Shown: in pieces, positions 1 through 64,000 of the stretch | Numbering within the stretch: the first letter of the stretch is position 1 | Layout of the letters: every line of letters starts with the position of its first letter | Assembly: GCF_900156865.1 (NCBI RefSeq) | Contig: NZ_LT732529.1 | Coordinates: forward strand, 2,916,460-2,980,459 | Source: Litchfieldia sinesaloumensis | GTDB taxonomy: Bacteria; Bacillota; Bacilli; Bacillales; Bacillaceae_L | Direction of reading: 5' to 3' | Length of the DNA: 64,000 nucleotides | Notes under the pieces: generated by a model | Seen by the model: only the letters and a program-made list of their open reading frames with translations | The model's database searches: none | Told to the model about the DNA's origin: nothing | Program-made: the position numbers and the translations under genes

Positions 1-37
1 GTTCGGATTCCTGCTTTTGATTTGGGTGTATTTGCGC

Positions 38-130
38 AGTGGCAGTATTTCAGAATTAGCGGCAGTATTTTTTAGATAGTGGCAGTAAATATGATATAGT
101 GGCAGTATTTTACAATTAGTGGCAGTAAGT
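38..130. repeat. 20-bp tandem array, at least 5 units
   Basis: The heptamer GGCAGTA starts at 41, 61, 81, 101 and 121, an exact 20-bp period, usually preceded by AGT and followed by TTT; the remaining ~8 bases vary. The array may be cut by the window edge. It lies just beyond the 3' end of the NERD gene. No protein or known element explains it. Confidence 0.85.
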
Positions 131-148
131 TCTCCCGAATGTACATTT

Positions 149-1147
149 TTAGAGTAAGTTGACTTCTGATTTTAGGTCTTGGTCTTTTAAAATGTATGTT
201 CTATCCTTGTATGAACCTTTATAATCTAAATTCAACGAAGATAAGATGTTAGTTGCAGTAGAAACCGACTCAATATCAAGAAAATCACGTAATCGTCGAT
301 TCGTAATTGAATTTCCATAGAGTAAAATATATTCATGTAGGGATTTAATATATGCTTTTGATGAAGAATAATGACAATTTGGACAGCTCCACGATCTGTG
401 TTTTCTAACCATTGGGAGAAAGTCACATTTAGGACAGCGCACACCTTTAATGAGTTCGTGCTCTTTTATACCGTAATGCGCCAGGATATCGTGATCAAAA
501 GGCGTATGTTTCTTTAAGAGCATTTTTGAAAGTTTTTGAAGTTGCTTTTTGTCTAAGACCTTATTGCGATTCCTTTTTTCAAACAACTCGATTTTGGAAA
601 TAAAACTAGGACTTTTAATTATTTTATGAGAGTATTTAAAGTCTTTACTCGCGTCAAGAATCGCATTGGGATTAGTGAAAACAACTAGAGTTTCAATTGG
701 GGGAACAGTGGGCAATTTGAAGGTTTCAAGGAGTTTGCTTAGCTGAAATTGATGTCTATTGATCTGCGCAACTGGGCATTGAAATGATTTCCTCGTATCT
801 TGGTAGGTTTGAATCAGTTGATTAAACGTATCATCAAAATATAATTCGCCGCGATAATTTTTCGCATCAATGATAACGATGAATGCTGGGTTAACCAGTA
901 GGATGTCAATTTCAAAAAAGTGCTCACCGGAGATATCAGGTAGACGAAGATTGTGGAAGATTGTGTAGTTCTTTTCTTTCAAGAAGGTTAGGTGATACCT
1001 TAAAGATTGCTCGCCACGGTACCCTGACATCCTTCTGCCAAATTCATCGCTAATTTCTTGGTATTTCGGGTACGATTTTAGCAATCTTTTAAGCACGACC
1101 TCTATCTTATTAACGCGTATAGGGATTTCAAGTTCTTTTTGTCTCAT
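149..1147 (-). CDS. NERD-domain protein with C-terminal zinc ribbon
   Basis: 332 residues. The N-terminal half carries the nuclease-related (NERD) fold: an acidic EID motif near residue 80 followed by the IIDAKNYRGE strand, which matches the PD-(D/E)XK-like core of this family. Near residue 240 there is a CPKC...CPNC zinc ribbon, then a short helical tail. NERD proteins are thought to act on nucleic acid, but the substrate is rarely known. The ATG follows an AAAGGAG site. The gene stands alone, with the 20-bp repeat array directly downstream. NERD assignment is good; actual nuclease activity is inference. Confidence 0.8.
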   Translation of the reverse strand: MRQKELEIPIRVNKIEVVLKRLLKSYPKYQEISDEFGRRMSGYRGEQSLRYHLTFLKEKNYTIFHNLRLPDISGEHFFEIDILLVNPAFIVIIDAKNYRGELYFDDTFNQLIQTYQDTRKSFQCPVAQINRHQFQLSKLLETFKLPTVPPIETLVVFTNPNAILDASKDFKYSHKIIKSPSFISKIELFEKRNRNKVLDKKQLQKLSKMLLKKHTPFDHDILAHYGIKEHELIKGVRCPKCDFLPMVRKHRSWSCPNCHYSSSKAYIKSLHEYILLYGNSITNRRLRDFLDIESVSTATNILSSLNLDYKGSYKDRTYILKDQDLKSEVNLL

Positions 1148-1266
1148 GTATCAAAACTCCTTTGTGATTGCTACTTCTTTTTTCGACAAAACTCCCTAAA
1201 ATCCTTTATTTATAATATGGTACATTTTTTGGCTGTTAACACAAAAATACGGCCATTAAATCTCGA

Positions 1267-1620
1267 TCACACAAATATCCACCAATACGCTATAGCCATG
1301 AAAACTAATATCGCCACGAATTCAAATAAAAATAGGATGTACTGCTTTTTTTCAGGCTCATATTTCCAGTGCATAAAGGCACGGAACAAATTGAGAATAG
1401 AGATAAAACCCAAAATATATAGAAATACATTATCCATAAAGAACCATAGGCTAATCATATAGACTACAAAAAGAAAGATTTCAATTCCAGTCTGTATCTT
1501 ATTAACAGATCGCGCCCATCCTTTCCTTTTCTCGATATTGAATTTGTTTCGTAAATAGGCAGTACCTATCCAATCAATTATAAATGCAGCAATCACCAAA
1601 ATAATGAACTTTAAAATCAT
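1267..1620 (-). CDS. small integral membrane protein, DUF4181-like
   Basis: 117 residues with an N-terminal membrane helix, a basic linker containing KRKGWARSVNK, and two or three further hydrophobic segments. The layout resembles small Bacillus membrane proteins of the DUF4181 type, but I assign this only weakly. Start ATG is preceded by AAGGTGA. It is the last gene of a three-gene minus-strand operon, nine bases after the preceding membrane protein, so the two may work together in the membrane. No catalytic motif is seen. Confidence 0.6.
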   Translation of the reverse strand: MILKFIILVIAAFIIDWIGTAYLRNKFNIEKRKGWARSVNKIQTGIEIFLFVVYMISLWFFMDNVFLYILGFISILNLFRAFMHWKYEPEKKQYILFLFEFVAILVFMAIAYWWIFV

Positions 1621-1629
1621 GGATTCACC

Positions 1630-2046
1630 TTAACCTCTCCGCAGATTCACACCGATTAAATTAACTAAAGCCACATAAAATGGATACACAATACACAAAC
1701 CAATCAATACTAACCCAACGCCAGGATGGGGAATCTCCCCCGGATCTTTGATTGGGAAGAGTGAAGCAAATATATAAACAAAGATTACTAGATAAGGCAC
1801 CCATAGCAGTGCGGACCAGTAACTAGATTTTATCCCCTGCATCCACCGTTTTGTTAGAAAAATAAATACAAATGTTGCTCCGATAAATCCCACAAAAATA
1901 ACGATAGGCACTAAATTCGATACACTCCCAAGCTCCAAACCTGTGAGTCTACTAATCCGATACACATTTAACATAAGTTCAATCGCTACAAACAATGCAA
2001 GAGCATAAAAGATGCTAATTGCATTAAGCTTTATGAAATATTTCAT
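1630..2046 (-). CDS. four-helix membrane protein, unknown function
   Basis: 138 residues with four predicted membrane segments (about 8-28, 44-66, 76-97 and 108-130) and a basic C-terminus NLRRG. Its ATG overlaps the stop of the upstream gene by four bases (ATGA), which implies translational coupling. I do not recognise a family. Its place between a soluble protein and another membrane protein suggests a small envelope-associated operon. Confidence 0.65.
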   Translation of the reverse strand: MKYFIKLNAISIFYALALFVAIELMLNVYRISRLTGLELGSVSNLVPIVIFVGFIGATFVFIFLTKRWMQGIKSSYWSALLWVPYLVIFVYIFASLFPIKDPGEIPHPGVGLVLIGLCIVYPFYVALVNLIGVNLRRG

Positions 2047-2639
2047 AACTCCATTTTAAACTCCAATCTGGCTGGAGCTTCTCGATGTGGAGTCTGATAG
2101 TCTTTGAATTGTAACGTTAAACCCTTCAATTCATCTGGTAATGGTGGTGATACGACAAAACGATATGACATGTGACTACCAGATCCACTGCCACCTTCTG
2201 TTCTGCAATTATACCCTTCTCCGATTTGTAAATCCCAGAATGTGTGTACATGGACTTCTTCTAACTCACCTGAAGCATCCCAATCTATATTTAAATTGAT
2301 CACGCTAGCATTCGAGTATTGTCGAATAAAATTGACTGTATAAAGTACGTTATTGATTTCAACCGCTTTTTGAATTGGTATGTGCTTTCTAAATCCTTCG
2401 GGCTCGACACTTGGCTGGAAATGTTTTTCAGAACGTAATGTTTCAAATACAACATGCAAAAACTCCTCGTAGAATCCATATCTGTTTGCCCATTCTGAAA
2501 TTATGTCTTCCTTTGGTAATCCAGGATTATCATTCGATAATTCCTTTCTCTTCTTTAAAAGCGCACAAATTTGCTCATCTACTTCTAGAAGTCTTTCTTC
2601 ATAATGTACCTCTGGTCGCTCGAACGGTAATCGTTTCAT
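2043..2639 (-). CDS. hypothetical soluble protein, first gene of a membrane operon
   Basis: 198 residues from the ATG at 2639, chosen over a GTG six bases upstream because GAGGAGG sits seven bases before it. The N-terminal ~60 residues are helical with the segment EVDEQICALLKKRKELS, reminiscent of the first helix of chorismate-mutase-like proteins, though too little to call it one. The C-terminal half is beta-rich with a Gly/Ser stretch GGSGSGSH near residue 155. Function unknown. It overlaps the next gene by four bases. Confidence 0.6.
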   Translation of the reverse strand: MKRLPFERPEVHYEERLLEVDEQICALLKKRKELSNDNPGLPKEDIISEWANRYGFYEEFLHVVFETLRSEKHFQPSVEPEGFRKHIPIQKAVEINNVLYTVNFIRQYSNASVINLNIDWDASGELEEVHVHTFWDLQIGEGYNCRTEGGSGSGSHMSYRFVVSPPLPDELKGLTLQFKDYQTPHREAPARLEFKMEL

Positions 2640-2751
2640 CTTCACTCCTCCTCACAAAAACATTTTAACATATTCTGGTATAACCTATAAATAAATCCAG
2701 CAACTACTGGTCAAACTATAAACACGATTTTTGAGGTAGGAGGCGAGATTA

Positions 2752-4413
2752 TTGGATAAAGGATTATCTATTTTTGCACTTGGCGGGATTAACGAGATTG
2801 GAAAAAACATGTATGTGCTTCAGTATGATGATGATATTTTGGTGATTGATTGCGGATCAAAGTTTCCTGATGAAAGTCTACTTGGCATTGATTTGATTAT
2901 ACCGGACATTAGCTATTTGGAGGAAAATCGCGAAAAAATTCGTGGAATGCTTGTTACACATGGGCATGAGGATCACATTGGTGGAATTCCCTATTTTCTC
3001 AAAAAACTCAATGTGCCGATTTATGCGACACGCTTTACACTTGGTTTAATTGAATTAAAGCTTACGGAAAATCGACTTCTAGCGGACACTGAGCTCATAC
3101 AAATTGATGCGGATACAAAAATTGAGTTTGGAAAAATAGCCGTTTCTTTTTTCAAAGTGAATCATAGCATTCCTGATTGCCTCGGCATTGTGTTTGACAC
3201 GCCTGAAGGCCGCATTGTACATACTGGTGACTTCAAGTTCGATTTGACACCTGTGAATGACCAGCATTCCGACATTCATCGCATGGCCGAAATTGGTCGA
3301 GAGGGTGTGCTTCTATTACTATCAGAAAGTACAAATGCAGAACGCCCTGGTTCGACTCCGACTGAATTAAAAGTTGGGAATAGTATTGAGGAAGCTTTTA
3401 TGAAGGCAAAACGGAAGGTCTTTGTATCAACATTTGCTTCGAATATTAGTCGGGTCCAGCAGGTTGTCGATGCCGCTATGAAGACGAATCGCAAGCTTGC
3501 GCTATTAGGGCGAAGCATGGTGAACGTTGTTGATGTCGCTGTCGAACGTGGATATTTGAACCTACCTGATGGGATGTTGATTGATGCGAAAGAGATAAAT
3601 AATCTCGCACCGGAGAAGGTTTGTATTTTATGTACTGGAAGTCAGGGAGAACCAATGGCAGCACTCTCTCGCCTATCAAACGCAAGCTACCGAGATGCGC
3701 AAATCTTGCCTGAAGATACAGTGATATTGGCGGCTGGGCCAATTCCAGGTAATGAGAAAAATGTATCTCGCATCATAGATAATCTGTTCCAGCTTGGAGC
3801 TGTTGTTTTATATGGTGGCAGTGCGACTGGTATGCATGTTTCTGGACACGGATATCAGGAGGAACTGAAGCTTATGCTGACCTTAATGAAGCCGAGATAT
3901 TTTGTTCCGATTCACGGCGAATATCGAATGCTTCATCAACACAAATTGCTGGCAGCATCCGTTGGAGTGGATCCGGATAATACGTTCATCATCCAAAATG
4001 GTGATGTCGTTGATGTTAAAAATTCGGAGGCTGTTCAAACGCGAAAAGTTCCTTCTGGTGATACATATGTGGATGGAATTGGTGTCGGCGATGTGGGCGA
4101 CATTATACTCCGTGACCGTAAGCAATTGTCAGAGGATGGAATGGTCGTTATCGTTGTAACGCTTAGTAGAAGAGATCAGAAAATCCTTTCAGGACCAGAT
4201 ACCATCACAAGAGGATTTGTGTTCAACCGAGATTCGGAGGAGCTGCTCCGTGAGACAAACCGGCTTGTGAAAAAATCTATACTTGATCTGCAAGGTGAAA
4301 ACAAATACCAATGGAATGCAATGAAACGAGAAATTAAAAAGACTGTGGGGCAATACTTATTTACTCAGACGAAACGTAAGCCGATGATATTACCATTTAT
4401 CATAGAAGTATAA
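2752..4413 (+). CDS. ribonuclease J family protein
   Basis: 553 residues, the usual RNase J length. The metallo-beta-lactamase motif THGHEDHIGG (residues 69-78), the HTGDFKFD motif near 158, the beta-CASP domain with TGSQGEP, the PIHGEYRML motif near 388 and the C-terminal PMILPFIIEV are all present. RNase J is a dual 5' exonuclease/endonuclease in mRNA decay and RNA maturation. TTG start with AGGTAGGAGG upstream. It is not next to rpoY (ykzG), as rnjA normally is, so it may be an additional paralogue rather than RNase J1 itself. Family certain; which paralogue is unsettled. Confidence 0.93.
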   Translation: MDKGLSIFALGGINEIGKNMYVLQYDDDILVIDCGSKFPDESLLGIDLIIPDISYLEENREKIRGMLVTHGHEDHIGGIPYFLKKLNVPIYATRFTLGLIELKLTENRLLADTELIQIDADTKIEFGKIAVSFFKVNHSIPDCLGIVFDTPEGRIVHTGDFKFDLTPVNDQHSDIHRMAEIGREGVLLLLSESTNAERPGSTPTELKVGNSIEEAFMKAKRKVFVSTFASNISRVQQVVDAAMKTNRKLALLGRSMVNVVDVAVERGYLNLPDGMLIDAKEINNLAPEKVCILCTGSQGEPMAALSRLSNASYRDAQILPEDTVILAAGPIPGNEKNVSRIIDNLFQLGAVVLYGGSATGMHVSGHGYQEELKLMLTLMKPRYFVPIHGEYRMLHQHKLLAASVGVDPDNTFIIQNGDVVDVKNSEAVQTRKVPSGDTYVDGIGVGDVGDIILRDRKQLSEDGMVVIVVTLSRRDQKILSGPDTITRGFVFNRDSEELLRETNRLVKKSILDLQGENKYQWNAMKREIKKTVGQYLFTQTKRKPMILPFIIEV

Positions 4414-4492
4414 CCCTCCGATTATGAACTGCACCTCGAATTGTTCGTTTTGTGTCTAACAATTTTGGTGCAGTTCAAATACTGTAGGGTTA
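4411..4492. terminator. nested bidirectional terminator
   Basis: TGAACTGCACC at 4425-4435 pairs with GGTGCAGTTCA at 4467-4477. An outer pair TAACCCT/AGGGTTA at 4411-4417 and 4486-4492 encloses it. It lies between the convergent ribonuclease J and TPR genes. Confidence 0.75.
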
Positions 4493-4494
4493 TT

Positions 4495-4968
4495 CTAATT
4501 CCAAACGTCGTCTAACTTATCCGCGTAGAATTCAATTGCTCGTTTGTATTGCTGAATATTCTTGTCTTTAGAAGACATGGCTAAGCCCTTTAATAGTAGT
4601 TCCATTGCTTCCTGATGTCGATTGAGATTATAAAGTGTCATCGCAAAAAAAGCCTTTAAAGCCTGGTTTTCAGGAAACAATTGAACACCTTTTATTAAGA
4701 CTTCCGAAGATTTTTCATATAGTCCAAGTGTGCGATATGTGCTGCCTAACCCCAATATTGCTCCTTCCAAATCTTCACCATCTAAGCCGAGTTTAATGGC
4801 CTTTTCATAAAAAGAGATAGCCTTCTCTTCTAATCCCAACACATCAAAACTCCAAGCAACCTGATAGTTTACTTGAGGGTCATCCGGGAACTCCTTTACC
4901 AAACTCAATAATCTTTCGTTCGATTCCTTAAGTTTACCCTCTTTCCTTAGTTCAAGAGCTTGCTCCAT
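4495..4968 (-). CDS. tetratricopeptide repeat protein
   Basis: 157 residues from the ATG at 4968 (MEQALELRK), which has AAGGAG eleven bases upstream; a longer frame back to 4995 lacks a site. Three to four TPR units fill the chain, with typical pairs such as NYQVAWSFDVLGLEEKAISF and a second helix-turn-helix around residues 60-90. TPRs form protein-protein scaffolds and the partner is unknown. It overlaps the end of the isochorismatase gene by 17 bases and is probably co-translated with it. Confidence 0.85.
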   Translation of the reverse strand: MEQALELRKEGKLKESNERLLSLVKEFPDDPQVNYQVAWSFDVLGLEEKAISFYEKAIKLGLDGEDLEGAILGLGSTYRTLGLYEKSSEVLIKGVQLFPENQALKAFFAMTLYNLNRHQEAMELLLKGLAMSSKDKNIQQYKRAIEFYADKLDDVWN

Positions 4969-5494
4969 ATTGATAGCTCTCCTTATACTCCTCAAAGTCT
5001 AGCACCTCAATAACATCTGACCAGTGCAAAGCCGTGCCAACGAAATCCCTAATATCAAGATTAGCCATCTCATAGGTTTCACCGTCGTTTGTAGTTCCGG
5101 TGGCATCCTCAATAAACGTTACATCGTATCCACGGTCAAAAGCTGAAATAGCGGTAAACATACAACAGAATTCTGTATTAAATCCCGTAATAAAAATCTG
5201 TTTAACACCTAACTCATCTAAAAGCCCTGCAAGATTCGTTTGAAAAAAGGAGCTAGGGGTTGTTTTTTCAACAACATAATCTGCATACTCTTTAACTGAT
5301 TCATGCAACTCGGAGCCTTCAGAGCCTCGATAAAGAGGACTTTCCTCCACTTCGTCAAAATGGCGAACCATGATGACCGGTAGTTTTTTCGCTTTAAAAT
5401 CCTGAATAATGTGTTGAATTTTGGTTAATTCCTCACTAAAATCTTTGAAATTCACGATTCCATTTTGCACATCTATTACTAGTAACGCTTGCAT
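4952..5494 (-). CDS. isochorismatase-family cysteine hydrolase
   Basis: 180 residues with the triad typical of the family: Asp8 in VIDVQNG, Lys77 in EKTTPSSF and Cys110 in TEFCCMF, which follows the cis-peptide region TGFN. Members hydrolyse isochorismate, nicotinamide or other amides and ureides; the substrate cannot be read here. It sits four bases after the VOC gene stop and overlaps the TPR gene, so the three form one minus-strand unit. Confidence 0.88.
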   Translation of the reverse strand: MQALLVIDVQNGIVNFKDFSEELTKIQHIIQDFKAKKLPVIMVRHFDEVEESPLYRGSEGSELHESVKEYADYVVEKTTPSSFFQTNLAGLLDELGVKQIFITGFNTEFCCMFTAISAFDRGYDVTFIEDATGTTNDGETYEMANLDIRDFVGTALHWSDVIEVLDFEEYKESYQYGASS

Positions 5495-5498
5495 TGTA

Positions 5499-5906
5499 TT
5501 AACCTCTCTTTTTAAAATGTGGGCTCAGTTCACTCCAGACATCAAACCGATTGCCGTCAGGGTCACTAAAGACAAAGTTATACCCAGCATGACCACGATC
5601 TTCAATGTCTCCAACCGTTATATCCCGTTCCATAAATTCTTGATGTACATTCTCTAAAGCTTGTAAACCATCAACCTCAAAGGTTAGTGAAAAACGCTCA
5701 TTCCCCTTGGCGTCAATAAAATTTGCGGTTTGACCTGGTTGTGATGCGACTAGAAAAAAGCTTTGATTAGCTAACTCAATAATGGCCTTGTCCTCATCAA
5801 TATAATTTAGCTGCCCACCTAGTTTTTCTGTGTACCAAGCTGCAGATTGCTCTACGTTTATAACAGGAAGATATGTGGTTCCAACACGTAATAATTTCTG
5901 TGACAT
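5499..5906 (-). CDS. VOC (glyoxalase/bleomycin resistance) family protein
   Basis: 135 residues with two beta-alpha-beta-beta-beta modules. The first begins TTYLPVINVEQSAAWYTEKLG; the second ends in the hallmark FSDPDGNRFDVWSE. VOC proteins bind a metal and act as glyoxalases, dioxygenases or drug-binding proteins; the specific role is not visible. A good GGAGG site precedes the ATG. First gene of a unit with the isochorismatase-like and TPR genes. Confidence 0.85.
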   Translation of the reverse strand: MSQKLLRVGTTYLPVINVEQSAAWYTEKLGGQLNYIDEDKAIIELANQSFFLVASQPGQTANFIDAKGNERFSLTFEVDGLQALENVHQEFMERDITVGDIEDRGHAGYNFVFSDPDGNRFDVWSELSPHFKKRG

Positions 5907-6007
5907 TGGTGTGTGCCTCCTTTATACAACAGAATTTCAATATGTACTCTATTCGAGTTTTATACAGATATCCCTTTTATTACATGAAAATTTTCCCAAC
6001 AAAAAAA

Positions 6008-6034
6008 AGCCTCGTCCATATTTGGAAGGGCTCA
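6008..6034 (-). terminator. terminator of the AHSA1-like gene
   Basis: On the minus strand AGCCCTTCCA and TGGACGAGGCT can form an imperfect hairpin followed by a run of eight T. Confidence 0.6.
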
Positions 6035-6514
6035 TTAGTTGGTAAACCTTTTAATTGCTTGTATATATTTTTCATATAACGGTTTCCATAGTGCTTCTCG
6101 GTTCTCTACTTTTTTGCCATCTAACAAAACACCAATGACATCCAAACAAACATGCCAACCCGCCAAGTCCTTTGGAGTATGGTCGGTTAAAGTAGTGATA
6201 GTTTCATTTAAAAGCAGCTTACAACCTGCAGTTTCAGGTGAAAGTTCAAAACGAACATGGTCGTCTCCCCACGTGTATTCCAAAACAGAGTGGCTGCTGA
6301 AATCTGTGATAATCATTTCCTCAAAGTTGCCATCTCCCATATCAAATAAGAGGCGCCCACCCTTACGAAGGTCATCTACTTTTAATTCTTGAAACCAGGT
6401 TGACAATTTATCATTATCTGTCAGCATCGCCCAAACCTCATCAACAGAGTGGTTATAATGACGTTCAAATGTAGCTTTGAAATTATGTTCACTTTTTTCA
6501 ATCGTTGCGAGCAT
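6035..6514 (-). CDS. SRPBCC / AHSA1-like protein
   Basis: 159 residues. The N-terminal FERHYNHSVDEVWAMLTDN segment, the central GGRLLFDMGDG and the long C-terminal helix WKPLYEKYIQAIKRF are typical of START/AHSA1-type lipid- or ligand-binding folds. Start at 6514 is preferred because AAAGGAGG lies six bases before it; an upstream in-frame ATG touches the ribosome site. Ligand unknown. Single gene with its own terminator. Confidence 0.82.
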   Translation of the reverse strand: MLATIEKSEHNFKATFERHYNHSVDEVWAMLTDNDKLSTWFQELKVDDLRKGGRLLFDMGDGNFEEMIITDFSSHSVLEYTWGDDHVRFELSPETAGCKLLLNETITTLTDHTPKDLAGWHVCLDVIGVLLDGKKVENREALWKPLYEKYIQAIKRFTN

Positions 6515-6545
6515 ACCCATCCTCCTTTTGCTTTACGTTAGTATA

Positions 6546-7019
6546 CTACTCCCTCACCTCTAACGCAAAAGCATAAAACGCATCCCCATTTGATACATTT
6601 TCCTGTTTTTCATCCATCCACCAGACCCCGTAATCATAGTAATATACACCTTTTTCCTCTGGCGCTGCAAAACGGTGATCTTCTACCTCTACCTCCGTTT
6701 CCTCCCCGTCGATTGTTTGTAATAGGTGGAACTCATTTGGGAGTGGCTCATATTCCATCACAATTTGGATTTCCTCACCTGGCTTCACGACAATTGGACT
6801 TTTCCCTTCCAATAGGGCCTCAGCTCCAGCAGTGTCTACGCATACACTTTGTGAGCCTGTGGTCCAGCAATAGGTGCCAAGAATGGTTTGATATGTTTCG
6901 TCCCCAACTTGAATATTCGTTTCGGGTGGTTCGCTTCCTGTAAGCTTACTAGAATTATTTCCACAACCGGCTAATGTAATTGAAATGCCTACTAAAAGTA
7001 CAAGTATCCACTTTTTCAC
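6546..7019 (-). CDS. lipoprotein, unknown function
   Basis: 157 residues. A type II signal peptide ends at the lipobox LAGC (Cys19), so the mature protein is tethered to the outer face of the membrane. The body is beta-rich and acidic. Two cysteines in the stretch YCWTTGSQSVC may form a disulfide. Such small lipoproteins are common in Bacillaceae, and I do not recognise a specific family. Confidence 0.78.
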   Translation of the reverse strand: MKKWILVLLVGISITLAGCGNNSSKLTGSEPPETNIQVGDETYQTILGTYCWTTGSQSVCVDTAGAEALLEGKSPIVVKPGEEIQIVMEYEPLPNEFHLLQTIDGEETEVEVEDHRFAAPEEKGVYYYDYGVWWMDEKQENVSNGDAFYAFALEVRE

Positions 7020-7100
7020 TTTGTGCCTCCCTTATCCGCTATACCCTAACTGACGAAACATTCTAAAAAAAGGTTACATATTTTGAAACCGAAGGACTTA

Positions 7101-7141
7101 TTTCAACGTATAATTGGTATAATGGATTATATACGTTGAAA
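7101..7141 (+). promoter_or_regulatory. 12-bp dyad around an extended -10 promoter
   Basis: TTTCAACGTATA at 7101-7112 and its exact complement TATACGTTGAAA at 7130-7141 flank a 17-base centre holding TGGTATAAT, an extended -10 (TATAAT at 7118-7123). The arrangement fits an operator of a dimeric regulator in front of the gene at 7168. The regulator is unknown. Confidence 0.65.
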
Positions 7142-7167
7142 GGGTATTTTTGTAAGGAGGTTAATTT

Positions 7168-7392
7168 ATGACAGGTATAGTTGCGGTTGTCATGGTATTT
7201 TCGATTCCACTTGTTGCCATTATTACGAGCCATTTTCAAACTCAATCAAAATATAAACATAAAATGATACAAGAAGAATTAGAGCTTGAAAAACTCAAAC
7301 ATGAGAACTATTTGCTTGAAACAGAAAAAATGCGCGTTGAGCTTGAGAAAATGAAGCTTGAGGCCCCAAAGGATGAAACGAAAATTATATAA
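7168..7392 (+). CDS. small membrane-anchored coiled-coil protein
   Basis: 74 residues: one N-terminal membrane helix (about 3-20), then a highly charged heptad-like helix from residue 30 to 66 rich in Glu, Lys and Leu. AAGGAGG precedes the ATG. It looks like a short bitopic protein that could oligomerise at the membrane. Family not recognised. Its promoter is embedded in a perfect dyad, so its expression is probably controlled. A strong terminator follows. Confidence 0.75.
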   Translation: MTGIVAVVMVFSIPLVAIITSHFQTQSKYKHKMIQEELELEKLKHENYLLETEKMRVELEKMKLEAPKDETKII

Positions 7393-7407
7393 TCGAAACT
7401 GATTTTG

Positions 7408-7449
7408 AACTAGGTAGACAAAGTCATTTATGGCTTTGTCTACCTAGTT
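7408..7449. terminator. strong bidirectional terminator
   Basis: AACTAGGTAGACAAAG (7408-7423) is perfectly complementary to CTTTGTCTACCTAGTT (7434-7449), a 16-bp stem with a 10-base loop, followed by T runs on the plus strand. It overlaps the stop codon of the convergent ASCH gene. Confidence 0.9.
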
Positions 7450-7890
7450 TTTTACATCTACCAACACGAAGCGTTCACAAACAAGAAGCATGTCCTCTGA
7501 AAACTCTAAGCCTACTTGTTTTAACTCTTCTGTGAAGAACTTGATATGTACGTCTTTCCAATACTGATAGGTCCGATCACCTTCACCTTCAGCAATTGCG
7601 AATTCCTCAGGAACCTCGTTCATTGGCTGAATGGTTACTTCAACGTTCTTAATGATTGCTACCGGGTCATCTTTACTATTTAAGAGAATGCTATAGTGGT
7701 CCACCGTTGGTAGTGGTTCATTTTCAATCTCGTAAAAAACATGTCCAGAACAGGTTGCTGTTTTAACTCCATCAATTACTAATTGAGCTAGGTAATCTGG
7801 GTCTGCCCCAAATTGCCATGCATTCACTGATTCTGGTTGCTCTTTTCCTTTCCAAAATTCATCCCAATATTGTTTAGCGGCTCTATTCAT
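7444..7890 (-). CDS. ASCH-domain protein
   Basis: 148 residues from the ATG at 7890, with GGAGG eight bases upstream. The ASCH fold signature is clear: AWQFGADPDYLAQLVIDG followed by KTATCSGHVF, then a beta-barrel with VAIIKNVEVT and the helix EFAIAEGEGDRTYQYWKDVH. ASCH domains resemble PUA RNA-binding folds and some have amidohydrolase activity on modified cytidines. Which applies here is unknown. Convergent with the small membrane protein gene. Confidence 0.85.
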   Translation of the reverse strand: MNRAAKQYWDEFWKGKEQPESVNAWQFGADPDYLAQLVIDGVKTATCSGHVFYEIENEPLPTVDHYSILLNSKDDPVAIIKNVEVTIQPMNEVPEEFAIAEGEGDRTYQYWKDVHIKFFTEELKQVGLEFSEDMLLVCERFVLVDVKN

Positions 7891-7917
7891 TGCACTCACC
7901 TCCTACTTCAATCTATA

Positions 7918-8418
7918 TTATAATTTGCTGATAAAGTCGTTAATTTCCCTTTTACCTCTTAAAATAATCACTGTCTTTTCCTTCGAAAGTCGTTCAAGTC
8001 GTTCCTGCATTTTTTGTAAACGAGGCTTATATGTTGTCCAGATAAATTTGATAAACTCCCATTCCATTCTTTCGGTGCACCCGAGGTCTGGGCGTTTTTT
8101 TCCAATATGGGTAAAATAGCGTCTAAAAACCCGATATAGACACAGATATCGTGGAAGTTCGAGATAGATGATTGTGTCTGCCTGCTTGGCTCGTAGTTCG
8201 AAAGTCTTCGTGTAATTACCATCAATAATCCAGCTGTCGTTTTGAAGTATTTCTTCATGGCTAGCTGCGAACTCTTCATATGTCGCTTCAACCCAGCCAG
8301 ATTTCCAAAAGTAACTGTCTAAATGGTAGACATTAATTCCAATTTTCTTTCCCAATTTATGAGCAAAGGTTGATTTTCCAACTCCTGGTGATATACCGAT
8401 GACCATGACTTTCTTCAT
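7918..8418 (-). CDS. P-loop kinase-like protein (topology modulation / FlaR-like)
   Basis: 166 residues with Walker A GISPGVGKST at 8-17 and the segment HLDSYFWKSGWVEATYEEF typical of the adenylate-kinase-like FlaR / topology modulation family. The lid-like region contains the basic RVFRRYF. These are presumed small-molecule nucleotide kinases; the historical link with DNA topology is not biochemically firm. GAGGTG precedes the ATG. Separate from its neighbours. Confidence 0.85.
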   Translation of the reverse strand: MKKVMVIGISPGVGKSTFAHKLGKKIGINVYHLDSYFWKSGWVEATYEEFAASHEEILQNDSWIIDGNYTKTFELRAKQADTIIYLELPRYLCLYRVFRRYFTHIGKKRPDLGCTERMEWEFIKFIWTTYKPRLQKMQERLERLSKEKTVIILRGKREINDFISKL

Positions 8419-8496
8419 ATAACACCTCGCAAATTTTTATCCTCTCATGCTATAATTTTGGTAGTTTGTTAGACTTTATAAAAGGGGTAAATTAAC

Positions 8497-9093
8497 GTGT
8501 ATCCATTTATTGCATCAATCGTAAAGGGCATACTAACCATTACAGGCGGTATTAAGGTTTATAATAAGAGTCAGTTGCCAAAGGATGGCGCTTATGTCGT
8601 CGCTTGTACCCATACAGGCTATATCGATATTTTATGGCTGGGTGTTTCCTTATTACCACGTCAAATTCACTATATGGCGAAAAAGGAATTGTTCAAGACT
8701 AAATTGATTGGCGGATTTTTATCTAGGCTCAATGCATTTCCCGTGGACCGTGATAACCCAGGTCCGAGTGTGTTAAAAATTCCTTCGAGATTGCTTTCAA
8801 AAGGCGAAATCGTTGGTATTTTTCCAAGTGGGACGCGTACAAATGAACAAACCGCTTTAAAACAAGGGGCAATAACGATTGCCCAGCGAAGCAAAGTTCC
8901 TGTGATACCGGCTGTTTATTTGGGGCCGAATACGTTCACAGAGTTATTGAAGTTTAAAAAAGCAAAACTTATCTTCGGTGAACCTATGTATATCTATCAC
9001 CCCGAGATGGATGCAAAGCAGGCACGCGAGCATTTCACACATGAACTCGGAAAAAGACTCTCACTTTTACATGACGAACTAGCAAAAAAATAA
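8497..9093 (+). CDS. 1-acyl-glycerol-phosphate acyltransferase-like (PlsC family)
   Basis: 198 residues, GTG start with AAAAGGGG upstream. Motif I is HTGYID (HX4D, residues 38-43). Motif II-like FPVDRDN is near 82 and motif III is FPSGTRT near 110, where the family usually has FPEGTR, so Glu is replaced by Ser. Motif IV VPVIPAVY is present. Members move an acyl chain onto lysophosphatidate or related lipids at the membrane face. The Ser substitution makes substrate and activity uncertain. Confidence 0.85.
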   Translation: MYPFIASIVKGILTITGGIKVYNKSQLPKDGAYVVACTHTGYIDILWLGVSLLPRQIHYMAKKELFKTKLIGGFLSRLNAFPVDRDNPGPSVLKIPSRLLSKGEIVGIFPSGTRTNEQTALKQGAITIAQRSKVPVIPAVYLGPNTFTELLKFKKAKLIFGEPMYIYHPEMDAKQAREHFTHELGKRLSLLHDELAKK

Positions 9094-9096
9094 AGT

Positions 9097-9122
9097 AAAC
9101 CGCTTTGAAATACAAGCGGTTT
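9097..9122. terminator. terminator between convergent genes
   Basis: AAACCGCTT (9097-9105) pairs with AAGCGGTTT (9114-9122) and is followed by a short T run; it serves the acyltransferase gene and perhaps the convergent kinase gene. Confidence 0.75.
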
Positions 9123-9682
9123 TATAATTCGAATTTCTCTTTAATAATGGTAGCTACTTCTTCAGCACTTAGGTTTGTGTTGTTAATTTTAATATAATTT
9201 TCAAACGTAATTTCACCTTCAAGAGAATTCAACCGATGCTTTTCCATCGTTCGTTTTATATCATTTTCAGACCATTCAATGTCGCGCTTTTTAGGTTTAT
9301 GTTCCAATCGATTAGGAGTTTGGTTTCGTTGCAGCCTCTCCTCTAAATCCGCCTCAAGTTCGACATAATAAATAGTCGCCCCTCTTGATTCAAAAAGCTC
9401 AGAAAGCTCTTGTACATATTTCCAATCGGATTCCATATCGAATAACCACACATACGTAAAGATCATGCCATACAAATCACTCTTTGATACTTCCTCGAAG
9501 ATCTCCCGGCGAAACAAATTGACTAAATGTTTCCCTTCCTTCGTGCTATAGTCAAAAAAATGACTCACTAAATCAATCGTCATATGGTTATGGAATAGCT
9601 TCAATTCTGTAATTTTCGCTAACTCCTGTCCAACTGTCATTTTACCAACTGCTTGAGGTCCAAAAATATGTACAAATTTCAT
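9122..9682 (-). CDS. AAA/P-loop small-molecule kinase-like protein
   Basis: 186 residues. Walker A-like GPQAVGKMTVG (residues 8-18) is followed by a shikimate-kinase-like core with FHNHMTIDLV. A basic lid region QTPNRLEHKPKKRD lies near 125-140. Paralogous in design to the P-loop protein at 7918. The substrate is unknown. Methionine in place of the usual Ser/Thr directly after GK, followed by Thr, is seen in this subfamily. Confidence 0.8.
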   Translation of the reverse strand: MKFVHIFGPQAVGKMTVGQELAKITELKLFHNHMTIDLVSHFFDYSTKEGKHLVNLFRREIFEEVSKSDLYGMIFTYVWLFDMESDWKYVQELSELFESRGATIYYVELEADLEERLQRNQTPNRLEHKPKKRDIEWSENDIKRTMEKHRLNSLEGEITFENYIKINNTNLSAEEVATIIKEKFEL

Positions 9683-9799
9683 AAGTTCTCCTCGTTTCTT
9701 TTTGAATATTTTAGCATATTTTTACAATAAATCACGGAATATTTTTTATTTACGTAACTTTTCAAGCATTCCCTTCGCCTAATTAAGTGAGGTGATAAC

Positions 9800-10153
9800 A
9801 TGAAACGGTATGTTTTGCTTACTTTTTTATTTATTTTCATGCTTGCTGGCTGTGGCACCAGTAGCCAAAACGGGGATATCGATCAGACCACGATAACTGC
9901 ATATATTCTCGAGCTTGGCAATCGGGTACTTGTAAATCAACATATCACCGCTGATGAGCTAACGACAAAAACAGAGAAGGAAATTTATGATGAGTACTAT
10001 TTATCGAGTATTTATGTAAATGTGGATTCCGTCGATGATTCAATAGTTTCAAAACTTGAAGTTGGGCAAAAAGTGAATGTAATCGTTGGTGCCATTGCAG
10101 AATCTGCACCTGCTCAGGCGAAGGCAAGTAAGATTGAAATTGTTGATGAGTGA
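9800..10153 (+). CDS. lipoprotein, DUF3221-like
   Basis: 117 residues. Lipobox LAGC at Cys18, then a short OB-like beta domain beginning TAYILELGNRVLVN and ending with VGQKVNVIVGAIAESAPAQAKASKIEI, the layout seen in DUF3221 lipoproteins of Bacillus. Likely anchored outside the membrane. GAGGTGATAAC precedes the ATG. Function unknown. Confidence 0.78.
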   Translation: MKRYVLLTFLFIFMLAGCGTSSQNGDIDQTTITAYILELGNRVLVNQHITADELTTKTEKEIYDEYYLSSIYVNVDSVDDSIVSKLEVGQKVNVIVGAIAESAPAQAKASKIEIVDE

Positions 10154-10187
10154 TGCTGCGACTTTTTATGGTCACAGCATTTTTTTG
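10153..10187 (+). terminator. terminator of the lipoprotein gene
   Basis: ATGCTGCGAC and GTCACAGCAT form a ten-pair stem with one mismatch, followed by seven T. Confidence 0.75.
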
Positions 10188-10268
10188 TATTGTATTAAAA
10201 CAGCAAATTTAGATTATCGACTTTCTGCGAAAGTAATAACAGTTTGTATAGTTCATGAGTCGACTAAA

Positions 10269-11492
10269 TTAGACCGCCTTTTCCTCCGAAAAATATACTT
10301 TTTTCGTTGGCTGGGAGATGAGAATGATTACAAAAACAGCAAGCACGACACTTATTGCAGATAGTGTGATAATCGTGTATCTCAATGGTAGTAGGTCGCC
10401 TATGAAACCAATAACTAATAGGAAGATGACTGAAACCGCACTTTGTAGCATACTAACAATACTTGTGACACGCCCCATGATTTCCACAGGCACATTGTTT
10501 TGATAAAAGGTGTTAAAGCCTGTGTTTGAAAAGGCAAAGAAGAAACCTAAAATAATAAAACCAGTAGCTGCCATCGCAAAGGAAGTTGACAGAGAGTAAA
10601 TTAAATAACCTGTCGCGAGCATAAAAAGTCCCGTTCCAATTAATGCGCGAATAGATAGAAACCTTGTAATAAAAATGACGAGTATCCCCCCGGCGGCATA
10701 GCCAATTCCGGTCACACTCATTAGCAAACTATACTCAACCTCCGTTAGACCAATCACCCTCTGCGTAAAGACAACCTCCTGAGAATCCATAGCCATTGTA
10801 AAAATATCAAATACGATAAAGCTAGAATATATCGTCATTACATACGTTGCCTTTTTTCCATAACGGATGACCACTCGCCAATCCTCGAGTAAACTTTTTA
10901 TTTGGAACTTCTCTTTTGCTTGATTTCGGATATCGATATTCGGCAAAAATGCGATGAGGATTGCTGAAATGCCTAACAAAATTGCGTTACTGTAGATCGC
11001 TATTTCCAGACTACCTATTATAAAAAGCATTCCAGCAATAGCTGGGCCAGTAATAAACGCCCCAGAGGAGACCAAGCTTCTGATTGAATTAAACGTCTTC
11101 CGCTGTTCCTGTGGAATGAAGGCTGTTATATATGTAGTTGATGTGGGTGTAAAAAAGGATTTAGCAACACTAATGACAATTAAAACTGTATAAATCATCC
11201 AAATACTTGGAAGTAGTGGGATGATAGCAACCGCAATAGCCCGAACGATATCGGTGATAATCATGATTCTCTTTTTATTTGAGCGATCAATGATGCTCCC
11301 AGACCACCCATTTACAAGGATCGACGTGACGGGTCCGATAACCCATAGAGCAGCAACGGCTGCAGCCGAACCGGTCATTTTTAATACAAGTAGATTAATA
11401 GCTACTAGATAAATAAATTCTCCCAATGAGGATAATCCCAGCCCAGTTAACAGCAATGCAGGGGATTTCCACTTCTTAATTAGTTGCTCCAT
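10269..11492 (-). CDS. MFS transporter (enterobactin exporter/MefA-like class)
   Basis: 407 residues with about twelve membrane segments. The loop 2-3 motif GWSGSIIDRSNKKRIMI corresponds to the MFS signature A. FFTPTSTTYITAFIPQEQRKTFNS is typical of the MFS_3 group that includes macrolide and siderophore exporters. Substrate cannot be deduced. Single gene, divergent from glutathione peroxidase. Confidence 0.85.
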   Translation of the reverse strand: MEQLIKKWKSPALLLTGLGLSSLGEFIYLVAINLLVLKMTGSAAAVAALWVIGPVTSILVNGWSGSIIDRSNKKRIMIITDIVRAIAVAIIPLLPSIWMIYTVLIVISVAKSFFTPTSTTYITAFIPQEQRKTFNSIRSLVSSGAFITGPAIAGMLFIIGSLEIAIYSNAILLGISAILIAFLPNIDIRNQAKEKFQIKSLLEDWRVVIRYGKKATYVMTIYSSFIVFDIFTMAMDSQEVVFTQRVIGLTEVEYSLLMSVTGIGYAAGGILVIFITRFLSIRALIGTGLFMLATGYLIYSLSTSFAMAATGFIILGFFFAFSNTGFNTFYQNNVPVEIMGRVTSIVSMLQSAVSVIFLLVIGFIGDLLPLRYTIITLSAISVVLAVFVIILISQPTKKVYFSEEKAV

Positions 11493-11628
11493 TTGGCTAC
11501 CTCTTTTTTTGAAATATTCCCTCTTTAATGAATACTACATGAAAAAGGGCATGAAAAGAAGTCCAAACTTGTATCTTAAATTAACATCATTTACGATTAA
11601 GGTATTCGTCCATTAAGGAGTGTGGAAA

Positions 11629-12105
11629 ATGCCAAGTGTGTATGATTTTGAAGTGAAAATGCCGAATGGTGAGAATAAGTCATTAAAGGAATACGAAGGA
11701 AAACCACTTATTATTGTCAATACGGCAAGTAAATGTGGATTTACACCTCAGTTTAAAGGCTTGCAAGAGCTTTATGATAAATATCAAAATGATGGTTTAG
11801 TTGTTCTTGGGTTCCCGTCCGCTCAGTTCGGAAACCAGGAATTTGAAAATGTGGATGAGACGACTTCATTCTGTCAGGTTAATTACGGTGTAAGCTTCCC
11901 AATGTTTGCAAAAGTTGAGGTAAATGGTGATAACGCTGATCCCCTATTTAACTACCTAAAAGACCAGCAAAAAGGTATGTTATCAAAGGCAATCAAATGG
12001 AATTTTACGAAGTTTTTAATCGACAGAAACGGGCAGGTTGTAGGACGTTATGCCCCACAAACCGAGCCTGCAAAAATTGAGGAAGACCTCAAAAAAGTTT
12101 TATAA
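11629..12105 (+). CDS. bsaA: glutathione peroxidase family thiol peroxidase
   Basis: 158 residues from the ATG at 11629, with AAGGAG upstream; an in-frame GTG nine bases earlier overlaps that site. Cys36 in TASKCGFTPQ is the peroxidatic residue. Gln in FPSAQFGNQE, Trp and Asn in KWNFTKFLID complete the tetrad. The usual FPCNQFG has become FPSAQFG, so the second cysteine at that position is absent. Bacterial members use thioredoxin or bacillithiol to reduce peroxides. It converges on, and overlaps by six bases, the DNA glycosylase gene. Confidence 0.9.
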   Translation: MPSVYDFEVKMPNGENKSLKEYEGKPLIIVNTASKCGFTPQFKGLQELYDKYQNDGLVVLGFPSAQFGNQEFENVDETTSFCQVNYGVSFPMFAKVEVNGDNADPLFNYLKDQQKGMLSKAIKWNFTKFLIDRNGQVVGRYAPQTEPAKIEEDLKKVL

Positions 12106-12651
12106 ATAGGTTTTAATCATTTCCCACTCTTGGAGCTTGCCTTCAAGAGTTTTATTATATTTACCGGGAACGGGGCTCGTGGAGGGCAGTCTGACTACCT
12201 CAATCTCCGGAAATCGATCAAGCCCAATGTATTTTTGATAACTTTTATAGGCTTTTGTACCGTTACAAATAATTAAGCGAAGACCACGATGTGTTTTTAC
12301 AAAATTCTCAATCTCGTTTGGCTCTTCATTTCTAATATTAGCATCTAGGCTACCTTCGCGGTGGCAACTATACAGTACGTCCCAAAGTGCGACCCTTTTT
12401 TCTTTTAAAAAGGCAATTTTATCGTCGTATGCTATTAGTTCAGGACTGTCAAAGAGTTGGAACATAATTGGCCAAAAGTGATTGCGTTTGTTCCCATAGT
12501 ACTCCTGTTTCTGAAGAGACTGCTCGCTAGGCATTGAGCCAAGTATGAGGACTCTTGCGTCCAAGTTAGCCACTGGTGCTAAGCCGAAAATTTTCTCCAC
12601 ATTGCTCACTCTTTCTGTTATGTTAAAGGTAATAAACCATTCGAGGTACAA
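12100..12651 (-). CDS. hypoxanthine/uracil-DNA glycosylase family (MUG-like)
   Basis: Up to 183 residues. The motif LILGSMPSEQSLQKQEYYGNK followed by NHFWPIMF is that of the DNA-deoxyinosine glycosylase family, and the C-terminal LPSTSPVP loop corresponds to the base-flipping HPS-type motif. Predicted to excise deaminated bases. The first ~14 residues look non-homologous, and only six bases would separate this start from the divergent gene, so a GTG at 12609 or 12600 is the likelier start. Confidence 0.82.
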   Translation of the reverse strand: MYLEWFITFNITERVSNVEKIFGLAPVANLDARVLILGSMPSEQSLQKQEYYGNKRNHFWPIMFQLFDSPELIAYDDKIAFLKEKRVALWDVLYSCHREGSLDANIRNEEPNEIENFVKTHRGLRLIICNGTKAYKSYQKYIGLDRFPEIEVVRLPSTSPVPGKYNKTLEGKLQEWEMIKTYL

Positions 12652-12657
12652 AATACA

Positions 12658-13098
12658 ATGAAACTATCTATCGTTATTGAGGCACCTATTACAGATGTTT
12701 ATGAGTGTCTTTCAAAGGCTAGCATGCGCGAAAAGTGGTTCCCAAATGTCACCTCTATTCGCTATTCAAACCTTGCAGATGAAGGTCAGCCCCATGCAAG
12801 TTTTCAGTTGATGGCTAAGGAAGAAAAAGAACATGTAACATTAATAGGTAGAAATAAAGAGGTTTCCAAGCCTACTCTTTTCACGTTCGAACTAGAATCC
12901 CAAACCTACATCATGACTTTTTCCTATTATTTGCAGCAACAGGGCGAATCAACCATCGTTGAGCAAGTGTTTGAAACAACGTATCATCGACCTATTATGA
13001 ACGTAATTGATAAGCTTTTTAAGAGCTCAACAAAACAAACCGGTGAATTTGTGCTTTCCAGTTTAAAAGAATTCTGTGAAGCTAAGGTTAAACCTTAG
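12658..13098 (+). CDS. SRPBCC (START-like) ligand-binding protein
   Basis: 146 residues with the helix-grip start LSIVIEAPITDVYECLSKASMREKWFPNV and the C-terminal long helix GEFVLSSLKEFCEA. Such proteins bind lipids or polyketide-like ligands; role unknown. The ribosome site is weak (GAGGT). Its last four bases overlap the stop of the convergent metallo-hydrolase. Confidence 0.75.
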   Translation: MKLSIVIEAPITDVYECLSKASMREKWFPNVTSIRYSNLADEGQPHASFQLMAKEEKEHVTLIGRNKEVSKPTLFTFELESQTYIMTFSYYLQQQGESTIVEQVFETTYHRPIMNVIDKLFKSSTKQTGEFVLSSLKEFCEAKVKP

Positions 13099-13886
13099 CT
13101 CTTACTCTGGTCGATTACAGACGTTATGATATGCAATGAATCCCATTCACCATCAGAAACAAACGTAATCGGATATTTTTTCCGGAATAGCTTTTGATCA
13201 ATTTCTTCTATGGAGAGACCATTTTCATAGAGATTTTTCACTTCACCAGAGAGATTTTCAAGATAGTCTAATTTGCGTTGCATCTTCCGTTTTCCATCTT
13301 GTATGTATCCCGCATGACAGCAAAACATCGAACCGAAATCATGGGTAAGAACCATGCGAATGGAATTAATAAGTTGGGGAATGGATTCGTCTCGCATGAT
13401 CACTTTTGTTTTTGGCGAGACATATAAATCACCTGAAAACAGTGTTCCTGTTTCTTCATCCAAAAGTACAATATGGTCATCTGCATGGCCTGGTGTCTGA
13501 AAAACGTTCCATTCTATATTTCTAGATTGAATGGTATCTCCGATTGGAAGGGGATGAAATCCCTCTCGATTTCCCCAAACAGCCTGACGATATTTTGGAT
13601 AAGGTGCTGTTAGTGAACATACCTCAATCCCTAGTGGCGAGATATAGATTGGAATATGTAGGTTCCGTTGAATCCATGGTGCTGTACCCGTATGGTCTTC
13701 ATGACTATGTGTTAAAGCTACTTTGTCAAACGACGCCTCTTGTAAAAAGGGGATAATTTTCGTTTCAAAGCTTTTAGCTCCTGTATCCACTAGCATTCCA
13801 TCCGTAACAAACAGATACAGATCTGGCATATTCGGAACCTCTATTTCTACACAGGTCACATTCTCTCTTTCATATACCTCAAACAA
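13095..13886 (-). CDS. MBL-fold metallo-hydrolase
   Basis: 263 residues, TTG start with GGGAGAG upstream. The zinc motif THSHEDHTG is near residues 58-66, a second His lies in TPGHADDHI near 132, Asp in FSGDLYV near 150, and a last His in CCHAGY near 190. This is a glyoxalase II/lactonase-like layout. A C-terminal helical domain follows. Substrate unknown. Confidence 0.85.
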   Translation of the reverse strand: MFEVYERENVTCVEIEVPNMPDLYLFVTDGMLVDTGAKSFETKIIPFLQEASFDKVALTHSHEDHTGTAPWIQRNLHIPIYISPLGIEVCSLTAPYPKYRQAVWGNREGFHPLPIGDTIQSRNIEWNVFQTPGHADDHIVLLDEETGTLFSGDLYVSPKTKVIMRDESIPQLINSIRMVLTHDFGSMFCCHAGYIQDGKRKMQRKLDYLENLSGEVKNLYENGLSIEEIDQKLFRKKYPITFVSDGEWDSLHIITSVIDQSKS

Positions 13887-13920
13887 CTTGTTTTCACTCT
13901 CCCTGCCTTAACACTTTTTA

Positions 13921-14100
13921 TTAATATAGAGATTGGGGACTATCAGACATCGTGTTTGCGAGAATAATATAGATAAGCACATTCGCAGGTAATAGAATAA
14001 AAATAAGTCTCACCGCAAACGAAGATATACCGAGAAATTCCGCGATTCCTCCGCAAACACCTACAATTGATTTATCCGTTGATGATTTTCTTAGTTTCAT
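13921..14100 (-). CDS. PspC-domain small membrane protein
   Basis: 59 residues from the ATG at 14100 (MKLRKSSTDK), chosen because GAGGGGGAT precedes it. KSIVGVCGGIAEFLGIS followed by one membrane helix is the PspC signature, found in envelope-stress proteins. It heads no visible operon but lies in a cluster of four small membrane proteins on the same strand. Confidence 0.85.
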   Translation of the reverse strand: MKLRKSSTDKSIVGVCGGIAEFLGISSFAVRLIFILLPANVLIYIILANTMSDSPQSLY

Positions 14101-14124
14101 TTTACATCCCCCTCTAAACACACA

Positions 14125-14316
14125 TCAGTTGAAAAATGTCATACTTAATCCTATGTAAATCAAGATCGAGACAATGACAAAACCTGAAACGAATAACCCT
14201 TTAGTGAAAGTTGACCAATTTTTCATCCAACCCCATCTTTTCTTGTCAACATCAAACCAGAAATAGTCAGCAGCAACAGCTAATCCAATAAGAAAAAGGA
14301 CAATAAAAGGATTCAT
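14125..14316 (-). CDS. small two-helix membrane protein
   Basis: 63 residues from the ATG at 14316 (GGAGGT upstream). Two hydrophobic segments flank the polar stretch DVDKKRWGWMKNWSTF. Not recognised. Nine bases or so after the next upstream membrane gene start-stop junction and 24 bases before pspC-like gene, so probably co-transcribed. Confidence 0.65.
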   Translation of the reverse strand: MNPFIVLFLIGLAVAADYFWFDVDKKRWGWMKNWSTFTKGLFVSGFVIVSILIYIGLSMTFFN

Positions 14317-14339
14317 TCTTACCTCCATCAATTACTTAT

Positions 14340-14852
14340 TTAGTAAACAATGTAGTCTGCTCCTTCTCTAAAGAAATCGGTGATCCAGATGATTCCCATA
14401 AATAAGACCCAAATTAGAATTGGTATGGCTAGTCCTTTGAGGACATGGCTCCACTTGAATCGTTCCCTTTTCAATAACATGCGTCCTACTAAAAAAAAGA
14501 GCATGGCAGCCATCAGACTTACCCATTGGAGCACTAAACCAAATAGTAGATGAAAAAGGACGGATAGGTATGGCTCTATACGTTTACGTTTATTTTTCGC
14601 TATCTGTCCAGCTAGGAAGTCACTTAGGATAGATGTTAACGTTCCGTATATGAAAATGACTGGAAAACTATATATCAGATAGAGTGGCACAGACGTTGTA
14701 AAACTCCAAAAATAGTCTTTAATTGAATGAATATCATCACCAAATGGGCTCGGAACAACGATACCTAGTAAGACTGCAAAAAGCGCACCAGTAATGGATG
14801 CTGTTAGTAGTTTTCTAGGTAATACATGGTTTATTTTTTCGATAAGTGTCAA
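14340..14852 (-). CDS. multi-pass membrane protein, unknown
   Basis: 170 residues with four to five membrane segments and a basic cytoplasmic loop AKNKRKRIEPY. GGGGGAAT-type site precedes the ATG. It follows a secreted/bitopic protein gene by 22 bases and precedes two small membrane genes, suggesting one membrane-protein operon. No family recognised. Confidence 0.65.
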   Translation of the reverse strand: MTLIEKINHVLPRKLLTASITGALFAVLLGIVVPSPFGDDIHSIKDYFWSFTTSVPLYLIYSFPVIFIYGTLTSILSDFLAGQIAKNKRKRIEPYLSVLFHLLFGLVLQWVSLMAAMLFFLVGRMLLKRERFKWSHVLKGLAIPILIWVLFMGIIWITDFFREGADYIVY

Positions 14853-14874
14853 GATTATTCCCCCCTGGTAAAGA

Positions 14875-15315
14875 TCACCTTTGCTTCGAGCGTAACACAG
14901 TGACCCCTACCAAGACAATCACAGCTATCCCAGCGATGCCTAAAAAATAAAAGTTTGTTAGAACGTCCATGAGATGAAAGGGAGAATCATGTGCATAGAC
15001 TGCTTTTGCATAGTGGTCTTTTTCGACCTCCACTGCAATTGCTTCATCAGTTGAAATACCCGTTATCTCATAATAGCGCGTGCCAATATCATAGTAGTTA
15101 GAAGCATTACCATAGTAATCGCCCGTATACTCATCTGCCTTGGTTTTCACTTTTCCAATCATCTTACCGAGCTCTGTTTGATTAATAGTCATATCTTCTT
15201 TCACTTCATATACTTTTCCGTCGTGAACAACAAATGCATATGCCCAGCTTAAAGCAGATACGGTTGCTGAAGATAGCAATAAACATACCATCGTTAAACA
15301 GACTATTTTTTTCAT
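14875..15315 (-). CDS. exported, C-terminally anchored protein
   Basis: 146 residues from the ATG at 15315 (TGGAG six bases upstream). A cleavable signal peptide ends near VSALSWA. The extracellular region of ~85 residues is acidic and Tyr-rich (DEYTGDYYGNASNYYDIGTR). A C-terminal membrane helix is followed by LRSKQR. Its topology suits a surface-exposed bitopic protein. Likely first gene of the small membrane operon down to 13921. Function unknown. Confidence 0.7.
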   Translation of the reverse strand: MKKIVCLTMVCLLLSSATVSALSWAYAFVVHDGKVYEVKEDMTINQTELGKMIGKVKTKADEYTGDYYGNASNYYDIGTRYYEITGISTDEAIAVEVEKDHYAKAVYAHDSPFHLMDVLTNFYFLGIAGIAVIVLVGVTVLRSKQR

Positions 15316-15408
15316 ATTTTTCTCCACTTCCTCATGTATTTGCCCACTTCTTAATATGTACGCGAGATGTTGACAGAAGTTTCAGTTTTATTTACCTTTC
15401 CACAAATA

Positions 15409-15439
15409 TAAGCGTTGATTTGTCAGAAATCAACGCTTA
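15409..15439. terminator. terminator downstream of the appendage-like gene
   Basis: TAAGCGTTGATTT (15409-15421) is perfectly complementary to AAATCAACGCTTA (15427-15439), a 13-bp stem with loop GTCAG; a short T-rich tract follows on the minus strand. Confidence 0.8.
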
Positions 15440-15450
15440 CTTGTATTTAA

Positions 15451-15816
15451 CTACTCCCTAGAAGAATGTAAATTAATGTCTAGACTATATCTCCCATCGA
15501 TAGAGCCTTGATTCGTTCTTGAAACATTAATTCGTTCTGCATGATCCACCGTACCTGAACCCGTATTTCCAGGAGGAACATTGAAAAACAGAGAGGAACC
15601 ATCTTGTCTAAACGCCTCCACTCTTATAGAGCCCGTGCTCGTAGGACTGTTGTAGACTGATACGAACACGGTTGCATCCTTCTCATGGTACCCCTCCCAA
15701 ATATCTAGACTTCTGACTTGGTTATTTAACTGGAGGTTTCCACAGACAGTTCCAGTTTCTTCTTCGTGTTTAATGACCTCAACTTCCTTGTTTTTACACT
15801 TCTTTTTCTTTGACAA
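15451..15816 (-). CDS. Ena-like (DUF3992-like) spore appendage subunit candidate
   Basis: 121 residues from a TTG at 15816 that has GAAGAGGTG upstream; the open frame extends to 15957 but that part has no ribosome site. A lysine-rich N-terminus with Cys7 leads to ETGTVCGN (Cys25), then a beta-rich domain containing FFNVPPGNT, the same VPPGNT turn found in the divergent neighbour. No C-terminal cysteine. A CATATGATA element resembling a late-sporulation -10 lies 33 bases upstream of the TTG. The relation to Ena proteins is inferred from motif and context. Confidence 0.55.
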   Translation of the reverse strand: MSKKKKCKNKEVEVIKHEEETGTVCGNLQLNNQVRSLDIWEGYHEKDATVFVSVYNSPTSTGSIRVEAFRQDGSSLFFNVPPGNTGSGTVDHAERINVSRTNQGSIDGRYSLDINLHSSRE

Positions 15817-15848
15817 TTTTCTTACACCTCTTCCAAACACAATTTCTT

Positions 15849-15857
15849 TATCATATG
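15849..15857 (-). promoter_or_regulatory. possible SigK/SigE-type -10 element
   Basis: CATATGATA on the minus strand fits CATANNNTA, the SigK -10 consensus. No clear -35 AC was seen at the ideal distance. It would drive the gene starting at 15816. Confidence 0.35.
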
Positions 15858-16087
15858 TATCTGAAAGTTTACTGGCTTGGACGAATACCTTAAGGAAATA
15901 GACCAAATTGGGAGATTTATATAGTAGATTCGCCCTAATTCCTTTAAACACTGGCATTGCGCCACGTTAACACCCCTTACAGTGCGATTGTCCATTCTCT
16001 AGTAAAATCCGCATCTGTATGGTTCGGGAAGTAGAAGAATTGCATTCTATGGTACTGTAGCAATTTTTTAAAAGGAGTTGATAGGAT

Positions 16088-16405
16088 ATGAGCGGAAGCA
16101 ACAAATCATTTTGCTGCCCTGAGTCTAAGGTGTTAACAGAGGAAATATGCGGTGTACTTGATGGTCCAATTGATCAGGTAGTATGGACTGCCCCTTCACC
16201 AAGCGATTATTTTCAAGGTACCTTTACTGTGACAAACACTGGTCCAACATCTTTTATTTTTTCTGTTAATGGCGTTGTCTATACAGTGCCACCGGGAAAC
16301 ACAGTCTCAGTCTCAGTAAATAACCCCGCTAACTTCATCGTTACATTAGTTGAAGGTGACACAGGAAAGTATTGCATTACCCTTTATAAGCGTTTCTTTG
16401 TTTAA
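16088..16405 (+). CDS. endospore appendage (Ena-type, DUF3992) subunit
   Basis: 105 residues, AAAAGGAG before the ATG. An N-terminal connector with Cys9-Cys10 is followed by LTEEICG (Cys21), a jelly-roll-like beta domain with TVTNTGPTSF and TVPPGNTVSVSV, and a terminal GKYCITLYKR (Cys96). The cysteine layout matches Ena1A/Ena1B of Bacillus cereus, where the two N-terminal cysteines form disulfides with the later two in neighbouring subunits and staple a spore-surface fibre. It is shorter than the reference proteins. Divergent from a second VPPGNT protein. Family call is strong; fibre formation is inference. Confidence 0.75.
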   Translation: MSGSNKSFCCPESKVLTEEICGVLDGPIDQVVWTAPSPSDYFQGTFTVTNTGPTSFIFSVNGVVYTVPPGNTVSVSVNNPANFIVTLVEGDTGKYCITLYKRFFV

Positions 16406-16552
16406 AAAATCCCCCGCACCTCTTTCAAAGGTAACTTGTACGGAATTCCCTATGAAAAAGTTGCCTTCAGTTTTTGTTAAGTAGGAAGTACGTGTAAAAT
16501 GTACTTCCTGCTCATACATATAATCCATTGTACCGACGCTTTTGTAACTGGA

Positions 16553-16774
16553 TTACTCGTTTTCTTTTTTTATTTCGTCAACGATATACCTTGCTCCAAA
16601 AATTGTACAGAGGATAATCGTAAATATCAACGTTACTAGTAATGCGTGAGTTTGAAGATGATAGGATGATTCAACCGAAGAGTAGCCGATATTAGACATA
16701 ATTGGAGCTACGATAAATACACTACTAAAAAATAGGACAATTGTGGCTAAAAGTGAGATTCCAATTGTTTTCAT
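16553..16774 (-). CDS. small membrane protein
   Basis: 73 residues with two hydrophobic segments (about 5-28 and 44-64) and a charged tail DEIKKENE. AAAGGAGAACCC precedes the ATG. Not recognised; it stands alone. Confidence 0.6.
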   Translation of the reverse strand: MKTIGISLLATIVLFFSSVFIVAPIMSNIGYSSVESSYHLQTHALLVTLIFTIILCTIFGARYIVDEIKKENE

Positions 16775-16833
16775 GGGAGGGTTCTCCTTTCGTAAGCATT
16801 ATTCTCATGTATATGATTAATGACGTAAGCGTA

Positions 16834-17364
16834 TTATGTCTCCCAGATACGCTCCAACTTACCTGACGTTAAAAGGTATACATCTGGGTTGGTCAATTTG
16901 GCCCATTGCTCAAAGCCAAAGTTGTTATCATAATGATGTAAGAGCAGTGACAGTAAACCTCCATGAGTGACGATGATTGTATTTTCTGCATCTGCTTTTA
17001 AAACACCATCAACTACCTCAACAATACGGTTTGTTGCCTCTCGACTCGATTCCCCACCTTCATACTTGAGTTCAAAATCCTCATACGTGACTCTTAATCT
17101 TTCAAACCAATCTGGCATGTTTTGTGTACTCAAAACACGTTCAGCTAGCTTGCTACTCGTTTCAATCTCGATATTTAATCTAGTAGTAAGTGGTTCGATT
17201 GTTTGAATAGCCCGCTTAAATGGGCTTGAAATGACTCGATCAATTTTCCTACTTTCGAAAAAAGCAGCTAAATCAACAGCTTGTTGATGACCTACTTCTG
17301 TTAGAGCTGCACCCGCTTCCTGACCCTCGGCCGTGCAATGCCTAACAAGATATATTTTTTTCAT
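16834..17364 (-). CDS. histidine phosphatase family protein
   Basis: 176 residues. LVRHCTAEG carries the catalytic Arg8-His9, with Cys in place of the usual Gly. The second histidine is in VTHGGLLSLLLHHY near 135, and SSPFKRAIQTIEPL holds the phosphate-binding Arg. Phosphoglycerate-mutase-like phosphatases act on varied small phosphorylated substrates. A paralogue lies at 18157, about 40% similar by eye, also ending with a DVYLLT/DIYRLT motif. Confidence 0.87.
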   Translation of the reverse strand: MKKIYLVRHCTAEGQEAGAALTEVGHQQAVDLAAFFESRKIDRVISSPFKRAIQTIEPLTTRLNIEIETSSKLAERVLSTQNMPDWFERLRVTYEDFELKYEGGESSREATNRIVEVVDGVLKADAENTIIVTHGGLLSLLLHHYDNNFGFEQWAKLTNPDVYLLTSGKLERIWET

Positions 17365-17385
17365 GGCTCTCCCCCTTGTACCTAC

Positions 17386-17796
17386 TTATATCCTTTTCTC
17401 CATTATAACGTAGGATTTACCACCTTTTGTAAAAAATATATCCGTTTCTTGTAAGCCAAATTTTTTATAGAAATCCACCTTGTTCTTTCTAGCGTTACAC
17501 CATACTCTTTCTGCGCCCAGACTCTCAGCTTCCTTCATGACATAGGATAATAATGTGCTGCCATGACCCATCCCCTGTTCCTGCTGAAGAGTGGCGAACT
17601 TCCGAAACTGTGCTCCCCTTTGATTAATAAACAGGGAAACCACAGAAACTAATAGGTCTCCCTTAAAAAGTCCATAATGAAATCCAGCATCATCGTCTTC
17701 TAGTTTTATATAGTCAAAGTTCCTATCAGGCCACATTACTTTATGTCTGATTTCCCAAGCCATTTCCTTATCAATTTTTGCAATAGTCGTTTTCAT
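17386..17796 (-). CDS. GNAT-family N-acetyltransferase
   Basis: 136 residues from the ATG at 17796 (AAGGAGG upstream; the frame extends further without a site). LVSVVSLFINQRGAQFRKFATLQQEQGMGHGSTLLSY contains the Q-x-x-G-x-G/A acetyl-CoA loop, here QEQGMGHG. RVWCNARKNKVDFYKKFGLQ is the C-terminal GNAT core. Substrate unknown. It lies between two histidine phosphatase genes. Confidence 0.85.
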   Translation of the reverse strand: MKTTIAKIDKEMAWEIRHKVMWPDRNFDYIKLEDDDAGFHYGLFKGDLLVSVVSLFINQRGAQFRKFATLQQEQGMGHGSTLLSYVMKEAESLGAERVWCNARKNKVDFYKKFGLQETDIFFTKGGKSYVIMEKRI

Positions 17797-17870
17797 AGGT
17801 CCTCCTTCGTCTTGAATAATCTCTAATATGTCCATCATATCGTTCTATATAGTTTTGGTCTAAAAACAGG

Positions 17871-18146
17871 TTACCTTTCCCCATGTTCCTGTAATAATGC
17901 CTGTGTAAACTGTACGTAATCTGTAAAGTATCCATCTACTTGGTACTCTTTAATTCTCTTTTGTTCGATTTTTTGCGTTTTGTTGTTTGTAAAATAAACA
18001 TGGACTTTTTTTCCCTTTTCGTGTAACTTCTGGACTTTGTGTGGTGTTACATCACTTGATTCAATTCCGATTATGGAATAACTTGATGACATTGCCTTAT
18101 TGAAATTAAATTGGTAATTCCAGTCCACAAATTCCTTCTTATACAT
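17871..18146 (-). pseudogene. C-terminal remnant of glycerophosphodiester phosphodiesterase
   Basis: 91 residues. VTPHKVQKLHEKGKKVHVYFTN and YQVDGYFTDYVQFTQALL match the end of GDPD TIM barrels (helix-Gly-Lys-x-Val strand, then DG-ITD). The catalytic N-terminal three quarters with the HRG and E/D metal ligands are absent. It either is a relic or a re-used small protein; it still has a start and is open from end to end. Ten bases separate it from the upstream phosphatase gene. Confidence 0.6.
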
Positions 18147-18156
18147 TGTGTCTCTT

Positions 18157-18714
18157 CTACCTTTTCCAGACCTGTTTAACTTCTACTAATTTGTTCCTTT
18201 CAAAAGTGAGTCGATATATATCTGGCATATCGAGATTTTCCCAAAAGGCAAAGTCATACTTCTTATCAAAGTAATTCAAAATCAACACCATCAAATTCCC
18301 ATGAGTTCCTATTACGACATTTTTCCCTTCGTAGTCTTGTAACAATTTTAAAGTAGCCGCAACTCCTCTTTTTTGTGCGGCGAGATTAGACTCTCCACCT
18401 TCCAAAGCAACGTTTTCATTCTCCCAAACTCTACGTATAGCTAAACTAAAATTCTCAACTGACCCCTCCGAGAGTTTGCGTTCTTTAAAATCATCCTCAA
18501 TCAGTATTTTCTTAGCAATGTTGAGTGCGGTACCTTCAACTGTTTGAACTGCCCTTTTATATGGGCTCGAGACAACCACATCTATCTTGTTTTCAGTTAA
18601 TATTTTTGTAACTTCCTCTGCATCAGCAAGACCTTTTTGTGATAGTGGCCTTGTATATTCTTCAGGTGTGTATTCTGAATGTGCGTGACGGACAAAATAC
18701 AGATTGGTTCGCAA
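18157..18714 (-). CDS. histidine phosphatase family protein
   Basis: 185 residues, TTG start with GGGAG upstream. FVRHAHSEYTPEEYTRPLS contains catalytic Arg-His, SSPYKRAVQTVEGT the second Arg, and GTHGNLMVLILNYF the second His. Resembles the gene at 16834 along its whole length, so the pair probably arose by duplication, with the GNAT and GDPD-like genes caught between. Substrate unknown. Confidence 0.87.
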   Translation of the reverse strand: MRTNLYFVRHAHSEYTPEEYTRPLSQKGLADAEEVTKILTENKIDVVVSSPYKRAVQTVEGTALNIAKKILIEDDFKERKLSEGSVENFSLAIRRVWENENVALEGGESNLAAQKRGVAATLKLLQDYEGKNVVIGTHGNLMVLILNYFDKKYDFAFWENLDMPDIYRLTFERNKLVEVKQVWKR

Positions 18715-18743
18715 ATTGAGCTACTCCCATCTCTAAGATATTT

Positions 18744-19241
18744 TCACTTCTTTACTACTGCATCAACCAGTGGAATTCTAGTAAACTCTACTACTTCTTC
18801 TCCATCGTATACAAAACGATGTTCATAGTTTGCTTCATCTTGTAAGACTTCCTCTAAATAGTAGTTTAAATTGGCTAACCCAGCATTTTTCGGGTGGAAT
18901 ATCCAAGATAATTCCTTCCAGTCCAGAATTCCTTCGTCGGTTTTAAGTGGTGTATGATAGTGATACGAATCTGATAGCTCTGCCACATATACATACATTC
19001 CATCCACATATGTATGTGCTGGATCTGTCCAAGTAATCGTACCTTTTTGTTTCACATTTTGGGGTGTGATCTTGATACCCGTTTCTTCCTTAATCTCACG
19101 TAGAATACTTTCAAAAGGAGTTTCTCCTTCCTCCAACTTTCCCCCTACACCATTCCAGATTCCCATCCACTCGGGGGATTCCCGATTAAGTAATAATAGT
19201 TTGTTACCTTGCTTGATGAAACAGATTGTATATGAATACAT
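18744..19241 (-). CDS. NUDIX hydrolase (MutT/8-oxo-dGTPase-like)
   Basis: 165 residues. The Nudix box is GGKLEEGETPFESILREIKEETGI (shown here in part: G-x5-E-x7-REIKEETGI), residues about 33-56. The front part YTICFIKQGNKLLLLNRESPEWMGIWNG is MutT-like. Likely hydrolyses a nucleoside diphosphate-linked substrate, possibly oxidised nucleotides. Single gene just upstream of a phosphatase gene on the same strand. Confidence 0.87.
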   Translation of the reverse strand: MYSYTICFIKQGNKLLLLNRESPEWMGIWNGVGGKLEEGETPFESILREIKEETGIKITPQNVKQKGTITWTDPAHTYVDGMYVYVAELSDSYHYHTPLKTDEGILDWKELSWIFHPKNAGLANLNYYLEEVLQDEANYEHRFVYDGEEVVEFTRIPLVDAVVKK

Positions 19242-19328
19242 TTGAATTCCTCCGCTTTATATCTTCTACTTAGTACTTCAACAGAATCGCTTGTGAATCC
19301 TTTTATTCATTCCAGTCAAAAATAAAAA

Positions 19329-19363
19329 TCACCGTACCCTCAATTGAAGGCCACAGTGATTGA
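19329..19363 (-). terminator. terminator of the hendecad protein gene
   Basis: AATCAC and GTGATT ends enclose a second self-complementary core around CTCAATTGA; a T-rich tract follows on the minus strand. Confidence 0.55.
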
Positions 19364-19401
19364 ATTTGTTCTTATTTATCGTTGGGAGTTACAGGGGGAT
19401 T

Positions 19402-19818
19402 TCATTGTTGTTTTAATCGTTCTAATTCTGTCTCCACATTGAAAACCCGTTTGTTTAAGACTTCTGCTTTGTTTTCGAGATTTTTATTCATTCGCTCTAA
19501 CATGGCAACAATATCTTGAGGTTGACTAAGTTCAATCCGATGAACAGCTGCTTTTATTTCTAGTATTTCGCTTTTCAGTTCCGTTTTTACTGCTGAAATT
19601 TCATCTTTTAAGTCTATTCTCACTGCCGAGATTTCATCTTTTAAGTCCACTTTCACTACCGAGATTTCATCTTTTAAGTCCACTCTCACTACCGAGATTT
19701 CATCTTTTAAGTCCACTCTCACTGCCGAGATTTCATCTTTTAAGTCCACTTTTACTGCCAAGATTTCATTTTTCAATTCATCTTGTCCATTAATAATTTG
19801 TCTTAATAGTTCTTCCAT
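19402..19818 (-). CDS. 11-residue-repeat coiled-coil protein
   Basis: 138 residues. Residues ~20-90 are built from six or seven near-identical 11-mers of the form VDLKDEISAVR, encoded by an almost perfect 33-bp tandem repeat at about 19560-19770. The 11-residue (hendecad) periodicity predicts a long, slightly right-handed coiled coil. The C-terminal third has a normal heptad pattern ending NVETELERLKQQ. No membrane segment or signal. Similar short repeat proteins occur in bacilli, with no known function. The DNA repeat makes unit-number variation likely. Confidence 0.75.
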   Translation of the reverse strand: MEELLRQIINGQDELKNEILAVKVDLKDEISAVRVDLKDEISVVRVDLKDEISVVKVDLKDEISAVRIDLKDEISAVKTELKSEILEIKAAVHRIELSQPQDIVAMLERMNKNLENKAEVLNKRVFNVETELERLKQQ

Positions 19819-19965
19819 CCCGCACTCCCCTTTTCTTCTTTAAATTGTATCATGAGTTACTCCAATTTAAAATTAGAAATCCGGTCAGAACTATTTAATA
19901 AAGGGCTTCATAGTGTAAAACCACTTGGTAATCATTTTAACCATTTTGCTCTATCAAATTTTTGC

Positions 19966-20331
19966 TTAATTCCCATCCTTCAAAGCTATTAATGTAGAGC
20001 AAAGACTCCTCAATGTGTGTAGTCTACCCGTTAAGATAAAGAGGTCATCATAGTTTCGTTTGACGTATTCCTCAATTACCTCCAAGCCCTTACTAACATC
20101 ATTCACTAAAAGAATGGAGTAATCTGCATTCCAAGAGAATGTATTAATTCTCCGAAGTTCAGATGAATTAAGTTGAAACTTAAACTCGTCAATTAGTAGG
20201 TTGACTTGATACAATTTATCTGGGTTTTCCACATAACTTTTATGTCTATTTTCATAGTTTTCCTGAACAAGTTGAACAAAGCCATCAATTGCGTCAGCCA
20301 ACATTGTTGCAATCCGCATTTCGTATCTCAT
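19966..20331 (-). CDS. hypothetical soluble protein
   Basis: 121 residues from the ATG at 20331, which follows GGGGAGATGGAG; the longer frame lacks a site. Mostly helical, containing FVQLVQENYENRHKSYVE and a central AI-type strand YSILLVNDVSKGLEV. No recognised domain. Single gene. Confidence 0.55.
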   Translation of the reverse strand: MRYEMRIATMLADAIDGFVQLVQENYENRHKSYVENPDKLYQVNLLIDEFKFQLNSSELRRINTFSWNADYSILLVNDVSKGLEVIEEYVKRNYDDLFILTGRLHTLRSLCSTLIALKDGN

Positions 20332-20505
20332 TTCTCCATCTCCCCTCTGCGACATGACTTGAAATAGGAGAACTTTTTCAAATGTATCTATTTTACCAGC
20401 AAGAATTGTAGTTCCATAGTTAAAACATTCGCTGTATCCTCCTTAAAATCCTTTCCAAGGATACGTAAAGTTGAATCGTACTAATTTGTTCATTAATTAG
20501 AAAAA

Positions 20506-20530
20506 GCGATTGCTATTTAGTAGCAACCGC
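20506..20530 (-). terminator. rho-independent terminator of the HesB-like gene
   Basis: On the minus strand GCGGTTGCTA pairs with TAGCAATCGC across a five-base loop (one A-C mismatch), then five T. Confidence 0.75.
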
Positions 20531-20601
20531 TCCCTATCATTTTTTTGTTTTCAAAAATCCTATGGGCGTTACTTTTTTGAGAGACATGTTCGTTCCTTCT
20601 T

Positions 20602-20868
20602 TTATGAATAACTACCAGGACCTTTTAAAACTAATCCAACACCGTTCTCATTTTCTTCCTTGTCTAAGGTTAAAATATCAGTTCCGGTTACGCTCGGATC
20701 AAATGCTATCTTTATACCTTTAATCGTTTGAACACGGTCAAATTCATGTGGGTCTTCTAGCGCTAAGGCAATCTGAGGTCCATCACTGCCGCCCGGAACC
20801 GTGAATAGACGGATTCCCGCTACACCTGATTTCTCCAATAATCGCTTCGCCTCGTCAGTTATGTACAT
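20602..20868 (-). CDS. HesB/IscA-like protein lacking cysteines
   Basis: 88 residues from the ATG at 20868 (GAGGAGGAGAAAGGG upstream). The fold pattern ITDEAKRLLEKSGVAGIRLF...GPQIALALEDPHEFD...GIKIAFDPSV matches A-type iron-sulfur carriers. None of the three cluster-binding cysteines is present; the chain has no cysteine at all. It therefore cannot bind a cluster in the usual way. Such proteins are sometimes annotated as adhesins without good evidence. Confidence 0.8.
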   Translation of the reverse strand: MYITDEAKRLLEKSGVAGIRLFTVPGGSDGPQIALALEDPHEFDRVQTIKGIKIAFDPSVTGTDILTLDKEENENGVGLVLKGPGSYS

Positions 20869-21023
20869 CCCTTTCTCCTCCTCAAACAACTATACATCTA
20901 TTATATACTCTATTCCCACCCGGACCCAACCCCGGGACATAGGGATTTTATTTTCTAATTTATTTTGAATAATTGAAGAATTGGTAGTCATAGATTATTG
21001 TAGTATGAGAGGGAGTTGAGTGA

Positions 21024-21626
21024 ATGGAAGCTATTTTACATGGAATCATCTTAGCATTTGGACTTATTTTACCTTTAGGTGTTCAAAATGTATTTGTATT
21101 TTCACAGGGAGCAACACAGCCAAAACTACTTCAGGCAGTTCCTGCGACGATTACAGCTGCGGTCTGTGATACGCTACTCATTCTCTTAGCTGTATTTGGA
21201 TTATCCGTTATTGTCTTACAGTTCGAAGCCTTGAGGGTTACGTTAATGATTGTAGGAATATTGTTTTTGCTTTATATGGGGTATGCCATTTGGAAGTCTG
21301 AACCCGCAACAAATAATACCTCGAAAGCTCTACCAATTCGGCAACAAATTATCTTCACTTTATCTGTTTCACTATTAAACCCTCATGCAATCTTAGATAT
21401 CGTAGGTGTGATTGGAACGAGTGCATTACGATATGTTGGGACAGATCAACTTTTATTTACATTAGCTTGTATTATCGTTTCGTGGATGTGGTTCTTTGGA
21501 TTAATGCTAGCTGGGGCAATCGTGAAAAAACTAGATGGAACTGGATCACTAATGAACTTTTTCAACAAAGCTTCAGCCATCTTCATTTGGGCAACAGCCA
21601 TTTACCTTCTTAGTGGTTTGCTATAA
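21024..21626 (+). CDS. LysE/ArgO-type amino acid exporter
   Basis: 200 residues, five to six membrane segments. The N-terminal LILPLGVQNVFVFSQGATQ is the LysE signature (PGPQN-like) and the middle LNPHAILDIVGVIGT corresponds to the conserved NP-[K/H] motif. Predicted to export basic amino acids, as YisU/ArgO-like proteins do. Its closest type is the ArgO branch. Single gene followed by a REP-like palindrome. Confidence 0.87.
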   Translation: MEAILHGIILAFGLILPLGVQNVFVFSQGATQPKLLQAVPATITAAVCDTLLILLAVFGLSVIVLQFEALRVTLMIVGILFLLYMGYAIWKSEPATNNTSKALPIRQQIIFTLSVSLLNPHAILDIVGVIGTSALRYVGTDQLLFTLACIIVSWMWFFGLMLAGAIVKKLDGTGSLMNFFNKASAIFIWATAIYLLSGLL

Positions 21627-21635
21627 GAATGCAGA

Positions 21636-21654
21636 GGGACAGGTGCATAGTCCC
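21636..21654. repeat. REP-like GGGAC...GTCCC palindrome
   Basis: GGGACAGGTGCATAGTCCC, a copy of the dispersed palindrome seen at seven other places in the window; downstream of the exporter gene. Confidence 0.7.
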
Positions 21655-21664
21655 AACGCTGTCT

Positions 21665-21733
21665 TTATTGGCAAACCCCTAATGGATTACCGTCTGGATC
21701 ATAGAAGGTAAAGAATACCGGAAAAATGAGCTA
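21665..21733 (-). pseudogene. C-terminal remnant of a VOC-family gene
   Basis: The minus strand reads PVFFTFYDPDGNPLGVCQ then TAA. FYDPDGN is the typical terminal VOC motif. A stop codon lies just upstream in frame, so only ~22 codons remain. Confidence 0.6.
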
Positions 21734-21737
21734 TAAT

Positions 21738-22232
21738 TTATACAGATACCTCGTATATGCGAGAACTTTCTCCCCATGGATGGTAACCCGTACCAATATG
21801 AGTGAAGCCATATTTTTCATATAATCCTACGTGATCAGTGCAAAGGTATACGTTTGAGAATCCTCCTGATTTGGCGTCTTGCTTGGCACGCTCTATTAAA
21901 GCGGCCCCATACTTATTCCCTCTGCGCTCGTCTTCAACATATACTGCACAGACCCACGGATACAAATCCATCCTACTTATGAAATCATTTGTTATGAGAC
22001 CCGCGCAGCCTACAATTCTTTCTTCAATAATGAGAAGATACCATTGTGGTAATGGGTTTTGGCTCGTTATACAATGTTCAATACAATCTTCATACACTTT
22101 CAGACTTTGTTCAGTCGCCCATTTACTTTGAATATATGTGATTGCCTGTTTTTTATATTCTGGCTTTTCTTTGACAGAAATTATTTGCACTTTTCCTACA
22201 TCCCCTTGACTTTTTACAGTCTCATTATTCAT
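21738..22232 (-). CDS. GNAT-family N-acetyltransferase
   Basis: 164 residues from the ATG at 22232, which overlaps the stop of the upstream gene (ATGAATAA). The longer frame to 22391 lies inside the upstream gene. YLLIIEERIVGCAGLI, then VCAVYVEDERRGNKYGAALIERA with the R/Q-x-x-G-x-G/A loop RRGNKYG, then GLYEKYGFTHIG. Substrate not known. Probably coupled to the Cdd1-like gene. Confidence 0.85.
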   Translation of the reverse strand: MNNETVKSQGDVGKVQIISVKEKPEYKKQAITYIQSKWATEQSLKVYEDCIEHCITSQNPLPQWYLLIIEERIVGCAGLITNDFISRMDLYPWVCAVYVEDERRGNKYGAALIERAKQDAKSGGFSNVYLCTDHVGLYEKYGFTHIGTGYHPWGESSRIYEVSV

Positions 22233-22683
22233 ACCAGGCTTTAGTTGGTCTATCCTTTGGATATCCGTAGACTTCGCGATACTGTTTTCTTTCTTCTGTA
22301 AAATCGAACCATTGTTTATCGCTACTTGGATGATTTGCAAAATGTATGACACAGCGTAATTGATCTTCAACACAGCTATCTGTCCATACACCTAGCTCTT
22401 TCTCCAATAGGTTGAATAAAGTGGCACCGTCTTTTTCTTTTAACTCTTGTAATGAAAATAGATGTAAATGGTTAACAAGCTTAGATGCCAATTCACCCCC
22501 GATTGATGGAACCGATTGAAATTCTGCTAACCCCTTAATATGTTGGGCTCTATCCTCAGGGATTTCTAGTAGTTGGATGATTTGAGCAATGGTAAGTTTA
22601 TGGAGATCTGCGATTTTCACCTTCGCTTTTCTTAACTTTGCTTTTTCTTCAGAGGTTAACGGTAATTTTGGAGTTGAAGCCAT
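22225..22683 (-). CDS. helix-hairpin-helix protein, Cdd1 (pathogenicity locus) family
   Basis: 152 residues. FQSVPSIGGELASKLVNHLHLFSLQEL is a helix-hairpin-helix motif; LEKELGVWTDSCVEDQLRCVIHFANHP with the end KQWFDFTEERKQYREVYGYP is the Cdd1 signature. Probably binds DNA; despite the name no link to virulence follows. Transcribed together with the GNAT gene. Confidence 0.85.
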   Translation of the reverse strand: MASTPKLPLTSEEKAKLRKAKVKIADLHKLTIAQIIQLLEIPEDRAQHIKGLAEFQSVPSIGGELASKLVNHLHLFSLQELKEKDGATLFNLLEKELGVWTDSCVEDQLRCVIHFANHPSSDKQWFDFTEERKQYREVYGYPKDRPTKAWYE

Positions 22684-22728
22684 TTAAGTCCCACCAGGTT
22701 AAATAATCTAGAGTATTTGGTTACCCAT

Positions 22729-23160
22729 TTAAAACTCAACTAAAAACGGCTGATTCTCCTCATCCAAGCAGGATTCAATTCTTTGTCTAAAGTTAGTAAA
22801 GGTTACCATTTCTAATGCCTGCTGAATTGGGTAGAACCCGACTTCTAGGCTTTCTGGTGAAGTCGTTAATTTACCCAAGACTGGTTTAGCTAAGAACAGC
22901 GTATTGCATATCGATCTGTTCACATTTTGGAAAATACCACAAAACTTTATTACCTCGATATCAATTCCAGTTTCCTCTTTTGTTTCCCTAACGGCAGCAT
23001 CCTTCAACGATTCGCCTTCTTCAACTTGTCCTCCAGGCATTTCCCAGTCTCTTCTTGGTCCTTTAATTAATAGAATTTCATTTTGGTCATTGATTACAAT
23101 CGTTGCTGCTGAAACAATATGTTTGGGCGGTGAGTATATTTTTTGGCTGCTGTGTTCCAA
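22729..23160 (-). CDS. NUDIX hydrolase
   Basis: 143 residues, TTG start with GGGGG upstream. ATIVINDQNEILLIKGPRRDWEMPGGQVEEG continues into the Nudix box ending RETKEETGIDI near residue 66. Resembles YjhB/ADP-ribose or nucleotide pyrophosphatases. Substrate unknown. Upstream of the Cdd1-like gene on the same strand, 46 bases apart. Confidence 0.87.
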   Translation of the reverse strand: MEHSSQKIYSPPKHIVSAATIVINDQNEILLIKGPRRDWEMPGGQVEEGESLKDAAVRETKEETGIDIEVIKFCGIFQNVNRSICNTLFLAKPVLGKLTTSPESLEVGFYPIQQALEMVTFTNFRQRIESCLDEENQPFLVEF

Positions 23161-23280
23161 TTGAGTCCCCCATTTCTATAAATGATTATTAGTTATTTAT
23201 TCTCCTGCATAATTGTAATATCCTTCTATTTCGGTATAGAAACTAGTAGGGATTTCCAGATAGACAAATTGACTACAAAA

Positions 23281-23322
23281 AAAGAGCACAAATTGAGATA
23301 AACTCAACTTGCGCTCTTTGTT
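23281..23322 (-). terminator. terminator of the MFS gene
   Basis: AAAGAGC...TTGAG and CTCAA...GCTCTTT form a long imperfect stem that includes the stop region of the gene ending at 23304. Confidence 0.65.
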
Positions 23323-24473
23323 TTATACGTAGTCTTCTTCTTACTGTTTACAGAAATTACGACTGTGAGTAGCGACAGGATAACAAAAATCCCGCCTGCG
23401 AATGGATTCATTTCAATTGACAGTGTGTCTACGATGCCAGCCCCGATCACTGAACCGACAGCAACACCTAAATGAAGAGCTGAGTTATTCAAGCTTTGCT
23501 GTATTTCAGAAGATTCGGGTGCAATTTCAATTAAATAAGATTGCATCGCAGGCGAAATCGCCCAACTCAGAATTCCCCAAACGATAATGACAGCGAAAAA
23601 TAAGAGAAGAGATTCTGCTGTGAATGGAAATACAAAGAACACTGCACTAAAGATGAGTAAAGAAATAACCATCGTCTTTCTTGAGCCTAGTACATCTGCC
23701 AATAAGCCACCGATCCCCCCACCTGTTACAGCAGAAAAACCGAAAACAAAATAGATGATACTAATCCAAAACGCATTAAAATCAGTGGTTACTTCCAAAT
23801 AAGGTTTAAAATAAGCATACATGATGGTGTGACCCGTCATATACAAGAACGTCGTTGCTAGTCCCAATGTAATTTTTTGATTTCTGAAGGATGCAAGCTG
23901 CTGTCGTAACGGAATTTGAGGCTTTGGATTGATACGCCCCATGAATAAATGGACACCAACAATAGATAATGCTGTCAATGCAGTGATGAGTACAAATGGT
24001 GCTCTCCATCCAAAGTTATTTCCGATAATTAAACCAATGGGTACTCCTAAAACCAATGAAGCACTTACCCCCATTGAGACAATCCCGATTGCCCTGCCCT
24101 TATACTGTTCACCAACTAAGCTTGGTGCCATCACTAAACACAAGATAATCAACAATGCTCCACTTAACGCTAAAATAATTCTACCTAAAAACAAGACTGA
24201 ATATGTTGGGGCAAAAACTGTTACGATACACCCAACTAAGAATATATACAAGCAAATTAAGGTAAGTCGTTTTCTCTCAACCTTAGCTGTCATCACAAGT
24301 AGAATTGGTGAAGCCACCGCAAAAATAACTGCAAAAATAGTGATGAGCAACCCCGCTTGTCCGATGGTTACATGTAAATCGTCGGCTATTAAATCCAAAA
24401 TCCCACTTATTATGAGTTCAACCAATCCTATGATGAAGGATATGATCATTAAAAAATAGATACGCTTATCCAT
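23304..24473 (-). CDS. MFS transporter, DHA1 (AraJ/YdhP-like)
   Basis: 389 residues, twelve membrane segments. The N-terminal FIIGLVELIISGILDLIADDL and motif VASPILLVMTAKVERKRL match the DHA1 arabinose-efflux-like subfamily. The substrate may be a sugar or drug, not decidable. A probable remnant of another gene lies upstream. Confidence 0.85.
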   Translation of the reverse strand: MDKRIYFLMIISFIIGLVELIISGILDLIADDLHVTIGQAGLLITIFAVIFAVASPILLVMTAKVERKRLTLICLYIFLVGCIVTVFAPTYSVLFLGRIILALSGALLIILCLVMAPSLVGEQYKGRAIGIVSMGVSASLVLGVPIGLIIGNNFGWRAPFVLITALTALSIVGVHLFMGRINPKPQIPLRQQLASFRNQKITLGLATTFLYMTGHTIMYAYFKPYLEVTTDFNAFWISIIYFVFGFSAVTGGGIGGLLADVLGSRKTMVISLLIFSAVFFVFPFTAESLLLFFAVIIVWGILSWAISPAMQSYLIEIAPESSEIQQSLNNSALHLGVAVGSVIGAGIVDTLSIEMNPFAGGIFVILSLLTVVISVNSKKKTTYKTKSAS

Positions 24474-24773
24474 GTTGTCTTCCTTCCCTATTTAAATCCC
24501 AATCTCTATATCATAACTATTGATAAAAGTTTACTCAAGTATTAAATAAAACATGTCACAAAGACATAATTACCTAAAACTTCAAGGTTTTGATAAAAGA
24601 TTTAAATGGCTAGGAATCCACATAATATTAAGAAAGGTATTTTACTTTCTCTTGAATTGCTACTCTTTCTATTGGTTCTTTAATTTCATCCGGATACCTG
24701 ACACCATATACTCCAATGACACCTTATCCGTCAGGAACCCCTAAAATAGTAAAGTATCAACGCACCACTGCAT
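24474..24773. other. gene-poor gap
   Basis: 300 bases between a transporter gene and the DUF817 gene. It holds the transporter's promoter side, a short degraded coding stretch (24628-24748) and nothing else I can support. Confidence 0.6.
24628..24748 (-). pseudogene. degraded C-terminal fragment, possibly nitroreductase-like
   Basis: Minus-strand reading gives TILGVPDG, stop, then GVIGVYGVRYPDEIKEPIERV and a terminal stop. LG-IP-G...GYP-E...KP resembles the end of nitroreductases. The internal stop and lack of upstream sequence show decay. The family guess is weak. Confidence 0.35.
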
Positions 24774-25565
24774 TTATAATGACTGCCCCGTATTTATCGG
24801 AGTAGAGCCTTTCCCCTTTACGAGTTTAAGCGTTGCGACGATTAGAAAACTAACGATTACGAGTAAGACCCAAGAACTCACCTTCCCTAAATGAACGAGG
24901 CTCCACGCGCTGGTTTGGTTAGGATATTCCCATGCACCAAAGAAAGTTGCTATATTTTCTGCAATCCAGATAAAAAATCCAATGAGTACAAATGAGAGCG
25001 CAATTGGCATACGATACAGAGTCCCATTTATCTCGTATGTGACCCATGATCTCCAAAAGACCACCATGACGAGTCCAGCCAAGTACCACCGGATATCAAT
25101 CCAATAATGATGAGTGAAAAAGTTCAAATAAATCGCTGCTGCAAGTGGGACAACCACCAAAAATGGAGGCCATTTCACAAGTTCAACCTTAAGTCTGCGC
25201 CACGCCTGGCATAAATAACTAGCCACACTCGCGTACATAAAACCACTATACAAAGGAACGCCAAATAGCTTGACATAGCCCTCCTCAGGATATGACCACG
25301 ATCCCATATGTGTTTTAAAAATCTCTAGTGCAAGTCCGATAAGGTGGAAAAGGGTTATCACCTTTAGTTCATCCCTTGTTTCTAGTCCCGAGCGTAGCAT
25401 CCACCACTGCATCAACAGACAGATTATGAGCAGCCAGTCATATCGTGGCAAAAGAGGAAGGGGGATGACCTTTGTTAAAGCCAATGAGGCAAAAATCACG
25501 ACCGGAAACAAACATGACAAGGCCTGCTCCCAACCAAACCGAACCAACTGCTTAAATGCCCTCAT
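24774..25565 (-). CDS. DUF817 integral membrane protein
   Basis: 263 residues from the ATG at 25565, with TGGAGG upstream; the longer frame adds a non-homologous tail. About eight membrane segments. The motif EIFKTHMGSWSYPEEGYVKLFGVPLYSGFMYASVASY is the DUF817 hallmark. Function unknown although the family is widespread; conserved polar residues within helices suggest an enzyme or transporter. Confidence 0.87.
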   Translation of the reverse strand: MRAFKQLVRFGWEQALSCLFPVVIFASLALTKVIPLPLLPRYDWLLIICLLMQWWMLRSGLETRDELKVITLFHLIGLALEIFKTHMGSWSYPEEGYVKLFGVPLYSGFMYASVASYLCQAWRRLKVELVKWPPFLVVVPLAAAIYLNFFTHHYWIDIRWYLAGLVMVVFWRSWVTYEINGTLYRMPIALSFVLIGFFIWIAENIATFFGAWEYPNQTSAWSLVHLGKVSSWVLLVIVSFLIVATLKLVKGKGSTPINTGQSL

Positions 25566-25722
25566 AACCGATAGCCTCCATTTTGGTACAGGGCGACAGT
25601 ACCTCACCCATGAACCATTATTGTTTTTATTTATAGTAAACCATTATTTATCGTTTTTCAATAACTAATTATCCTCTTGGGTTACTTTTTTATTGAAATT
25701 TTTATTTTTTGATAAAGAAAAA

Positions 25723-25744
25723 GCATTCCTGTTGGAAGGAATGC
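25723..25744 (-). terminator. terminator of the membrane/XRE pair
   Basis: GCATTCCT (25723-25730) pairs with AGGAATGC (25737-25744), followed on the minus strand by TTTTTCTTT. Confidence 0.8.
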
Positions 25745-25760
25745 CTCGATAAGAGTGTAT

Positions 25761-26108
25761 TTAAAAGAAGTCTTTCTTATATCGAACTGCTAGGTAAATT
25801 CCTGAAGCAAGGAATGCAAGTGAATATTTAAATAGGAAAAATATTTGCCACATATGTTCTTTCGGGAAAATGATGTCGCATAAAATGACTACCCATAAAG
25901 CAATGAGGGCACTTTTCAAAGATATTTGAGTCGTTCTTTCGTCAGCTTCACCCATTTTTTTGTGAAATACGTATGTTAAAATCCCTCCGACTAAAACCAA
26001 TACCAAACCGCTAACAATGAGAATATTCCAGTTGCCTGGTGATTGTTCAGCCCATGTTCTAACAGGGGAAAAAATTGCGTTATGGATATCCGAGAAAAAC
26101 TTATTCAT
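25761..26108 (-). CDS. four-helix membrane protein paired with XRE regulator
   Basis: 115 residues from the ATG at 26108, which overlaps the regulator stop (ATGAATAA). Helices at roughly 30-50, 65-83 and 88-108. The cytoplasmic motif KMGEADERTTQISLKSA resembles the DUF2178-type conserved DER(T) loop. Found next to small XRE regulators in many Firmicutes; the role is unknown. Module repeated twice more in this window with different membrane partners. Confidence 0.72.
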   Translation of the reverse strand: MNKFFSDIHNAIFSPVRTWAEQSPGNWNILIVSGLVLVLVGGILTYVFHKKMGEADERTTQISLKSALIALWVVILCDIIFPKEHMWQIFFLFKYSLAFLASGIYLAVRYKKDFF

Positions 26109-26337
26109 TTTGACCACTTCCTTTCTCATAAGTGAAAATATCATTTACATCAACATTAAAAAATTCGGCAATTCGAAAGGCTAACATTAGCGTCGGAACA
26201 TAATTACCTTTTTCCATTACGAAGATGGTTTGTTTGGAGACCCCGACTTTTTCTGCTAACTCTTGCTGAGACATTCTGGCTAGTACGCGATATTCATAAA
26301 CCTTATTTGATATTGAATCACCAAAATCTTTCTTCAT
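26101..26337 (-). CDS. XRE-family small transcriptional regulator
   Basis: 78 residues from the ATG at 26337. The HTH covers VYEYRVLARMSQQELAEKVGVSKQTIFVMEKGNYVPT, typical for the YozG-like/Cro group that lacks an effector domain. It probably regulates its own operon, which contains a membrane protein translated in overlap. Confidence 0.85.
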   Translation of the reverse strand: MKKDFGDSISNKVYEYRVLARMSQQELAEKVGVSKQTIFVMEKGNYVPTLMLAFRIAEFFNVDVNDIFTYEKGSGQNE

Positions 26338-26465
26338 GACCATCACCTCTTGAATAAAATTATAAATAAATCTTTTATAAAAGTAAAGTAAACTTATACA
26401 AAATTATAAAATTATTATATTTTATCTCAAATTAGTTTAACTATTTTCTACAAAAACGCAAAAAA

Positions 26466-26497
26466 GAACCTGACGAAATGTTGATTCCGTCAGGTTC
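26466..26497 (-). terminator. terminator of the efflux pump gene
   Basis: GAACCTGACG (26466-26475) and CGTCAGGTTC (26488-26497) pair perfectly; six T follow on the minus strand. Confidence 0.88.
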
Positions 26498-26527
26498 ACA
26501 TATCTTGGTAGTCCTTACAAACAAAAT

Positions 26528-27715
26528 TTAGTTTGCCACACTCGCTTTTACCTTACTGACCTGTTTTTCTTTTTTCCAGAATAGTGTTAAGACAATCCCG
26601 AAAGCTAGTATTACAGTTGCAAAATAGTAAGGATAATTAATATCGATATCAAACATCATCCCCCCAATAATTGGGCCAGTAACGTTAGCTAAACTTGTAA
26701 ACATCGAGTTCATTCCACCAGCCCAGCCTTGCTCATTTCCAGCATTATTCGAAAGATACGAAGTTACCGCTGGTCGGAATAAGTCAAAACCGACAAAGAG
26801 AATGAACGTAACGAGTAAAATAGAGAAATACGATGAGACGACTGTCATTAAGAAGACCAGTACAGCGGAAATGATTAAACTATAACGAATCAGTTTAATT
26901 TCACCCCAAATTCGAGTCAACCGATCGAAAAGGAGCACTTGTGATACTGCTCCAAAGATGGCGCCACCCGTAATCACAATCGCGATATCAGCAGGTGTAA
27001 ATTGAAACTTGTGGTCAACAAATAAACTAAAGAATGATTCGAAAGCGGCTAAACCGAATGAGGCAATGAATATTAAGATAAACGCAATGAAATACTTCGG
27101 CGCAAAAATGCGTTTGAATCCAACCTGTTCCTCTGAAAGTTGTTCGCTCGTTTCATGTTGACGCTCTGGTTCGGATAATAAAACAATCGAAAGAATTGCC
27201 GCTATTGTACCAAGTCCACCTGCGAAAAAGAACGGGACCCGTGTTCCTATTTCGGCAAGAAATCCACCAATACCAGGACCGATAATAAAACCTGTACTTA
27301 TCGCAGCTGACATATAGCCAAGTGCTTTAGGGCGCGTCTTTGATGTCGTGATATCAGCAATAAAAGCCGTAACTGCTGGCATAATAAAAGCAGCACTGAT
27401 TCCACCGAAAATCCGTGAGATGAATAATATTTCGATTTCTTTTCCAATACCGAACAGGAATTCCGAGAAGCCAAAAATAAATAGGCCAATCACAATCATG
27501 ATTTTTCTTCCAAATTTATCAACAGCCTTTCCTGCGAAAGGCGAGACAATCAATTGAGCAATAGCAAACACAGCTGTTAAATAGCCAACCGTCGTTCCAG
27601 TAATGCCTAATTCATTCATCAATGTAGGTAAAACAGGAATGACAAGGCCAATCCCCAAGAACGCGATGAATAAATTCAATAGTAATAACCATAAGGTGAC
27701 TTTTTGTGTTTTCAT
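26528..27715 (-). CDS. Bmr/NorA-like MFS multidrug efflux pump
   Basis: 395 residues from the ATG at 27715 (AAGGAG nine bases upstream). Twelve membrane segments. The signature FAGKAVDKFGRKIMIVIG (motif A) and the motif C-like GFIIGPGIGGFLAEIG near residue 150 mark the DHA1 drug/proton antiporters. Its promoter, with a 19-bp spacer and a palindrome, is typical of genes activated by MerR-type drug sensors. The divergent neighbour is such a regulator. Confidence 0.87.
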   Translation of the reverse strand: MKTQKVTLWLLLLNLFIAFLGIGLVIPVLPTLMNELGITGTTVGYLTAVFAIAQLIVSPFAGKAVDKFGRKIMIVIGLFIFGFSEFLFGIGKEIEILFISRIFGGISAAFIMPAVTAFIADITTSKTRPKALGYMSAAISTGFIIGPGIGGFLAEIGTRVPFFFAGGLGTIAAILSIVLLSEPERQHETSEQLSEEQVGFKRIFAPKYFIAFILIFIASFGLAAFESFFSLFVDHKFQFTPADIAIVITGGAIFGAVSQVLLFDRLTRIWGEIKLIRYSLIISAVLVFLMTVVSSYFSILLVTFILFVGFDLFRPAVTSYLSNNAGNEQGWAGGMNSMFTSLANVTGPIIGGMMFDIDINYPYYFATVILAFGIVLTLFWKKEKQVSKVKASVAN

Positions 27716-27765
27716 CTTTTCATTCTCCTTCACAAAATGAAATACAAAACCCTTCCATTTTTCTA

Positions 27766-27796
27766 ATCCTAAGGTATATAGTAACTATATAGTCAA
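27766..27796 (-). promoter_or_regulatory. MerR-type promoter of the efflux pump
   Basis: On the minus strand TTGACT (27791-27796) and TAGGAT (27766-27771) are separated by exactly 19 bases. The perfect palindrome TATATAGT-A-ACTATATA (27775-27791) sits in that spacer. The over-long spacer is the hallmark of promoters untwisted by MerR-family activators. Confidence 0.75.
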
Positions 27797-27812
27797 GGAG
27801 GCAATGTAAAAA

Positions 27813-28646
27813 ATGAGTAAAAAAAATATTAAATATTTAACAACTGGAGAATTCGCAAAGCTCTGTAAAGTGAACAAACAGACACTCCTTTATTACGATC
27901 AAATCGGCCTGCTGACTCCTGTATACAAAAATCAAAAGGGATACCGTTTTTATTCCATCAACCAAATGGAATTCTTTTATGTGATTGATTTATTAAAAGA
28001 TCTTGGAATGTCCCTCCACGATATCCAACAATATACACAAAACAAATCACCCGAACGCTTCTTGAAGTTAATGTATCAACAAAGAGAAGAGATTATCAAA
28101 AAGCGCCAGGAAATAGAAATGAAGGAAAAGCTAATTGAGGCAAAAATTGAATTAATGGAAGAAGCATCACAAACCGACTTTGATCAAATTACCCTTGAAC
28201 ATATGCCAGAGGCCACACTTTATTTAAGTAAAAACATCGATGAGAGTACGGATGAAGAATTTGTTGAGGTTGTGTCAGAATTTATTACTGAATTAAACGA
28301 ATCACAGTTGGACACTGGATATCCTATCGGTGGAATTACAAAACGGGAGCAAGTTTTAAAAGGGGAATTCACGAAATACAGTTATTTATATATCGAGCAA
28401 CCACACCCTAGAGAAGGGCATCCCTATTTTAAAGCCGTAAAGGGAGATTTTCTAATTGGTTATCATATCGGAGATGACAAGACAATCCATCATACATATA
28501 AGAAACTGTTCTCTGAGATGGAACGTCTAAATCTTAGTTTAGGCGAGTACGTGTACGAAGAGTATGTATATGATACAGTTGTTCATAATCAGAAAGAACA
28601 GTTTGTGACAAAAATTATGATGCAGGTGGTTAAGAATGATAAATAA
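27813..28646 (+). CDS. MerR-family multidrug sensor (BmrR/BltR-like)
   Basis: 277 residues. N-terminal winged HTH TTGEFAKLCKVNKQTLLYYDQIGLLTPVYKNQKGYRFY, then a coiled-coil linker (LYQQREEIIKKRQEIEMKEKL), then a C-terminal GyrI-like effector domain of ~150 residues, as in BmrR. AAGGAGG upstream. It should bind cationic drugs and switch on the divergent MFS pump through the intergenic dyad. Confidence 0.87.
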   Translation: MSKKNIKYLTTGEFAKLCKVNKQTLLYYDQIGLLTPVYKNQKGYRFYSINQMEFFYVIDLLKDLGMSLHDIQQYTQNKSPERFLKLMYQQREEIIKKRQEIEMKEKLIEAKIELMEEASQTDFDQITLEHMPEATLYLSKNIDESTDEEFVEVVSEFITELNESQLDTGYPIGGITKREQVLKGEFTKYSYLYIEQPHPREGHPYFKAVKGDFLIGYHIGDDKTIHHTYKKLFSEMERLNLSLGEYVYEEYVYDTVVHNQKEQFVTKIMMQVVKNDK

Positions 28647-28671
28647 GCTTGGGTAGATTAAGCCCAAGCTT
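28645..28671 (+). terminator. terminator of the MerR-type gene
   Basis: AAGCTTGGG (28645-28653) pairs with CCCAAGCTT (28663-28671); TTTT follows. It starts inside the stop codon. Confidence 0.8.
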
Positions 28672-28717
28672 TTCAATTACTCAATATCCTCAATTTGAAT
28701 AATTGTTTATAAAACAA

Positions 28718-29101
28718 CTAACGTTTTTTCTCCATAACCGCAAAATAATTTTCCTCGTTATCTGCAAAGTTAAATACCCTACCTGATGGCATGTTGATTA
28801 TTTCTCCAACGGTCATATTTTCGTTTGTTAAGTCACTATGTAATTGTTCAATATTCTCCGTGAAGAACATTAAGGAAGGCGTTCCAAGATTCACTCCTGG
28901 AGACATCTTGGCAACGAAATCCTTGTTGTGAAGAATAATGCTTGTTTCTGCATCTGTTCTTGGTGCTATCTCTATCCATCTCATTCCTTGACCATTATCC
29001 TCTTCAGCTACGATAGTAAAGTTTAATTTCTCTGTCCAAAACTTCACTGCATCATCTTGATTATTGACGTACAACATTATTTGCCCGATTTGAGTAAACA
29101 T
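28718..29101 (-). CDS. VOC-family protein
   Basis: 127 residues. QIMLYVNNQDDAVKFWTEKLNF opens the first module and FNFADNEENYFAVMEK closes the second. Related to glyoxalase-like resistance proteins. A second VOC gene sits 64 bases upstream on the same strand. Substrate unknown. Confidence 0.84.
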   Translation of the reverse strand: MFTQIGQIMLYVNNQDDAVKFWTEKLNFTIVAEEDNGQGMRWIEIAPRTDAETSIILHNKDFVAKMSPGVNLGTPSLMFFTENIEQLHSDLTNENMTVGEIINMPSGRVFNFADNEENYFAVMEKKR

Positions 29102-29164
29102 CCTTTTTGACTCCTCTCTAATTTCTTATATTCATTCGTTACTACACAAATCCAAGATACCATC

Positions 29165-29608
29165 CTATTGATCCTCAATTACCAGCATATTACATTCATC
29201 AAATTCCCACATTTCACCGTAGGCCACTTCCCAATAGTAACCATCAAGGTCAGTAAAATAACCACCATAGCCACCCCATTCAGTTTTCTTTGGTGACTTT
29301 TGGATGACTGCCCCCGCTTGTTCGGCCTTTTGTATAATAGCATCCACTTCTTCGATTGATTTTGCATTATAAGAAAGAGTAATTCCAGAAAAGCCAGAGC
29401 CAGCTTGTGGTGGATTTTCTGAATTTATATCATGAGCTAACTCCTCTATAGGGTAAAGCGCAATTCTAGTTCCTTCATTCTTGAAGAAAATGATGGCTGG
29501 ATTTGATTCAGAGCCTCTAATAGATGTATCAAAACCTAGCTTTTTGAAAAACTCATGAGCTCTTATAATATTCTTAGTACCGAGTGTGATGATATTTAAC
29601 CGATTCAT
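29165..29608 (-). CDS. VOC-family protein
   Basis: 147 residues from the ATG at 29608, which follows CTAGGAGGTAAAAG; the longer frame is not supported. LNIITLGTKNIIRAHEFFKKLGF, then WGGYGGYFTDLDGYYWEVAYGEMWEF with the terminal E metal ligand. Probably a glyoxalase-like enzyme, co-transcribed with the VOC gene downstream. Confidence 0.84.
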   Translation of the reverse strand: MNRLNIITLGTKNIIRAHEFFKKLGFDTSIRGSESNPAIIFFKNEGTRIALYPIEELAHDINSENPPQAGSGFSGITLSYNAKSIEEVDAIIQKAEQAGAVIQKSPKKTEWGGYGGYFTDLDGYYWEVAYGEMWEFDECNMLVIEDQ

Positions 29609-29766
29609 TCTTTTACCTCCTAGTATTTCTTTTTTTATTATTTCTCCATGTTTATCCAATTACCTTTTTTATATTCAAACTACCCTTGACTAAAAGTGAC
29701 ATTCACCTAGCCAAACCAACATGAATATACTAGTACGCATCTACATTTAAAAGGAGTGTCAAAAAA

Positions 29767-30483
29767 TTGAATCGTTTTTACACACATTCCATTCAACCGG
29801 GGGATAACCTTTGGCAGTTGGCTAGAGCATACAAGTCAACTGTAGAAGAAATTTTAGAAGCCAATGCGGCGAGAAACCTCTATTATCTGCACGTTGGTGA
29901 ACTTATTAGGATTCCAAATACCCATTTAGAAAAAGATCGTTGTATTAGCCAGGCTGAGGTTGATTATCGAAACGATATGCGTAGTCTGTGGGAAGAGCAT
30001 GTTGCTTGGACAAGGATGGCGATTATTAGTCTAACCTTCAACTTACCGGATTTAGAATTTGTCCTTACTCGCCTTTTACAAAACGCAACAGACATGGGAA
30101 ACATGATTCGTCGTTTATATGGAGACGCTGCCGCAACCACTTATGCAAACTTAATTAAGGAACACCTCTTAATTGCAGCTGACTTAGTGAAAGCCGCCAT
30201 AGCTGGTGACCAGCAAGCTGCCACGGCTGCTGAAAAAAAGTGGTACCAAAACGCGGATGAGATATCAGCATTCTTAAGTAAAGGAAATCCAAATTTGTCT
30301 GAAGAGGAAGTTCGAAAAATGTTTTATGAACATTTAGACTTAACGAAACAAGAAGCAGTCTTTATGATTCAAAAGGAATATCAAAAAGACATTGAAGTTT
30401 ACGATAAGATTGAAAAACAAGCACGTGAAATGGCCGATATGATTTCAGACGCGATGGTACTCCTTTATCCAGATATGTTTTGA
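29767..30483 (+). CDS. LysM protein with C-terminal helical domain
   Basis: 238 residues, TTG start with AAAAGGAG upstream. Residues 4-50 form a LysM domain (HSIQPGDNLWQLARAYKST...VGELIRIPN) for binding peptidoglycan. The rest (~70-235) is an all-helical domain with paired motifs FNLPDLEFVLTRLLQNATDMG and EHLLIAADLVKAAIAGD, repeated in weak form toward the C-terminus. No signal peptide is visible, as in other bacillar members often mis-annotated as enzymes. Possibly spore- or cell-wall-associated. Confidence 0.82.
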   Translation: MNRFYTHSIQPGDNLWQLARAYKSTVEEILEANAARNLYYLHVGELIRIPNTHLEKDRCISQAEVDYRNDMRSLWEEHVAWTRMAIISLTFNLPDLEFVLTRLLQNATDMGNMIRRLYGDAAATTYANLIKEHLLIAADLVKAAIAGDQQAATAAEKKWYQNADEISAFLSKGNPNLSEEEVRKMFYEHLDLTKQEAVFMIQKEYQKDIEVYDKIEKQAREMADMISDAMVLLYPDMF

Positions 30484-30645
30484 TAGATGAAATTGCATGT
30501 CTTTTAATGAATATAATTAACTATTCTTGGTGGTGAGTGAGTAAATCCATGCAGTTATATCTATAAAAAACAGAGTAAGGAATTTGTTGCAGAACCATAT
30601 AAAGTTTGTTCTTAAGATTAGAAAACGAACCTTGAAGCGATGACC

Positions 30646-30687
30646 AAAAACACACGCTACTTTTAATGAAAAATAACGTGTGTTTTT
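30646..30687 (-). terminator. terminator of the AMP-ligase gene
   Basis: AAAAACACACG (30646-30656) pairs with CGTGTGTTTTT (30677-30687). The minus-strand arm ends in T. Confidence 0.78.
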
Positions 30688-30696
30688 TGACAAAAT

Positions 30697-32217
30697 CTAG
30701 TAGAGATGTTTTTTATCTACCTTACCTAAAGGTGTGTATGGTAGATGGCTAACAAAGCTTACCTCTTTAGGAAGTTGAAATCTAGCTACTCTTGGACGCA
30801 GCCAGTTTAGCAAGTCATTTTCTGTCAAATTCACTTCTTTTTCGATGACAACAAATGCTTTTAAACGTTGACCAAAATGCTCATCCTCTATTCCGATAAT
30901 CGCTACATCAGTAATGCTCGGGTGCTTGATTAAGATTTGTTCCACTTCAATGGGATACACATTTTCCCCACCGGAAACGACCATATCATCAATGCGGCCA
31001 CATAAAAAATAATACCCCTCTTCATTCTGGTAACCTACGTCCCCTGTTTCAATCCATGTTTGCGTTCGAATCGACCAATCACTCTTCATACAAAGCTGGC
31101 CAATGGTTCCTCGTGGGACCTCATTTTGATTCTCATCTAAAATACTAAGTTTTAAACCTGTTATCTTTTTACCAATTGTTGTTTCACTATACTCCAGATT
31201 TTCTGGGGTTGCGATAAAGTTCAAGCCGGTTTCTGAGGTTCCGTAGAGATTGTAGAGGACTGGTCCTAGAGTATCTAATGTTTCCTCTACTAGCCTTGTT
31301 GAGAGTTTTGCACCTCCTGATGCGATACATTTCAGTGATTGTAGCTTTACTTTGTCGGTTTGCAGCATCTTTTGTAGCATTAATGGGACAACCGTGACGA
31401 CCTCGATTTGGTGTTGCTGGATAAGATTGCACGCTTTCCTTGCATGAAAACCGCTTGTAATCACTACCTTTCTCCCCAATGGAATAAACAATAGCAAAAC
31501 AGCAATCCCATACCCGTGGTAGATGGGGGTTGCGATATAAGCCTTGCTATAGTCCAAAATCCGGAGGCGTTTAATAAAAGACACAAACGGATCTAAATAG
31601 TGAAAAAGTGATGGTTTATGTGCTGCATCTTTTGACATCCCAGTCGTACCACTGGTTTGTAGGACGAGTTTCCCCTTAGTAGTTCGGGGTAACGGCATAG
31701 GATTTGCTTTTATTTTTAAAAAGTTACAGATTGCCGGTTGGTCCGAATGATAGCTCAAGATTTTCCGATTATTGTAGTTTTTTAGGATGGAACTCAAATC
31801 CTCATCATAGATAACCAGGTCGAAATGATGTCGTTCGGTGAAGGCATCGAACTGCTGTCTACTAATCTCAGTGTTTAACAGATAAATGTCGGCACCCGCT
31901 CGGGATACTGCAAAGATTGTCTTTACAAGTGAAGTATGATTTTTACATAAAATAGCGACTTTCTGTCCACTTTGAAGTTGAGCATGTTCTACTAGAATAT
32001 GGGCAAGTTTTGTGGAATGATCTAGAAGTTGTTTGTAGGTGAGAGTTTCCTTATCGTCCACAATCGCAATTCTATCGGTGTATTTCTTTTCAGCAAAATG
32101 GAGAAGTGTCATCAAATTGATTCCGCACGTGAAAATGGAAGTGACAAGTTGGTATATGCCTGAGAGCGAGAGCAATTTAATTTTGAATAAGACATAAAAC
32201 AGTTTAATTAGTTTCAT
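30697..32217 (-). CDS. AMP-binding acyl-CoA/acyl-AMP synthetase
   Basis: 506 residues. Adenylation motifs in order: LQTSGTTGMSKDA (P-loop, ~188-200), YGTSETG (~325), TGDVGY...GRIDDMVVSGGENV (~395-425) and the catalytic lysine in PLGKVDK near the end. The first ~35 residues are hydrophobic and basic, which may hold the enzyme at the membrane. Likely activates a fatty or aromatic acid. It overlaps the SDR gene by 14 bases, so the two form a small pathway. Substrate unknown. Confidence 0.87.
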   Translation of the reverse strand: MKLIKLFYVLFKIKLLSLSGIYQLVTSIFTCGINLMTLLHFAEKKYTDRIAIVDDKETLTYKQLLDHSTKLAHILVEHAQLQSGQKVAILCKNHTSLVKTIFAVSRAGADIYLLNTEISRQQFDAFTERHHFDLVIYDEDLSSILKNYNNRKILSYHSDQPAICNFLKIKANPMPLPRTTKGKLVLQTSGTTGMSKDAAHKPSLFHYLDPFVSFIKRLRILDYSKAYIATPIYHGYGIAVLLLFIPLGRKVVITSGFHARKACNLIQQHQIEVVTVVPLMLQKMLQTDKVKLQSLKCIASGGAKLSTRLVEETLDTLGPVLYNLYGTSETGLNFIATPENLEYSETTIGKKITGLKLSILDENQNEVPRGTIGQLCMKSDWSIRTQTWIETGDVGYQNEEGYYFLCGRIDDMVVSGGENVYPIEVEQILIKHPSITDVAIIGIEDEHFGQRLKAFVVIEKEVNLTENDLLNWLRPRVARFQLPKEVSFVSHLPYTPLGKVDKKHLY

Positions 32218-33037
32218 TTCGCTTCCTCTTCTTAGAAAAGTCCATTAAATTCGTTAGAAAAACAGATGCCAATTGCCCAAAGATGAGCCACCATGGTTGA
32301 TATTTTTTCCGTCTGGTATAGATGGATTTGCAGATTAGTTTTGCAGCTTGGTATGCTGACATTGCTGGAACATTACGATATCCGGGTGTTGGTTCTATCA
32401 TCGGCGTCCGAACGAGCGGTAAATAGACGGTTGTTATCGCTATATTATTTTTGCGTAATTCAGGTAAAACCGACCTTACCCACACATCAAATGCTGCTTT
32501 GGAAGACTGATAAGCTGCGAAGTATGGAACCGGTGCTAATTTTGTGTTGATGGTCGAAACATTGATAATCTGTCCCTTGCTTTTTTGAAGAAGGGGAATC
32601 GTTGATAACAAGATTCTTACTGGAGCAAAGTAGTTAATTGTCATTGTCCGTGTAAAATCATGATAGCGCTCGAGTGATTCGTAGATTGACCTCCTGATAG
32701 AAAGCCCTGCGTTGTTTATGATGATATCAAGAGTACCCTGGTTGTGAAGAAAAGATAGAAAGGTAGTAAGTTCATCTTCTGCTCTTAGGTCTGCCTGAAA
32801 AATACTAACTTTGGCTTTTTGTTTTTCAATTTCAGCCTTGATGCTTTGCAGCAAATGTCCTCTTCTCGCTACTAGGATTAGGTGACATTCAAAGTCTGCT
32901 AGGAGGTATGCGACTTCCTTACCAATCCCCGAACTAGCACCAGTGATCAGAACCGTCTTACCCGCTAGATGGGAATGGAGCTTTTGCATATGTAGGGTTG
33001 TAGGTAGGAATAAAATGGACTCTAGTAATTTATTCAT
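32204..33037 (-). CDS. short-chain dehydrogenase/reductase
   Basis: 277 residues. TGASSGIGKEVAY is the NAD(P) binding loop (~32-44); NNAG, catalytic Ser in NVSTINT and YQSSK (Tyr-x3-Lys) complete the classical SDR set. The C-terminal tail LMDFSKKRKRNETN is basic. Coupled to the acyl-AMP ligase gene by overlap, so it may reduce or oxidise a lipid intermediate. Specific reaction unknown. Confidence 0.88.
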   Translation of the reverse strand: MNKLLESILFLPTTLHMQKLHSHLAGKTVLITGASSGIGKEVAYLLADFECHLILVARRGHLLQSIKAEIEKQKAKVSIFQADLRAEDELTTFLSFLHNQGTLDIIINNAGLSIRRSIYESLERYHDFTRTMTINYFAPVRILLSTIPLLQKSKGQIINVSTINTKLAPVPYFAAYQSSKAAFDVWVRSVLPELRKNNIAITTVYLPLVRTPMIEPTPGYRNVPAMSAYQAAKLICKSIYTRRKKYQPWWLIFGQLASVFLTNLMDFSKKRKRNETN

Positions 33038-33086
33038 CTTAGCACCTTTTTCTTAGGATCATTTTAGTGGTTCTGCCGGTTTGAGA

Positions 33087-33475
33087 TGCGTCTTGGTACT
33101 ATGAAGACCTGGGCGTAGCGGCTGCATGAGGCTTCAGGTCTTCATCTATCTTATGATGTCATCTTTGCGCCGGTTGACGGTGGCTTCGGGTCTTCATCGC
33201 ACTTATGATGACAGCTTCTTGGCGGGCCGCCGGGGACTTCGGGTCTTCATCGCACTTATGATGACAGCTTCACGGCCGTTGCCGGTGCCTTCAGGTCTTC
33301 ATCAGCCTTATGATGACAGCTTCGCGGCGGTTGCTGGTGGATTTGCGTCTTCATCTATCTTATGATGACAGCTTTGCGGCGACATCCGGTGGATTCGAGT
33401 CTTCATCTACCTTATGAAGACATCTTCGCGACGACTTCGTATAACTTCAGGTCCTCATCCCCCGGCACTATCCGG
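33087..33475. repeat. 52-bp tandem array (family II), ~7 units
   Basis: TCTTCAT starts at 33139, 33191, 33244, 33296, 33348 and 33400, and TCCTCAT at 33452: a period of 52 bp with one 53. The unit is TTCGGGTCTTCATC...CTTATGATGACAGCTTCGCGGC. Each unit can fold GTCxTCAT with ATGAxGAC; the last full unit pairs perfectly over eight bases. A more degraded unit precedes at ~33091. The array fills the gap between the SDR gene and the gene at 33526. Confidence 0.85.
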
Positions 33476-33525
33476 TTTAGCCCCTCAATCCCCTCTAAAA
33501 CACCAACTTCGTCTCTACACCACTA

Positions 33526-33987
33526 TTATTCTTTTATTAAAAACACAATCTCTTCTTCTCGTTCCACTCGAAATGCTAGGTTATCTTCTGCATGTAAAAC
33601 CGTTGCAAACTCTGATAGATTTTCCCCAGAGAATGAGATGTAATAGCCAATATTAGAAGGGTATCCGTAGACGTAACATACGACTTCTCCATCTTTTAAA
33701 AACACAAGTTGGTTCATGCCTTCATTCACCGTTTCTTGAATGCTGTCCCATTTGTAGCCCACAGTTTCATAGATTTTTTCCTTCGGAGTATAAGGGCTAA
33801 AGGTATAGACTGTATCCCATTCGAACGGAGTCACATCATTTAACTGAACTATCTCAACTGATTTTTCGAGGGATAAGACTTGTTCCCGAAGCAACTCCTC
33901 ATTCTTATCCCACACATCCTTTTTAAAGATAAAAAACATGACGACGATAATTCCGATCCCGATAATAATGGTCTTTTTCGATTTCAT
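33526..33987 (-). CDS. membrane-anchored hypothetical protein
   Basis: 153 residues: basic start, one membrane helix (6-20), then a soluble extracellular domain with WDTVYTFSPYTPKEKIYETVGYKW. No known family recognised. Positioned right after the 52-bp array. Confidence 0.62.
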   Translation of the reverse strand: MKSKKTIIIGIGIIVVMFFIFKKDVWDKNEELLREQVLSLEKSVEIVQLNDVTPFEWDTVYTFSPYTPKEKIYETVGYKWDSIQETVNEGMNQLVFLKDGEVVCYVYGYPSNIGYYISFSGENLSEFATVLHAEDNLAFRVEREEEIVFLIKE

Positions 33988-34020
33988 GAAACGTACCTAC
34001 TTCCTATCTCTTTAACAAAA

Positions 34021-34051
34021 AGGGTATTAATCCTGCATGGAATAATACCCT
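34021..34051 (-). terminator. terminator of the MOSC/DJ-1 unit
   Basis: AGGGTATTA (34021-34029) pairs with TAATACCCT (34043-34051); a T run follows on the minus strand. Confidence 0.82.
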
Positions 34052-34078
34052 GAACGTCTTTATTTACCCCACCAAAAA

Positions 34079-34735
34079 CTACTGTCGGGATTCCAATCTT
34101 GCTAATCTCTCATTCAACATCTCTTTCCATTCATCAGCCAATTCCTGAACTTCTAAAATCGTCTGAATCCCTTCAACATCCCGTGGACGTTTATAATAGA
34201 TTTCATTCGCCTCGAGGATTGAAACCTGTTTCGCATTTCGCTCTTCTAACGAAATCGTAGAATCCTTTCGAACAATTCCTTCCTCTAGAACACGCGCTAA
34301 GTAACCCGTATAACCTGTTTGTACCAATAATTTTAAAAGATGTGGATTGTTGGTTCTTTTTGTGATCGTACTACATGGAATGCGTCCTTGAGTGATTTGA
34401 ATAATAGCATCACCCATCCGATAAATATCGCCAATACAAACATCTTTTTCTTCCATTTGTGTGACTGTTAGATTCTCACCAAAAGTCGAAAGCGTGAGCG
34501 GTGTTAAGAACTCACCTTCCCACAATGAATAATGTTCAAATGGATAAAAACAAACTGCACGGTCTGGGCCACCATGATGCTTTAAATCTCCAACACCATC
34601 CCCACGAAATCCATCCTTTGCTAAAAATGCCTCTTCTACCGCTTGTTTACGAATGGCTGTAACAATCTCTTCATTTTCTCCGTATTTCATTCTCTTAGGT
34701 AAGCCAATTGAAAAATTCTTAATTTCGATGGTCAC
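34079..34735 (-). CDS. MOSC-domain protein (YiiM-like)
   Basis: 218 residues. The MOSC core begins near 35; GDGVGDLKHHGGPDRAVCFYP is the conserved YiiM signature, and GRIPCSTITKRTNNPHL contains the conserved cysteine thought to bind sulfur or molybdenum cofactor. The C-terminal three-helix part of YiiM is present. Adjacent to the DJ-1-like gene with one base between, so co-transcribed. Confidence 0.87.
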   Translation of the reverse strand: MTIEIKNFSIGLPKRMKYGENEEIVTAIRKQAVEEAFLAKDGFRGDGVGDLKHHGGPDRAVCFYPFEHYSLWEGEFLTPLTLSTFGENLTVTQMEEKDVCIGDIYRMGDAIIQITQGRIPCSTITKRTNNPHLLKLLVQTGYTGYLARVLEEGIVRKDSTISLEERNAKQVSILEANEIYYKRPRDVEGIQTILEVQELADEWKEMLNERLARLESRQ

Positions 34736-34736
34736 A

Positions 34737-35330
34737 TTATTCTCCCCTTTTCACTCTCTCACTGGCTTCCATCAGCCAATTCCGTTGTCCTTTATAAAAC
34801 TCACTTACAAATTGAGGATTCTTTAGTGCCCCCAGATGGTCGGCAATCGCAAGGGCAAAGTCAACATAAGCATGACCTTGTGCAGTGATGATCGTTCCTT
34901 TTTTCACAACAGGCTCATACCTGAAAAATTCCTCTTCAAAACATCCAAGAAAGCTCCGTTGATTTTGATCAAGAGTAACTGTATATGGTGTACCGGTAAG
35001 TACTCCCGCTCTTGCTAACACGTACGTACCACTACAAATGGCTGAAGTTAATTTGTTCTGTTCATGTAATCTTTTTGTAAGATTAAACAATTCCTGCGTA
35101 TCTTTGACATTAATCAGGTCTCCACCTGGAATGATAATTCCTTCATAGTCGGATGGGTCTACCTGCTGATACATAAGATGGGGCATAAACTGCAGACCAG
35201 ATTCGCTTGTCACTGTCTCTAGTGAATCTGAAACGGTAATAATCTCATAGTTACTCTTGAGCATCGCAGTCGCTACGGTTATCTCAAACTCAGAAAAAGT
35301 ATGATAAATTGAGAGTAATATTTTTTTCAT
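34737..35330 (-). CDS. DJ-1/PfpI family protein
   Basis: 197 residues. The nucleophile elbow AICSGTYVLARAG carries Cys99; GIIIPGGDL supplies the upstream Glu/Asp-region. Members are chaperones, deglycases or amidases, and the role is not certain. Directly upstream of the MOSC gene. Confidence 0.84.
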   Translation of the reverse strand: MKKILLSIYHTFSEFEITVATAMLKSNYEIITVSDSLETVTSESGLQFMPHLMYQQVDPSDYEGIIIPGGDLINVKDTQELFNLTKRLHEQNKLTSAICSGTYVLARAGVLTGTPYTVTLDQNQRSFLGCFEEEFFRYEPVVKKGTIITAQGHAYVDFALAIADHLGALKNPQFVSEFYKGQRNWLMEASERVKRGE

Positions 35331-35422
35331 AAAAAAGCACCTCTTTTTCTATAGAGATTCTACAAGTTCAAAACATTTCCCTTCTAGAATTCTATTTTAA
35401 AAAGAGGAGCACAGTACAAATC

Positions 35423-35659
35423 TCATAGATTCATGTTCTCAATTCCTAGGATAAATGGTAAAAGAAGCACGATAAACCCTACAATCATAATAATGATTCC
35501 AAAAAACTTATTTGAAAAAGAATCACTAAAAGTTCCGCTTTGTTTAATAAATAAATCAAGTAAATTCGTGGCCTTCCCTTTCATAATAAGGAAGCCAAAT
35601 AAGATAAACACGATTCCAATTATCCAAACAAAAAATACTTCAACAGGGATTTTCATCAT
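35423..35659 (-). CDS. two-helix small membrane protein
   Basis: 78 residues with two long hydrophobic helices (8-28 and 50-70) and a short polar link KGKATNLLDLFIKQSGTFSD. AAGGAG precedes the start. Unknown. Confidence 0.62.
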   Translation of the reverse strand: MMKIPVEVFFVWIIGIVFILFGFLIMKGKATNLLDLFIKQSGTFSDSFSNKFFGIIIMIVGFIVLLLPFILGIENMNL

Positions 35660-35717
35660 CTCCTTGTAGAGGAATTTTCATTCTTTCATACGATTATGTT
35701 TTGAAAAGGTTACAGAA

Positions 35718-36839
35718 TTATTCAATCCCGGCAAGACCTTTAAACATCTCGACGCCAACCTCAATGATGTCATCGCGAAAGTCATATTCGAACGTGTGGA
35801 TTGACGGGTACTCTTCGCCATTTCCGATATAAAAAAGAGTCCCTTTTACATATTTTAAGTAGTGACCATAATCCTCCGATGCACGGTAGGGGGAAGATAA
35901 CTCGCGTAATGAAATCCCTTTTTCACATGCGATTCGCCGAACCTTTTCGTTTGACTCCTTGTGATTGACCGTTTCCGGGAACTCATCTCGATAGGAACAA
36001 TGAACATCAATTCCCTGCTCGATTCCAACTCTCCTTGCAAGATCTTCTATCTTATTTTGAAGCATCTCCAATTCTGTCTCTTTTTCAGCACGTATCGTTA
36101 ACCGTAAAACACCTTTATGGGCTGCAATTCCATAATTCTCTGAGCCAATATCCACCTGGATGATAGTACTTAAAACAAGTCCTTCAAAATTTTCTAATGA
36201 GGTTAGTTCCGGCAGAGCCTCGATGATTTTTGCCATCGCAAAAGACGGATTCACTCCAACTTCAGGCTGACTGGCATGGGCAGGCGTGCCAATCATTTCA
36301 ATCGACATTCCTTTTGAAGCAAAATGGGCTGTCCCATCAATGACATGTACGGCCTTGAATTCGATACCAGACATATTGTGATAACCATAAATCTCATCTA
36401 TATTTTCATCTTTCAATACTTCAACCGCTTCGATTGCACCTTGACCTGTTTCCTCTGCATGTTGAAAAAGAAAAATGATATTTTTATCAGCACCTTTTTG
36501 GTCGACTTCAAGAGCAAACCCAACAAGTGTGGCAGCATGTCCATCATGTCCACATTTATGTGAAACTCCAGGAACCTTTGATTCCCATGGAAGGTCAATT
36601 GTTTCAGGTATCGGGAGTGCATCAAAATCAGCCCGAAATGCAATAGTAGGCTTGTCCTCACCCGCCACATATTTCGCATAGAAATAGTTACCCTTATCGA
36701 TCATTTCTAGGTTTGTTGTATGTCTGTTAAGGAAATCCATTAAATATTGCTTTGTCCAAGTCTCTTGATACGACAATTCAGGGTGCGCGTGTAGCTCATG
36801 TCTTAATTGTATCGCTAGCTCCAGATTTTTCTTTTCCAC
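35718..36839 (-). CDS. M20-family amidohydrolase (N-acyl-amino-acid type)
   Basis: 373 residues, GTG start after AAGGGGGG. HAHPELSYQE near 18, FRADFDALPIPE near 72, SHKCGHDGHAATLVG (Cys and His metal ligands) near 95, FQHAEETGQGA near 128 and a final HTFEYDF near 355 complete the M20D set. Predicted to cleave N-acyl amino acids or hippurate-like compounds. Divergent from treP. Confidence 0.88.
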   Translation of the reverse strand: MEKKNLELAIQLRHELHAHPELSYQETWTKQYLMDFLNRHTTNLEMIDKGNYFYAKYVAGEDKPTIAFRADFDALPIPETIDLPWESKVPGVSHKCGHDGHAATLVGFALEVDQKGADKNIIFLFQHAEETGQGAIEAVEVLKDENIDEIYGYHNMSGIEFKAVHVIDGTAHFASKGMSIEMIGTPAHASQPEVGVNPSFAMAKIIEALPELTSLENFEGLVLSTIIQVDIGSENYGIAAHKGVLRLTIRAEKETELEMLQNKIEDLARRVGIEQGIDVHCSYRDEFPETVNHKESNEKVRRIACEKGISLRELSSPYRASEDYGHYLKYVKGTLFYIGNGEEYPSIHTFEYDFRDDIIEVGVEMFKGLAGIE

Positions 36840-36962
36840 TGATATCCCCCCCTTCTTATTTTTATTTTACTATTTTTTGGATACTTCGCGTACCTATAAT
36901 AATGAAGATTTGGGATAAAAATCCTTTAATCGTAAAAGATAAAAAAGTCCGAAAGAAAATAA

Positions 36963-37023
36963 TTGACACACCTGTATATACAGGTTAAACTGTAAACGTA
37001 ATCATACTACTTGTATATACAGG
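36963..37023 (+). promoter_or_regulatory. treP promoter with two TreR operators and a cre-like site
   Basis: TTGACA (36963-36968), 17 bases, then TAAACT (36986-36991). CCTGTATATACAGG (36971-36984), a perfect palindrome, fills the spacer; a second half-perfect copy TTGTATATACAGG is at 37011-37023. TGTAAACGTAATCA (36991-37004) matches the CcpA cre consensus with one mismatch. TreR operators are known to be TGTATATACA-centred. Confidence 0.85.
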
Positions 37024-37062
37024 ATGAGCTGTTAATCATCCTTTATGTAAGGGGGAAAAATC

Positions 37063-38490
37063 ATGAGTAAGTATACGGATCCTGCTAAAGAACTTCTTGA
37101 ACACATCGGTGGGAAAGAGAATGTAGCAGCTGTTACACATTGTGCAACAAGAATGCGCTTTGTTCTAAACGATCCAAAAAATGCAGATATAGAAAAAATC
37201 GAAGGCATTGGACTTGTAAAAGGTACGTTTACACAGGCTGGCCAATTCCAGGTTATCGTAGGAAACGAGGTATCCTCTTTCTATAACGAGTTCGTCAAAC
37301 ATGCTGGAGTACAAGAGTCTAGCAAGGATGAAGCAAAGGTTGCTGCTAAACAAAATATGAACTGGCTGCAACGCTTAATGGGTCACTTAGCGGACATTTT
37401 CACACCGCTCATTCCAGCTCTTGTTGTTGGAGGTCTGATTCTAGGTTTCCGAAACGTAATTGGGGAAATTAACCTTGTTGATAATGGTACAAAGACAATT
37501 GTGGAAACCTCTCAATTCTGGGCTGGCGTGCACGCATTCCTTTGGTTAATAGGGGAAGCAATATTCCACTTCCTACCAGTCGGAATTACATGGGCGGTTA
37601 CGCGTAAAATGGGTACATCCCAAATCCTTGGGATTGTTTTAGGTATCACGCTAGTTTCTCCTCAATTGCTAAATGCATATGGGGTTGCAAGCTCAGATGA
37701 AATACCAGTTTGGGACTTTGGTTTCGCAACAATTGAAATGATTGGTTATCAAGCACAAGTTATTCCGGCTATTCTAGCGGCGTTTGTACTTGTCTATTTA
37801 GAACGCTTTTTCCGTAAGATTTCACCAAACTCTATTTCAATGATTATTGTTCCATTTTTTGCTCTAGTACCTACAGTACTAATTGCACATACAGTTCTTG
37901 GTCCGATCGGTTGGACAATTGGTTCTTGGATTTCTGATGTTGTCTACACAAGCTTAACATCGGCATTTGGTTGGTTATTCGCAGCTATCTTTGGATTTGC
38001 GTACGCACCACTTGTTATTACTGGATTACACCATATGACAAATGCAATCGACCTTCAATTGATGAGTGAATTCGATGGCACGAACCTATGGCCAATGATT
38101 GCACTTTCCAATATTGCACAAGGTTCTGCAGTTCTTGCAATGATCTTTATTAATCGTAAAAATGAAGAAGAAAAACAAGTTTCCATCCCAGCATGTATTT
38201 CTTGTTACCTCGGCGTAACAGAACCAGCAATGTTCGGTATTAACTTGAAATACGGCTTCCCATTCCTAGCCGCAATGATCGGTTCAATGATAGCTGCAAT
38301 CATCTCAGTAGGAAGCGGCGTTATGGCGAACTCAATCGGGGTTGGTGGAATTCCAGGAATTCTTTCCATCCAAGCTGCACACTGGTTAATGTTTGCGATT
38401 GCGATGCTAGTTGCGATTGCGGTCCCATTCATTCTAACTGTTATCTTTGCAAAAGCGAATGTGGGCAAAATTTCATTCGGCAAAAAATAA
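37063..38490 (+). CDS. treP: PTS trehalose-specific EIIBC component
   Basis: 475 residues. The EIIB domain has Cys27 in VTHCATRMRFVL. The EIIC domain follows with about ten membrane segments and the conserved TGLHHMTNAIDLQLM. It lacks EIIA, so EIIA of the glucose system would phosphorylate it. Takes up trehalose and releases trehalose-6-phosphate. GGGGG upstream of the ATG. Controlled by two TreR sites and a cre-like site. treA, normally next, is absent. Confidence 0.92.
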   Translation: MSKYTDPAKELLEHIGGKENVAAVTHCATRMRFVLNDPKNADIEKIEGIGLVKGTFTQAGQFQVIVGNEVSSFYNEFVKHAGVQESSKDEAKVAAKQNMNWLQRLMGHLADIFTPLIPALVVGGLILGFRNVIGEINLVDNGTKTIVETSQFWAGVHAFLWLIGEAIFHFLPVGITWAVTRKMGTSQILGIVLGITLVSPQLLNAYGVASSDEIPVWDFGFATIEMIGYQAQVIPAILAAFVLVYLERFFRKISPNSISMIIVPFFALVPTVLIAHTVLGPIGWTIGSWISDVVYTSLTSAFGWLFAAIFGFAYAPLVITGLHHMTNAIDLQLMSEFDGTNLWPMIALSNIAQGSAVLAMIFINRKNEEEKQVSIPACISCYLGVTEPAMFGINLKYGFPFLAAMIGSMIAAIISVGSGVMANSIGVGGIPGILSIQAAHWLMFAIAMLVAIAVPFILTVIFAKANVGKISFGKK

Positions 38491-38502
38491 TACGAAACGG
38501 GA

Positions 38503-38530
38503 GGGAGGGGAAAATACCCCTCCCTTTTTT
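38503..38530 (+). terminator. terminator of treP
   Basis: GGGAGGGG (38503-38510) and CCCCTCCC (38517-38524) pair, followed by six T. It separates treP from treR. Confidence 0.9.
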
Positions 38531-38586
38531 CGCATTAACGCGGTAAAATTATACTATAAATAATAATATTTGATTGGAGATTCTTT

Positions 38587-39303
38587 ATGAATAACAAGTA
38601 TCTAACAATCTATAGTGAGTTAGTAGATGAAATTAAAAGTGGTAACATTCAGGCCAATAGCCTTTTGCCTTCCGAAAATGAACTAAAAGAATCCTATAAT
38701 ACCTCCCGCGAAACAATTCGAAAAGCGCTCAACCTTCTTTCCCAAAATGGGTATATTCAAAAAATGAAGGGCAAAGGTTCCATAGTAATCGATGTGAATA
38801 AGTTTGATTTTCCCGTTTCTGGACTCGTGAGCTTCAAGGAACTAGCGGAGAAAATGGGGGACAAGCCGAAAACCTTTGTCCATGACCTTTCCGTTGGTAA
38901 GCCTGATACGTTTATTAAGCAACAGCTCCAGCTTTCAAATAAAGATCAAGTATGGAAGGTCGTCCGCGTAAGGGAAATGGGCGGCGAGAAAATTATCCTG
39001 GACAAGGATTATATTTCGAAATCTTATGTCCCTGAACTCACGAAAGAAGTTTGTGAGGATTCTATATATGCTTTTATGGAGAATGAACTAAAGCTCACAA
39101 TCAGTTTTGCCAAAAAGGAAATCACCGTAGTGGAGCCAACTGATGAAGATCGAGAGTTACTAGATTTGGATGGGTTTCATAATGTCGTAGTTATCAAGAA
39201 CTTTGTGTATTTGGATAATGCGAGTCTATTTCAATACACCGAATCCCGCCACCGCCCTGACAAATTCCGCTTCGTCGACTTTGCGCGCCGGACGCACGTG
39301 TAG
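38587..39303 (+). CDS. treR: GntR-family trehalose operon repressor
   Basis: 238 residues, the size of Bacillus subtilis TreR. N-terminal winged HTH NKYLTIYSELVDEIKSGNIQANSLLPSENELKESYNTSRETIRKAL, then a UTRA effector domain ending FQYTESRHRPDKFRFVDFARR. Predicted to bind trehalose-6-phosphate and the TGTATATACA operators upstream of treP. TGGAG precedes the ATG. Confidence 0.92.
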   Translation: MNNKYLTIYSELVDEIKSGNIQANSLLPSENELKESYNTSRETIRKALNLLSQNGYIQKMKGKGSIVIDVNKFDFPVSGLVSFKELAEKMGDKPKTFVHDLSVGKPDTFIKQQLQLSNKDQVWKVVRVREMGGEKIILDKDYISKSYVPELTKEVCEDSIYAFMENELKLTISFAKKEITVVEPTDEDRELLDLDGFHNVVVIKNFVYLDNASLFQYTESRHRPDKFRFVDFARRTHV

Positions 39304-39342
39304 CGGAAGTTTTAAAATGGACTATCTTATCTTTTGGGGGCT

Positions 39343-40370
39343 GGTTCTGGTTTGCACTTGGAGTTAGTTAGGAGATTGTGGGGGTGCTGGCACTCTTTGC
39401 GGGTTCGCACTTGGGGTTTTTCAGGAGATTGCTAACTCGATTGCACGCCTTGCGGGTTCGCACTTGGAACTTTCTAGGAGATACCGTACCCGATTCCACC
39501 ACTTGCGGGTTCGTACTTGGAACTTTTTAGGGGATACCGTACCCGATTCCACCACTTGCGGGTTCGTACTTGGGATTTTCTAGGAGATTGCGAACTCGAT
39601 TGCACGCCTTGCAGGTTCACACTTGGAACTTTCTGGGAGATACCGTACCCGATTCCACCACTTGCGGGTTCGTACTTGGAACTTTCTGGGAGATACCGTA
39701 CCCGATTCCACCACTTGCGGGTTCGCACCTGGAACTTTCTGGGAGATACCGTACCCGATTCCACCACTTGCGGGTTCGCACCTGGAACTTTCTAGGAGAT
39801 ACCAAACCCGATTCCACCATTTGCGGGTTCGTACTTGGGACTTTCTAGGAGATACTGAACCCGATTCCACCACTTGCGGGTTCGCACTTGGAGCTTTCTA
39901 GGAGATTGCTAACTCGATTGCACGCCTTGCGAGTTCGTACTTGGAACTTTCTAGGAGATACTGAACCCGATTCCACCACTTGCGGGTTCGCACTTGGGAC
40001 TTTCTAGGAGATTGCGAACTCGATTGCACGCCTTGCGAGTTCGCACTTGGAACTTTTTAGGAGATACCGTACCCGATTCCACCACTTGCGGGTTCGCACT
40101 TGGAACTTTCTAGGAGATACCGTACCCGATTCCACCACTTGCGGGTTCGTACTTGGGATTTTCTAGGAGATTGCGAACTCGATTGCACGCCTTGCGGGTT
40201 CGTATTTGGAACTTTCTAGGAGATACCGTACTCGATTTCACCACTTGCGGGTTCGTACTTGGAACTTTCTAGGAGATACCAAACCTGATTCCACCATTTG
40301 CGGGTTCACTCTTGGAACTTTCTAGGAGTCACCGAACCCGCATACACGCCTTGCTAGCCCGCTTATAGAA
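39343..40370. repeat. 53-bp tandem array (family I), 18 full units
   Basis: GGGTTCG (or its variants) begins at 39401 and every 53 bp thereafter up to 40302, with no insertion or deletion; a degraded unit lies at either end. Two linked subtypes occur: type A with TACCGTACCCGATTCCACCA and type B with TTGCGAACTCGATTGCACGC. Five of the eighteen are B. Units can form a hairpin across the boundary (GCGAACTCG with CGAGTTCGC). It lies between the convergent treR and FMN reductase genes. Confidence 0.9.
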
Positions 40371-40381
40371 ATCACTTGCCC

Positions 40382-40407
40382 AAAAGGGGTCCAACTGGAC
40401 CCCTTTT
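40382..40407. terminator. terminator beyond the 53-bp array
   Basis: AAAAGGGGTCC (40382-40392) pairs with GGACCCCTTTT (40397-40407) with a 4-base loop and T run. It can stop transcription of the array from either side. Confidence 0.85.
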
Positions 40408-40427
40408 TCATTTGTCCCCAAAACAAA

Positions 40428-40462
40428 AACAGGACGAACCAATAGAGGTCCATCCTGTTTCT
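40428..40462 (-). terminator. terminator of the FMN reductase gene
   Basis: AAACAGGA (40428-...) and TCCTGTTT enclose a loop of ~20 bases containing further weak pairing; on the minus strand it follows the stop at 40470. Confidence 0.55.
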
Positions 40463-40469
40463 TCAATGA

Positions 40470-41063
40470 TTAGCGTACTGTTTTTAATGCAGTGCTCCAA
40501 GATACTACTTGGTCTAGCATTAGGTTAACGTTATCTAGGTGTAGATCTTGTGGTTTGAAGTCTGCACCGTTTTCGAAGTCAGTGAATAATGAAAGTGTTG
40601 GATGTGTACGAACGTCCGCGATCATTAATTCACCCATGATTCCACGTAAGTGTTCAGCAGCACGTGCACCACCAGTTGAACCGTAGCTTACGATACCAGC
40701 AGCTTTGTTGTTCCAAGCTTCACGAGCTAGGTCTAATGCGTTTTTCAATGCACCAGTGATAGAGTGATTATATTCTTGAACGATGAATACGAATCCATCA
40801 AGGCTAGCTAATTTTTCATTCCATGCTCCGATTCCAGGTGCATCTGCTTCACCTAAGAATGGTAATTTGAAGTCTGCGATATCTACGATTTCGTAGTTAG
40901 CATCTCCACGCTTATCAGCGATTTCCTTTACCCATGCTCCTACTTGAGGACTTACGCGTCCTTCACGAGTACTACCTAAAATGATACCAATGTTTAATTT
41001 TTCGTTTGACATTACTTTTTCCTCCTTTTGTTGATTACCAAAAAGCTTATCTAGTAAACCCAT
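40470..41063 (-). CDS. NADPH-dependent FMN reductase family protein
   Basis: 197 residues as drawn. Flavodoxin-like core IGIILGSTREGRVSPQVGAWV, then EYNHSITGALKNALD and GIVSYGSTGGARAAEHLR, both FMN-contacting. Two starts have good sites: 41063 (AAAAGGAG) and 41012 (AAAGGAGG before MSNEKL). The 17 residues in front of the second, MGLLDKLFGNQQKEEKV, are an amphipathic extension unrelated to the fold. Probably a quinone or azo reductase. Confidence 0.85.
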   Translation of the reverse strand: MGLLDKLFGNQQKEEKVMSNEKLNIGIILGSTREGRVSPQVGAWVKEIADKRGDANYEIVDIADFKLPFLGEADAPGIGAWNEKLASLDGFVFIVQEYNHSITGALKNALDLAREAWNNKAAGIVSYGSTGGARAAEHLRGIMGELMIADVRTHPTLSLFTDFENGADFKPQDLHLDNVNLMLDQVVSWSTALKTVR

Positions 41064-41213
41064 GATGTCTCTCCTTTTATATTAAAGGATATTTCTGTAA
41101 AATACCTTTAATTTATTTATCTCTGAAATATTTATCTTAACTTCAAGATAAATAATATCTTATAACTAAACTATTGTCAACCGAATTAGCTTATTTCTTT
41201 CTCAAAAATAAAA

Positions 41214-41233
41214 ACGCTTAGTTTACTAAGCGT
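41214..41233 (-). terminator. terminator of the membrane/XRE pair
   Basis: ACGCTTAG pairs with CTAAGCGT over a four-base loop, followed by TTTTTATTTTT on the minus strand. Confidence 0.8.
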
Positions 41234-41240
41234 CTACCTT

Positions 41241-41672
41241 CTATTCATCTAGATTTTCTTCTTGTCTTTTCGTACGTAAATAATGGATATATAGAATAGG
41301 AATGAGTCCGCAAATAAAAATGATCCCCCCCATTATCAAACCATCAACCGTTTCAAATCCAGCTGAAAATTTTACTGCAATACCAATTAATAGTGAGATG
41401 GCTGTTAAGATGATGAGTGAAATTAGGAATCCAATCTTTGGTGATTTTTCACTATTTTCATGATCTACGCTAATACTCATGGAAAGATAAACAGAAACAA
41501 TGACTGTAATCATAAAAACCATCCACAAAGGGTTTTGCCTCATACCTTCCATCCCTTTAGTTAGTAAATCGTATCCCAAAATGCCTAGTATTCCTGCTGT
41601 TTGTACGACATATGCGATACGAATATTCTTAAGGTTTTTCAACAGTAAACGCTCATCCTTAATCTTTTTCAT
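41241..41672 (-). CDS. four-helix membrane protein paired with XRE regulator
   Basis: 143 residues: basic N-terminus, four membrane segments and a charged tail RTKRQEENLDE. Its start overlaps the regulator stop by four bases (ATGA). Same gene order as the pairs at 25761 and 46036 but no close sequence similarity to either. Function unknown. Confidence 0.7.
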   Translation of the reverse strand: MKKIKDERLLLKNLKNIRIAYVVQTAGILGILGYDLLTKGMEGMRQNPLWMVFMITVIVSVYLSMSISVDHENSEKSPKIGFLISLIILTAISLLIGIAVKFSAGFETVDGLIMGGIIFICGLIPILYIHYLRTKRQEENLDE

Positions 41673-41878
41673 TTCGTTCCACTCCCCTTTTCGATCCAGA
41701 ATAGTTCATCCAATTTTTTATTAACGGCATAACAGATTTCAAGACACAACTTCAAGGTTGGGTTGTATTTACCTTTTTCTATTAAACTAATCGTTTGACG
41801 AGTAACTCCAATTTTTTCGGCTAATTGTTGCTGTGTTAAATCCGCCTGAATACGAGCGATCTTCACTTTATTTTCCAA
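41669..41878 (-). CDS. XRE-family small regulator
   Basis: 69 residues from a TTG at 41878 (GAGGAGGG ten bases upstream). HTH ARIQADLTQQQLAEKIGVTRQTISLIEKGKYNPT, near-canonical. The frame extends to 41923, but that would run into a dyad at 41905-41943. Probably autorepresses. Confidence 0.84.
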   Translation of the reverse strand: MENKVKIARIQADLTQQQLAEKIGVTRQTISLIEKGKYNPTLKLCLEICYAVNKKLDELFWIEKGSGTK

Positions 41879-41904
41879 ATGATCTAATCCCTCCTCAACA
41901 ACAT

Positions 41905-41943
41905 TGTAACATATACATTCCATTTAGCAATATATATGTTACA
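41905..41943 (-). promoter_or_regulatory. 11-bp dyad upstream of the XRE gene
   Basis: TGTAACATATA (41905-41915) and TATATGTTACA (41933-41943), perfect complements, 17 bases apart. A further near-copy TTACATATAC follows at 41939-41948. Fits an operator for the regulator downstream. Confidence 0.7.
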
Positions 41944-41961
41944 TATACTATAAAAAAAATA

Positions 41962-41988
41962 GACCAAATCCCTATGATTTGATCTATG
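41962..41988 (-). terminator. terminator of the CmpB-like gene
   Basis: ATAGACCAAAT and ATTTGATCTAT form an eleven-pair stem with one G-T, followed by a run of T on the minus strand. Confidence 0.75.
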
Positions 41989-41994
41989 CGTATT

Positions 41995-42579
41995 TTATCG
42001 AATTGGATTTCCCGCACGAACTTTTTCCGGTATATGCCTTCTTATTGCGAAAAGGAGTTCACCAAGGAAGTACAGGGAAACTGATGGCCAAATCCACGAC
42101 CAAAACCGCCCAATAATCCCATATAAGGCAACAATTCCTGGATGTAGATATGCTAGACACACTAGCGATAGTACAATCCAGCAAATCGAATAGGAAAAAC
42201 AAATATGTCCTTGTAACTGCCACCTATGTCCTGAATAATCCCACCATTTTCGACCAAAGAACCACTCGAGTAGGAAACCGCTACAATATTCTACAACTGT
42301 AGGAATTAGAAAACAAAGTAGTAGCACCACGGACCAGTGCATTTCTCTGCCAATCAAAAGAATCAACAGAAGTGGAGCAAATCCATACATCGGCTTAAAG
42401 GGTCCGAAGAAGAAATTGTCCTTAAAAAACACGCGTTTCCTTGCAAAATTATAACTGTTCTCTAGTAACCAGCCGAAAAATGAATAAATGGTAAAGAAAA
42501 AGACAATCGCCATCACTCCATCCCAGGACAAGAGGCTAGGCATCTCAAAATCAAAACCACTTACTAAACCCTGAAACAT
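41995..42579 (-). CDS. CmpB-like (putative ABC permease, PF06541) membrane protein
   Basis: 194 residues. YSFFGWLLENSYNFARKRVFF...NFFFGPFKPMYGFAPLL is the conserved start of the putative ABC transporter permease family, although no ATPase gene is near. About six membrane segments. Transport role is by annotation only. Confidence 0.78.
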   Translation of the reverse strand: MFQGLVSGFDFEMPSLLSWDGVMAIVFFFTIYSFFGWLLENSYNFARKRVFFKDNFFFGPFKPMYGFAPLLLILLIGREMHWSVVLLLCFLIPTVVEYCSGFLLEWFFGRKWWDYSGHRWQLQGHICFSYSICWIVLSLVCLAYLHPGIVALYGIIGRFWSWIWPSVSLYFLGELLFAIRRHIPEKVRAGNPIR

Positions 42580-42661
42580 TCATAAATCACCTCAAGGAAA
42601 ATATTCCTAATTAGGATTTACACACAGCTATAGAAATATACAGGTTCAGTTTTTTAAAACA

Positions 42662-42690
42662 AATAAAAACTAGCATCCTTGATGGGAGCT
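42662..42690 (-). terminator. weak terminator of the zinc-ribbon gene
   Basis: CTAGC and GCTAG with a T run on the minus strand; only five pairs. Confidence 0.4.
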
Positions 42691-42706
42691 AGCTTTAATT
42701 GGTAGG

Positions 42707-42916
42707 TTAACGTGACTCTTTAGGCGGCTGGCACACGTCACATTTACGTTGGTGGTTATTTTTAAATTTGGTAAATGTCTTTTCAAAATTGTTTCCACAC
42801 GCACATTTAAATAATAACTTTTGAGAAAAACCGTGATATTCTGTTGTAAGCAATTTGCTATCTGAATTTTTCTCAACAAATTCGTTAATTTTTCCGATTG
42901 TCCATCGTTTATTCAT
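42707..42916 (-). CDS. small zinc-ribbon-like protein
   Basis: 69 residues. CACGNNFEKTFTKFKNNHQRKCDVC gives a C-x-C...C-x2-C metal site (about residues 38-62), a treble-clef-like layout seen in phage and homing-endonuclease-associated proteins. Short N-terminal helix. Orphan gene. Function unknown. Confidence 0.65.
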   Translation of the reverse strand: MNKRWTIGKINEFVEKNSDSKLLTTEYHGFSQKLLFKCACGNNFEKTFTKFKNNHQRKCDVCQPPKESR

Positions 42917-43068
42917 TCTTATACACCTCTGTATGAAATCGCAAGCTCTAGTTGTCGCGACTCAGTCAATCTTTTACTTAGCCTCTAATTATAGCATGTG
43001 CTGTTTAACAATTAAATAGTATGTAAATATGAAAAACAGACTGAGCAAATGCCCGGTCTGATTCGTGT

Positions 43069-43476
43069 TTACTCTTCATGGCTAAATTGCCATTGGATGT
43101 TGTATTTATCAGTCAAGCTTCCGTACGATTTGCTCCATGGTACTTCTTGCAGCTCCATCTGAACAGTACCGCCCTCTTTCAACTTGTCAAAAGCATCTCT
43201 CATCGCTGCTTCATCACTACTAATATAAGCGAGTGTAAAATTGTTACCTTCTCGATATTCCATTCCTGGATAGTTATCCGAAAACATTAACTTGGTCCCC
43301 GCTATCTCAAGGTAAGTATGCATAATCAAATCTTTCGCTCCAGGAGGCAGTTCCTCTTCAGAGTGTATCGATCCAAAAGTCATAAAATTAGGTTCCTCTG
43401 TTCCAAACACTTTCGCACAAAACTCAACAACTTCACGAGTATTACCATCAAAAATTAAGTATGGATTCAAAGCCAT
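43069..43476 (-). CDS. PhnB-like VOC protein
   Basis: 135 residues. MALNPYLIFDGNTREVVEFCAKVFGTE is the PhnB start; LMFSDNYPGMEYREGNNFTLAYISSDE and KSYGSLTDKYNIQWQFSHEE complete the two modules. Often annotated as 3-demethylubiquinone methyltransferase, without support. Function unknown. Confidence 0.86.
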   Translation of the reverse strand: MALNPYLIFDGNTREVVEFCAKVFGTEEPNFMTFGSIHSEEELPPGAKDLIMHTYLEIAGTKLMFSDNYPGMEYREGNNFTLAYISSDEAAMRDAFDKLKEGGTVQMELQEVPWSKSYGSLTDKYNIQWQFSHEE

Positions 43477-43563
43477 AATATCACTCCTACAATTGTTTTA
43501 TGTTTCAATTTTAGCATTTCAGAACAACAAAATCAAACGTATGTTCTATTTTTATCTTAAACT

Positions 43564-44736
43564 TCAATGTTCTAGCCTTTCTACTATGCTCTCGATAATC
43601 AAATCTACATTAGCGTTACCATAGTATCGAACAAATATAACTTCTTTTCCCTTAGAAGCATATACTTCTTTCATTTCTTTTTCTTCAAGGATAATTAATC
43701 GATCAAACTCTGGGTGCTTCGTTTCGACGTAATCATCCACTCGATCTGCATAGTTATGTCTCTTTACTAATTCAGATATCAAACGATCCGCCAAAGCTGG
43801 AATACTCAGTTGAAAATACTTTGTTTGGATACTTTGCAAGATTTCGCCTGGGACCATTCCATTTTCATCTGATTCATATTGCACGGGCGCAAACGGACTC
43901 CATTTAGTTGAAATCCGATTGGACCAATCAACTCCATCTCTGATATATTCAGACTCGCCTCGCTCTAATGCAGGATTCGTTTCGATATCTGCTAATCTAA
44001 CAATCGGTAAGTCAGGGCTTTCATGTGGCAATGTTTTCGTATCCATGATTACAAGCTGTGTAAATGGTACAATTGCAGTCAGTCCAGCCACTATCATAAA
44101 TAGAATAGCGCTTGTCGATTGGATCCGATGGCGCTTCTTCCAAGGTGCATGATGATTAATAGGTTTACCTTCAATTAAACTTTTTTGTAAAGCGCGAATG
44201 GAAATAGCAGCAAGTAATGAATTATAAGCCTGATATCCGATTACGATGGTTAAAATGGTTTGTGTAACAGCTGCCCCATCAACCAACATATAGACTGGGG
44301 TCCCATCAAGGAACCATAACGATGACAACATACCAATGATTAACAGCAACGCAACTACAATAAAACCAGCATTTAACATTAACTTTTTGTCGAGTTCCTT
44401 TAATGTAAAAGACTGCTCGGCAGGATCCGTATGAATCTCTGGTGCGTCACGCTCGACTGGAGATGAAAATACGTGAAACCCCTGATAACCAGTGACATAG
44501 TCCCAGCCACTTTCGGCATATATCTCGATCTGTTCTGGTTGCATTTTACTCTTCATAGAAACATCAATTCGGTATCTCATTTTTTGAGGCTCACCTTTTT
44601 CAAAGTACGCGAAAATTTTTCCCATCTTTTTGAGATGGAGCCCCTGAGACGCCATGTCAGCAAACCAACTCTCGTGCTCTCCAATTCGCCAATAATCACT
44701 TGGGCGTACTTTTCGTACTGTTTTATTCAATCTCAT
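43564..44736 (-). CDS. DUF2812 membrane protein
   Basis: 390 residues from the ATG at 44736. The N-terminal ~110 residues carry the DUF2812 signature IGEHESWFADMASQGLHLKKMG ... YRIDVS ... YAESGWDYVTGYQGFHVFSSP. Two or three membrane segments follow around 125-250, then an extracellular C-terminal domain of ~140 residues. It overlaps the PadR gene by 14 bases. DUF2812 proteins are always seen with PadR regulators; role unknown. Confidence 0.85.
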   Translation of the reverse strand: MRLNKTVRKVRPSDYWRIGEHESWFADMASQGLHLKKMGKIFAYFEKGEPQKMRYRIDVSMKSKMQPEQIEIYAESGWDYVTGYQGFHVFSSPVERDAPEIHTDPAEQSFTLKELDKKLMLNAGFIVVALLLIIGMLSSLWFLDGTPVYMLVDGAAVTQTILTIVIGYQAYNSLLAAISIRALQKSLIEGKPINHHAPWKKRHRIQSTSAILFMIVAGLTAIVPFTQLVIMDTKTLPHESPDLPIVRLADIETNPALERGESEYIRDGVDWSNRISTKWSPFAPVQYESDENGMVPGEILQSIQTKYFQLSIPALADRLISELVKRHNYADRVDDYVETKHPEFDRLIILEEKEMKEVYASKGKEVIFVRYYGNANVDLIIESIVERLEH

Positions 44737-45043
44737 CACCACCCTCTAGTATTTTTCCATCTTGAATCTGAGACTTTAGTCGACGATACTCCATTCTTAA
44801 TGCCTGTTCACCATCTGCTGTAATCTCGTAGGTCTTTCTGCGACCGTCATCTTCTGCCAACGAAATCAGTCCGTCCTTTTGCATTCGTGATAGCACTCCG
44901 TACAGTGTTCCTGGACCCATTTTGACTCTGCCATTCGATACTTGCGTAATTGCCTGCATGAGCTGATAGCCATGATTTGGATGCATTAATGCAAGTAGAA
45001 CATAATACATCGCTTCCGTCATCGGTCCTCCATTATATGCCAT
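44723..45043 (-). CDS. PadR-family transcriptional regulator
   Basis: 106 residues from the ATG at 45043 (AGAAGGAG upstream). The winged helix holds MTEAMYYVLLALMHPNHGYQLMQAI and MGPGTLYGVLSRMQKDGLISLAEDDGRRKTYEIT. The last ~25 residues are a short dimerising helix (subfamily 2). Probably represses its operon with the DUF2812 gene through the 30-bp dyad upstream. Confidence 0.88.
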   Translation of the reverse strand: MAYNGGPMTEAMYYVLLALMHPNHGYQLMQAITQVSNGRVKMGPGTLYGVLSRMQKDGLISLAEDDGRRKTYEITADGEQALRMEYRRLKSQIQDGKILEGGDEIE

Positions 45044-45089
45044 ATGTACTCTCCTTCTTTCTATCACCCTGTTATTATGTCACTCGATA

Positions 45090-45119
45090 TTATGTATAAC
45101 GATATATCGCATAACATAA
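45090..45119 (-). promoter_or_regulatory. 30-bp dyad, PadR operator candidate
   Basis: TTATGT (45090-45095) and ACATAA (45114-45119) are symmetric about the perfect core CGATATATCG (45100-45109). ATGT/ACAT half-sites are usual for PadR family proteins. It lies 47-76 bases before the gene start. Confidence 0.7.
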
Positions 45120-45159
45120 TAATATATAAAAAAATATCTCCTGTAAATATAAAAATGGA

Positions 45160-45208
45160 AAAAGGGACCAGATTCCTCATCCTAACTGGTACGAGGAACC
45201 TATCCCTT
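45160..45208 (-). terminator. REP-like terminator of uppS
   Basis: On the minus strand AAAGGGA...TTCCTC pairs with GAGGAA...TCCCTTTTT. It has the GGGACC/TATCCC ends of the dispersed palindrome. Confidence 0.65.
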
Positions 45209-45972
45209 TACAATCCGCCGTATCTTCTTTTCCTTTGCCGATAGTCTTCTAGAGCCTCCATGAATTCCTTCTCAGAGAAGTCTGGCCAAAAAACATCTGA
45301 GAACCAAAACTCTGTATAGGCCAACTGCCACAGTAGAAAGTTACTTAATCGTCTTTCTCCACCCGTTCGAATCAACAGGTCTGGCTCTGGTAAATTCGAG
45401 GTATATAAATATCGTGAAACCATTTGTTCATCTAGTTCATCAGGTGAAAGCTTCGCCTCATTCATATCCTTGAGCATGGCCTTCATTGCATTCAGGAGTT
45501 CATGTCTGCTTCCATAGTTGAGTGCAAAATTGAGAACTAAACCATCATTATCTCGGGTACGGTTGATCGCGTACTGTATCGCTTCCTGCGTATGACTAGG
45601 AAGGTTTTCCATATCACCGATTGCCTCGATACGAACATTATTGGATATAAGTTCAGGCAAATATAGATGGAGAAACTCTTTAGGTAGTCTTAGTATTGTG
45701 TCCACCTCAGACTTTGGACGTTTCCAGTTCTCCGTAGAAAACGTATATAACGTCAGTACCTTTACATTGCATTTGACGGCTGCCTTCACTATTTTTATAA
45801 CAGCAGATATCCCTTCCTTATGACCGGCAACTCGAGGAAGTCCACGTTTCTTTGCCCATCGACCATTTCCGTCCATAATGATCGCGATATGTTCCGGAAC
45901 ATGATCATCATGAAATTGGGTCGCTTCGTTCATTTGTTTATAACTGTTGAAAAAAGGTATCTTCATTACCAT
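45208..45972 (-). CDS. uppS: isoprenyl transferase (UppS family)
   Basis: 254 residues. Asp34 in IIMDGNGRWAKKRG, TLYTFSTENWKRP, and RTGGERRLSNFLLWQLAYTE are the undecaprenyl diphosphate synthase motifs; the usual RTSGE is RTGGE. It elongates farnesyl diphosphate with cis isoprene units, giving the lipid carrier for cell wall synthesis. The normal neighbours (frr, cdsA, dxr) are missing, so it may be a second copy. AAGGGG precedes the start. Confidence 0.9.
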   Translation of the reverse strand: MVMKIPFFNSYKQMNEATQFHDDHVPEHIAIIMDGNGRWAKKRGLPRVAGHKEGISAVIKIVKAAVKCNVKVLTLYTFSTENWKRPKSEVDTILRLPKEFLHLYLPELISNNVRIEAIGDMENLPSHTQEAIQYAINRTRDNDGLVLNFALNYGSRHELLNAMKAMLKDMNEAKLSPDELDEQMVSRYLYTSNLPEPDLLIRTGGERRLSNFLLWQLAYTEFWFSDVFWPDFSEKEFMEALEDYRQRKRRYGGL

Positions 45973-46005
45973 TGTTTTTTCCCCTTAAATGTAAATTATT
46001 ACTTT

Positions 46006-46025
46006 GGGACGCCGTACCTGTCCCC
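46006..46025. repeat. REP-like palindrome upstream of uppS
   Basis: GGGACGCCGTACCTGTCCCC, a copy of the dispersed GGGAC/GTCCC element. Confidence 0.68.
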
Positions 46026-46035
46026 TCGTCCGACT

Positions 46036-46248
46036 TTAATCCTCGTCACTGCTGTATTCTAAAATATCTCCTGGCTGACAGTCTAGCGCTTTACAGATAG
46101 CTTCTAGTGTTGAAAAACGAACTGCCTTTGCTTTTCCATTTTTCAAGATAGATAGGTTTGCCATTGTAATCCCAACTCTTTCTGAGAGTTCTGTCACACT
46201 CATTTTCCTTTTCGCCAACATCACGTCTATATTGATAATAATTGCCAT
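46036..46248 (-). CDS. yozG: YozG-like XRE regulator
   Basis: 70 residues from the ATG at 46248 (GAGGTG upstream). MAIIINIDVMLAKRKMSVTELSERVGITMANLSILKNGKAKAVRFSTLEAICKALDCQPGDILEY matches YozG of Bacillus subtilis almost throughout (only partial quotation given here). It follows the DUF2975 gene by ten bases and probably regulates it. Confidence 0.85.
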   Translation of the reverse strand: MAIIINIDVMLAKRKMSVTELSERVGITMANLSILKNGKAKAVRFSTLEAICKALDCQPGDILEYSSDED

Positions 46249-46258
46249 TGTTTTCACC

Positions 46259-46750
46259 TCAGACCGTTAAATCATTTTCTGTTTTTATCTTGATTGCTTC
46301 TTGTAATAGTTTCTTGAGTAATGCAGTAAAAACGCCAACTACCATAGAAGCACCGACAATGACTAGCCCAATTAAGACAAGACCTGGGGCATCATCCCAT
46401 TCCGCAACGATAAACACGAAAGGTAAGGCGACTACATATAAACCACAAACCACGATTGCACAAGTTCTAATTTTCTTTAGAGCTAGTACTGATAGATCCG
46501 AGAAAGCAATGTTTTTATCGATATAATTTAAAAGCTTAAACGCTTGAAACAGGGCAACATAAAACGGAATCGCCGAAGCATACATAATTGTTAAAATACC
46601 AAGTACCATATATCCTAATGATGCACCATTTGCTGCTTCTTTAAATGCTACACTTACAATCTGCGGAAGCCCAAATATACAAAGAGCTAAAACAGGAATT
46701 CCAATAACAATTATCGCAAACCTTAAAAAGTTTGTTGAACTTAGTTTCAT
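46259..46750 (-). CDS. yoaS: DUF2975 membrane protein (YoaS-like)
   Basis: 163 residues from the ATG at 46750 (GAGGTG upstream). Four membrane segments and the conserved FKLLNYIDKNIAFSDLSVLALKKIRTCA motif of DUF2975. Paired with the YozG-like regulator, as yoaS-yozG are in Bacillus subtilis. Function unknown. Confidence 0.82.
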   Translation of the reverse strand: MKLSSTNFLRFAIIVIGIPVLALCIFGLPQIVSVAFKEAANGASLGYMVLGILTIMYASAIPFYVALFQAFKLLNYIDKNIAFSDLSVLALKKIRTCAIVVCGLYVVALPFVFIVAEWDDAPGLVLIGLVIVGASMVVGVFTALLKKLLQEAIKIKTENDLTV

Positions 46751-46962
46751 AACATGCACCTCATTTATTTATTGTCAATTTAATTTACCATACCTTTTAT
46801 CGTTTTACAATAAAATATTATTGATTACAAAAGTTTTTTTGTTGTTATTTTTAATAACATAGGTAACAAGATGAGTCTCAGCCCCATGTCTCACAAACAA
46901 CCCAAGGATTAAAATGTATGTTAAGATTGGGAATGGACGATTTTTGGGGAGGTTGTTGAAAT

Positions 46963-47646
46963 TTGATCAAGAAGAGAATTTGTTTATACATGATAGGCTT
47001 ATTTCTGCTCTCGCTTGGTGTCAGCTTTTCCATACAGGCAGATCTCGGCGTTTCACCAGTATCATCATTAGCCTACGCCTTTGCTTTGGCAACAGGTTTG
47101 TCGGTAGGGATGATGACCGTTGTTGCAAATATATTATTTATCCTCATACAAATCATCATTAGTAAACGATTTGATTTACGAGAATCCTCTGTACAATTTA
47201 TCATTGCATTTTTATTTGGGTTCTTTATGGATGTTACCTTATTTCTGGTGCAACTATTGCCAGCGCCTGAAACCTTATTGGTGCGTTGGGCATACCTAGT
47301 AGTCAGTTTGTTCGTTGTTGCATTTGGATTACTCGGTTATTTCGCATCTAAATTTCCTAAAATGCCATACGATGAGCTTACATTTGTCATCAGTGAAAGA
47401 TTCAAAATGAAAGTAGGAAAAGCCAAAATCTCTAGTGATTTACTTAATGTCTGTGTAGCAGGTATTGTGTGTCTGATTTTTATTCAATCATTGGGATCCG
47501 TAGGGATTGGTACTGTGATAGCCGCCTATTTTATCGGGAAGATTTTAGGATGGTTAATCAAACACTATCAAGAACACATTGTACAGTGGATGAATTCAGG
47601 TAATGAGAGACACCCAAAAAAAGACAAAATGACTATTGCTTCTTAA
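46963..47646 (+). CDS. YczE-family membrane protein
   Basis: 227 residues, TTG start after GGGGAGG. RICLYMIGLFLLSLGVSFSIQADLGVSPVSSLAYAFA is the YczE (DUF6198) signature; about five membrane segments. In Bacillus subtilis YczE is linked to surfactin-type regulation, but the mechanism is unclear. Single gene with a bidirectional terminator. Confidence 0.85.
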   Translation: MIKKRICLYMIGLFLLSLGVSFSIQADLGVSPVSSLAYAFALATGLSVGMMTVVANILFILIQIIISKRFDLRESSVQFIIAFLFGFFMDVTLFLVQLLPAPETLLVRWAYLVVSLFVVAFGLLGYFASKFPKMPYDELTFVISERFKMKVGKAKISSDLLNVCVAGIVCLIFIQSLGSVGIGTVIAAYFIGKILGWLIKHYQEHIVQWMNSGNERHPKKDKMTIAS

Positions 47647-47664
47647 TTTGTCTAGACAACTAAA

Positions 47665-47686
47665 AAAGTGTCCAATCGGACACTTT
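47665..47686. terminator. bidirectional terminator
   Basis: AAAGTGTCC (47665-47673) pairs with GGACACTTT (47678-47686) over ATC-A; T/A runs flank it. Between the convergent yczE-like and the small membrane gene. Confidence 0.85.
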
Positions 47687-47879
47687 ATACATAAAATCGA
47701 ATATATACCCCTACTGCGATTAATGAGAGAAGTATGACAACTGCGTAGATCACGGTTAAATTGATACTGTTCCGCTTCGTTTTTTCCCGGTAATTCGCAT
47801 CTCCTTTACCCGCTATCGATATCGTTCCAACTAATGCTAGAACTCCAAGTATAATTACGATGATAAATGCCCAAGTCAT
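47685..47879 (-). CDS. small two-helix membrane protein
   Basis: 64 residues: helices at 1-22 and 40-60 with a basic loop GDANYREKTKRNS. Just downstream (18 bases) of the EamA transporter gene, so likely co-transcribed. Confidence 0.62.
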   Translation of the reverse strand: MTWAFIIVIILGVLALVGTISIAGKGDANYREKTKRNSINLTVIYAVVILLSLIAVGVYIRFYV

Positions 47880-47896
47880 TGTTTGATTTCACCTCT

Positions 47897-48814
47897 TTAT
47901 AATGTTCTCTCTTGTTCTAGAAAGGACGATTTTTGATTTTTATCTGTTGTTTCTTGTACAATCATGACGGCTGCAAGAACCATGATAATCCCAACATATT
48001 GCCACATCTGCAAGGTTTCCTGGAAGACAAAAAAACCAATGATGGCGGCAACGACCGGTTCAATCGTGGCAATAATTGACGCTCGACTTGACTCAATATA
48101 CTGTAACCCTTTTGTATAGAGAATAAATGCCATCATCGTCGAAAGAAAGCCCAGACCACCAATGTAAGCCCACGCTTTTACATCTGCAAATAGATTTCCT
48201 ATTGACCAAATCCCACTGAATGGTGTGACAGCAACCGCTGCAAAGAGAAATGTGTACACGGTTACGGTAAGAGAATCATATTTTTCAAGAGCAAACTTTC
48301 CAAAGATACTATAAAGCGCATAAAAGAAACCAGAACCAATTCCGACGATTAGGCCAAAGAGCGAGATGGTGCCTGAAAAGTTTGGAAAGACTCCGACAAC
48401 AAAAGCACAACCTATAATAGTCACCACAAGAGCAAGGATTTTTCGAACCGTTAGTTTTTCTTTAAAAAGAAACCTTGCAAAAATCGTAACGAATGCCGGT
48501 GCAGTATATAGTAGAATTGCAGCAACTGAAATTGACGTTTCCTCAATCGCGACAAACATACACCAGTTAAAAAAGACAATACTAATAATTCCTGTTCCGA
48601 TAAAGTATTTACTATCGGCTACTTTGATTTTGAATGCGCTCGGATTCTTTAATAAAGTATATGTAATTAAAAAAATAGAGGCCGCAATCGCCCTCACTGC
48701 GACAACCTGTAGTGGTGTAAAACCAAGCTCATACAGATTGCTTACAAATAATCCAATAATCCCCCATAAAGCAGCCCCAGCTGCAATAAAGAGCCCCGCC
48801 ATCTTTTTATTCAT
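47897..48814 (-). CDS. EamA/DMT-family transporter
   Basis: 305 residues from the ATG at 48814 (GGGGGAACG upstream). Ten membrane helices in two EamA halves; the second half has LGFLSTMMAFILYTKGLQYIESSRASIIATIEPVVAAIIGFFVFQE, the family hallmark, quoted in part. Predicted metabolite exporter, substrate unknown. Confidence 0.86.
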   Translation of the reverse strand: MNKKMAGLFIAAGAALWGIIGLFVSNLYELGFTPLQVVAVRAIAASIFLITYTLLKNPSAFKIKVADSKYFIGTGIISIVFFNWCMFVAIEETSISVAAILLYTAPAFVTIFARFLFKEKLTVRKILALVVTIIGCAFVVGVFPNFSGTISLFGLIVGIGSGFFYALYSIFGKFALEKYDSLTVTVYTFLFAAVAVTPFSGIWSIGNLFADVKAWAYIGGLGFLSTMMAFILYTKGLQYIESSRASIIATIEPVVAAIIGFFVFQETLQMWQYVGIIMVLAAVMIVQETTDKNQKSSFLEQERTL

Positions 48815-48911
48815 CAGCGTTCCCCCGATACACATATTGCCCATATGTTACCAGATTTTTATATTATTGAAAAGATTTCCACACCTTAATCCTATCACAA
48901 TATAAACAAAA

Positions 48912-48940
48912 TGGGCTCTTAGAATTCATCTAAGAACCCA
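48912..48940 (-). terminator. terminator of the GGDEF gene
   Basis: TGGGCTCTTAGA and TCTAAGAACCCA form a 12-pair stem (one G-T) over ATTCA; TTTTG follows on the minus strand. Confidence 0.82.
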
Positions 48941-48944
48941 CATT

Positions 48945-50576
48945 TTATTGAATCTCACTTGAATAAAAATGATATTGATTCTTCCCTGTTTTTTTCGCTT
49001 GAAACATCGCTTCATCAGCACTCTTCACAAGAGCACCCGCGGTACTACTATCTTCAGGAAAAAATGCAATCCCAATACTTGATGTTACGTGAACTGTAAC
49101 ATCCTGAATGCTAACTGGTTGTTGGATGGAATGAATGATTGATTCAGCTACTCCTTTAGTTTCGTCGGTTGTAGTGTCAGGTAGAAAGATCGTAAATTCG
49201 TCTCCACCTAATCTCGACAGCACAGCTTTTTTCGGCACTATTTTTTTCAACCGCATTGATATCTCTTGAATCAGGCTATCCCCAACATCATGTCCATATG
49301 TGTCATTTACCGCCTTAAATCCATCTAAATCCAAAAATAACACGGAAAGTCGTTGCCCTAATTTCCCGCTTTCTGCTACTGCTTTGTTTAGTTCTTGTGC
49401 AAAAAATCGCCGATTAGGTAATCCTGATAGTGCATCGTGGAAGGCTAACTGAACCATCATTTCCTCAGCTTCTTTACGTGCAGTTATTTCAGTATAAAAA
49501 ACTTGGACGTACGACTCTCCATCCATTTCATAGGGTGAAGCAGATACCTCAACGTAAATAGACTGCTTATCCAAGCGGATCATCTGTTCTTCAATCGCCT
49601 CAACTGACTTAATCCCCTTGCGAAGCGCATTCCATCTATTTTTTATAATATGATGATAATCAGGATGGATAAAATCAAGAAAGTGTCTACCAACAAATTG
49701 TCTTGAATTATTCCCAGCTAAGATGGTAATTCCAGCAGGATTTATATAATGAATAATTCCAAATTTATGTATCGTGATTCCAACGGGTGCTAATTCAACC
49801 AAGCGCTTATAGTGCTCCTCACTTACCAATAATCGATTTCGCAATCTCTCATCTCGATTTACCTGGTATAGAAGCAGAACTAGTAGAGTAAGGATGAAAA
49901 TTGTGATGGCAGATGCAATCGTATACCCAGATAACACATATCCTGAAGCATTTTCTTGGTGATGGAAGTCCATTTTTTCAAAGGTTGTTGCACTCATTCC
50001 AATATAATGCATCCCGGCTATTCCGCTGCCTAAGGTGATGGCACCTACTATACCAAACCATTTTTGGTCACGATAATTTGAAAATAGCCAGAATGTAATC
50101 CATGATCCTATTATGGCTGCCAATAGTGAAAAAAGCAGGATTACTGTCGAATAAGTAAGATTAGCCTCCATTTCCATGGAACGCATACTTAAAAAATGCA
50201 TGCTAAAAATCCCTAGCCCCATTAAACAACTACTAATCGTTACCGATCGTCGTGTTTGTCTTTTTGAAATCAGTGAAAAAGCTAGCATTGAAAAAGTAAC
50301 GATTAAGAATAATGATGCTAAAACAATCCAAATATTGTAGGTTACTGTCACTTTAATATGGACGGCTAGCATCCCGATAAAATGGACCGCCCACACGCCC
50401 CCACCCATGACAAACGAGGATGAAATGAGCCAAAACACATCTTTCCTCGGAATTTTCTCGTGACGAATGACTATTTGAATCGCAACATACGATGTAAAAA
50501 TCCCAATTAAAATGGAGAGTATGACCAATCCTATATGATACTCTGTTGTGTAATTACCATGAGATGACATCAACAT
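48945..50576 (-). CDS. MHYT-PAS-GGDEF diguanylate cyclase
   Basis: 543 residues. Three MHYT-type motifs (WAVHFIGM, FSMHFLSM, AGMHYIGM) within seven membrane helices (1-230) suggest a metal- or gas-sensing membrane domain. A PAS domain follows (~250-365), then GGDEF (~375-540) with RLGGDEFTIFL intact, so the cyclase should make c-di-GMP. No EAL domain. An I-site RxxD is not evident. Single gene. Confidence 0.9.
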   Translation of the reverse strand: MLMSSHGNYTTEYHIGLVILSILIGIFTSYVAIQIVIRHEKIPRKDVFWLISSSFVMGGGVWAVHFIGMLAVHIKVTVTYNIWIVLASLFLIVTFSMLAFSLISKRQTRRSVTISSCLMGLGIFSMHFLSMRSMEMEANLTYSTVILLFSLLAAIIGSWITFWLFSNYRDQKWFGIVGAITLGSGIAGMHYIGMSATTFEKMDFHHQENASGYVLSGYTIASAITIFILTLLVLLLYQVNRDERLRNRLLVSEEHYKRLVELAPVGITIHKFGIIHYINPAGITILAGNNSRQFVGRHFLDFIHPDYHHIIKNRWNALRKGIKSVEAIEEQMIRLDKQSIYVEVSASPYEMDGESYVQVFYTEITARKEAEEMMVQLAFHDALSGLPNRRFFAQELNKAVAESGKLGQRLSVLFLDLDGFKAVNDTYGHDVGDSLIQEISMRLKKIVPKKAVLSRLGGDEFTIFLPDTTTDETKGVAESIIHSIQQPVSIQDVTVHVTSSIGIAFFPEDSSTAGALVKSADEAMFQAKKTGKNQYHFYSSEIQ

Positions 50577-50680
50577 ACACCTTTTCTAAACATGATTGGG
50601 CGGTACTGCTCTGCTCTTCCAACTAAATGCTGTTGAATTAGCTTTCGCAGATTCCTAGTGCCCTATTCATGTTTCAAGGC

Positions 50681-51565
50681 TTACCCCTTAGTTGCCACTG
50701 ACTTTCGGCTTTTCAAAAATTTGAGCTTCGTTTCCGAAATGATTATCGCGCATAAGATTAGTATCGCGCCTATGATCATTTTAATTGTTAGTACTTCGCT
50801 TAATAGAATGACAGAGAATACCGTCCCCCATAATGCCTCGGTTGATAAGATAATAGCTGCGTTCGTTTCAGTTGTATATTTTTGTGCGACTGTTTGAAGT
50901 AAGAAAGCAATCGTCGTGGAAAACACTCCTAAATAGAGAACATTGGATACTCCTTCGATGTCCATTGAAAAAGTCGTCTCTCCTTTAAATATGACAACAA
51001 GAAATCCTAAAATCGTAGCGACTGACATTTGGATAATTGTTAAAAGGACAGGGTCCTCATCCTTTACGAATTGAGCCGTATAAAAAATATGAAACGCAAA
51101 GCCAACAGCGCATAATAAAGTAAGCAGGTCCCCGATATTGACGTCCCCAGAGAATCGTAATGATAGTACTCCAATTCCGGTAATCGCCAATAAAGCACCA
51201 ATCCATTCATACATATTCATTTTGCGCTTATAAATAAAAAATGCGATAAATGGGACAATAACCACGTTCACCGCAGTTAAAAACGCATTTTTCGATGGTG
51301 TTGTATATACCAATCCCACCGTTTGCAAGGCAAATGCTAAGTAAAGAAAAATACCAATAATGGCACCTTTGATGATTGTACTCTTCCTAATCTGTTTTAG
51401 TTTTTTTAAAAAGACAAGGCTTAACAATAGGACTCCGACAAGGAAACGAATGGCGAGAATTTGATACGGTGTGTAGTGATCAAGCGACACTGCACTCGCG
51501 ACAAACCCGCTTCCCCAAATAATGGCCACAATTGTTAACCCTAACTCCCCAACATATTTACGCAT
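50681..51565 (-). CDS. EamA/DMT-family transporter
   Basis: 294 residues from the ATG at 51565 (GCGGAGGAG upstream). Ten helices. KYTTETNAAIILSTEALWGTVFSVILLSEVLT is the second-half EamA signature. Similar in layout to the gene at 47897. Substrate unknown. Its start faces the 52-bp array at 51.65 kb. Confidence 0.86.
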   Translation of the reverse strand: MRKYVGELGLTIVAIIWGSGFVASAVSLDHYTPYQILAIRFLVGVLLLSLVFLKKLKQIRKSTIIKGAIIGIFLYLAFALQTVGLVYTTPSKNAFLTAVNVVIVPFIAFFIYKRKMNMYEWIGALLAITGIGVLSLRFSGDVNIGDLLTLLCAVGFAFHIFYTAQFVKDEDPVLLTIIQMSVATILGFLVVIFKGETTFSMDIEGVSNVLYLGVFSTTIAFLLQTVAQKYTTETNAAIILSTEALWGTVFSVILLSEVLTIKMIIGAILILCAIIISETKLKFLKSRKSVATKG

Positions 51566-51612
51566 GTACTCCTCCGCAAGCAAATCTTTTTTGTCTCATT
51601 CTATCACGAAAA

Positions 51613-51641
51613 TGGGACAAGGGGACAGGTTCTTTGTCCCA
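51613..51641. repeat. REP-like palindrome
   Basis: TGGGACAAGGGGACAGG followed by TTCTTTGTCCCA; ends complementary over eight bases. Confidence 0.72.
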
Positions 51642-51654
51642 GTAGAAGTTTGAA

Positions 51655-51810
51655 GGAGTTTTCACTGGTGCGACTGCTGTGTTCGGGATTTCATCCTGCT
51701 TATGAAGGACTTTTCGCGCAGCCAACTGCTCCGTTCGGGGCTTCAGCCAACTTATGAAGGACTTTTCGCGGGGGCGACCGCCACTTTCGGGACTTCATCG
51801 ACTCCCATAC
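51655..51810. repeat. 52-bp tandem array (family II), ~3 units
   Basis: TATGAAGGACTTTTCGCG occurs at 51701 and 51753, 52 bp apart, each preceded by TTCGGG-x-CTTCA or a close form. A third partial copy begins near 51788. The same unit and hairpin (TTCAT...ATGAA) as the array at 33.1-33.5 kb. Located between the EamA start and the yibE-like start. Confidence 0.8.
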
Positions 51811-51912
51811 CCGCCTTCTCAAAATGCAATTACCTTCATTTTCCAACCTGGATAAACCTGTCCCTTACTCCTATGTTATACTGGATTGGAAATTGTGGTT
51901 TGGGGTGATTTT

Positions 51913-53058
51913 TTGAACTCGATACTTGGCTTTTTTAGAAAAATGTCGTTTAAACATAGAGTATTTTATATAGTCGTTTTTCTTTGCTTTGTTGGTAGCT
52001 TAGTCTTTGTCTACAATAATCATGCATTTTATGAGCGCCCGATTGCGAAGGTGATTGAGGTGCAGATTACGGATGAAACTGAAGTGGTGGACGGACTTGA
52101 TAACAGAGATGCTTTGTTCACTCAGCACATCATAGCCGAACTCAAAAACGGAGAGAAAAAAGGAAGTCAAATACATTTAGAAAATGAATACTCATTATCG
52201 AAAGCCTATGATTACGAATTTCAGGTTGGGAATGAATTGTTTGTTTCGTTTGATAAGAATTCCTCAGACGAATCCAAGTTAACGGGAACCATCCATGAAG
52301 TAAAACGCGATAAATATGTAATGTTTGTGGCCTGGATTTTTATTTTCATCTTGCTGTTGGTCGGAAAAAAGCAAGGGCTGTTTTCGATATTGAGTTTGGT
52401 CATTAATGCCGTCATTTTATCGTACGCCCTAGACCTTTATCTCGAAAAGCCTGACCGAAGTCTATTACTGATTTGTAGTGTCGCGATTATTCTCTTTACG
52501 GTTCTTTCATTATTACTCGTAAACGGACTTAACGAAAAAACATATTCGGCGATTATCGCTACTTTAGTAGGGACTTTTGTTTCTTTAGCTGTTGCCTTTC
52601 TTGTCATTCAAATTACCGGTGGTGAAGGCCTTCGCTATGAAGAATTACAATTTATTACTCGCCCTTATAAAACGGTATTTATGGCTGGGTTATTTATTGG
52701 ATCTCTCGGAGCTGTCATGGATATTGCCATCACCATGTCATCTTCACTCTTTGGATTGTATGAAAAGAACAACAACATTTCGACAAAAGCACTCGTGAAA
52801 TCTGGTATGGAAATTGGTCGAGATATTATGGGAACGATGACTAACATTCTGTTTTTTGCCTACATAAGTGGTTCGATTCCATTATTAATCTTGTATTTTA
52901 AAAATGCTTCACCCTTAGGATTTACACTGAACATGAACCTGTCGCTAGAATTGGCCCGTGCGCTAGCAGGAGGAATTGGGATTGTGCTAACGATTCCGAT
53001 TGGGTTGTACACGACTTTATTTTTTATATCAATGACTAGAAAGAGGGCGAGGCTATGA
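51913..53058 (+). CDS. YibE/F-like membrane protein
   Basis: 381 residues from a TTG at 51913 (GGGGTGA upstream). An N-terminal helix, an extracellular OB-like domain of ~90 residues (IAKVIEVQITDETEVVDG...), then about seven helices with ITGGEGLRYEELQFITRP and GAVMDIAITMSSSLFGL. This is the YibE/F signature. The stop overlaps the next gene by four bases. Transport substrate unknown. Confidence 0.85.
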   Translation: MNSILGFFRKMSFKHRVFYIVVFLCFVGSLVFVYNNHAFYERPIAKVIEVQITDETEVVDGLDNRDALFTQHIIAELKNGEKKGSQIHLENEYSLSKAYDYEFQVGNELFVSFDKNSSDESKLTGTIHEVKRDKYVMFVAWIFIFILLLVGKKQGLFSILSLVINAVILSYALDLYLEKPDRSLLLICSVAIILFTVLSLLLVNGLNEKTYSAIIATLVGTFVSLAVAFLVIQITGGEGLRYEELQFITRPYKTVFMAGLFIGSLGAVMDIAITMSSSLFGLYEKNNNISTKALVKSGMEIGRDIMGTMTNILFFAYISGSIPLLILYFKNASPLGFTLNMNLSLELARALAGGIGIVLTIPIGLYTTLFFISMTRKRARL

Positions 53059-53810
53059 ATGCAATCGTCTTACTCGCAGCGATTCTATTTATATTAATGG
53101 CGATTATCGGGGGAAAAAAGGGAATCCGTTCGTTTTTAGCCTTGTTTTTCAACTTCGGCGTACTACTCGTTACGGTGATTTTCATGAATGACCCGAAGCT
53201 TAATCCGATTTACTTAACGCTTATCGCCTGTGTAGCGATTAGTGCGATTAACCTTTTTTATATAAATGAAATGAACAGTAAAACAAAAACGGCTTTCTTA
53301 GCTACGATTCTGACAACCATTATTCTCCTATTGTTTATTCTTGTGCTAACAAACAAGTCGATGATTCAAGGATTTGGTGAGGAGGAAATTGAAGAGCTTG
53401 GAGCATACTCCCTCTTTATCGGGGTCGATTTTGTAAAAATTGGGGCTTCCGTAATCATCATGAGTACAATTGGGGCTATTACGGATGCAGCCATCGCGAT
53501 TTCATCACCGATGAGAGAAATCCATTACCATAATCCACATCTTAGTCGAAAAGAGTTGTTCGCGTCTGGCTTAAGCATTGGGAGGGATATCCTCGGAACA
53601 AGCACGAACACCCTGTTCTTTGCCTTCTTTGGTGGCTACCTCGCCCTGTTGATATGGTTTAAAGATTTATCGTATCCGATGGGTGAAATCGTCAACTCGA
53701 AGATTTTTGTTGCAGAGATGATTACCATTCTAATCGCTGGAATTAGTGTTACCCTGGTTATCCCAATCACCGCTTGGATTACCGCCCATTTTTTCGTTAA
53801 AAAGGCGTAG
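53055..53810 (+). CDS. YibE/F-like membrane protein, second subunit
   Basis: 251 residues, eight helices, without the extracellular domain. GAITDAAIAISSPMREI and SIGRDILGTSTNTLFFAFFGG repeat the pattern of the upstream gene (GRDIMGTMTNILFFAY). The pair is a duplicated half and most probably works as a complex. Confidence 0.85.
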   Translation: MNAIVLLAAILFILMAIIGGKKGIRSFLALFFNFGVLLVTVIFMNDPKLNPIYLTLIACVAISAINLFYINEMNSKTKTAFLATILTTIILLLFILVLTNKSMIQGFGEEEIEELGAYSLFIGVDFVKIGASVIIMSTIGAITDAAIAISSPMREIHYHNPHLSRKELFASGLSIGRDILGTSTNTLFFAFFGGYLALLIWFKDLSYPMGEIVNSKIFVAEMITILIAGISVTLVIPITAWITAHFFVKKA

Positions 53811-53820
53811 GTGACAGACG

Positions 53821-53852
53821 GGGCCAGTTTTCTAGAATACATAACCTGGCCC
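53821..53852. terminator. terminator between convergent genes
   Basis: GGGCCAG (53821-53827) and CTGGCCC (53846-53852) pair around an A/T-rich loop; it separates the YibE/F pair from the DtxR-like gene. Confidence 0.72.
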
Positions 53853-53865
53853 TAGATCCACCCAT

Positions 53866-54237
53866 TCATGATAATTTTCTCTTTGATAGGAAATTGTCTA
53901 GTTTTTTGATGACTTCATGACTAATATAGGACTCTATTTTATTTACTTCTTCTTTTATACTATCCTCTTCCACCTCGATCAATTGGAAGAACCGAGCTAG
54001 TACGTCATGGTTTGACCTTACTTGCTTTACTATCTCATTCCCTTTTGGTGTCAGTGTAATCATTCCATATCGTTGAAATTCGATAAAACCTTCCTCCTTC
54101 AGCTTCCTTGCCATCTTTGAAACAGACGGGACAGACACATCGAGTGACTTTGCAAGCTGAGATACCCGCGTAAAACCATCCTCATTCAGATTCGCATAGA
54201 TTTCCACAAGATACTTTTCCTGCTTAGCTGAAATCAT
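53866..54237 (-). CDS. DtxR/MntR-family regulator, shortened
   Basis: 123 residues. Winged HTH GFTRVSQLAKSLDVSVPSVSKMARKLKEEGFIEFQRYGMITLTPKGNEI, then a dimerisation segment HDVLARFFQLIEVEEDSIKEEVNKIESYIS. Aligned by eye with Bacillus subtilis MntR, His77 and Glu102 are retained but Asp8, Glu11, Glu99 and His103 appear replaced. Metal sensing may thus be altered. Next to the metal ABC operon, separated by a 47-residue ORF. Confidence 0.83.
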   Translation of the reverse strand: MISAKQEKYLVEIYANLNEDGFTRVSQLAKSLDVSVPSVSKMARKLKEEGFIEFQRYGMITLTPKGNEIVKQVRSNHDVLARFFQLIEVEEDSIKEEVNKIESYISHEVIKKLDNFLSKRKLS

Positions 54238-54271
54238 ATTTGTTTTAACACCCCTTAACTCTACACCATTA

Positions 54272-54415
54272 CTATTCTTCTACATCTACAAACCCATTTT
54301 CATTTAAAGTGATATTTTTAATTTTGTTGTAATCCTCTTCATCGAGAACTCCCAATACCTTTAAAATAACCGAGTATTTTACCATCTTTGAATAAATCCT
54401 TGGACTTCTATGCAT
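54272..54415 (-). CDS. 47-residue ORF, unknown function
   Basis: Minus-strand ORF from the ATG at 54415, preceded by GAAAGGATGG; it reads MHRSPRIYSKMVKYSVILKV and ends FVDVEE before TAG. The front is basic, the back acidic, with the middle LGVLDEEDYNKIKNITL. No family recognised. It lies between the metal permease and the DtxR-like gene on the same strand, so may be part of that unit. Confidence 0.55.
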   Translation of the reverse strand: MHRSPRIYSKMVKYSVILKVLGVLDEEDYNKIKNITLNENGFVDVEE

Positions 54416-54435
54416 ATTCCCACCATCCTTTCGCA

Positions 54436-54462
54436 GGGACAAGGGGACAGGTACCGTGTCCC
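54436..54462. repeat. REP-like palindrome, forward
   Basis: GGGACAAGGGGACAGG...GTGTCCC. Forms a head-to-head pair with the element at 54485-54515. Confidence 0.75.
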
Positions 54463-54480
54463 GACTATTTTAATCCAAAA

Positions 54481-55377
54481 TTAACTGGGACGATGTACCT
54501 GTCCCTCTGTCCCAGCTTTTGGGCGGATTAGGTTTGATAGGGCACCGTGTTTTGGTGAGCAGATGAAACTGATAAGGAAGATGATTCCTGTTGCAAAGGC
54601 CATTGATCCAGAGATGGATGTGTCAATCCAGAGAGCGAAATAATATCCCAATACTGCAGATATGACCCCAAAGGTTGCACTTAGGCCGAGCATAACTAGG
54701 AGTCTATCAGTCCATAAATAAGCTGATGCTGCGGGTGTGATGAGCATGGCAACAACCATGATGGCACCAACTGCATCGAAAGAAGCAACCGTCGTCACTG
54801 AAACTAGTGTCATAAACAAATAGTGCATCCCTAGGACCGGGATTCCCAGACTCGCTGCAAGTGCGGGGTCAAAAGTCGTAAGCTTCCATTCTTTATAAAA
54901 TAGCCCAATGACCAGTAGCACGATAACGAACACAATGATTAACATAAGCGTGGCTAAAGGGATGTCTCCAAGTAGAGGTACAGAAACCGTATTCCATGGT
55001 ACAAATGAGATTTCGCCCATTAATGCGTGCTGGACATCCAGATGAGCATTGCCTACCTTTGTTGCAATTAGGATCACTCCTATCGCAAACAATGTTGTAA
55101 AGACGACACCTATGGAGGCACCTTGATCGACCCCTTTTGCATGAAACCACTGAACGAAATAGGTGGTTAATATCCCCGCAACCGCTGCACCAATCACCAT
55201 GTGGATGCCACTTAAACTATTTGTAACTAAGTAAGCAACCACAATTCCAAGTAACACTGTATGGCTAATTGCATCTGCCATCATCGCCATTTTACGGAGG
55301 ATAAGAAAGACTCCCACAATTCCACAAGATACTCCAACGAGTGAGGCCGTTAGTAAAATCCATGCTGTGTAAGTCAT
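54481..55377 (-). CDS. metal ABC transporter permease (MntD-like)
   Basis: 298 residues, eight to nine helices of the ABC-3 type (ZnuB/MntC-like), with SVTTVASFDAVGAIMVVAMLITPAASAYL as the family signature, quoted in part. The last ten or so residues (AGTEGQVHRPS) are encoded by a REP-like palindrome, which suggests the original stop was lost. Overlaps the other permease by four bases. With it forms the membrane channel. Confidence 0.87.
   Translation of the reverse strand: MTYTAWILLTASLVGVSCGIVGVFLILRKMAMMADAISHTVLLGIVVAYLVTNSLSGIHMVIGAAVAGILTTYFVQWFHAKGVDQGASIGVVFTTLFAIGVILIATKVGNAHLDVQHALMGEISFVPWNTVSVPLLGDIPLATLMLIIVFVIVLLVIGLFYKEWKLTTFDPALAASLGIPVLGMHYLFMTLVSVTTVASFDAVGAIMVVAMLITPAASAYLWTDRLLVMLGLSATFGVISAVLGYYFALWIDTSISGSMAFATGIIFLISFICSPKHGALSNLIRPKAGTEGQVHRPS
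54485..54515. repeat. REP-like palindrome, inverted, inside the permease 3' end
   Basis: CTGGGACGATGTACC...TGTCCCAG, in opposite orientation to the copy at 54436. It supplies the C-terminal codons of the permease gene. Confidence 0.75.
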
Positions 55378-56294
55378 CGATTACCCTCCTTTACAATAGA
55401 GGTCGAAAATTGCTGCTCGTAAACTTCTTTTCTTTTCGTACGTAGCAGTAACGATTCGACGATGATTCCCTTTTTCACTCCGAAAAATAAGGATACTAGA
55501 AAAAAAGAACCTGAAGTAACGACGATAAATGGACCAGTTGGTAATCCAGTTCCCAACGCGCTAATTGTTGTTCCAATTGCACCTGAGATTCCTCCAAATA
55601 TACCTGATAACCACATCATCGTCTTAAATGAATGTGTCCAATACCTAGCACTGACAGGTGGAATGATTAATAAGGCCGACATGAGAATAACACCAACCGC
55701 CTGGATACCCACTACTACAGTAAGAACAAGAATCAGAGTATAGATGATATTCATTCCTTTAATTGATAGATTAAGACCCTTTGCAAAGTTCGCATCAAAC
55801 AAAAATAACTTCCATTCTTTAAATCCAATCACCACTGTAAAAATAACCGCTGCTGCAAGAATGGACATGGTCATTACATCTGATGAGACCATTGAAGCCG
55901 CTTGCCCGAAGATGAAATTATTTAACCCAGCCTGATTACCTCCACTTGTCTTATTCACCAGGGTTAAAAGAACAATTCCTCCGCCAAAAAATACAGCTAA
56001 GATCATTCCCATTGCTGTGTCTTCTGTAATCCGGGTCGTGGATTTTATCAACATGATACAGAAGGCCCCTAGTAGCGCACTAATCGAGGCTCCAATCATC
56101 AAGAGAAACAAATCCTTCACTTGGAATAGAAGAAAGACCACTACCACTCCGGGAAGGGCAGCATGTGATAAAGCATCACTCATCAGGCTTTGTTTTTTCC
56201 AATAAGCCAGGCAACCTACTAGGCCTGCAGCTATTCCGAGTAGAAGTGTACTCACTAAAACCCACTGAAAGTTACTTGAGAGTAGAATTGACAA
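55374..56294 (-). CDS. metal ABC transporter permease (MntC-like)
   Basis: 306 residues, eight to nine helices of the ABC-3 family; SDALSHAALPGVVVVFLL and VGIQAVGVILMSALLIIPPVSARYW are the signatures. Overlaps the ATPase gene by 23 bases and the other permease by four, so the operon is tightly coupled. The substrate is manganese or zinc; MntR-like boxes upstream favour manganese. Confidence 0.88.
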   Translation of the reverse strand: MSILLSSNFQWVLVSTLLLGIAAGLVGCLAYWKKQSLMSDALSHAALPGVVVVFLLFQVKDLFLLMIGASISALLGAFCIMLIKSTTRITEDTAMGMILAVFFGGGIVLLTLVNKTSGGNQAGLNNFIFGQAASMVSSDVMTMSILAAAVIFTVVIGFKEWKLFLFDANFAKGLNLSIKGMNIIYTLILVLTVVVGIQAVGVILMSALLIIPPVSARYWTHSFKTMMWLSGIFGGISGAIGTTISALGTGLPTGPFIVVTSGSFFLVSLFFGVKKGIIVESLLLRTKRKEVYEQQFSTSIVKEGNR

Positions 56295-57027
56295 TGCCCA
56301 CTCCCTCCTTCAACCAACGAACAGTTCCACCATACGTTTTTTCAATATTTTCTGTAGTGAAGGTTGATGAAACATTACCATGTGCAATGACTGAACGATT
56401 TAAAAACAATACACGATCAAAATAATCCTCTACCGTTTGTAGATCATGGTGGACGACAAGAACGGTTCTTCCTTCATTTTTAAGTTCTTTTAAGATTGTC
56501 ATGATGGCTCTTTCTGTGGCTGCATCAACACCAGCTAGTGGTTCATCCATGAAATACAAGTCAGCATCTTGGATAAGTGCTCTTGCTAAGAAAACCCGCT
56601 GCTGCTGCCCCCCTGACAATTCACTAATCTGTCGATGTGCGTAATCAGCCATGCCTACTTTATCCAGAGCCTCCAATGCTTTCTCGCGATGATGTTTGTT
56701 CGGCCACTTCACCCAGCCAATTTTTCCGTACATCCCCATCATCACAACATCCAGTGCATCAGTGGGAAAATCCCAGTCAACAGAGCCTCTTTGTGGTACG
56801 TATCCCACCCGTGCTTTTACCTTTTTTAGACTTGCATCAAAGAAGGTAGTGTCACCTGACAAACGTGGGTGTAAATCTAATAACACTTTAATGAGAGTTG
56901 ACTTACCTGCTCCATTGGGTCCAACAATACATGTTAGAGACCCTTGCTTAATTTCAAACGAAACATCTTGTAGTACTGTATTTTTTCGGTATGCGGCACT
57001 TAGCCCATCCACAGTGAGAACGTTCAT
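56272..57027 (-). CDS. metal ABC transporter ATPase (MntB-like)
   Basis: 251 residues. Walker A GPNGAGKST, signature LSGGQQQR, Walker B LYFMDEPLAG and the H-loop VVHHDL. Overlaps the permease by 23 bases and the binding protein by four. Powers the transport of manganese or zinc. Confidence 0.9.
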   Translation of the reverse strand: MNVLTVDGLSAAYRKNTVLQDVSFEIKQGSLTCIVGPNGAGKSTLIKVLLDLHPRLSGDTTFFDASLKKVKARVGYVPQRGSVDWDFPTDALDVVMMGMYGKIGWVKWPNKHHREKALEALDKVGMADYAHRQISELSGGQQQRVFLARALIQDADLYFMDEPLAGVDAATERAIMTILKELKNEGRTVLVVHHDLQTVEDYFDRVLFLNRSVIAHGNVSSTFTTENIEKTYGGTVRWLKEGVGIVNSTLK

Positions 57028-57983
57028 TCATTAACACTCCTTGTTAATCCTTCAAAAACCGTATTGACATTGTGATGGTACATGCCGAGGTAGGTTCCTT
57101 CTTCAGTACCAGCTTGCCCCATCGCATCTGAGAAGAGCTCGCCACCCAAGGTTACATCTAGACCCTTCTTAGCCGCTCCCTCAATCACGGCCTTGATGGA
57201 ATTCTGGTTAATACTACTTTCTACAAAAACAGATGGTACTTGCTTTTCAAGGAGTAGGTCGACTGTTGACTGAATATCAGATAACCCGACTTCATCCTCC
57301 GTACTTAGGCCCTGTAATCCCACCACCTCAATATCATACATGCGACCAAAGTACCCAAATGCATCATGTGCTGTTACCAGAACTCGTTGTTCTGTTGGGA
57401 TACTTGCCATTTTCTCAATAGCCTCTTCCTTTAACTCATCGATTTGAGAGAAATAATCTTGTTTGTTTTCTTCAAAATAGCTCGCATCATCCGGGGATAA
57501 TTCTTTTAACTCATCTGTCGCACTTTCCAAAGCTTCCTTCCAAAGGTCTAAATCAAACCATATATGTGGATCGATTGCACCTTCCTCATCTCTTAGTAAT
57601 TGACCTTCACTAATGGTCTCCCCAATCGCAAAGACGGGTTTTGTTTCTTTCAATTTCTCAAAGATTTCTCCTAAGTTTCCTTCAAGATGTAAACCATTGT
57701 AAAAAATAATATCTGCATCTTGGAGTGTAGAAATATCACCTTGAGTTGCTTCATACAAATGCGGGTCAACCCCTGGTCCCATAAGACTTGTAACCTTTAC
57801 TTTATCTCCACCAATCACTTGCATCGGCTCACCAATTTGCGCAATCGTTGTGACAACTTGAATTGTCTTTTCAGAGGAATCCTCATCCTTCGGCTCACTT
57901 GTTGTCGTGCTACAACCTATAAGTACCAACGCCATACAAACTCCCACAACCAATAGTCGAATCATTGTTTTTACTTTTTTCAC
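57024..57983 (-). CDS. metal-binding lipoprotein (MntA/ZnuA-like)
   Basis: 319 residues. Lipobox LIGC at Cys24. Family A-I metal ligands: His in GVDPHLYEATQGD, His in AIDPHIWFDLDLW, Glu in STEDEVGLS and Asp in LFSDAMG. No His-rich loop, as usual for manganese-binding members. Extracellular binding component of the operon. Two MntR-like boxes lie upstream. Confidence 0.89.
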   Translation of the reverse strand: MKKVKTMIRLLVVGVCMALVLIGCSTTTSEPKDEDSSEKTIQVVTTIAQIGEPMQVIGGDKVKVTSLMGPGVDPHLYEATQGDISTLQDADIIFYNGLHLEGNLGEIFEKLKETKPVFAIGETISEGQLLRDEEGAIDPHIWFDLDLWKEALESATDELKELSPDDASYFEENKQDYFSQIDELKEEAIEKMASIPTEQRVLVTAHDAFGYFGRMYDIEVVGLQGLSTEDEVGLSDIQSTVDLLLEKQVPSVFVESSINQNSIKAVIEGAAKKGLDVTLGGELFSDAMGQAGTEEGTYLGMYHHNVNTVFEGLTRSVNE

Positions 57984-58014
57984 TTTTAGCTCCTCCTTGT
58001 ATTAATGAAGAAAT

Positions 58015-58031
58015 GTTGCACTAAGGAAACT
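58015..58031. promoter_or_regulatory. MntR-like operator 1
   Basis: GTTGCACTAAGGAAACT resembles the MntR box (TTTGCCTTAAGGAAAC-like). It lies 32 bases upstream of the mntA-like start. Confidence 0.65.
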
Positions 58032-58078
58032 TTTTGAGTAAAAAAAATAGAACCACCAACTTTTCCTATAAGACAAAA

Positions 58079-58096
58079 AGTTTCCTTAAGGAAAAA
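58079..58096. promoter_or_regulatory. MntR-like operator 2
   Basis: AGTTTCCTTAAGGAAAAA, palindromic TTTCCTTAAGGAAA core; a stronger match than operator 1. Upstream of the metal transporter operon. Confidence 0.72.
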
Positions 58097-58202
58097 TTAA
58101 CTCATCCACGCTTGTTCTGTCAAGAGCAATTTTTAGAAAAATTAAAAAAGGGCGGAATAATTGCTCTCCAACTGTCGAGATTTATCGGATACACTTCAAA
58201 TA

Positions 58203-58238
58203 AAATAGCCGTTTCCCATTGTGTAAGAAACGGCTATT
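58203..58238 (-). terminator. terminator of the BceB-like gene
   Basis: AATAGCCGTTTC pairs with GAAACGGCTATT around a 10-base loop; TTTTATTT follows on the minus strand. Confidence 0.88.
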
Positions 58239-58243
58239 CATGT

Positions 58244-58273
58244 CTGGGACGAGGGACCTGTCCCCCTGTCCCT
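58244..58273. repeat. REP-like palindrome at the end of the permease gene
   Basis: CTGGGACGAGGGACCTG followed by TCCCCCTGTCCCT; abuts the stop codon of the BceB-like gene. Confidence 0.72.
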
Positions 58274-60218
58274 AAAGCGCTTGTTTGATTAGTTTTTTAT
58301 AATAGCTGACGGATAGAATTCCGAAGATGGAGTAGAGCAATGTGTAGAGGACCATGACAATGATCATCGGTGTCCATAGTTCGGTTCCGAACCAAAACCA
58401 TCCTGATTTGACGGCAAAGTAACTGTGACTGAGCCCTACTAGTAACGGAATTCCAAAGTTAAATAATTGCTTGATTTTGATTCCATTTAGCAAATCTTTT
58501 CTTGTAAAACCTAATTTTCGAAGGATGGTATAGCTTCCCTTTTCCTCTTCACCTTCATCCATTTGTTTGAAGTACAGGATACATCCTGATGTAACCAAGA
58601 AGGTTAACCCTAAGAATCCGACGATGAACATGATCATGCCCATGCTTCTTTTTTGACTGTTAAAGGTTTCAAGCTGTGAAGCATGACCCGCATACTCATC
58701 TATCTGTAAGTCATTGTAGACCTCATTTGCAGCTAGTATATCCGATTTTTCGGCTATATCGACTCCAAAAAATAGAGGAAACTCATTCGTCACATCCGGG
58801 TCGAGGTCATTGGCCAATTGTTGATAAACCGTGTCATCTACGACAGCAACTGGGAAGCCTCCGCCCGTTAATCGTAGTGGAAGTATGCGTTTGTCCCTAA
58901 GTCCAATAAAATTCAAATCAAACACTTTGCTTTGCCCACTCATTGTGAGCGTTCCTTTGTTAAATGTCATAAAGGATTCTGTGGCTGTGTTGCTATTTAT
59001 AAATACAGATTCGTCTTGTTCAACATCCATATCTTCAATAATGCGGTCCGAAATCACCACCATCGGCACTTCGGATCCATCTTCTACTGATGGTCGTTCA
59101 AAACTAAGGTTGATGATATTTGCAATGTCTGTTTTGATACTTAGTAACTCGATTTCTGTTGTCGAGTAGTCAATTTGTTTCTCATCCAGCTTTTCTAGGA
59201 ACTGTCTTGCATTCTCTTCATTTGGAATCGAAAAGTCATAAACCACTGACTCCGCAGCCGATTTTTCTGCTGAATAATACGAGATATAGGTAAGTGATAA
59301 TAACCCAATGGATAAGGCAGATACGGTTGTAATCACGGTTAAAAGGATTGAATTCGACCTCATTCTGAACATAATGGACGATAGCGACAGCACTTTATGA
59401 ACAGAAAGATAGCCATTATTCTTTTTTCGAATCAGATTAAAAACAAACCGAATCGAGCCTTTATAAAAGAAAAACGTTCCAATAATGACGGATCCGAGGA
59501 TGGCAAGCATCATTAAAAACATCTGCTCCATCATCGTAAATTGACCATCAAATAATTTAGTCGACAAATAATAACCCAATAGAATAAGACCTAGTCCAAG
59601 CACCCCGATGATGATTTCAAATACGGAGACCTTTTGTCTCTTCTCCTCTGATGTTGAAGTAGAATGGAACAAGGTAAGAATCTCTTGATTTTTTATAAAC
59701 AACCCATTCATCACCAAGATTAAAATATAAATGGCCGCAAACACAATCACCGTTTGTACCAGCGCCTCTGATGAAAAACGAAGCTGTGCCACTTCTTCAA
59801 TTCCTATCGTTTTTAGAAGTACCATCATGACAAGTTTAGAAGAAACAAAACCAAGAAAGACTCCTATAATCATTGATCCGAAGTACAGTACCATATTTTC
59901 AACACTTAATATCCAAAAAACTTTACCCTTAGGAATACCAACCAGTTGTAACAAGCCAATCTCTTTTCCACGCCTCTTAATAAATAGATTGTTGGCATAC
60001 ACAAGGAATACCATCACAATGGCAATAAGCATCACCGCTGCACTTCGGAGGGCAGCCTCACCTTTAACAGTTCCTTTCGCAGCATCCATAGAAGGGTCAT
60101 ATTGAAGGGTGACAAAAGCGAAATACAAGGCCACACTAAATACGAGTGCAAACACATATAGATAATAGTTTTTCATGTTTTTTACTAAATTTCGAAGGAT
60201 GAGGCTTTTAAAGCTCAT
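58272..60218 (-). CDS. BceB-type ABC transporter permease
   Basis: 648 residues from the ATG at 60218 (AGGTGGGG upstream). Ten helices with the FtsX-like start [33 protein letters not shown] and a large extracellular domain (about residues 310-525) between helices VII and [35 protein letters not shown] is the BceB motif. Senses and removes peptide antibiotics, signalling to the kinase. It overlaps the ATPase gene by eleven bases. Confidence 0.9.
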
Positions 60219-60969
60219 GCTGAACCCCACCTAACACCGCTTGCGTCTTAATAATATCGTTAAAAAACGCCTGTCTACTCTCATCTCCACGATTCAACTT
60301 CGTAAAAATTTGCCCATCTCTAATAAAAATCACACGGCTACAGTAGCTTGCTGCTTGCGGATCATGGGTAACCATTACAATCGTCGCTTCCCGCTTTTCA
60401 TTTAAATCACTAAGCTTATTAAGTAAATCTGAAGCAGATTTGGAATCGAGTGCACCGGTTGGTTCATCTGCAAATATAATGCTAGGTTCATGAACAAACG
60501 CTCGTGCTGCTGAAGCCCGCTGCTTCTGACCTCCTGAAATCTCGTTTGGATACTTATCCTTCACTTCAAAGATTCCTAATTCCTTCGCCACATCCTCAAA
60601 CATGATTTGTGCAGCTTTCGAAGTAATCTTATTGACTGTCAACGGTAGCATGATGTTTTCTTTTACAGTCAACGTATCCAACAAGTGATATTCCTGAAAA
60701 ATAAACCCGAGGTGACGTTTGCGAAACTCGGCTAGTTCCTTATCCTTCATTCCTGTAAATTCCTTGCCTTCTACGAGAATGGTGCCTGAACTCACTCTGT
60801 CAATCGATGAAAGCACATTGAGTAATGTTGTTTTACCAGAACCTGAAGGGCCCATGATGCCGACAAACTCACCTTTTTTTACGTCGATATCAATTCCTTT
60901 TAGTACCTCTTGGCGGTTCCATTTATTTCCGTACGATTTTACAATTTTAGTTGCTTCTAAAATGTTCAA
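60208..60969 (-). CDS. BceA-type ABC transporter ATPase
   Basis: 253 residues from a TTG at 60969 (AAGGAG eight bases upstream); the frame extends to 61035 without support. Walker [10 protein letters not shown], signature SGGQKQR, Walker [10 protein letters not shown] and the H-loop TH. Paired with the BceB-type permease in the same unit. Expression is expected to depend on the response regulator through the dyad at 61043-61070. Confidence 0.91.
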
Positions 60970-61042
60970 CGTTATCAACTCCTTACCTATAGGATAGCCG
61001 GAAAGCATCAGTATTTCCTTCGAATCACCGAACAAAACATGA

Positions 61043-61070
61043 AAGCATGTGACATTCTTGTCACATGCTT
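61043..61070 (-). promoter_or_regulatory. BceR-like operator
   Basis: AAGCATGTGAC (61043-61053), six bases, GTCACATGCTT (61060-61070), perfect 11-bp arms. This resembles the inverted repeat reported upstream of bceA in Bacillus subtilis. It overlaps the last codons and stop of the kinase gene. Confidence 0.75.
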
Positions 61071-62065
61071 GTTAGTTTAACGAAATCGTTCTTCTTCGGA
61101 AACGTTAATGTAAAAGTCGACCCTTCTCCGTATATAGAATGGACATCTATCGTTATTTTCAACGTTCTCGCAGCCTGTCTTGTTAAATACAAACCCATAC
61201 CTGTTGCAGCATGACCATGATGGTCTGTTGTAGATGTAAAGCCCTTTTCAAAAATCCGAGGGAGATCTTTTGGCTTTATCCCACGACCGAAGTCCTGAAT
61301 TTCCATCATAATCTGCTCGTCTTTTTGATAACTTCGGATTACAATCTCACTATTCTCACTGTATTTTACAGCATTAGTTATGATTTGCCTCAGGATAAAC
61401 TGAAGCCATTTCCCATCAGAGACTACTTCTTGAGCATCTAGCGACATATCAAAGCCGATTCCTTTTTGGAAACACCATGATTTTAACGACTGGATTTCCT
61501 GAACAAGAATGGCTTTTAAATCAACCTTTTCAATATACAGGTCATTTTCCATAAATGGAATTCGACGCTGATGCAACTGCTGATCAAGAAGGAGATGAAC
61601 GCGTAGCCACTCAGACATTATTTTTTCTTTTAAAGAGTGGTCCTCAACCTTTTCAATCATTAATTGCATCGTAGTGAGCGGAGTTTTAACCTCATGTATC
61701 CAAGACAGCAATTCATCCTTTTCTTGCTCGACACTTGTCGCATAATGATTAAGCTCGTTTTTATATAAATCATGTTGGTTAGTAATCACTGTTTCGACTA
61801 CCTTTTCAAACGGAGTAGCACTTTCTTGTAATTGTTCCACACCGACTGTCGGATCCCAGTCCTCGATACTTTTATAAAAGGATACCTCACGAGTATAACG
61901 AATCAGTAGAAATAAGCTAAACACAACGAAAAAAACGGCAACAATATAGAGGACAGAGCGAAATGAAAGAGACGGATCGAGATATCCGATCAAAAGAATT
62001 AATGTCTGAAAGAAGAGAAAAAGAAAAAGCCAACTCCGCCTTTCAATGAGAAACCTCTTCATCAT
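61061..62065 (-). CDS. BceS-type intramembrane-sensing histidine kinase
   Basis: 334 residues. Two membrane helices with a very short loop (12-58), as in BceS-like kinases that depend on the transporter for sensing. H-box [13 protein letters not shown] (His near 125), N-box ITNAVKYS and G-boxes DFGRGI / GMGLYL. Its ATG overlaps the response regulator stop (ATGA). It phosphorylates the response regulator gene product. Confidence 0.9.
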
Positions 62066-62757
62066 AGAGTGACAGCCTCTTCTCTCGCCATATATCCTTG
62101 TCCAACTTTTGTTTCGATATAGTGACCTAACCCGATTTCTTCAAGACGCTTTCGTAGGCGATTCACGTTTACCGTTAGGGTATTGTCACTTACAAATCGT
62201 TCATCGTCCCAAAGACTTTTAATAAGTTCTTCACGGCTCACAATTTGATTCACATGCTCAACTAGCATTTTTAAAATAAACATTTCATTCTTTGTGACTT
62301 CAATCGTTCCACTGTTCGTTTGCACGGTGTTTTTTACGAAATCAATGGTTGCCCCATTCCATACCTTTACATGAATCTGTTGTTCAAGGCTATAATTATA
62401 AACCCTGCGTAGCACAGCCTGAATTTTTGCAATCAGGACATCAAAATGAAACGGTTTTTGAACAAAATCATCTGCACCTAGCTGCATTGACATTACCATA
62501 TCTGTCGGATGGTCACGCGATGATAGAAAAATGATCGGAACCTTCGAGTGAGTACGTATCGAGCGACACCAATGAAATCCATCAAACTTTGGCAACTGTA
62601 TATCAATAATCACGAGATCAGGTTGAACCTTCGTAAACTCCTTCATCACATTGCTAAAATCCTCGATTCCATACACCTCATACGACCACTGCATCAACCG
62701 CTCCCGAATCTCTCCAAATAACGTCACATCATCCTCAATCAACAAAATCTTAAACAC
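62062..62757 (-). CDS. BceR-type OmpR-family response regulator
   Basis: 231 residues, GTG start after CGAGGTGG. Receiver domain with DD at 9-10 and phosphoacceptor Asp52 in LVIIDIQLP, switch Lys in VQKPFHF; a winged-helix DNA-binding domain from ~130 with TLTVNVNRLRKRLEEIG. Predicted to bind the dyad upstream of the ATPase gene. Confidence 0.9.
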   Translation of the reverse strand: MFKILLIEDDVTLFGEIRERLMQWSYEVYGIEDFSNVMKEFTKVQPDLVIIDIQLPKFDGFHWCRSIRTHSKVPIIFLSSRDHPTDMVMSMQLGADDFVQKPFHFDVLIAKIQAVLRRVYNYSLEQQIHVKVWNGATIDFVKNTVQTNSGTIEVTKNEMFILKMLVEHVNQIVSREELIKSLWDDERFVSDNTLTVNVNRLRKRLEEIGLGHYIETKVGQGYMAREEAVTL

Positions 62758-62770
62758 ACAACCACCTCGA

Positions 62771-62793
62771 TAGGGACTGTCCCCCTTGTCCCA
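62771..62793. repeat. REP-like palindrome, partial
   Basis: TAGGGACTGTCCCCCTTGTCCCA; GGGAC pairs with GTCCC. Upstream of the response regulator gene. Confidence 0.6.
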
Positions 62794-62853
62794 CTATTTT
62801 AACGATATCCCCGGGTGCTCCCGTAACAACTTGTACCCTCATTTTATACCATA

Positions 62854-63530
62854 ATGCCAAAATATGCCTACCAAAAAGGGAAGGGGTCTAGAGATATAAG
62901 GAATTGGATGCGAAATCCCGACTTAGTTTGTCGCATTCACTTCGGCCGGTGCGACTTATGGGACACAGATTTCAGATTATGGGACACTGCGTTTGATTTA
63001 TGGGACACTGGGTTCATTTTATGGGACACAAATCAAATTATATGGGACATTAACGTAAAGATATGGGACAAACCCGCAAATGCCAAAATATACTTACCAA
63101 AAAGGGTAAGGGTCTAGAGATATAAGGAATTGGCTGCGAAATCTCGACTTAGTTTGTCGCATTCACTTCGTCCGGTGCGACTTATGGGACACAGATTTCA
63201 GTTTATGGGACACTGCGTTTGATTTATGGGACACTGGGTTCATTTTATGGGACACAAATCAGATTATATGGGACATTAACGTAAATATATGGGACAAACT
63301 CGCAAATGCCAAAATATACTTACCAAAAAGGGTAAGGGTCTAGAGATATGAGGCATCGGATGCGAAATTCCGACTTAGTTTGTCGCATTCACTTCGGCCG
63401 GTGCGACTTATGGGACACAGATTTCAGTTTATGGGACACTGAGTTTGATTTATGGGACACTGGGTTCAGTTTATGGGACACAAATCAAATTATATGGGAC
63501 ATTAACGTAAAGATTTGGGACAAACCCACA
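62854..63530. repeat. 226-bp direct repeat x3 with nested 21-bp units
   Basis: ATGCCAAAATAT starts at 62854, 63080 and 63306, a 226-bp period. Within each copy TGGGACA occurs six times at a 21-bp spacing (in copy 1 at 62959, 62980, 63001, 63022, 63043 and 63064). The third copy ends soon after its last unit. The copies differ by a few substitutions. Short open frames with repeated WDT arise from the 21-bp units, but 226 is not a multiple of three. Lies between the divergent response regulator and SLAP genes. Confidence 0.9.
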
Positions 63531-63580
63531 TTTCCTCCCGTTCCACCAAACTGATATACTTGTAGATAAGAGGTGAGGTT

Positions 63581-63967
63581 ATGCAAAAACTACAATTCGA
63601 AGCAGCATGGGACCGGACCATTTCAGAGAAGGACCGCCGAGAGATCCAGAGCACTTTTCAAGAGGTAGCCCCGAGTTTAGAGCCTGGAATTCATTTTACA
63701 ACGTTCCGGATTGCTGTAAACCACAAAAACGAACAGTTAGTAACGTCTATCATCCATAATTGTACGGAAGAAAGTTTCCTTTTTAAAAATACACCACTAC
63801 AGATTTGGAACGGAGACACCTTGTTAGCCGAACAAGCCTTTACGATTTCATCACTTCAAGTAGGCCCTGAAACTAGCATGCCTTGGACCTTTATTTTTCC
63901 GGCTGATGGTTTTGAGATTTCGGAGTCTACTAAAGATGCCAAACTTAAGCTAAAGAAAGAGAAGTAG
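63581..63967 (+). CDS. SLAP-domain protein
   Basis: 128 residues. MQKLQFEAAWDRTISEKDRREIQSTFQEV opens the SLAP domain of Bacillus accessory Sec/S-layer assembly proteins, and the second half is beta-rich (LQIWNGDTLLAEQAFTISSLQVGPETSMPWTFIF). No signal peptide. Linked in other bacilli to SecA2-dependent surface protein export; here no sec gene is near. RBS GAGGTGAGG. Confidence 0.84.
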   Translation: MQKLQFEAAWDRTISEKDRREIQSTFQEVAPSLEPGIHFTTFRIAVNHKNEQLVTSIIHNCTEESFLFKNTPLQIWNGDTLLAEQAFTISSLQVGPETSMPWTFIFPADGFEISESTKDAKLKLKKEK

Positions 63968-63989
63968 ATTCCAATCTAGAATCCACTTC
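63961..63989 (+). terminator. terminator of the SLAP gene
   Basis: GAAGTAGATTC pairs with GAATCCACTTC (one G-T); six T follow shortly after. Confidence 0.75.
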
Positions 63990-64000
63990 TCCATTTTTTA

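Follow-up and report, generated by a model that had tools for sequence, protein, structure and literature searches.

What holds about a kilobase of intergenic DNA to a strict 53-bp period? The array that raises this question lies in a 64,000-nucleotide stretch of Litchfieldia sinesaloumensis DNA (the window; positions 2916460-2980459 of the 4.56-Mb genome), between a treR-like regulator gene and a convergent reductase gene (Table 1). The original prediction described 18 tandem units without an indel, in two subtypes and closed by a strong terminator, and held that their stem-loops are selected and that the array could act either as a long repeated RNA or as DNA bound at every fifth turn. The layout was confirmed, with a 53-bp tandem array at 39343-40376. 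TRF called 17.8 copies at 39397-40340 (85% match, 0 indel, score 1286), and a profile search returned 19 matches, with every spacing 53. In the phase starting at AGG, the 19 units, one more than predicted, span 39370-40376, the outermost two being degenerate. The changes that distinguish the second subtype, type B, do come as a linked block, AACTCGATTGCACGCC, present in 5 of the 19 units, and both the convergent gene arrangement and the predicted terminator behind the array are as claimed. Among named relatives, the treR protein is closest to those of Bacillus timonensis, Fredinandcohnia onubensis and other Bacillus strains (89-92% identity over the best segment).

Table 1. Location of the features discussed; positions are those of the window, except in the last row
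Feature	Position or locus	Strand	Basis and details
PTS EIIBC transporter, upstream of treR	37063-38490	+	Pfam
GntR/UTRA regulator, treR-like, upstream neighbour of the array	38587-39303	+	Pfam GntR, UTRA
Family A array	39359-40376	+	19 units x 53 bp, core TGGAnnnnnnTAGGAGA..CGnACC..GGGTTCGCAC; TRF, profile matches, unit listing
First type-B unit	39423-39475	+	further type-B starts: 39582, 39900, 40006, 40165
Predicted intrinsic terminator directly 3' of the array	40382-40408	+	-16.2 kcal/mol
Hairpin predicted as a two-way terminator for the convergent reductase gene	40425-40462	.	terminator prediction
NADPH-dependent FMN reductase, convergent neighbour of the array	40470-41063	-	Pfam FMN_red
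Family B array	33090-33445	.	52-bp period, TCTTCAT-N7-ATGA hairpin, 7 cores; TRF
Short family B array	51629-51797	.	52-bp period, about 2 to 3 units; TRF
A arrays beyond a predicted terminator	L097, L098, L099, L100, L130, L144, L145, L147, L161		L098 and L099 are close copies

Several familiar classes of element did not account for the array. No reading frame runs through it: the longest listed ORF is 97 aa in about 1 kb, and 53 is not a multiple of three, which rules out a protein-coding repeat. CRISPR arrays, with identical repeats and unique spacers, were ruled out because entire 53-bp units are alike (adjacent-unit identity 0.82). The LexA (SOS) box has the motif CGAAC-N4-GTTCG; its half-sites are present in the repeats yet stand 17 or 22 nt apart, which rules out this class as well. 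Searches of plasmid and phage collections gave no match to the treR array, and Rfam at its gathering threshold gave none within the window.

We compared treR sites in the window and in 9 of 17 fetched loci (L numbers). The 53-bp array was present at this site in six genomes (the window, L010, L012, L013, L014 and L024), with 7 to 19 detected units. TRF found no array at the site in L009, L015 or L016, and the treR 3' site of L011 (Bacillus sp. REN16) carries an unrelated array of 20-bp units with GATGCATATC at 5726-5938. A common core, TGGATA-n-TTAGGAGA-nn-GCGAACC, unites the 53-bp arrays, which we call family A. The sequence-only model of this family (E 1e-4) matched 7 of 60 relatives, all of the same genus; it was found in 7 of the 9 genomes of the genus searched, one with a single match, and in 6 of the 16 genomes reached through named loci. 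The model gave 96 matches in the organism's own genome, at at least 12 loci among the matches listed.

The period of family A was far better conserved than its sequence. Across 24 arrays (the six at treR and 18 elsewhere; 184 units, 6 genomes), 154 of 160 spacings between successive units were exactly 53; the other six were 52, 96, 105 (three times) and 107, and one of these amounts to the loss of 10 bp, about one turn. Array consensi were 62% alike, that is 38% diverged, and 40 units from 11 arrays aligned without a gap, units for the alignments having been cut in phase. Adjacent units 53 apart differed at 1474 positions in all, against the six irregular spacings. By comparison, aligned non-coding sequence outside the arrays at the treR loci had 35 gap openings per 471 substitutions (seven pairs sharing species; only columns with at least 60% local identity). 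Applied to the arrays, this rate predicts about 110 irregular spacings; 6 were observed, a roughly 18-fold deficit that serves as a guide rather than an exact test, the array figure comparing neighbouring units and the control comparing species.

Some related A arrays have higher-order repeats of 106 and 159 bp, indicating that units are exchanged in blocks. This part of the original prediction was therefore supported; its suggestion of gene conversion was not favoured over unequal exchange or slippage. One such array (L108, 13689-16275) lies between divergent genes, and two unit types alternate in its 106-bp higher-order repeat; one flanking gene is MerR-type (Pfam) and the other, read from L006, we take to be prfA. 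In L086, a 32-bp array of 17.7 copies (1140-1698) directly adjoins a family A array.

Two further arrays in the window belong to a second family, B, which has a 52-bp period and the hairpin core TCTTCAT-N7-ATGAAGA. Its model matched 18 of 60 relatives at E 0.001 and, at E 3e-5 with strict filters, 25 of 299 genomes and 14 of 116 genera of the order; among the fetched loci, those with B arrays came from 10 genera. Eight of the 16 genomes reached through named loci carried family B, namely the seven nearest relatives and Scopulibacillus darangshiensis. The best autocorrelation lag (range 30-329) was 52 in 25 of 27 B loci, a set chosen by matches of a 52-column model, a choice that may favour that length; the other two, L169 and L181, had no array. 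Core spacings agreed: 228 of the 274 in the range 50-54 were 52.0, with cores located by the TTCAT and ATGAA arms alone and spacings of 30-75 allowed, so that the full list includes chance pairs. One locus, L141, has the B core yet mostly a 53-bp spacing. A 5.2-kb array of 294-bp units (L126, 2613-7853; 17.8 copies, 99% match) lies near a family B array.

The main rival to a role for this spacing is a neutral or selfish minisatellite without function, its period inherited from an ancestor and kept by unequal exchange and slippage. The block exchange described above would suit such a process, as would the variable unit number at treR, the absence of the array in L009 and the different array in L011. 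Homogenisation, however, fixes a period within an array and should let separate arrays drift apart, whereas 53 is common to the 24 A arrays and 52 to 25 B loci in 10 genera. The B arrays keep their period despite a far spacer (columns 35-50) that is only 27.9% identical between arrays, versus 24.8% when shuffled, and in family A the deficit of irregular spacings also counts against this rival. We therefore regard a functionless minisatellite as unlikely, though it fares best among the alternatives.

A less probable alternative is that the array is transcribed, as a 3'-UTR or a non-coding RNA of repeated hairpins that stabilises or regulates the treR message. The treR gene lies upstream and in the sense orientation, and the array in the window, like those in L010, L012 and L013, is followed by a predicted terminator; at L024 only a two-way terminator is predicted, and at L014 none. 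In lying between a stop codon and a terminator, the treR copies are exceptional among A arrays. Because of the terminator predicted behind it, the copy in the window is probably transcribed.

The original prediction rested on a compensatory change: GAGTTCG was said to follow type-B units, so that the stem stays paired. GAGTTCG did occur in type-B units and in no others, but in 2 of the 5, and a restriction to type B among 18 units has a chance of about 0.065 (hand arithmetic), which is not significant. Type-B units with GGGTTCG still form a T·G pair. The claim that the stem stays paired did not hold, since in eight units the left arm contains CCGTAC, which places a T·T mismatch in mid-stem (a pattern count of 10 includes right-arm matches).

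Larger alignments gave no paired changes either. Over 44 units from seven loci, 76.0% of positions paired, versus 75.7% with shuffled partners, and the covariation score was 0.212 versus 0.204, so that covariation within units was absent. Among 1961 helices scored on 22 array consensi, the arms at 20-26 and 44-50 had the highest paired fraction, 73% (taken inside the unit or across the unit border), in agreement with a hairpin; their double covariation was 0.027, and other, less paired helices reached 0.162 with 56% paired. The family A arms, GCGAACC and GGTTCGC, are conserved as sequence and not as covarying pairs. In 7 of 24 array consensi the right arm is of a TCC type, which makes full pairing impossible.

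If RNA pairing were required, G·T should exceed A·C on the transcribed strand. Counted as distinct events, 72 G·T stood against 83 A·C in family A (P 0.42), and in the eight arrays with intact GTTCG arms the counts were 31 and 25. Folding of unit pairs as RNA gave a mean z of -0.14 for the sense strand and a stronger -0.66 for the opposite one (P 0.029); z fell below -3 for 2 of 24 arrays on the sense strand, as a hairpin RNA would allow, and for 2 of 24 on the other. Neither covarying pairs nor tolerance of G·U on the transcribed strand was thus found, and we reject both a structured RNA family and the selection of family A stem-loops as RNA. In family B, the covariation score of the hairpin between units was 0.303 versus 0.133 for shuffles (0/500 as high), and the number of covarying pairs (322/500) and of pair types (92/500) did not exceed shuffles, several units per array being included. 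Here too there was no strand preference (57 G·T versus 59 A·C in the 39 groups that had at least three units and were at least 70% paired), as expected for a palindrome maintained as duplex DNA or corrected from its opposite arm.

The placement of the other arrays among genes also argues against a hairpin RNA. A terminator is predicted between the end of the neighbouring gene and the array for 9 of the 18 A arrays away from treR (Table 1, last row); L148 has a weak one (-9.4) at its own downstream end, and the remaining eight have none predicted. In tandem-gene gaps, six A arrays run along the genes and five against them. With orientation mixed and many arrays beyond terminators, we reject a 3'-UTR element as the general rule, even if the window's copy may be transcribed. 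Convergent gaps held 4 of the 11 classified A arrays of the own genome (12 given), versus 29 of 361 background gaps of at least 150 bp; in other genomes they held 0 of 7 A arrays away from treR, and among B arrays (10 given, 9 classified) they held 1. L086 and L152 were dropped from this classification, one neighbour being missing. We therefore claim no general preference for convergent gaps.

We then asked whether A/T-only dinucleotide steps keep register with the helix within a unit. For these tests, 58 B groups were reduced to 37 by dropping those with fewer than four cores or lacking the core, and to 29 by removing those 75% alike; the 24 A arrays were reduced to 9. Harmonic 5 was the strongest in both families. 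In B, the steps peak every ~10.4 bp, five times per unit, with a harmonic 5 of 0.148 in the 29 non-redundant consensi versus 0.070 in control sets of equal size from the genome's non-coding DNA (0/2000 as high). It was still the strongest with the hairpin masked, at 0.086 (null 0.039; top of 500 shuffles 0.062). In A, harmonic 5 was 0.123, and 36 of 2000 control non-coding sets were as high; a 7.6-bp harmonic was nearly equal to it and, for AA/TT alone, stronger (0.168 versus 0.104). With the core masked, harmonic 5 in A fell to 0.055, inside its null. The A/T comb is clean in B and not in A. Within the B spacer, A/T steps occupy columns 42-43 in 62-69% of cases versus about 17% in columns 35-39 and 45-49, a rise present in 12 arrays of the own genus and 17 of other genera; the two columns were picked after the profile had been seen, so that the P value is descriptive. 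Ordinary non-coding DNA of the genome likewise peaks, at 10.6 bp.

Least probable of all is an enzyme that copies or inserts DNA in fixed steps, adding units of 52-53 bp, the period then reflecting mutation mechanics and not selection for phase: the constant step in both families, the lone B hairpins of L149 and L151, where the threshold used showed no array, and the B arms, palindromic without strand preference as palindrome-templated correction could make them, would suit it, but no candidate gene for it was found, the genome's two Y1-transposase matches being free of A or B repeats nearby, and it leaves the register of A/T steps in the spacers unexplained.

Strand-blind placement, the lack of an RNA pairing signal and a five-turn period together favour an element that acts as duplex DNA, and for the family A arrays the evidence points to a role in DNA shape over folded RNA. 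The reading that we prefer, with confidence a little below even, sees the treR array as a single copy of an element that acts as duplex DNA and is dispersed between genes, its five-turn units setting the same site on one face of the helix. Judged from sequence, families A and B are probably both such elements, bending or wrapping DNA together with a bound protein, and the strict periods of 53 and 52 bp fit the original suggestion of DNA bound at every fifth turn. Units held at five helical turns would repeat the same site on one face; a nucleoid-type protein or gyrase might bind or wrap the array, which would then form a curved, torsion-absorbing spacer between neighbouring genes. Unequal exchange of whole units would make arrays both longer and more uniform. 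We counted against the five-turn reading that the A half-sites, 17 and 22 nt apart, are not separated by whole turns.

A bolder proposal, which we consider possible but rather doubtful, is that the Bacilli have a chromatin-like positioning code. Unrelated families of intergenic arrays would have converged on five-turn units with A/T steps in register, each array being a platform on which gyrase or a nucleoid protein wraps the DNA, and setting a torsional boundary between genes. A period held at 52-53 bp despite sequence drift, with the A/T comb, makes a mechanistic prediction, namely helical phase. Family B is present in several genera, so that affinity methods could be used to look for a protein that recognises it.

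TRF on 60 stretches of 20 kb from the own genome and on the window found 41 tandem arrays. Of the 31 that overlap no long ORF, in 17 the period was 52 or 53 bp or lay near a multiple of it; the other 14 had other periods, some of which (153-155, 226 and 23 bp) are not whole turns, and we do not claim whole-turn periods for every tandem array. Where arrays overlapped a long ORF, 9 of 10 periods were multiples of three. The non-coding arrays included units of 153-155 bp or their doubles at L084 (6895-7215), L107 (7912-8873) and L117 (6283-6982), and three 226-bp repeats in the window (62853-63527) that hold 21-bp TTATGGGACACA units; similar GGGACA units occur in L143 at 8499 and 18147. A 33-bp array at 19589-19773 of the window lies within an ORF on the minus strand (19402-19818) and probably encodes a repetitive protein.

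Mycobacterial MIRU repeats are intergenic tandem units, often near 53 bp. In titles and abstract openings, the scope of our literature search, we found no description of A or B repeats. Among known systems, STAR elements, the nearest in layout, and REP/BIME elements come closest; neither definition fits in full. STAR elements are dispersed intergenic repeats of staphylococci, with a short conserved core of 14 bp, T(G/A/T)TGTTG(G/T)GGCCC(C/A), and a locus-specific spacer (PMC3532100). The arrays described here resemble them in being intergenic, dispersed, tandem repeats of about 50 nt with variable unit number in the same bacterial class (PMC3532100), and they too are intergenic direct repeats with a locus-specific spacer. 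We rejected membership because the core was not above chance in the window and the step length differs. At up to two mismatches, the 64 kb held 2 matches to the STAR core versus 2.34 expected, none inside the array, and in the one STAR-core array that a search of 398 genomes of the class turned up, successive units lie 61, 61, 60 and 60 bp apart, against 53 in A and 52 in B. For bacterial intergenic repeats of the STAR kind, helical phase offers a testable handle on function.

REP/BIME elements are presented as dispersed intergenic palindromic units, at times arrayed, that are proposed gyrase targets and are associated with RAYT transposases (PMC3733652, PMC2817692). A and B are likewise intergenic and dispersed, with palindrome-like arms. 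Binding by gyrase, IHF or Pol I is a further mark of REP/BIME elements. They differ in that their units stand head-to-tail at a fixed step and that their consensi have, by eye, no evident GTAG or CGTC tag. As to short palindromes, A has inverted arms without covariation and B the raised score with pair counts not above shuffles. As to RAYT, the own genome has two Y1_Tnp matches, with no A or B profile match in the surrounding 9.0 and 4.5 kb; the longer of the two carries other inverted repeats. A Y1-type transposase ORF in L184 (1093-1887; 264 aa) has 30-nt inverted repeats, GGGACGGTTCTTCTGT, on both sides and may be a mobile unit. Finally, A-tract periodicity of 10-11 bp, related to curvature, is reported as A/T steps phased with the helix in many prokaryotes (PMC3431218, PMC516772). 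What is described there is a genome-wide statistical trend, whereas the repeats analysed here form discrete tandem arrays in which the unit itself measures five turns.
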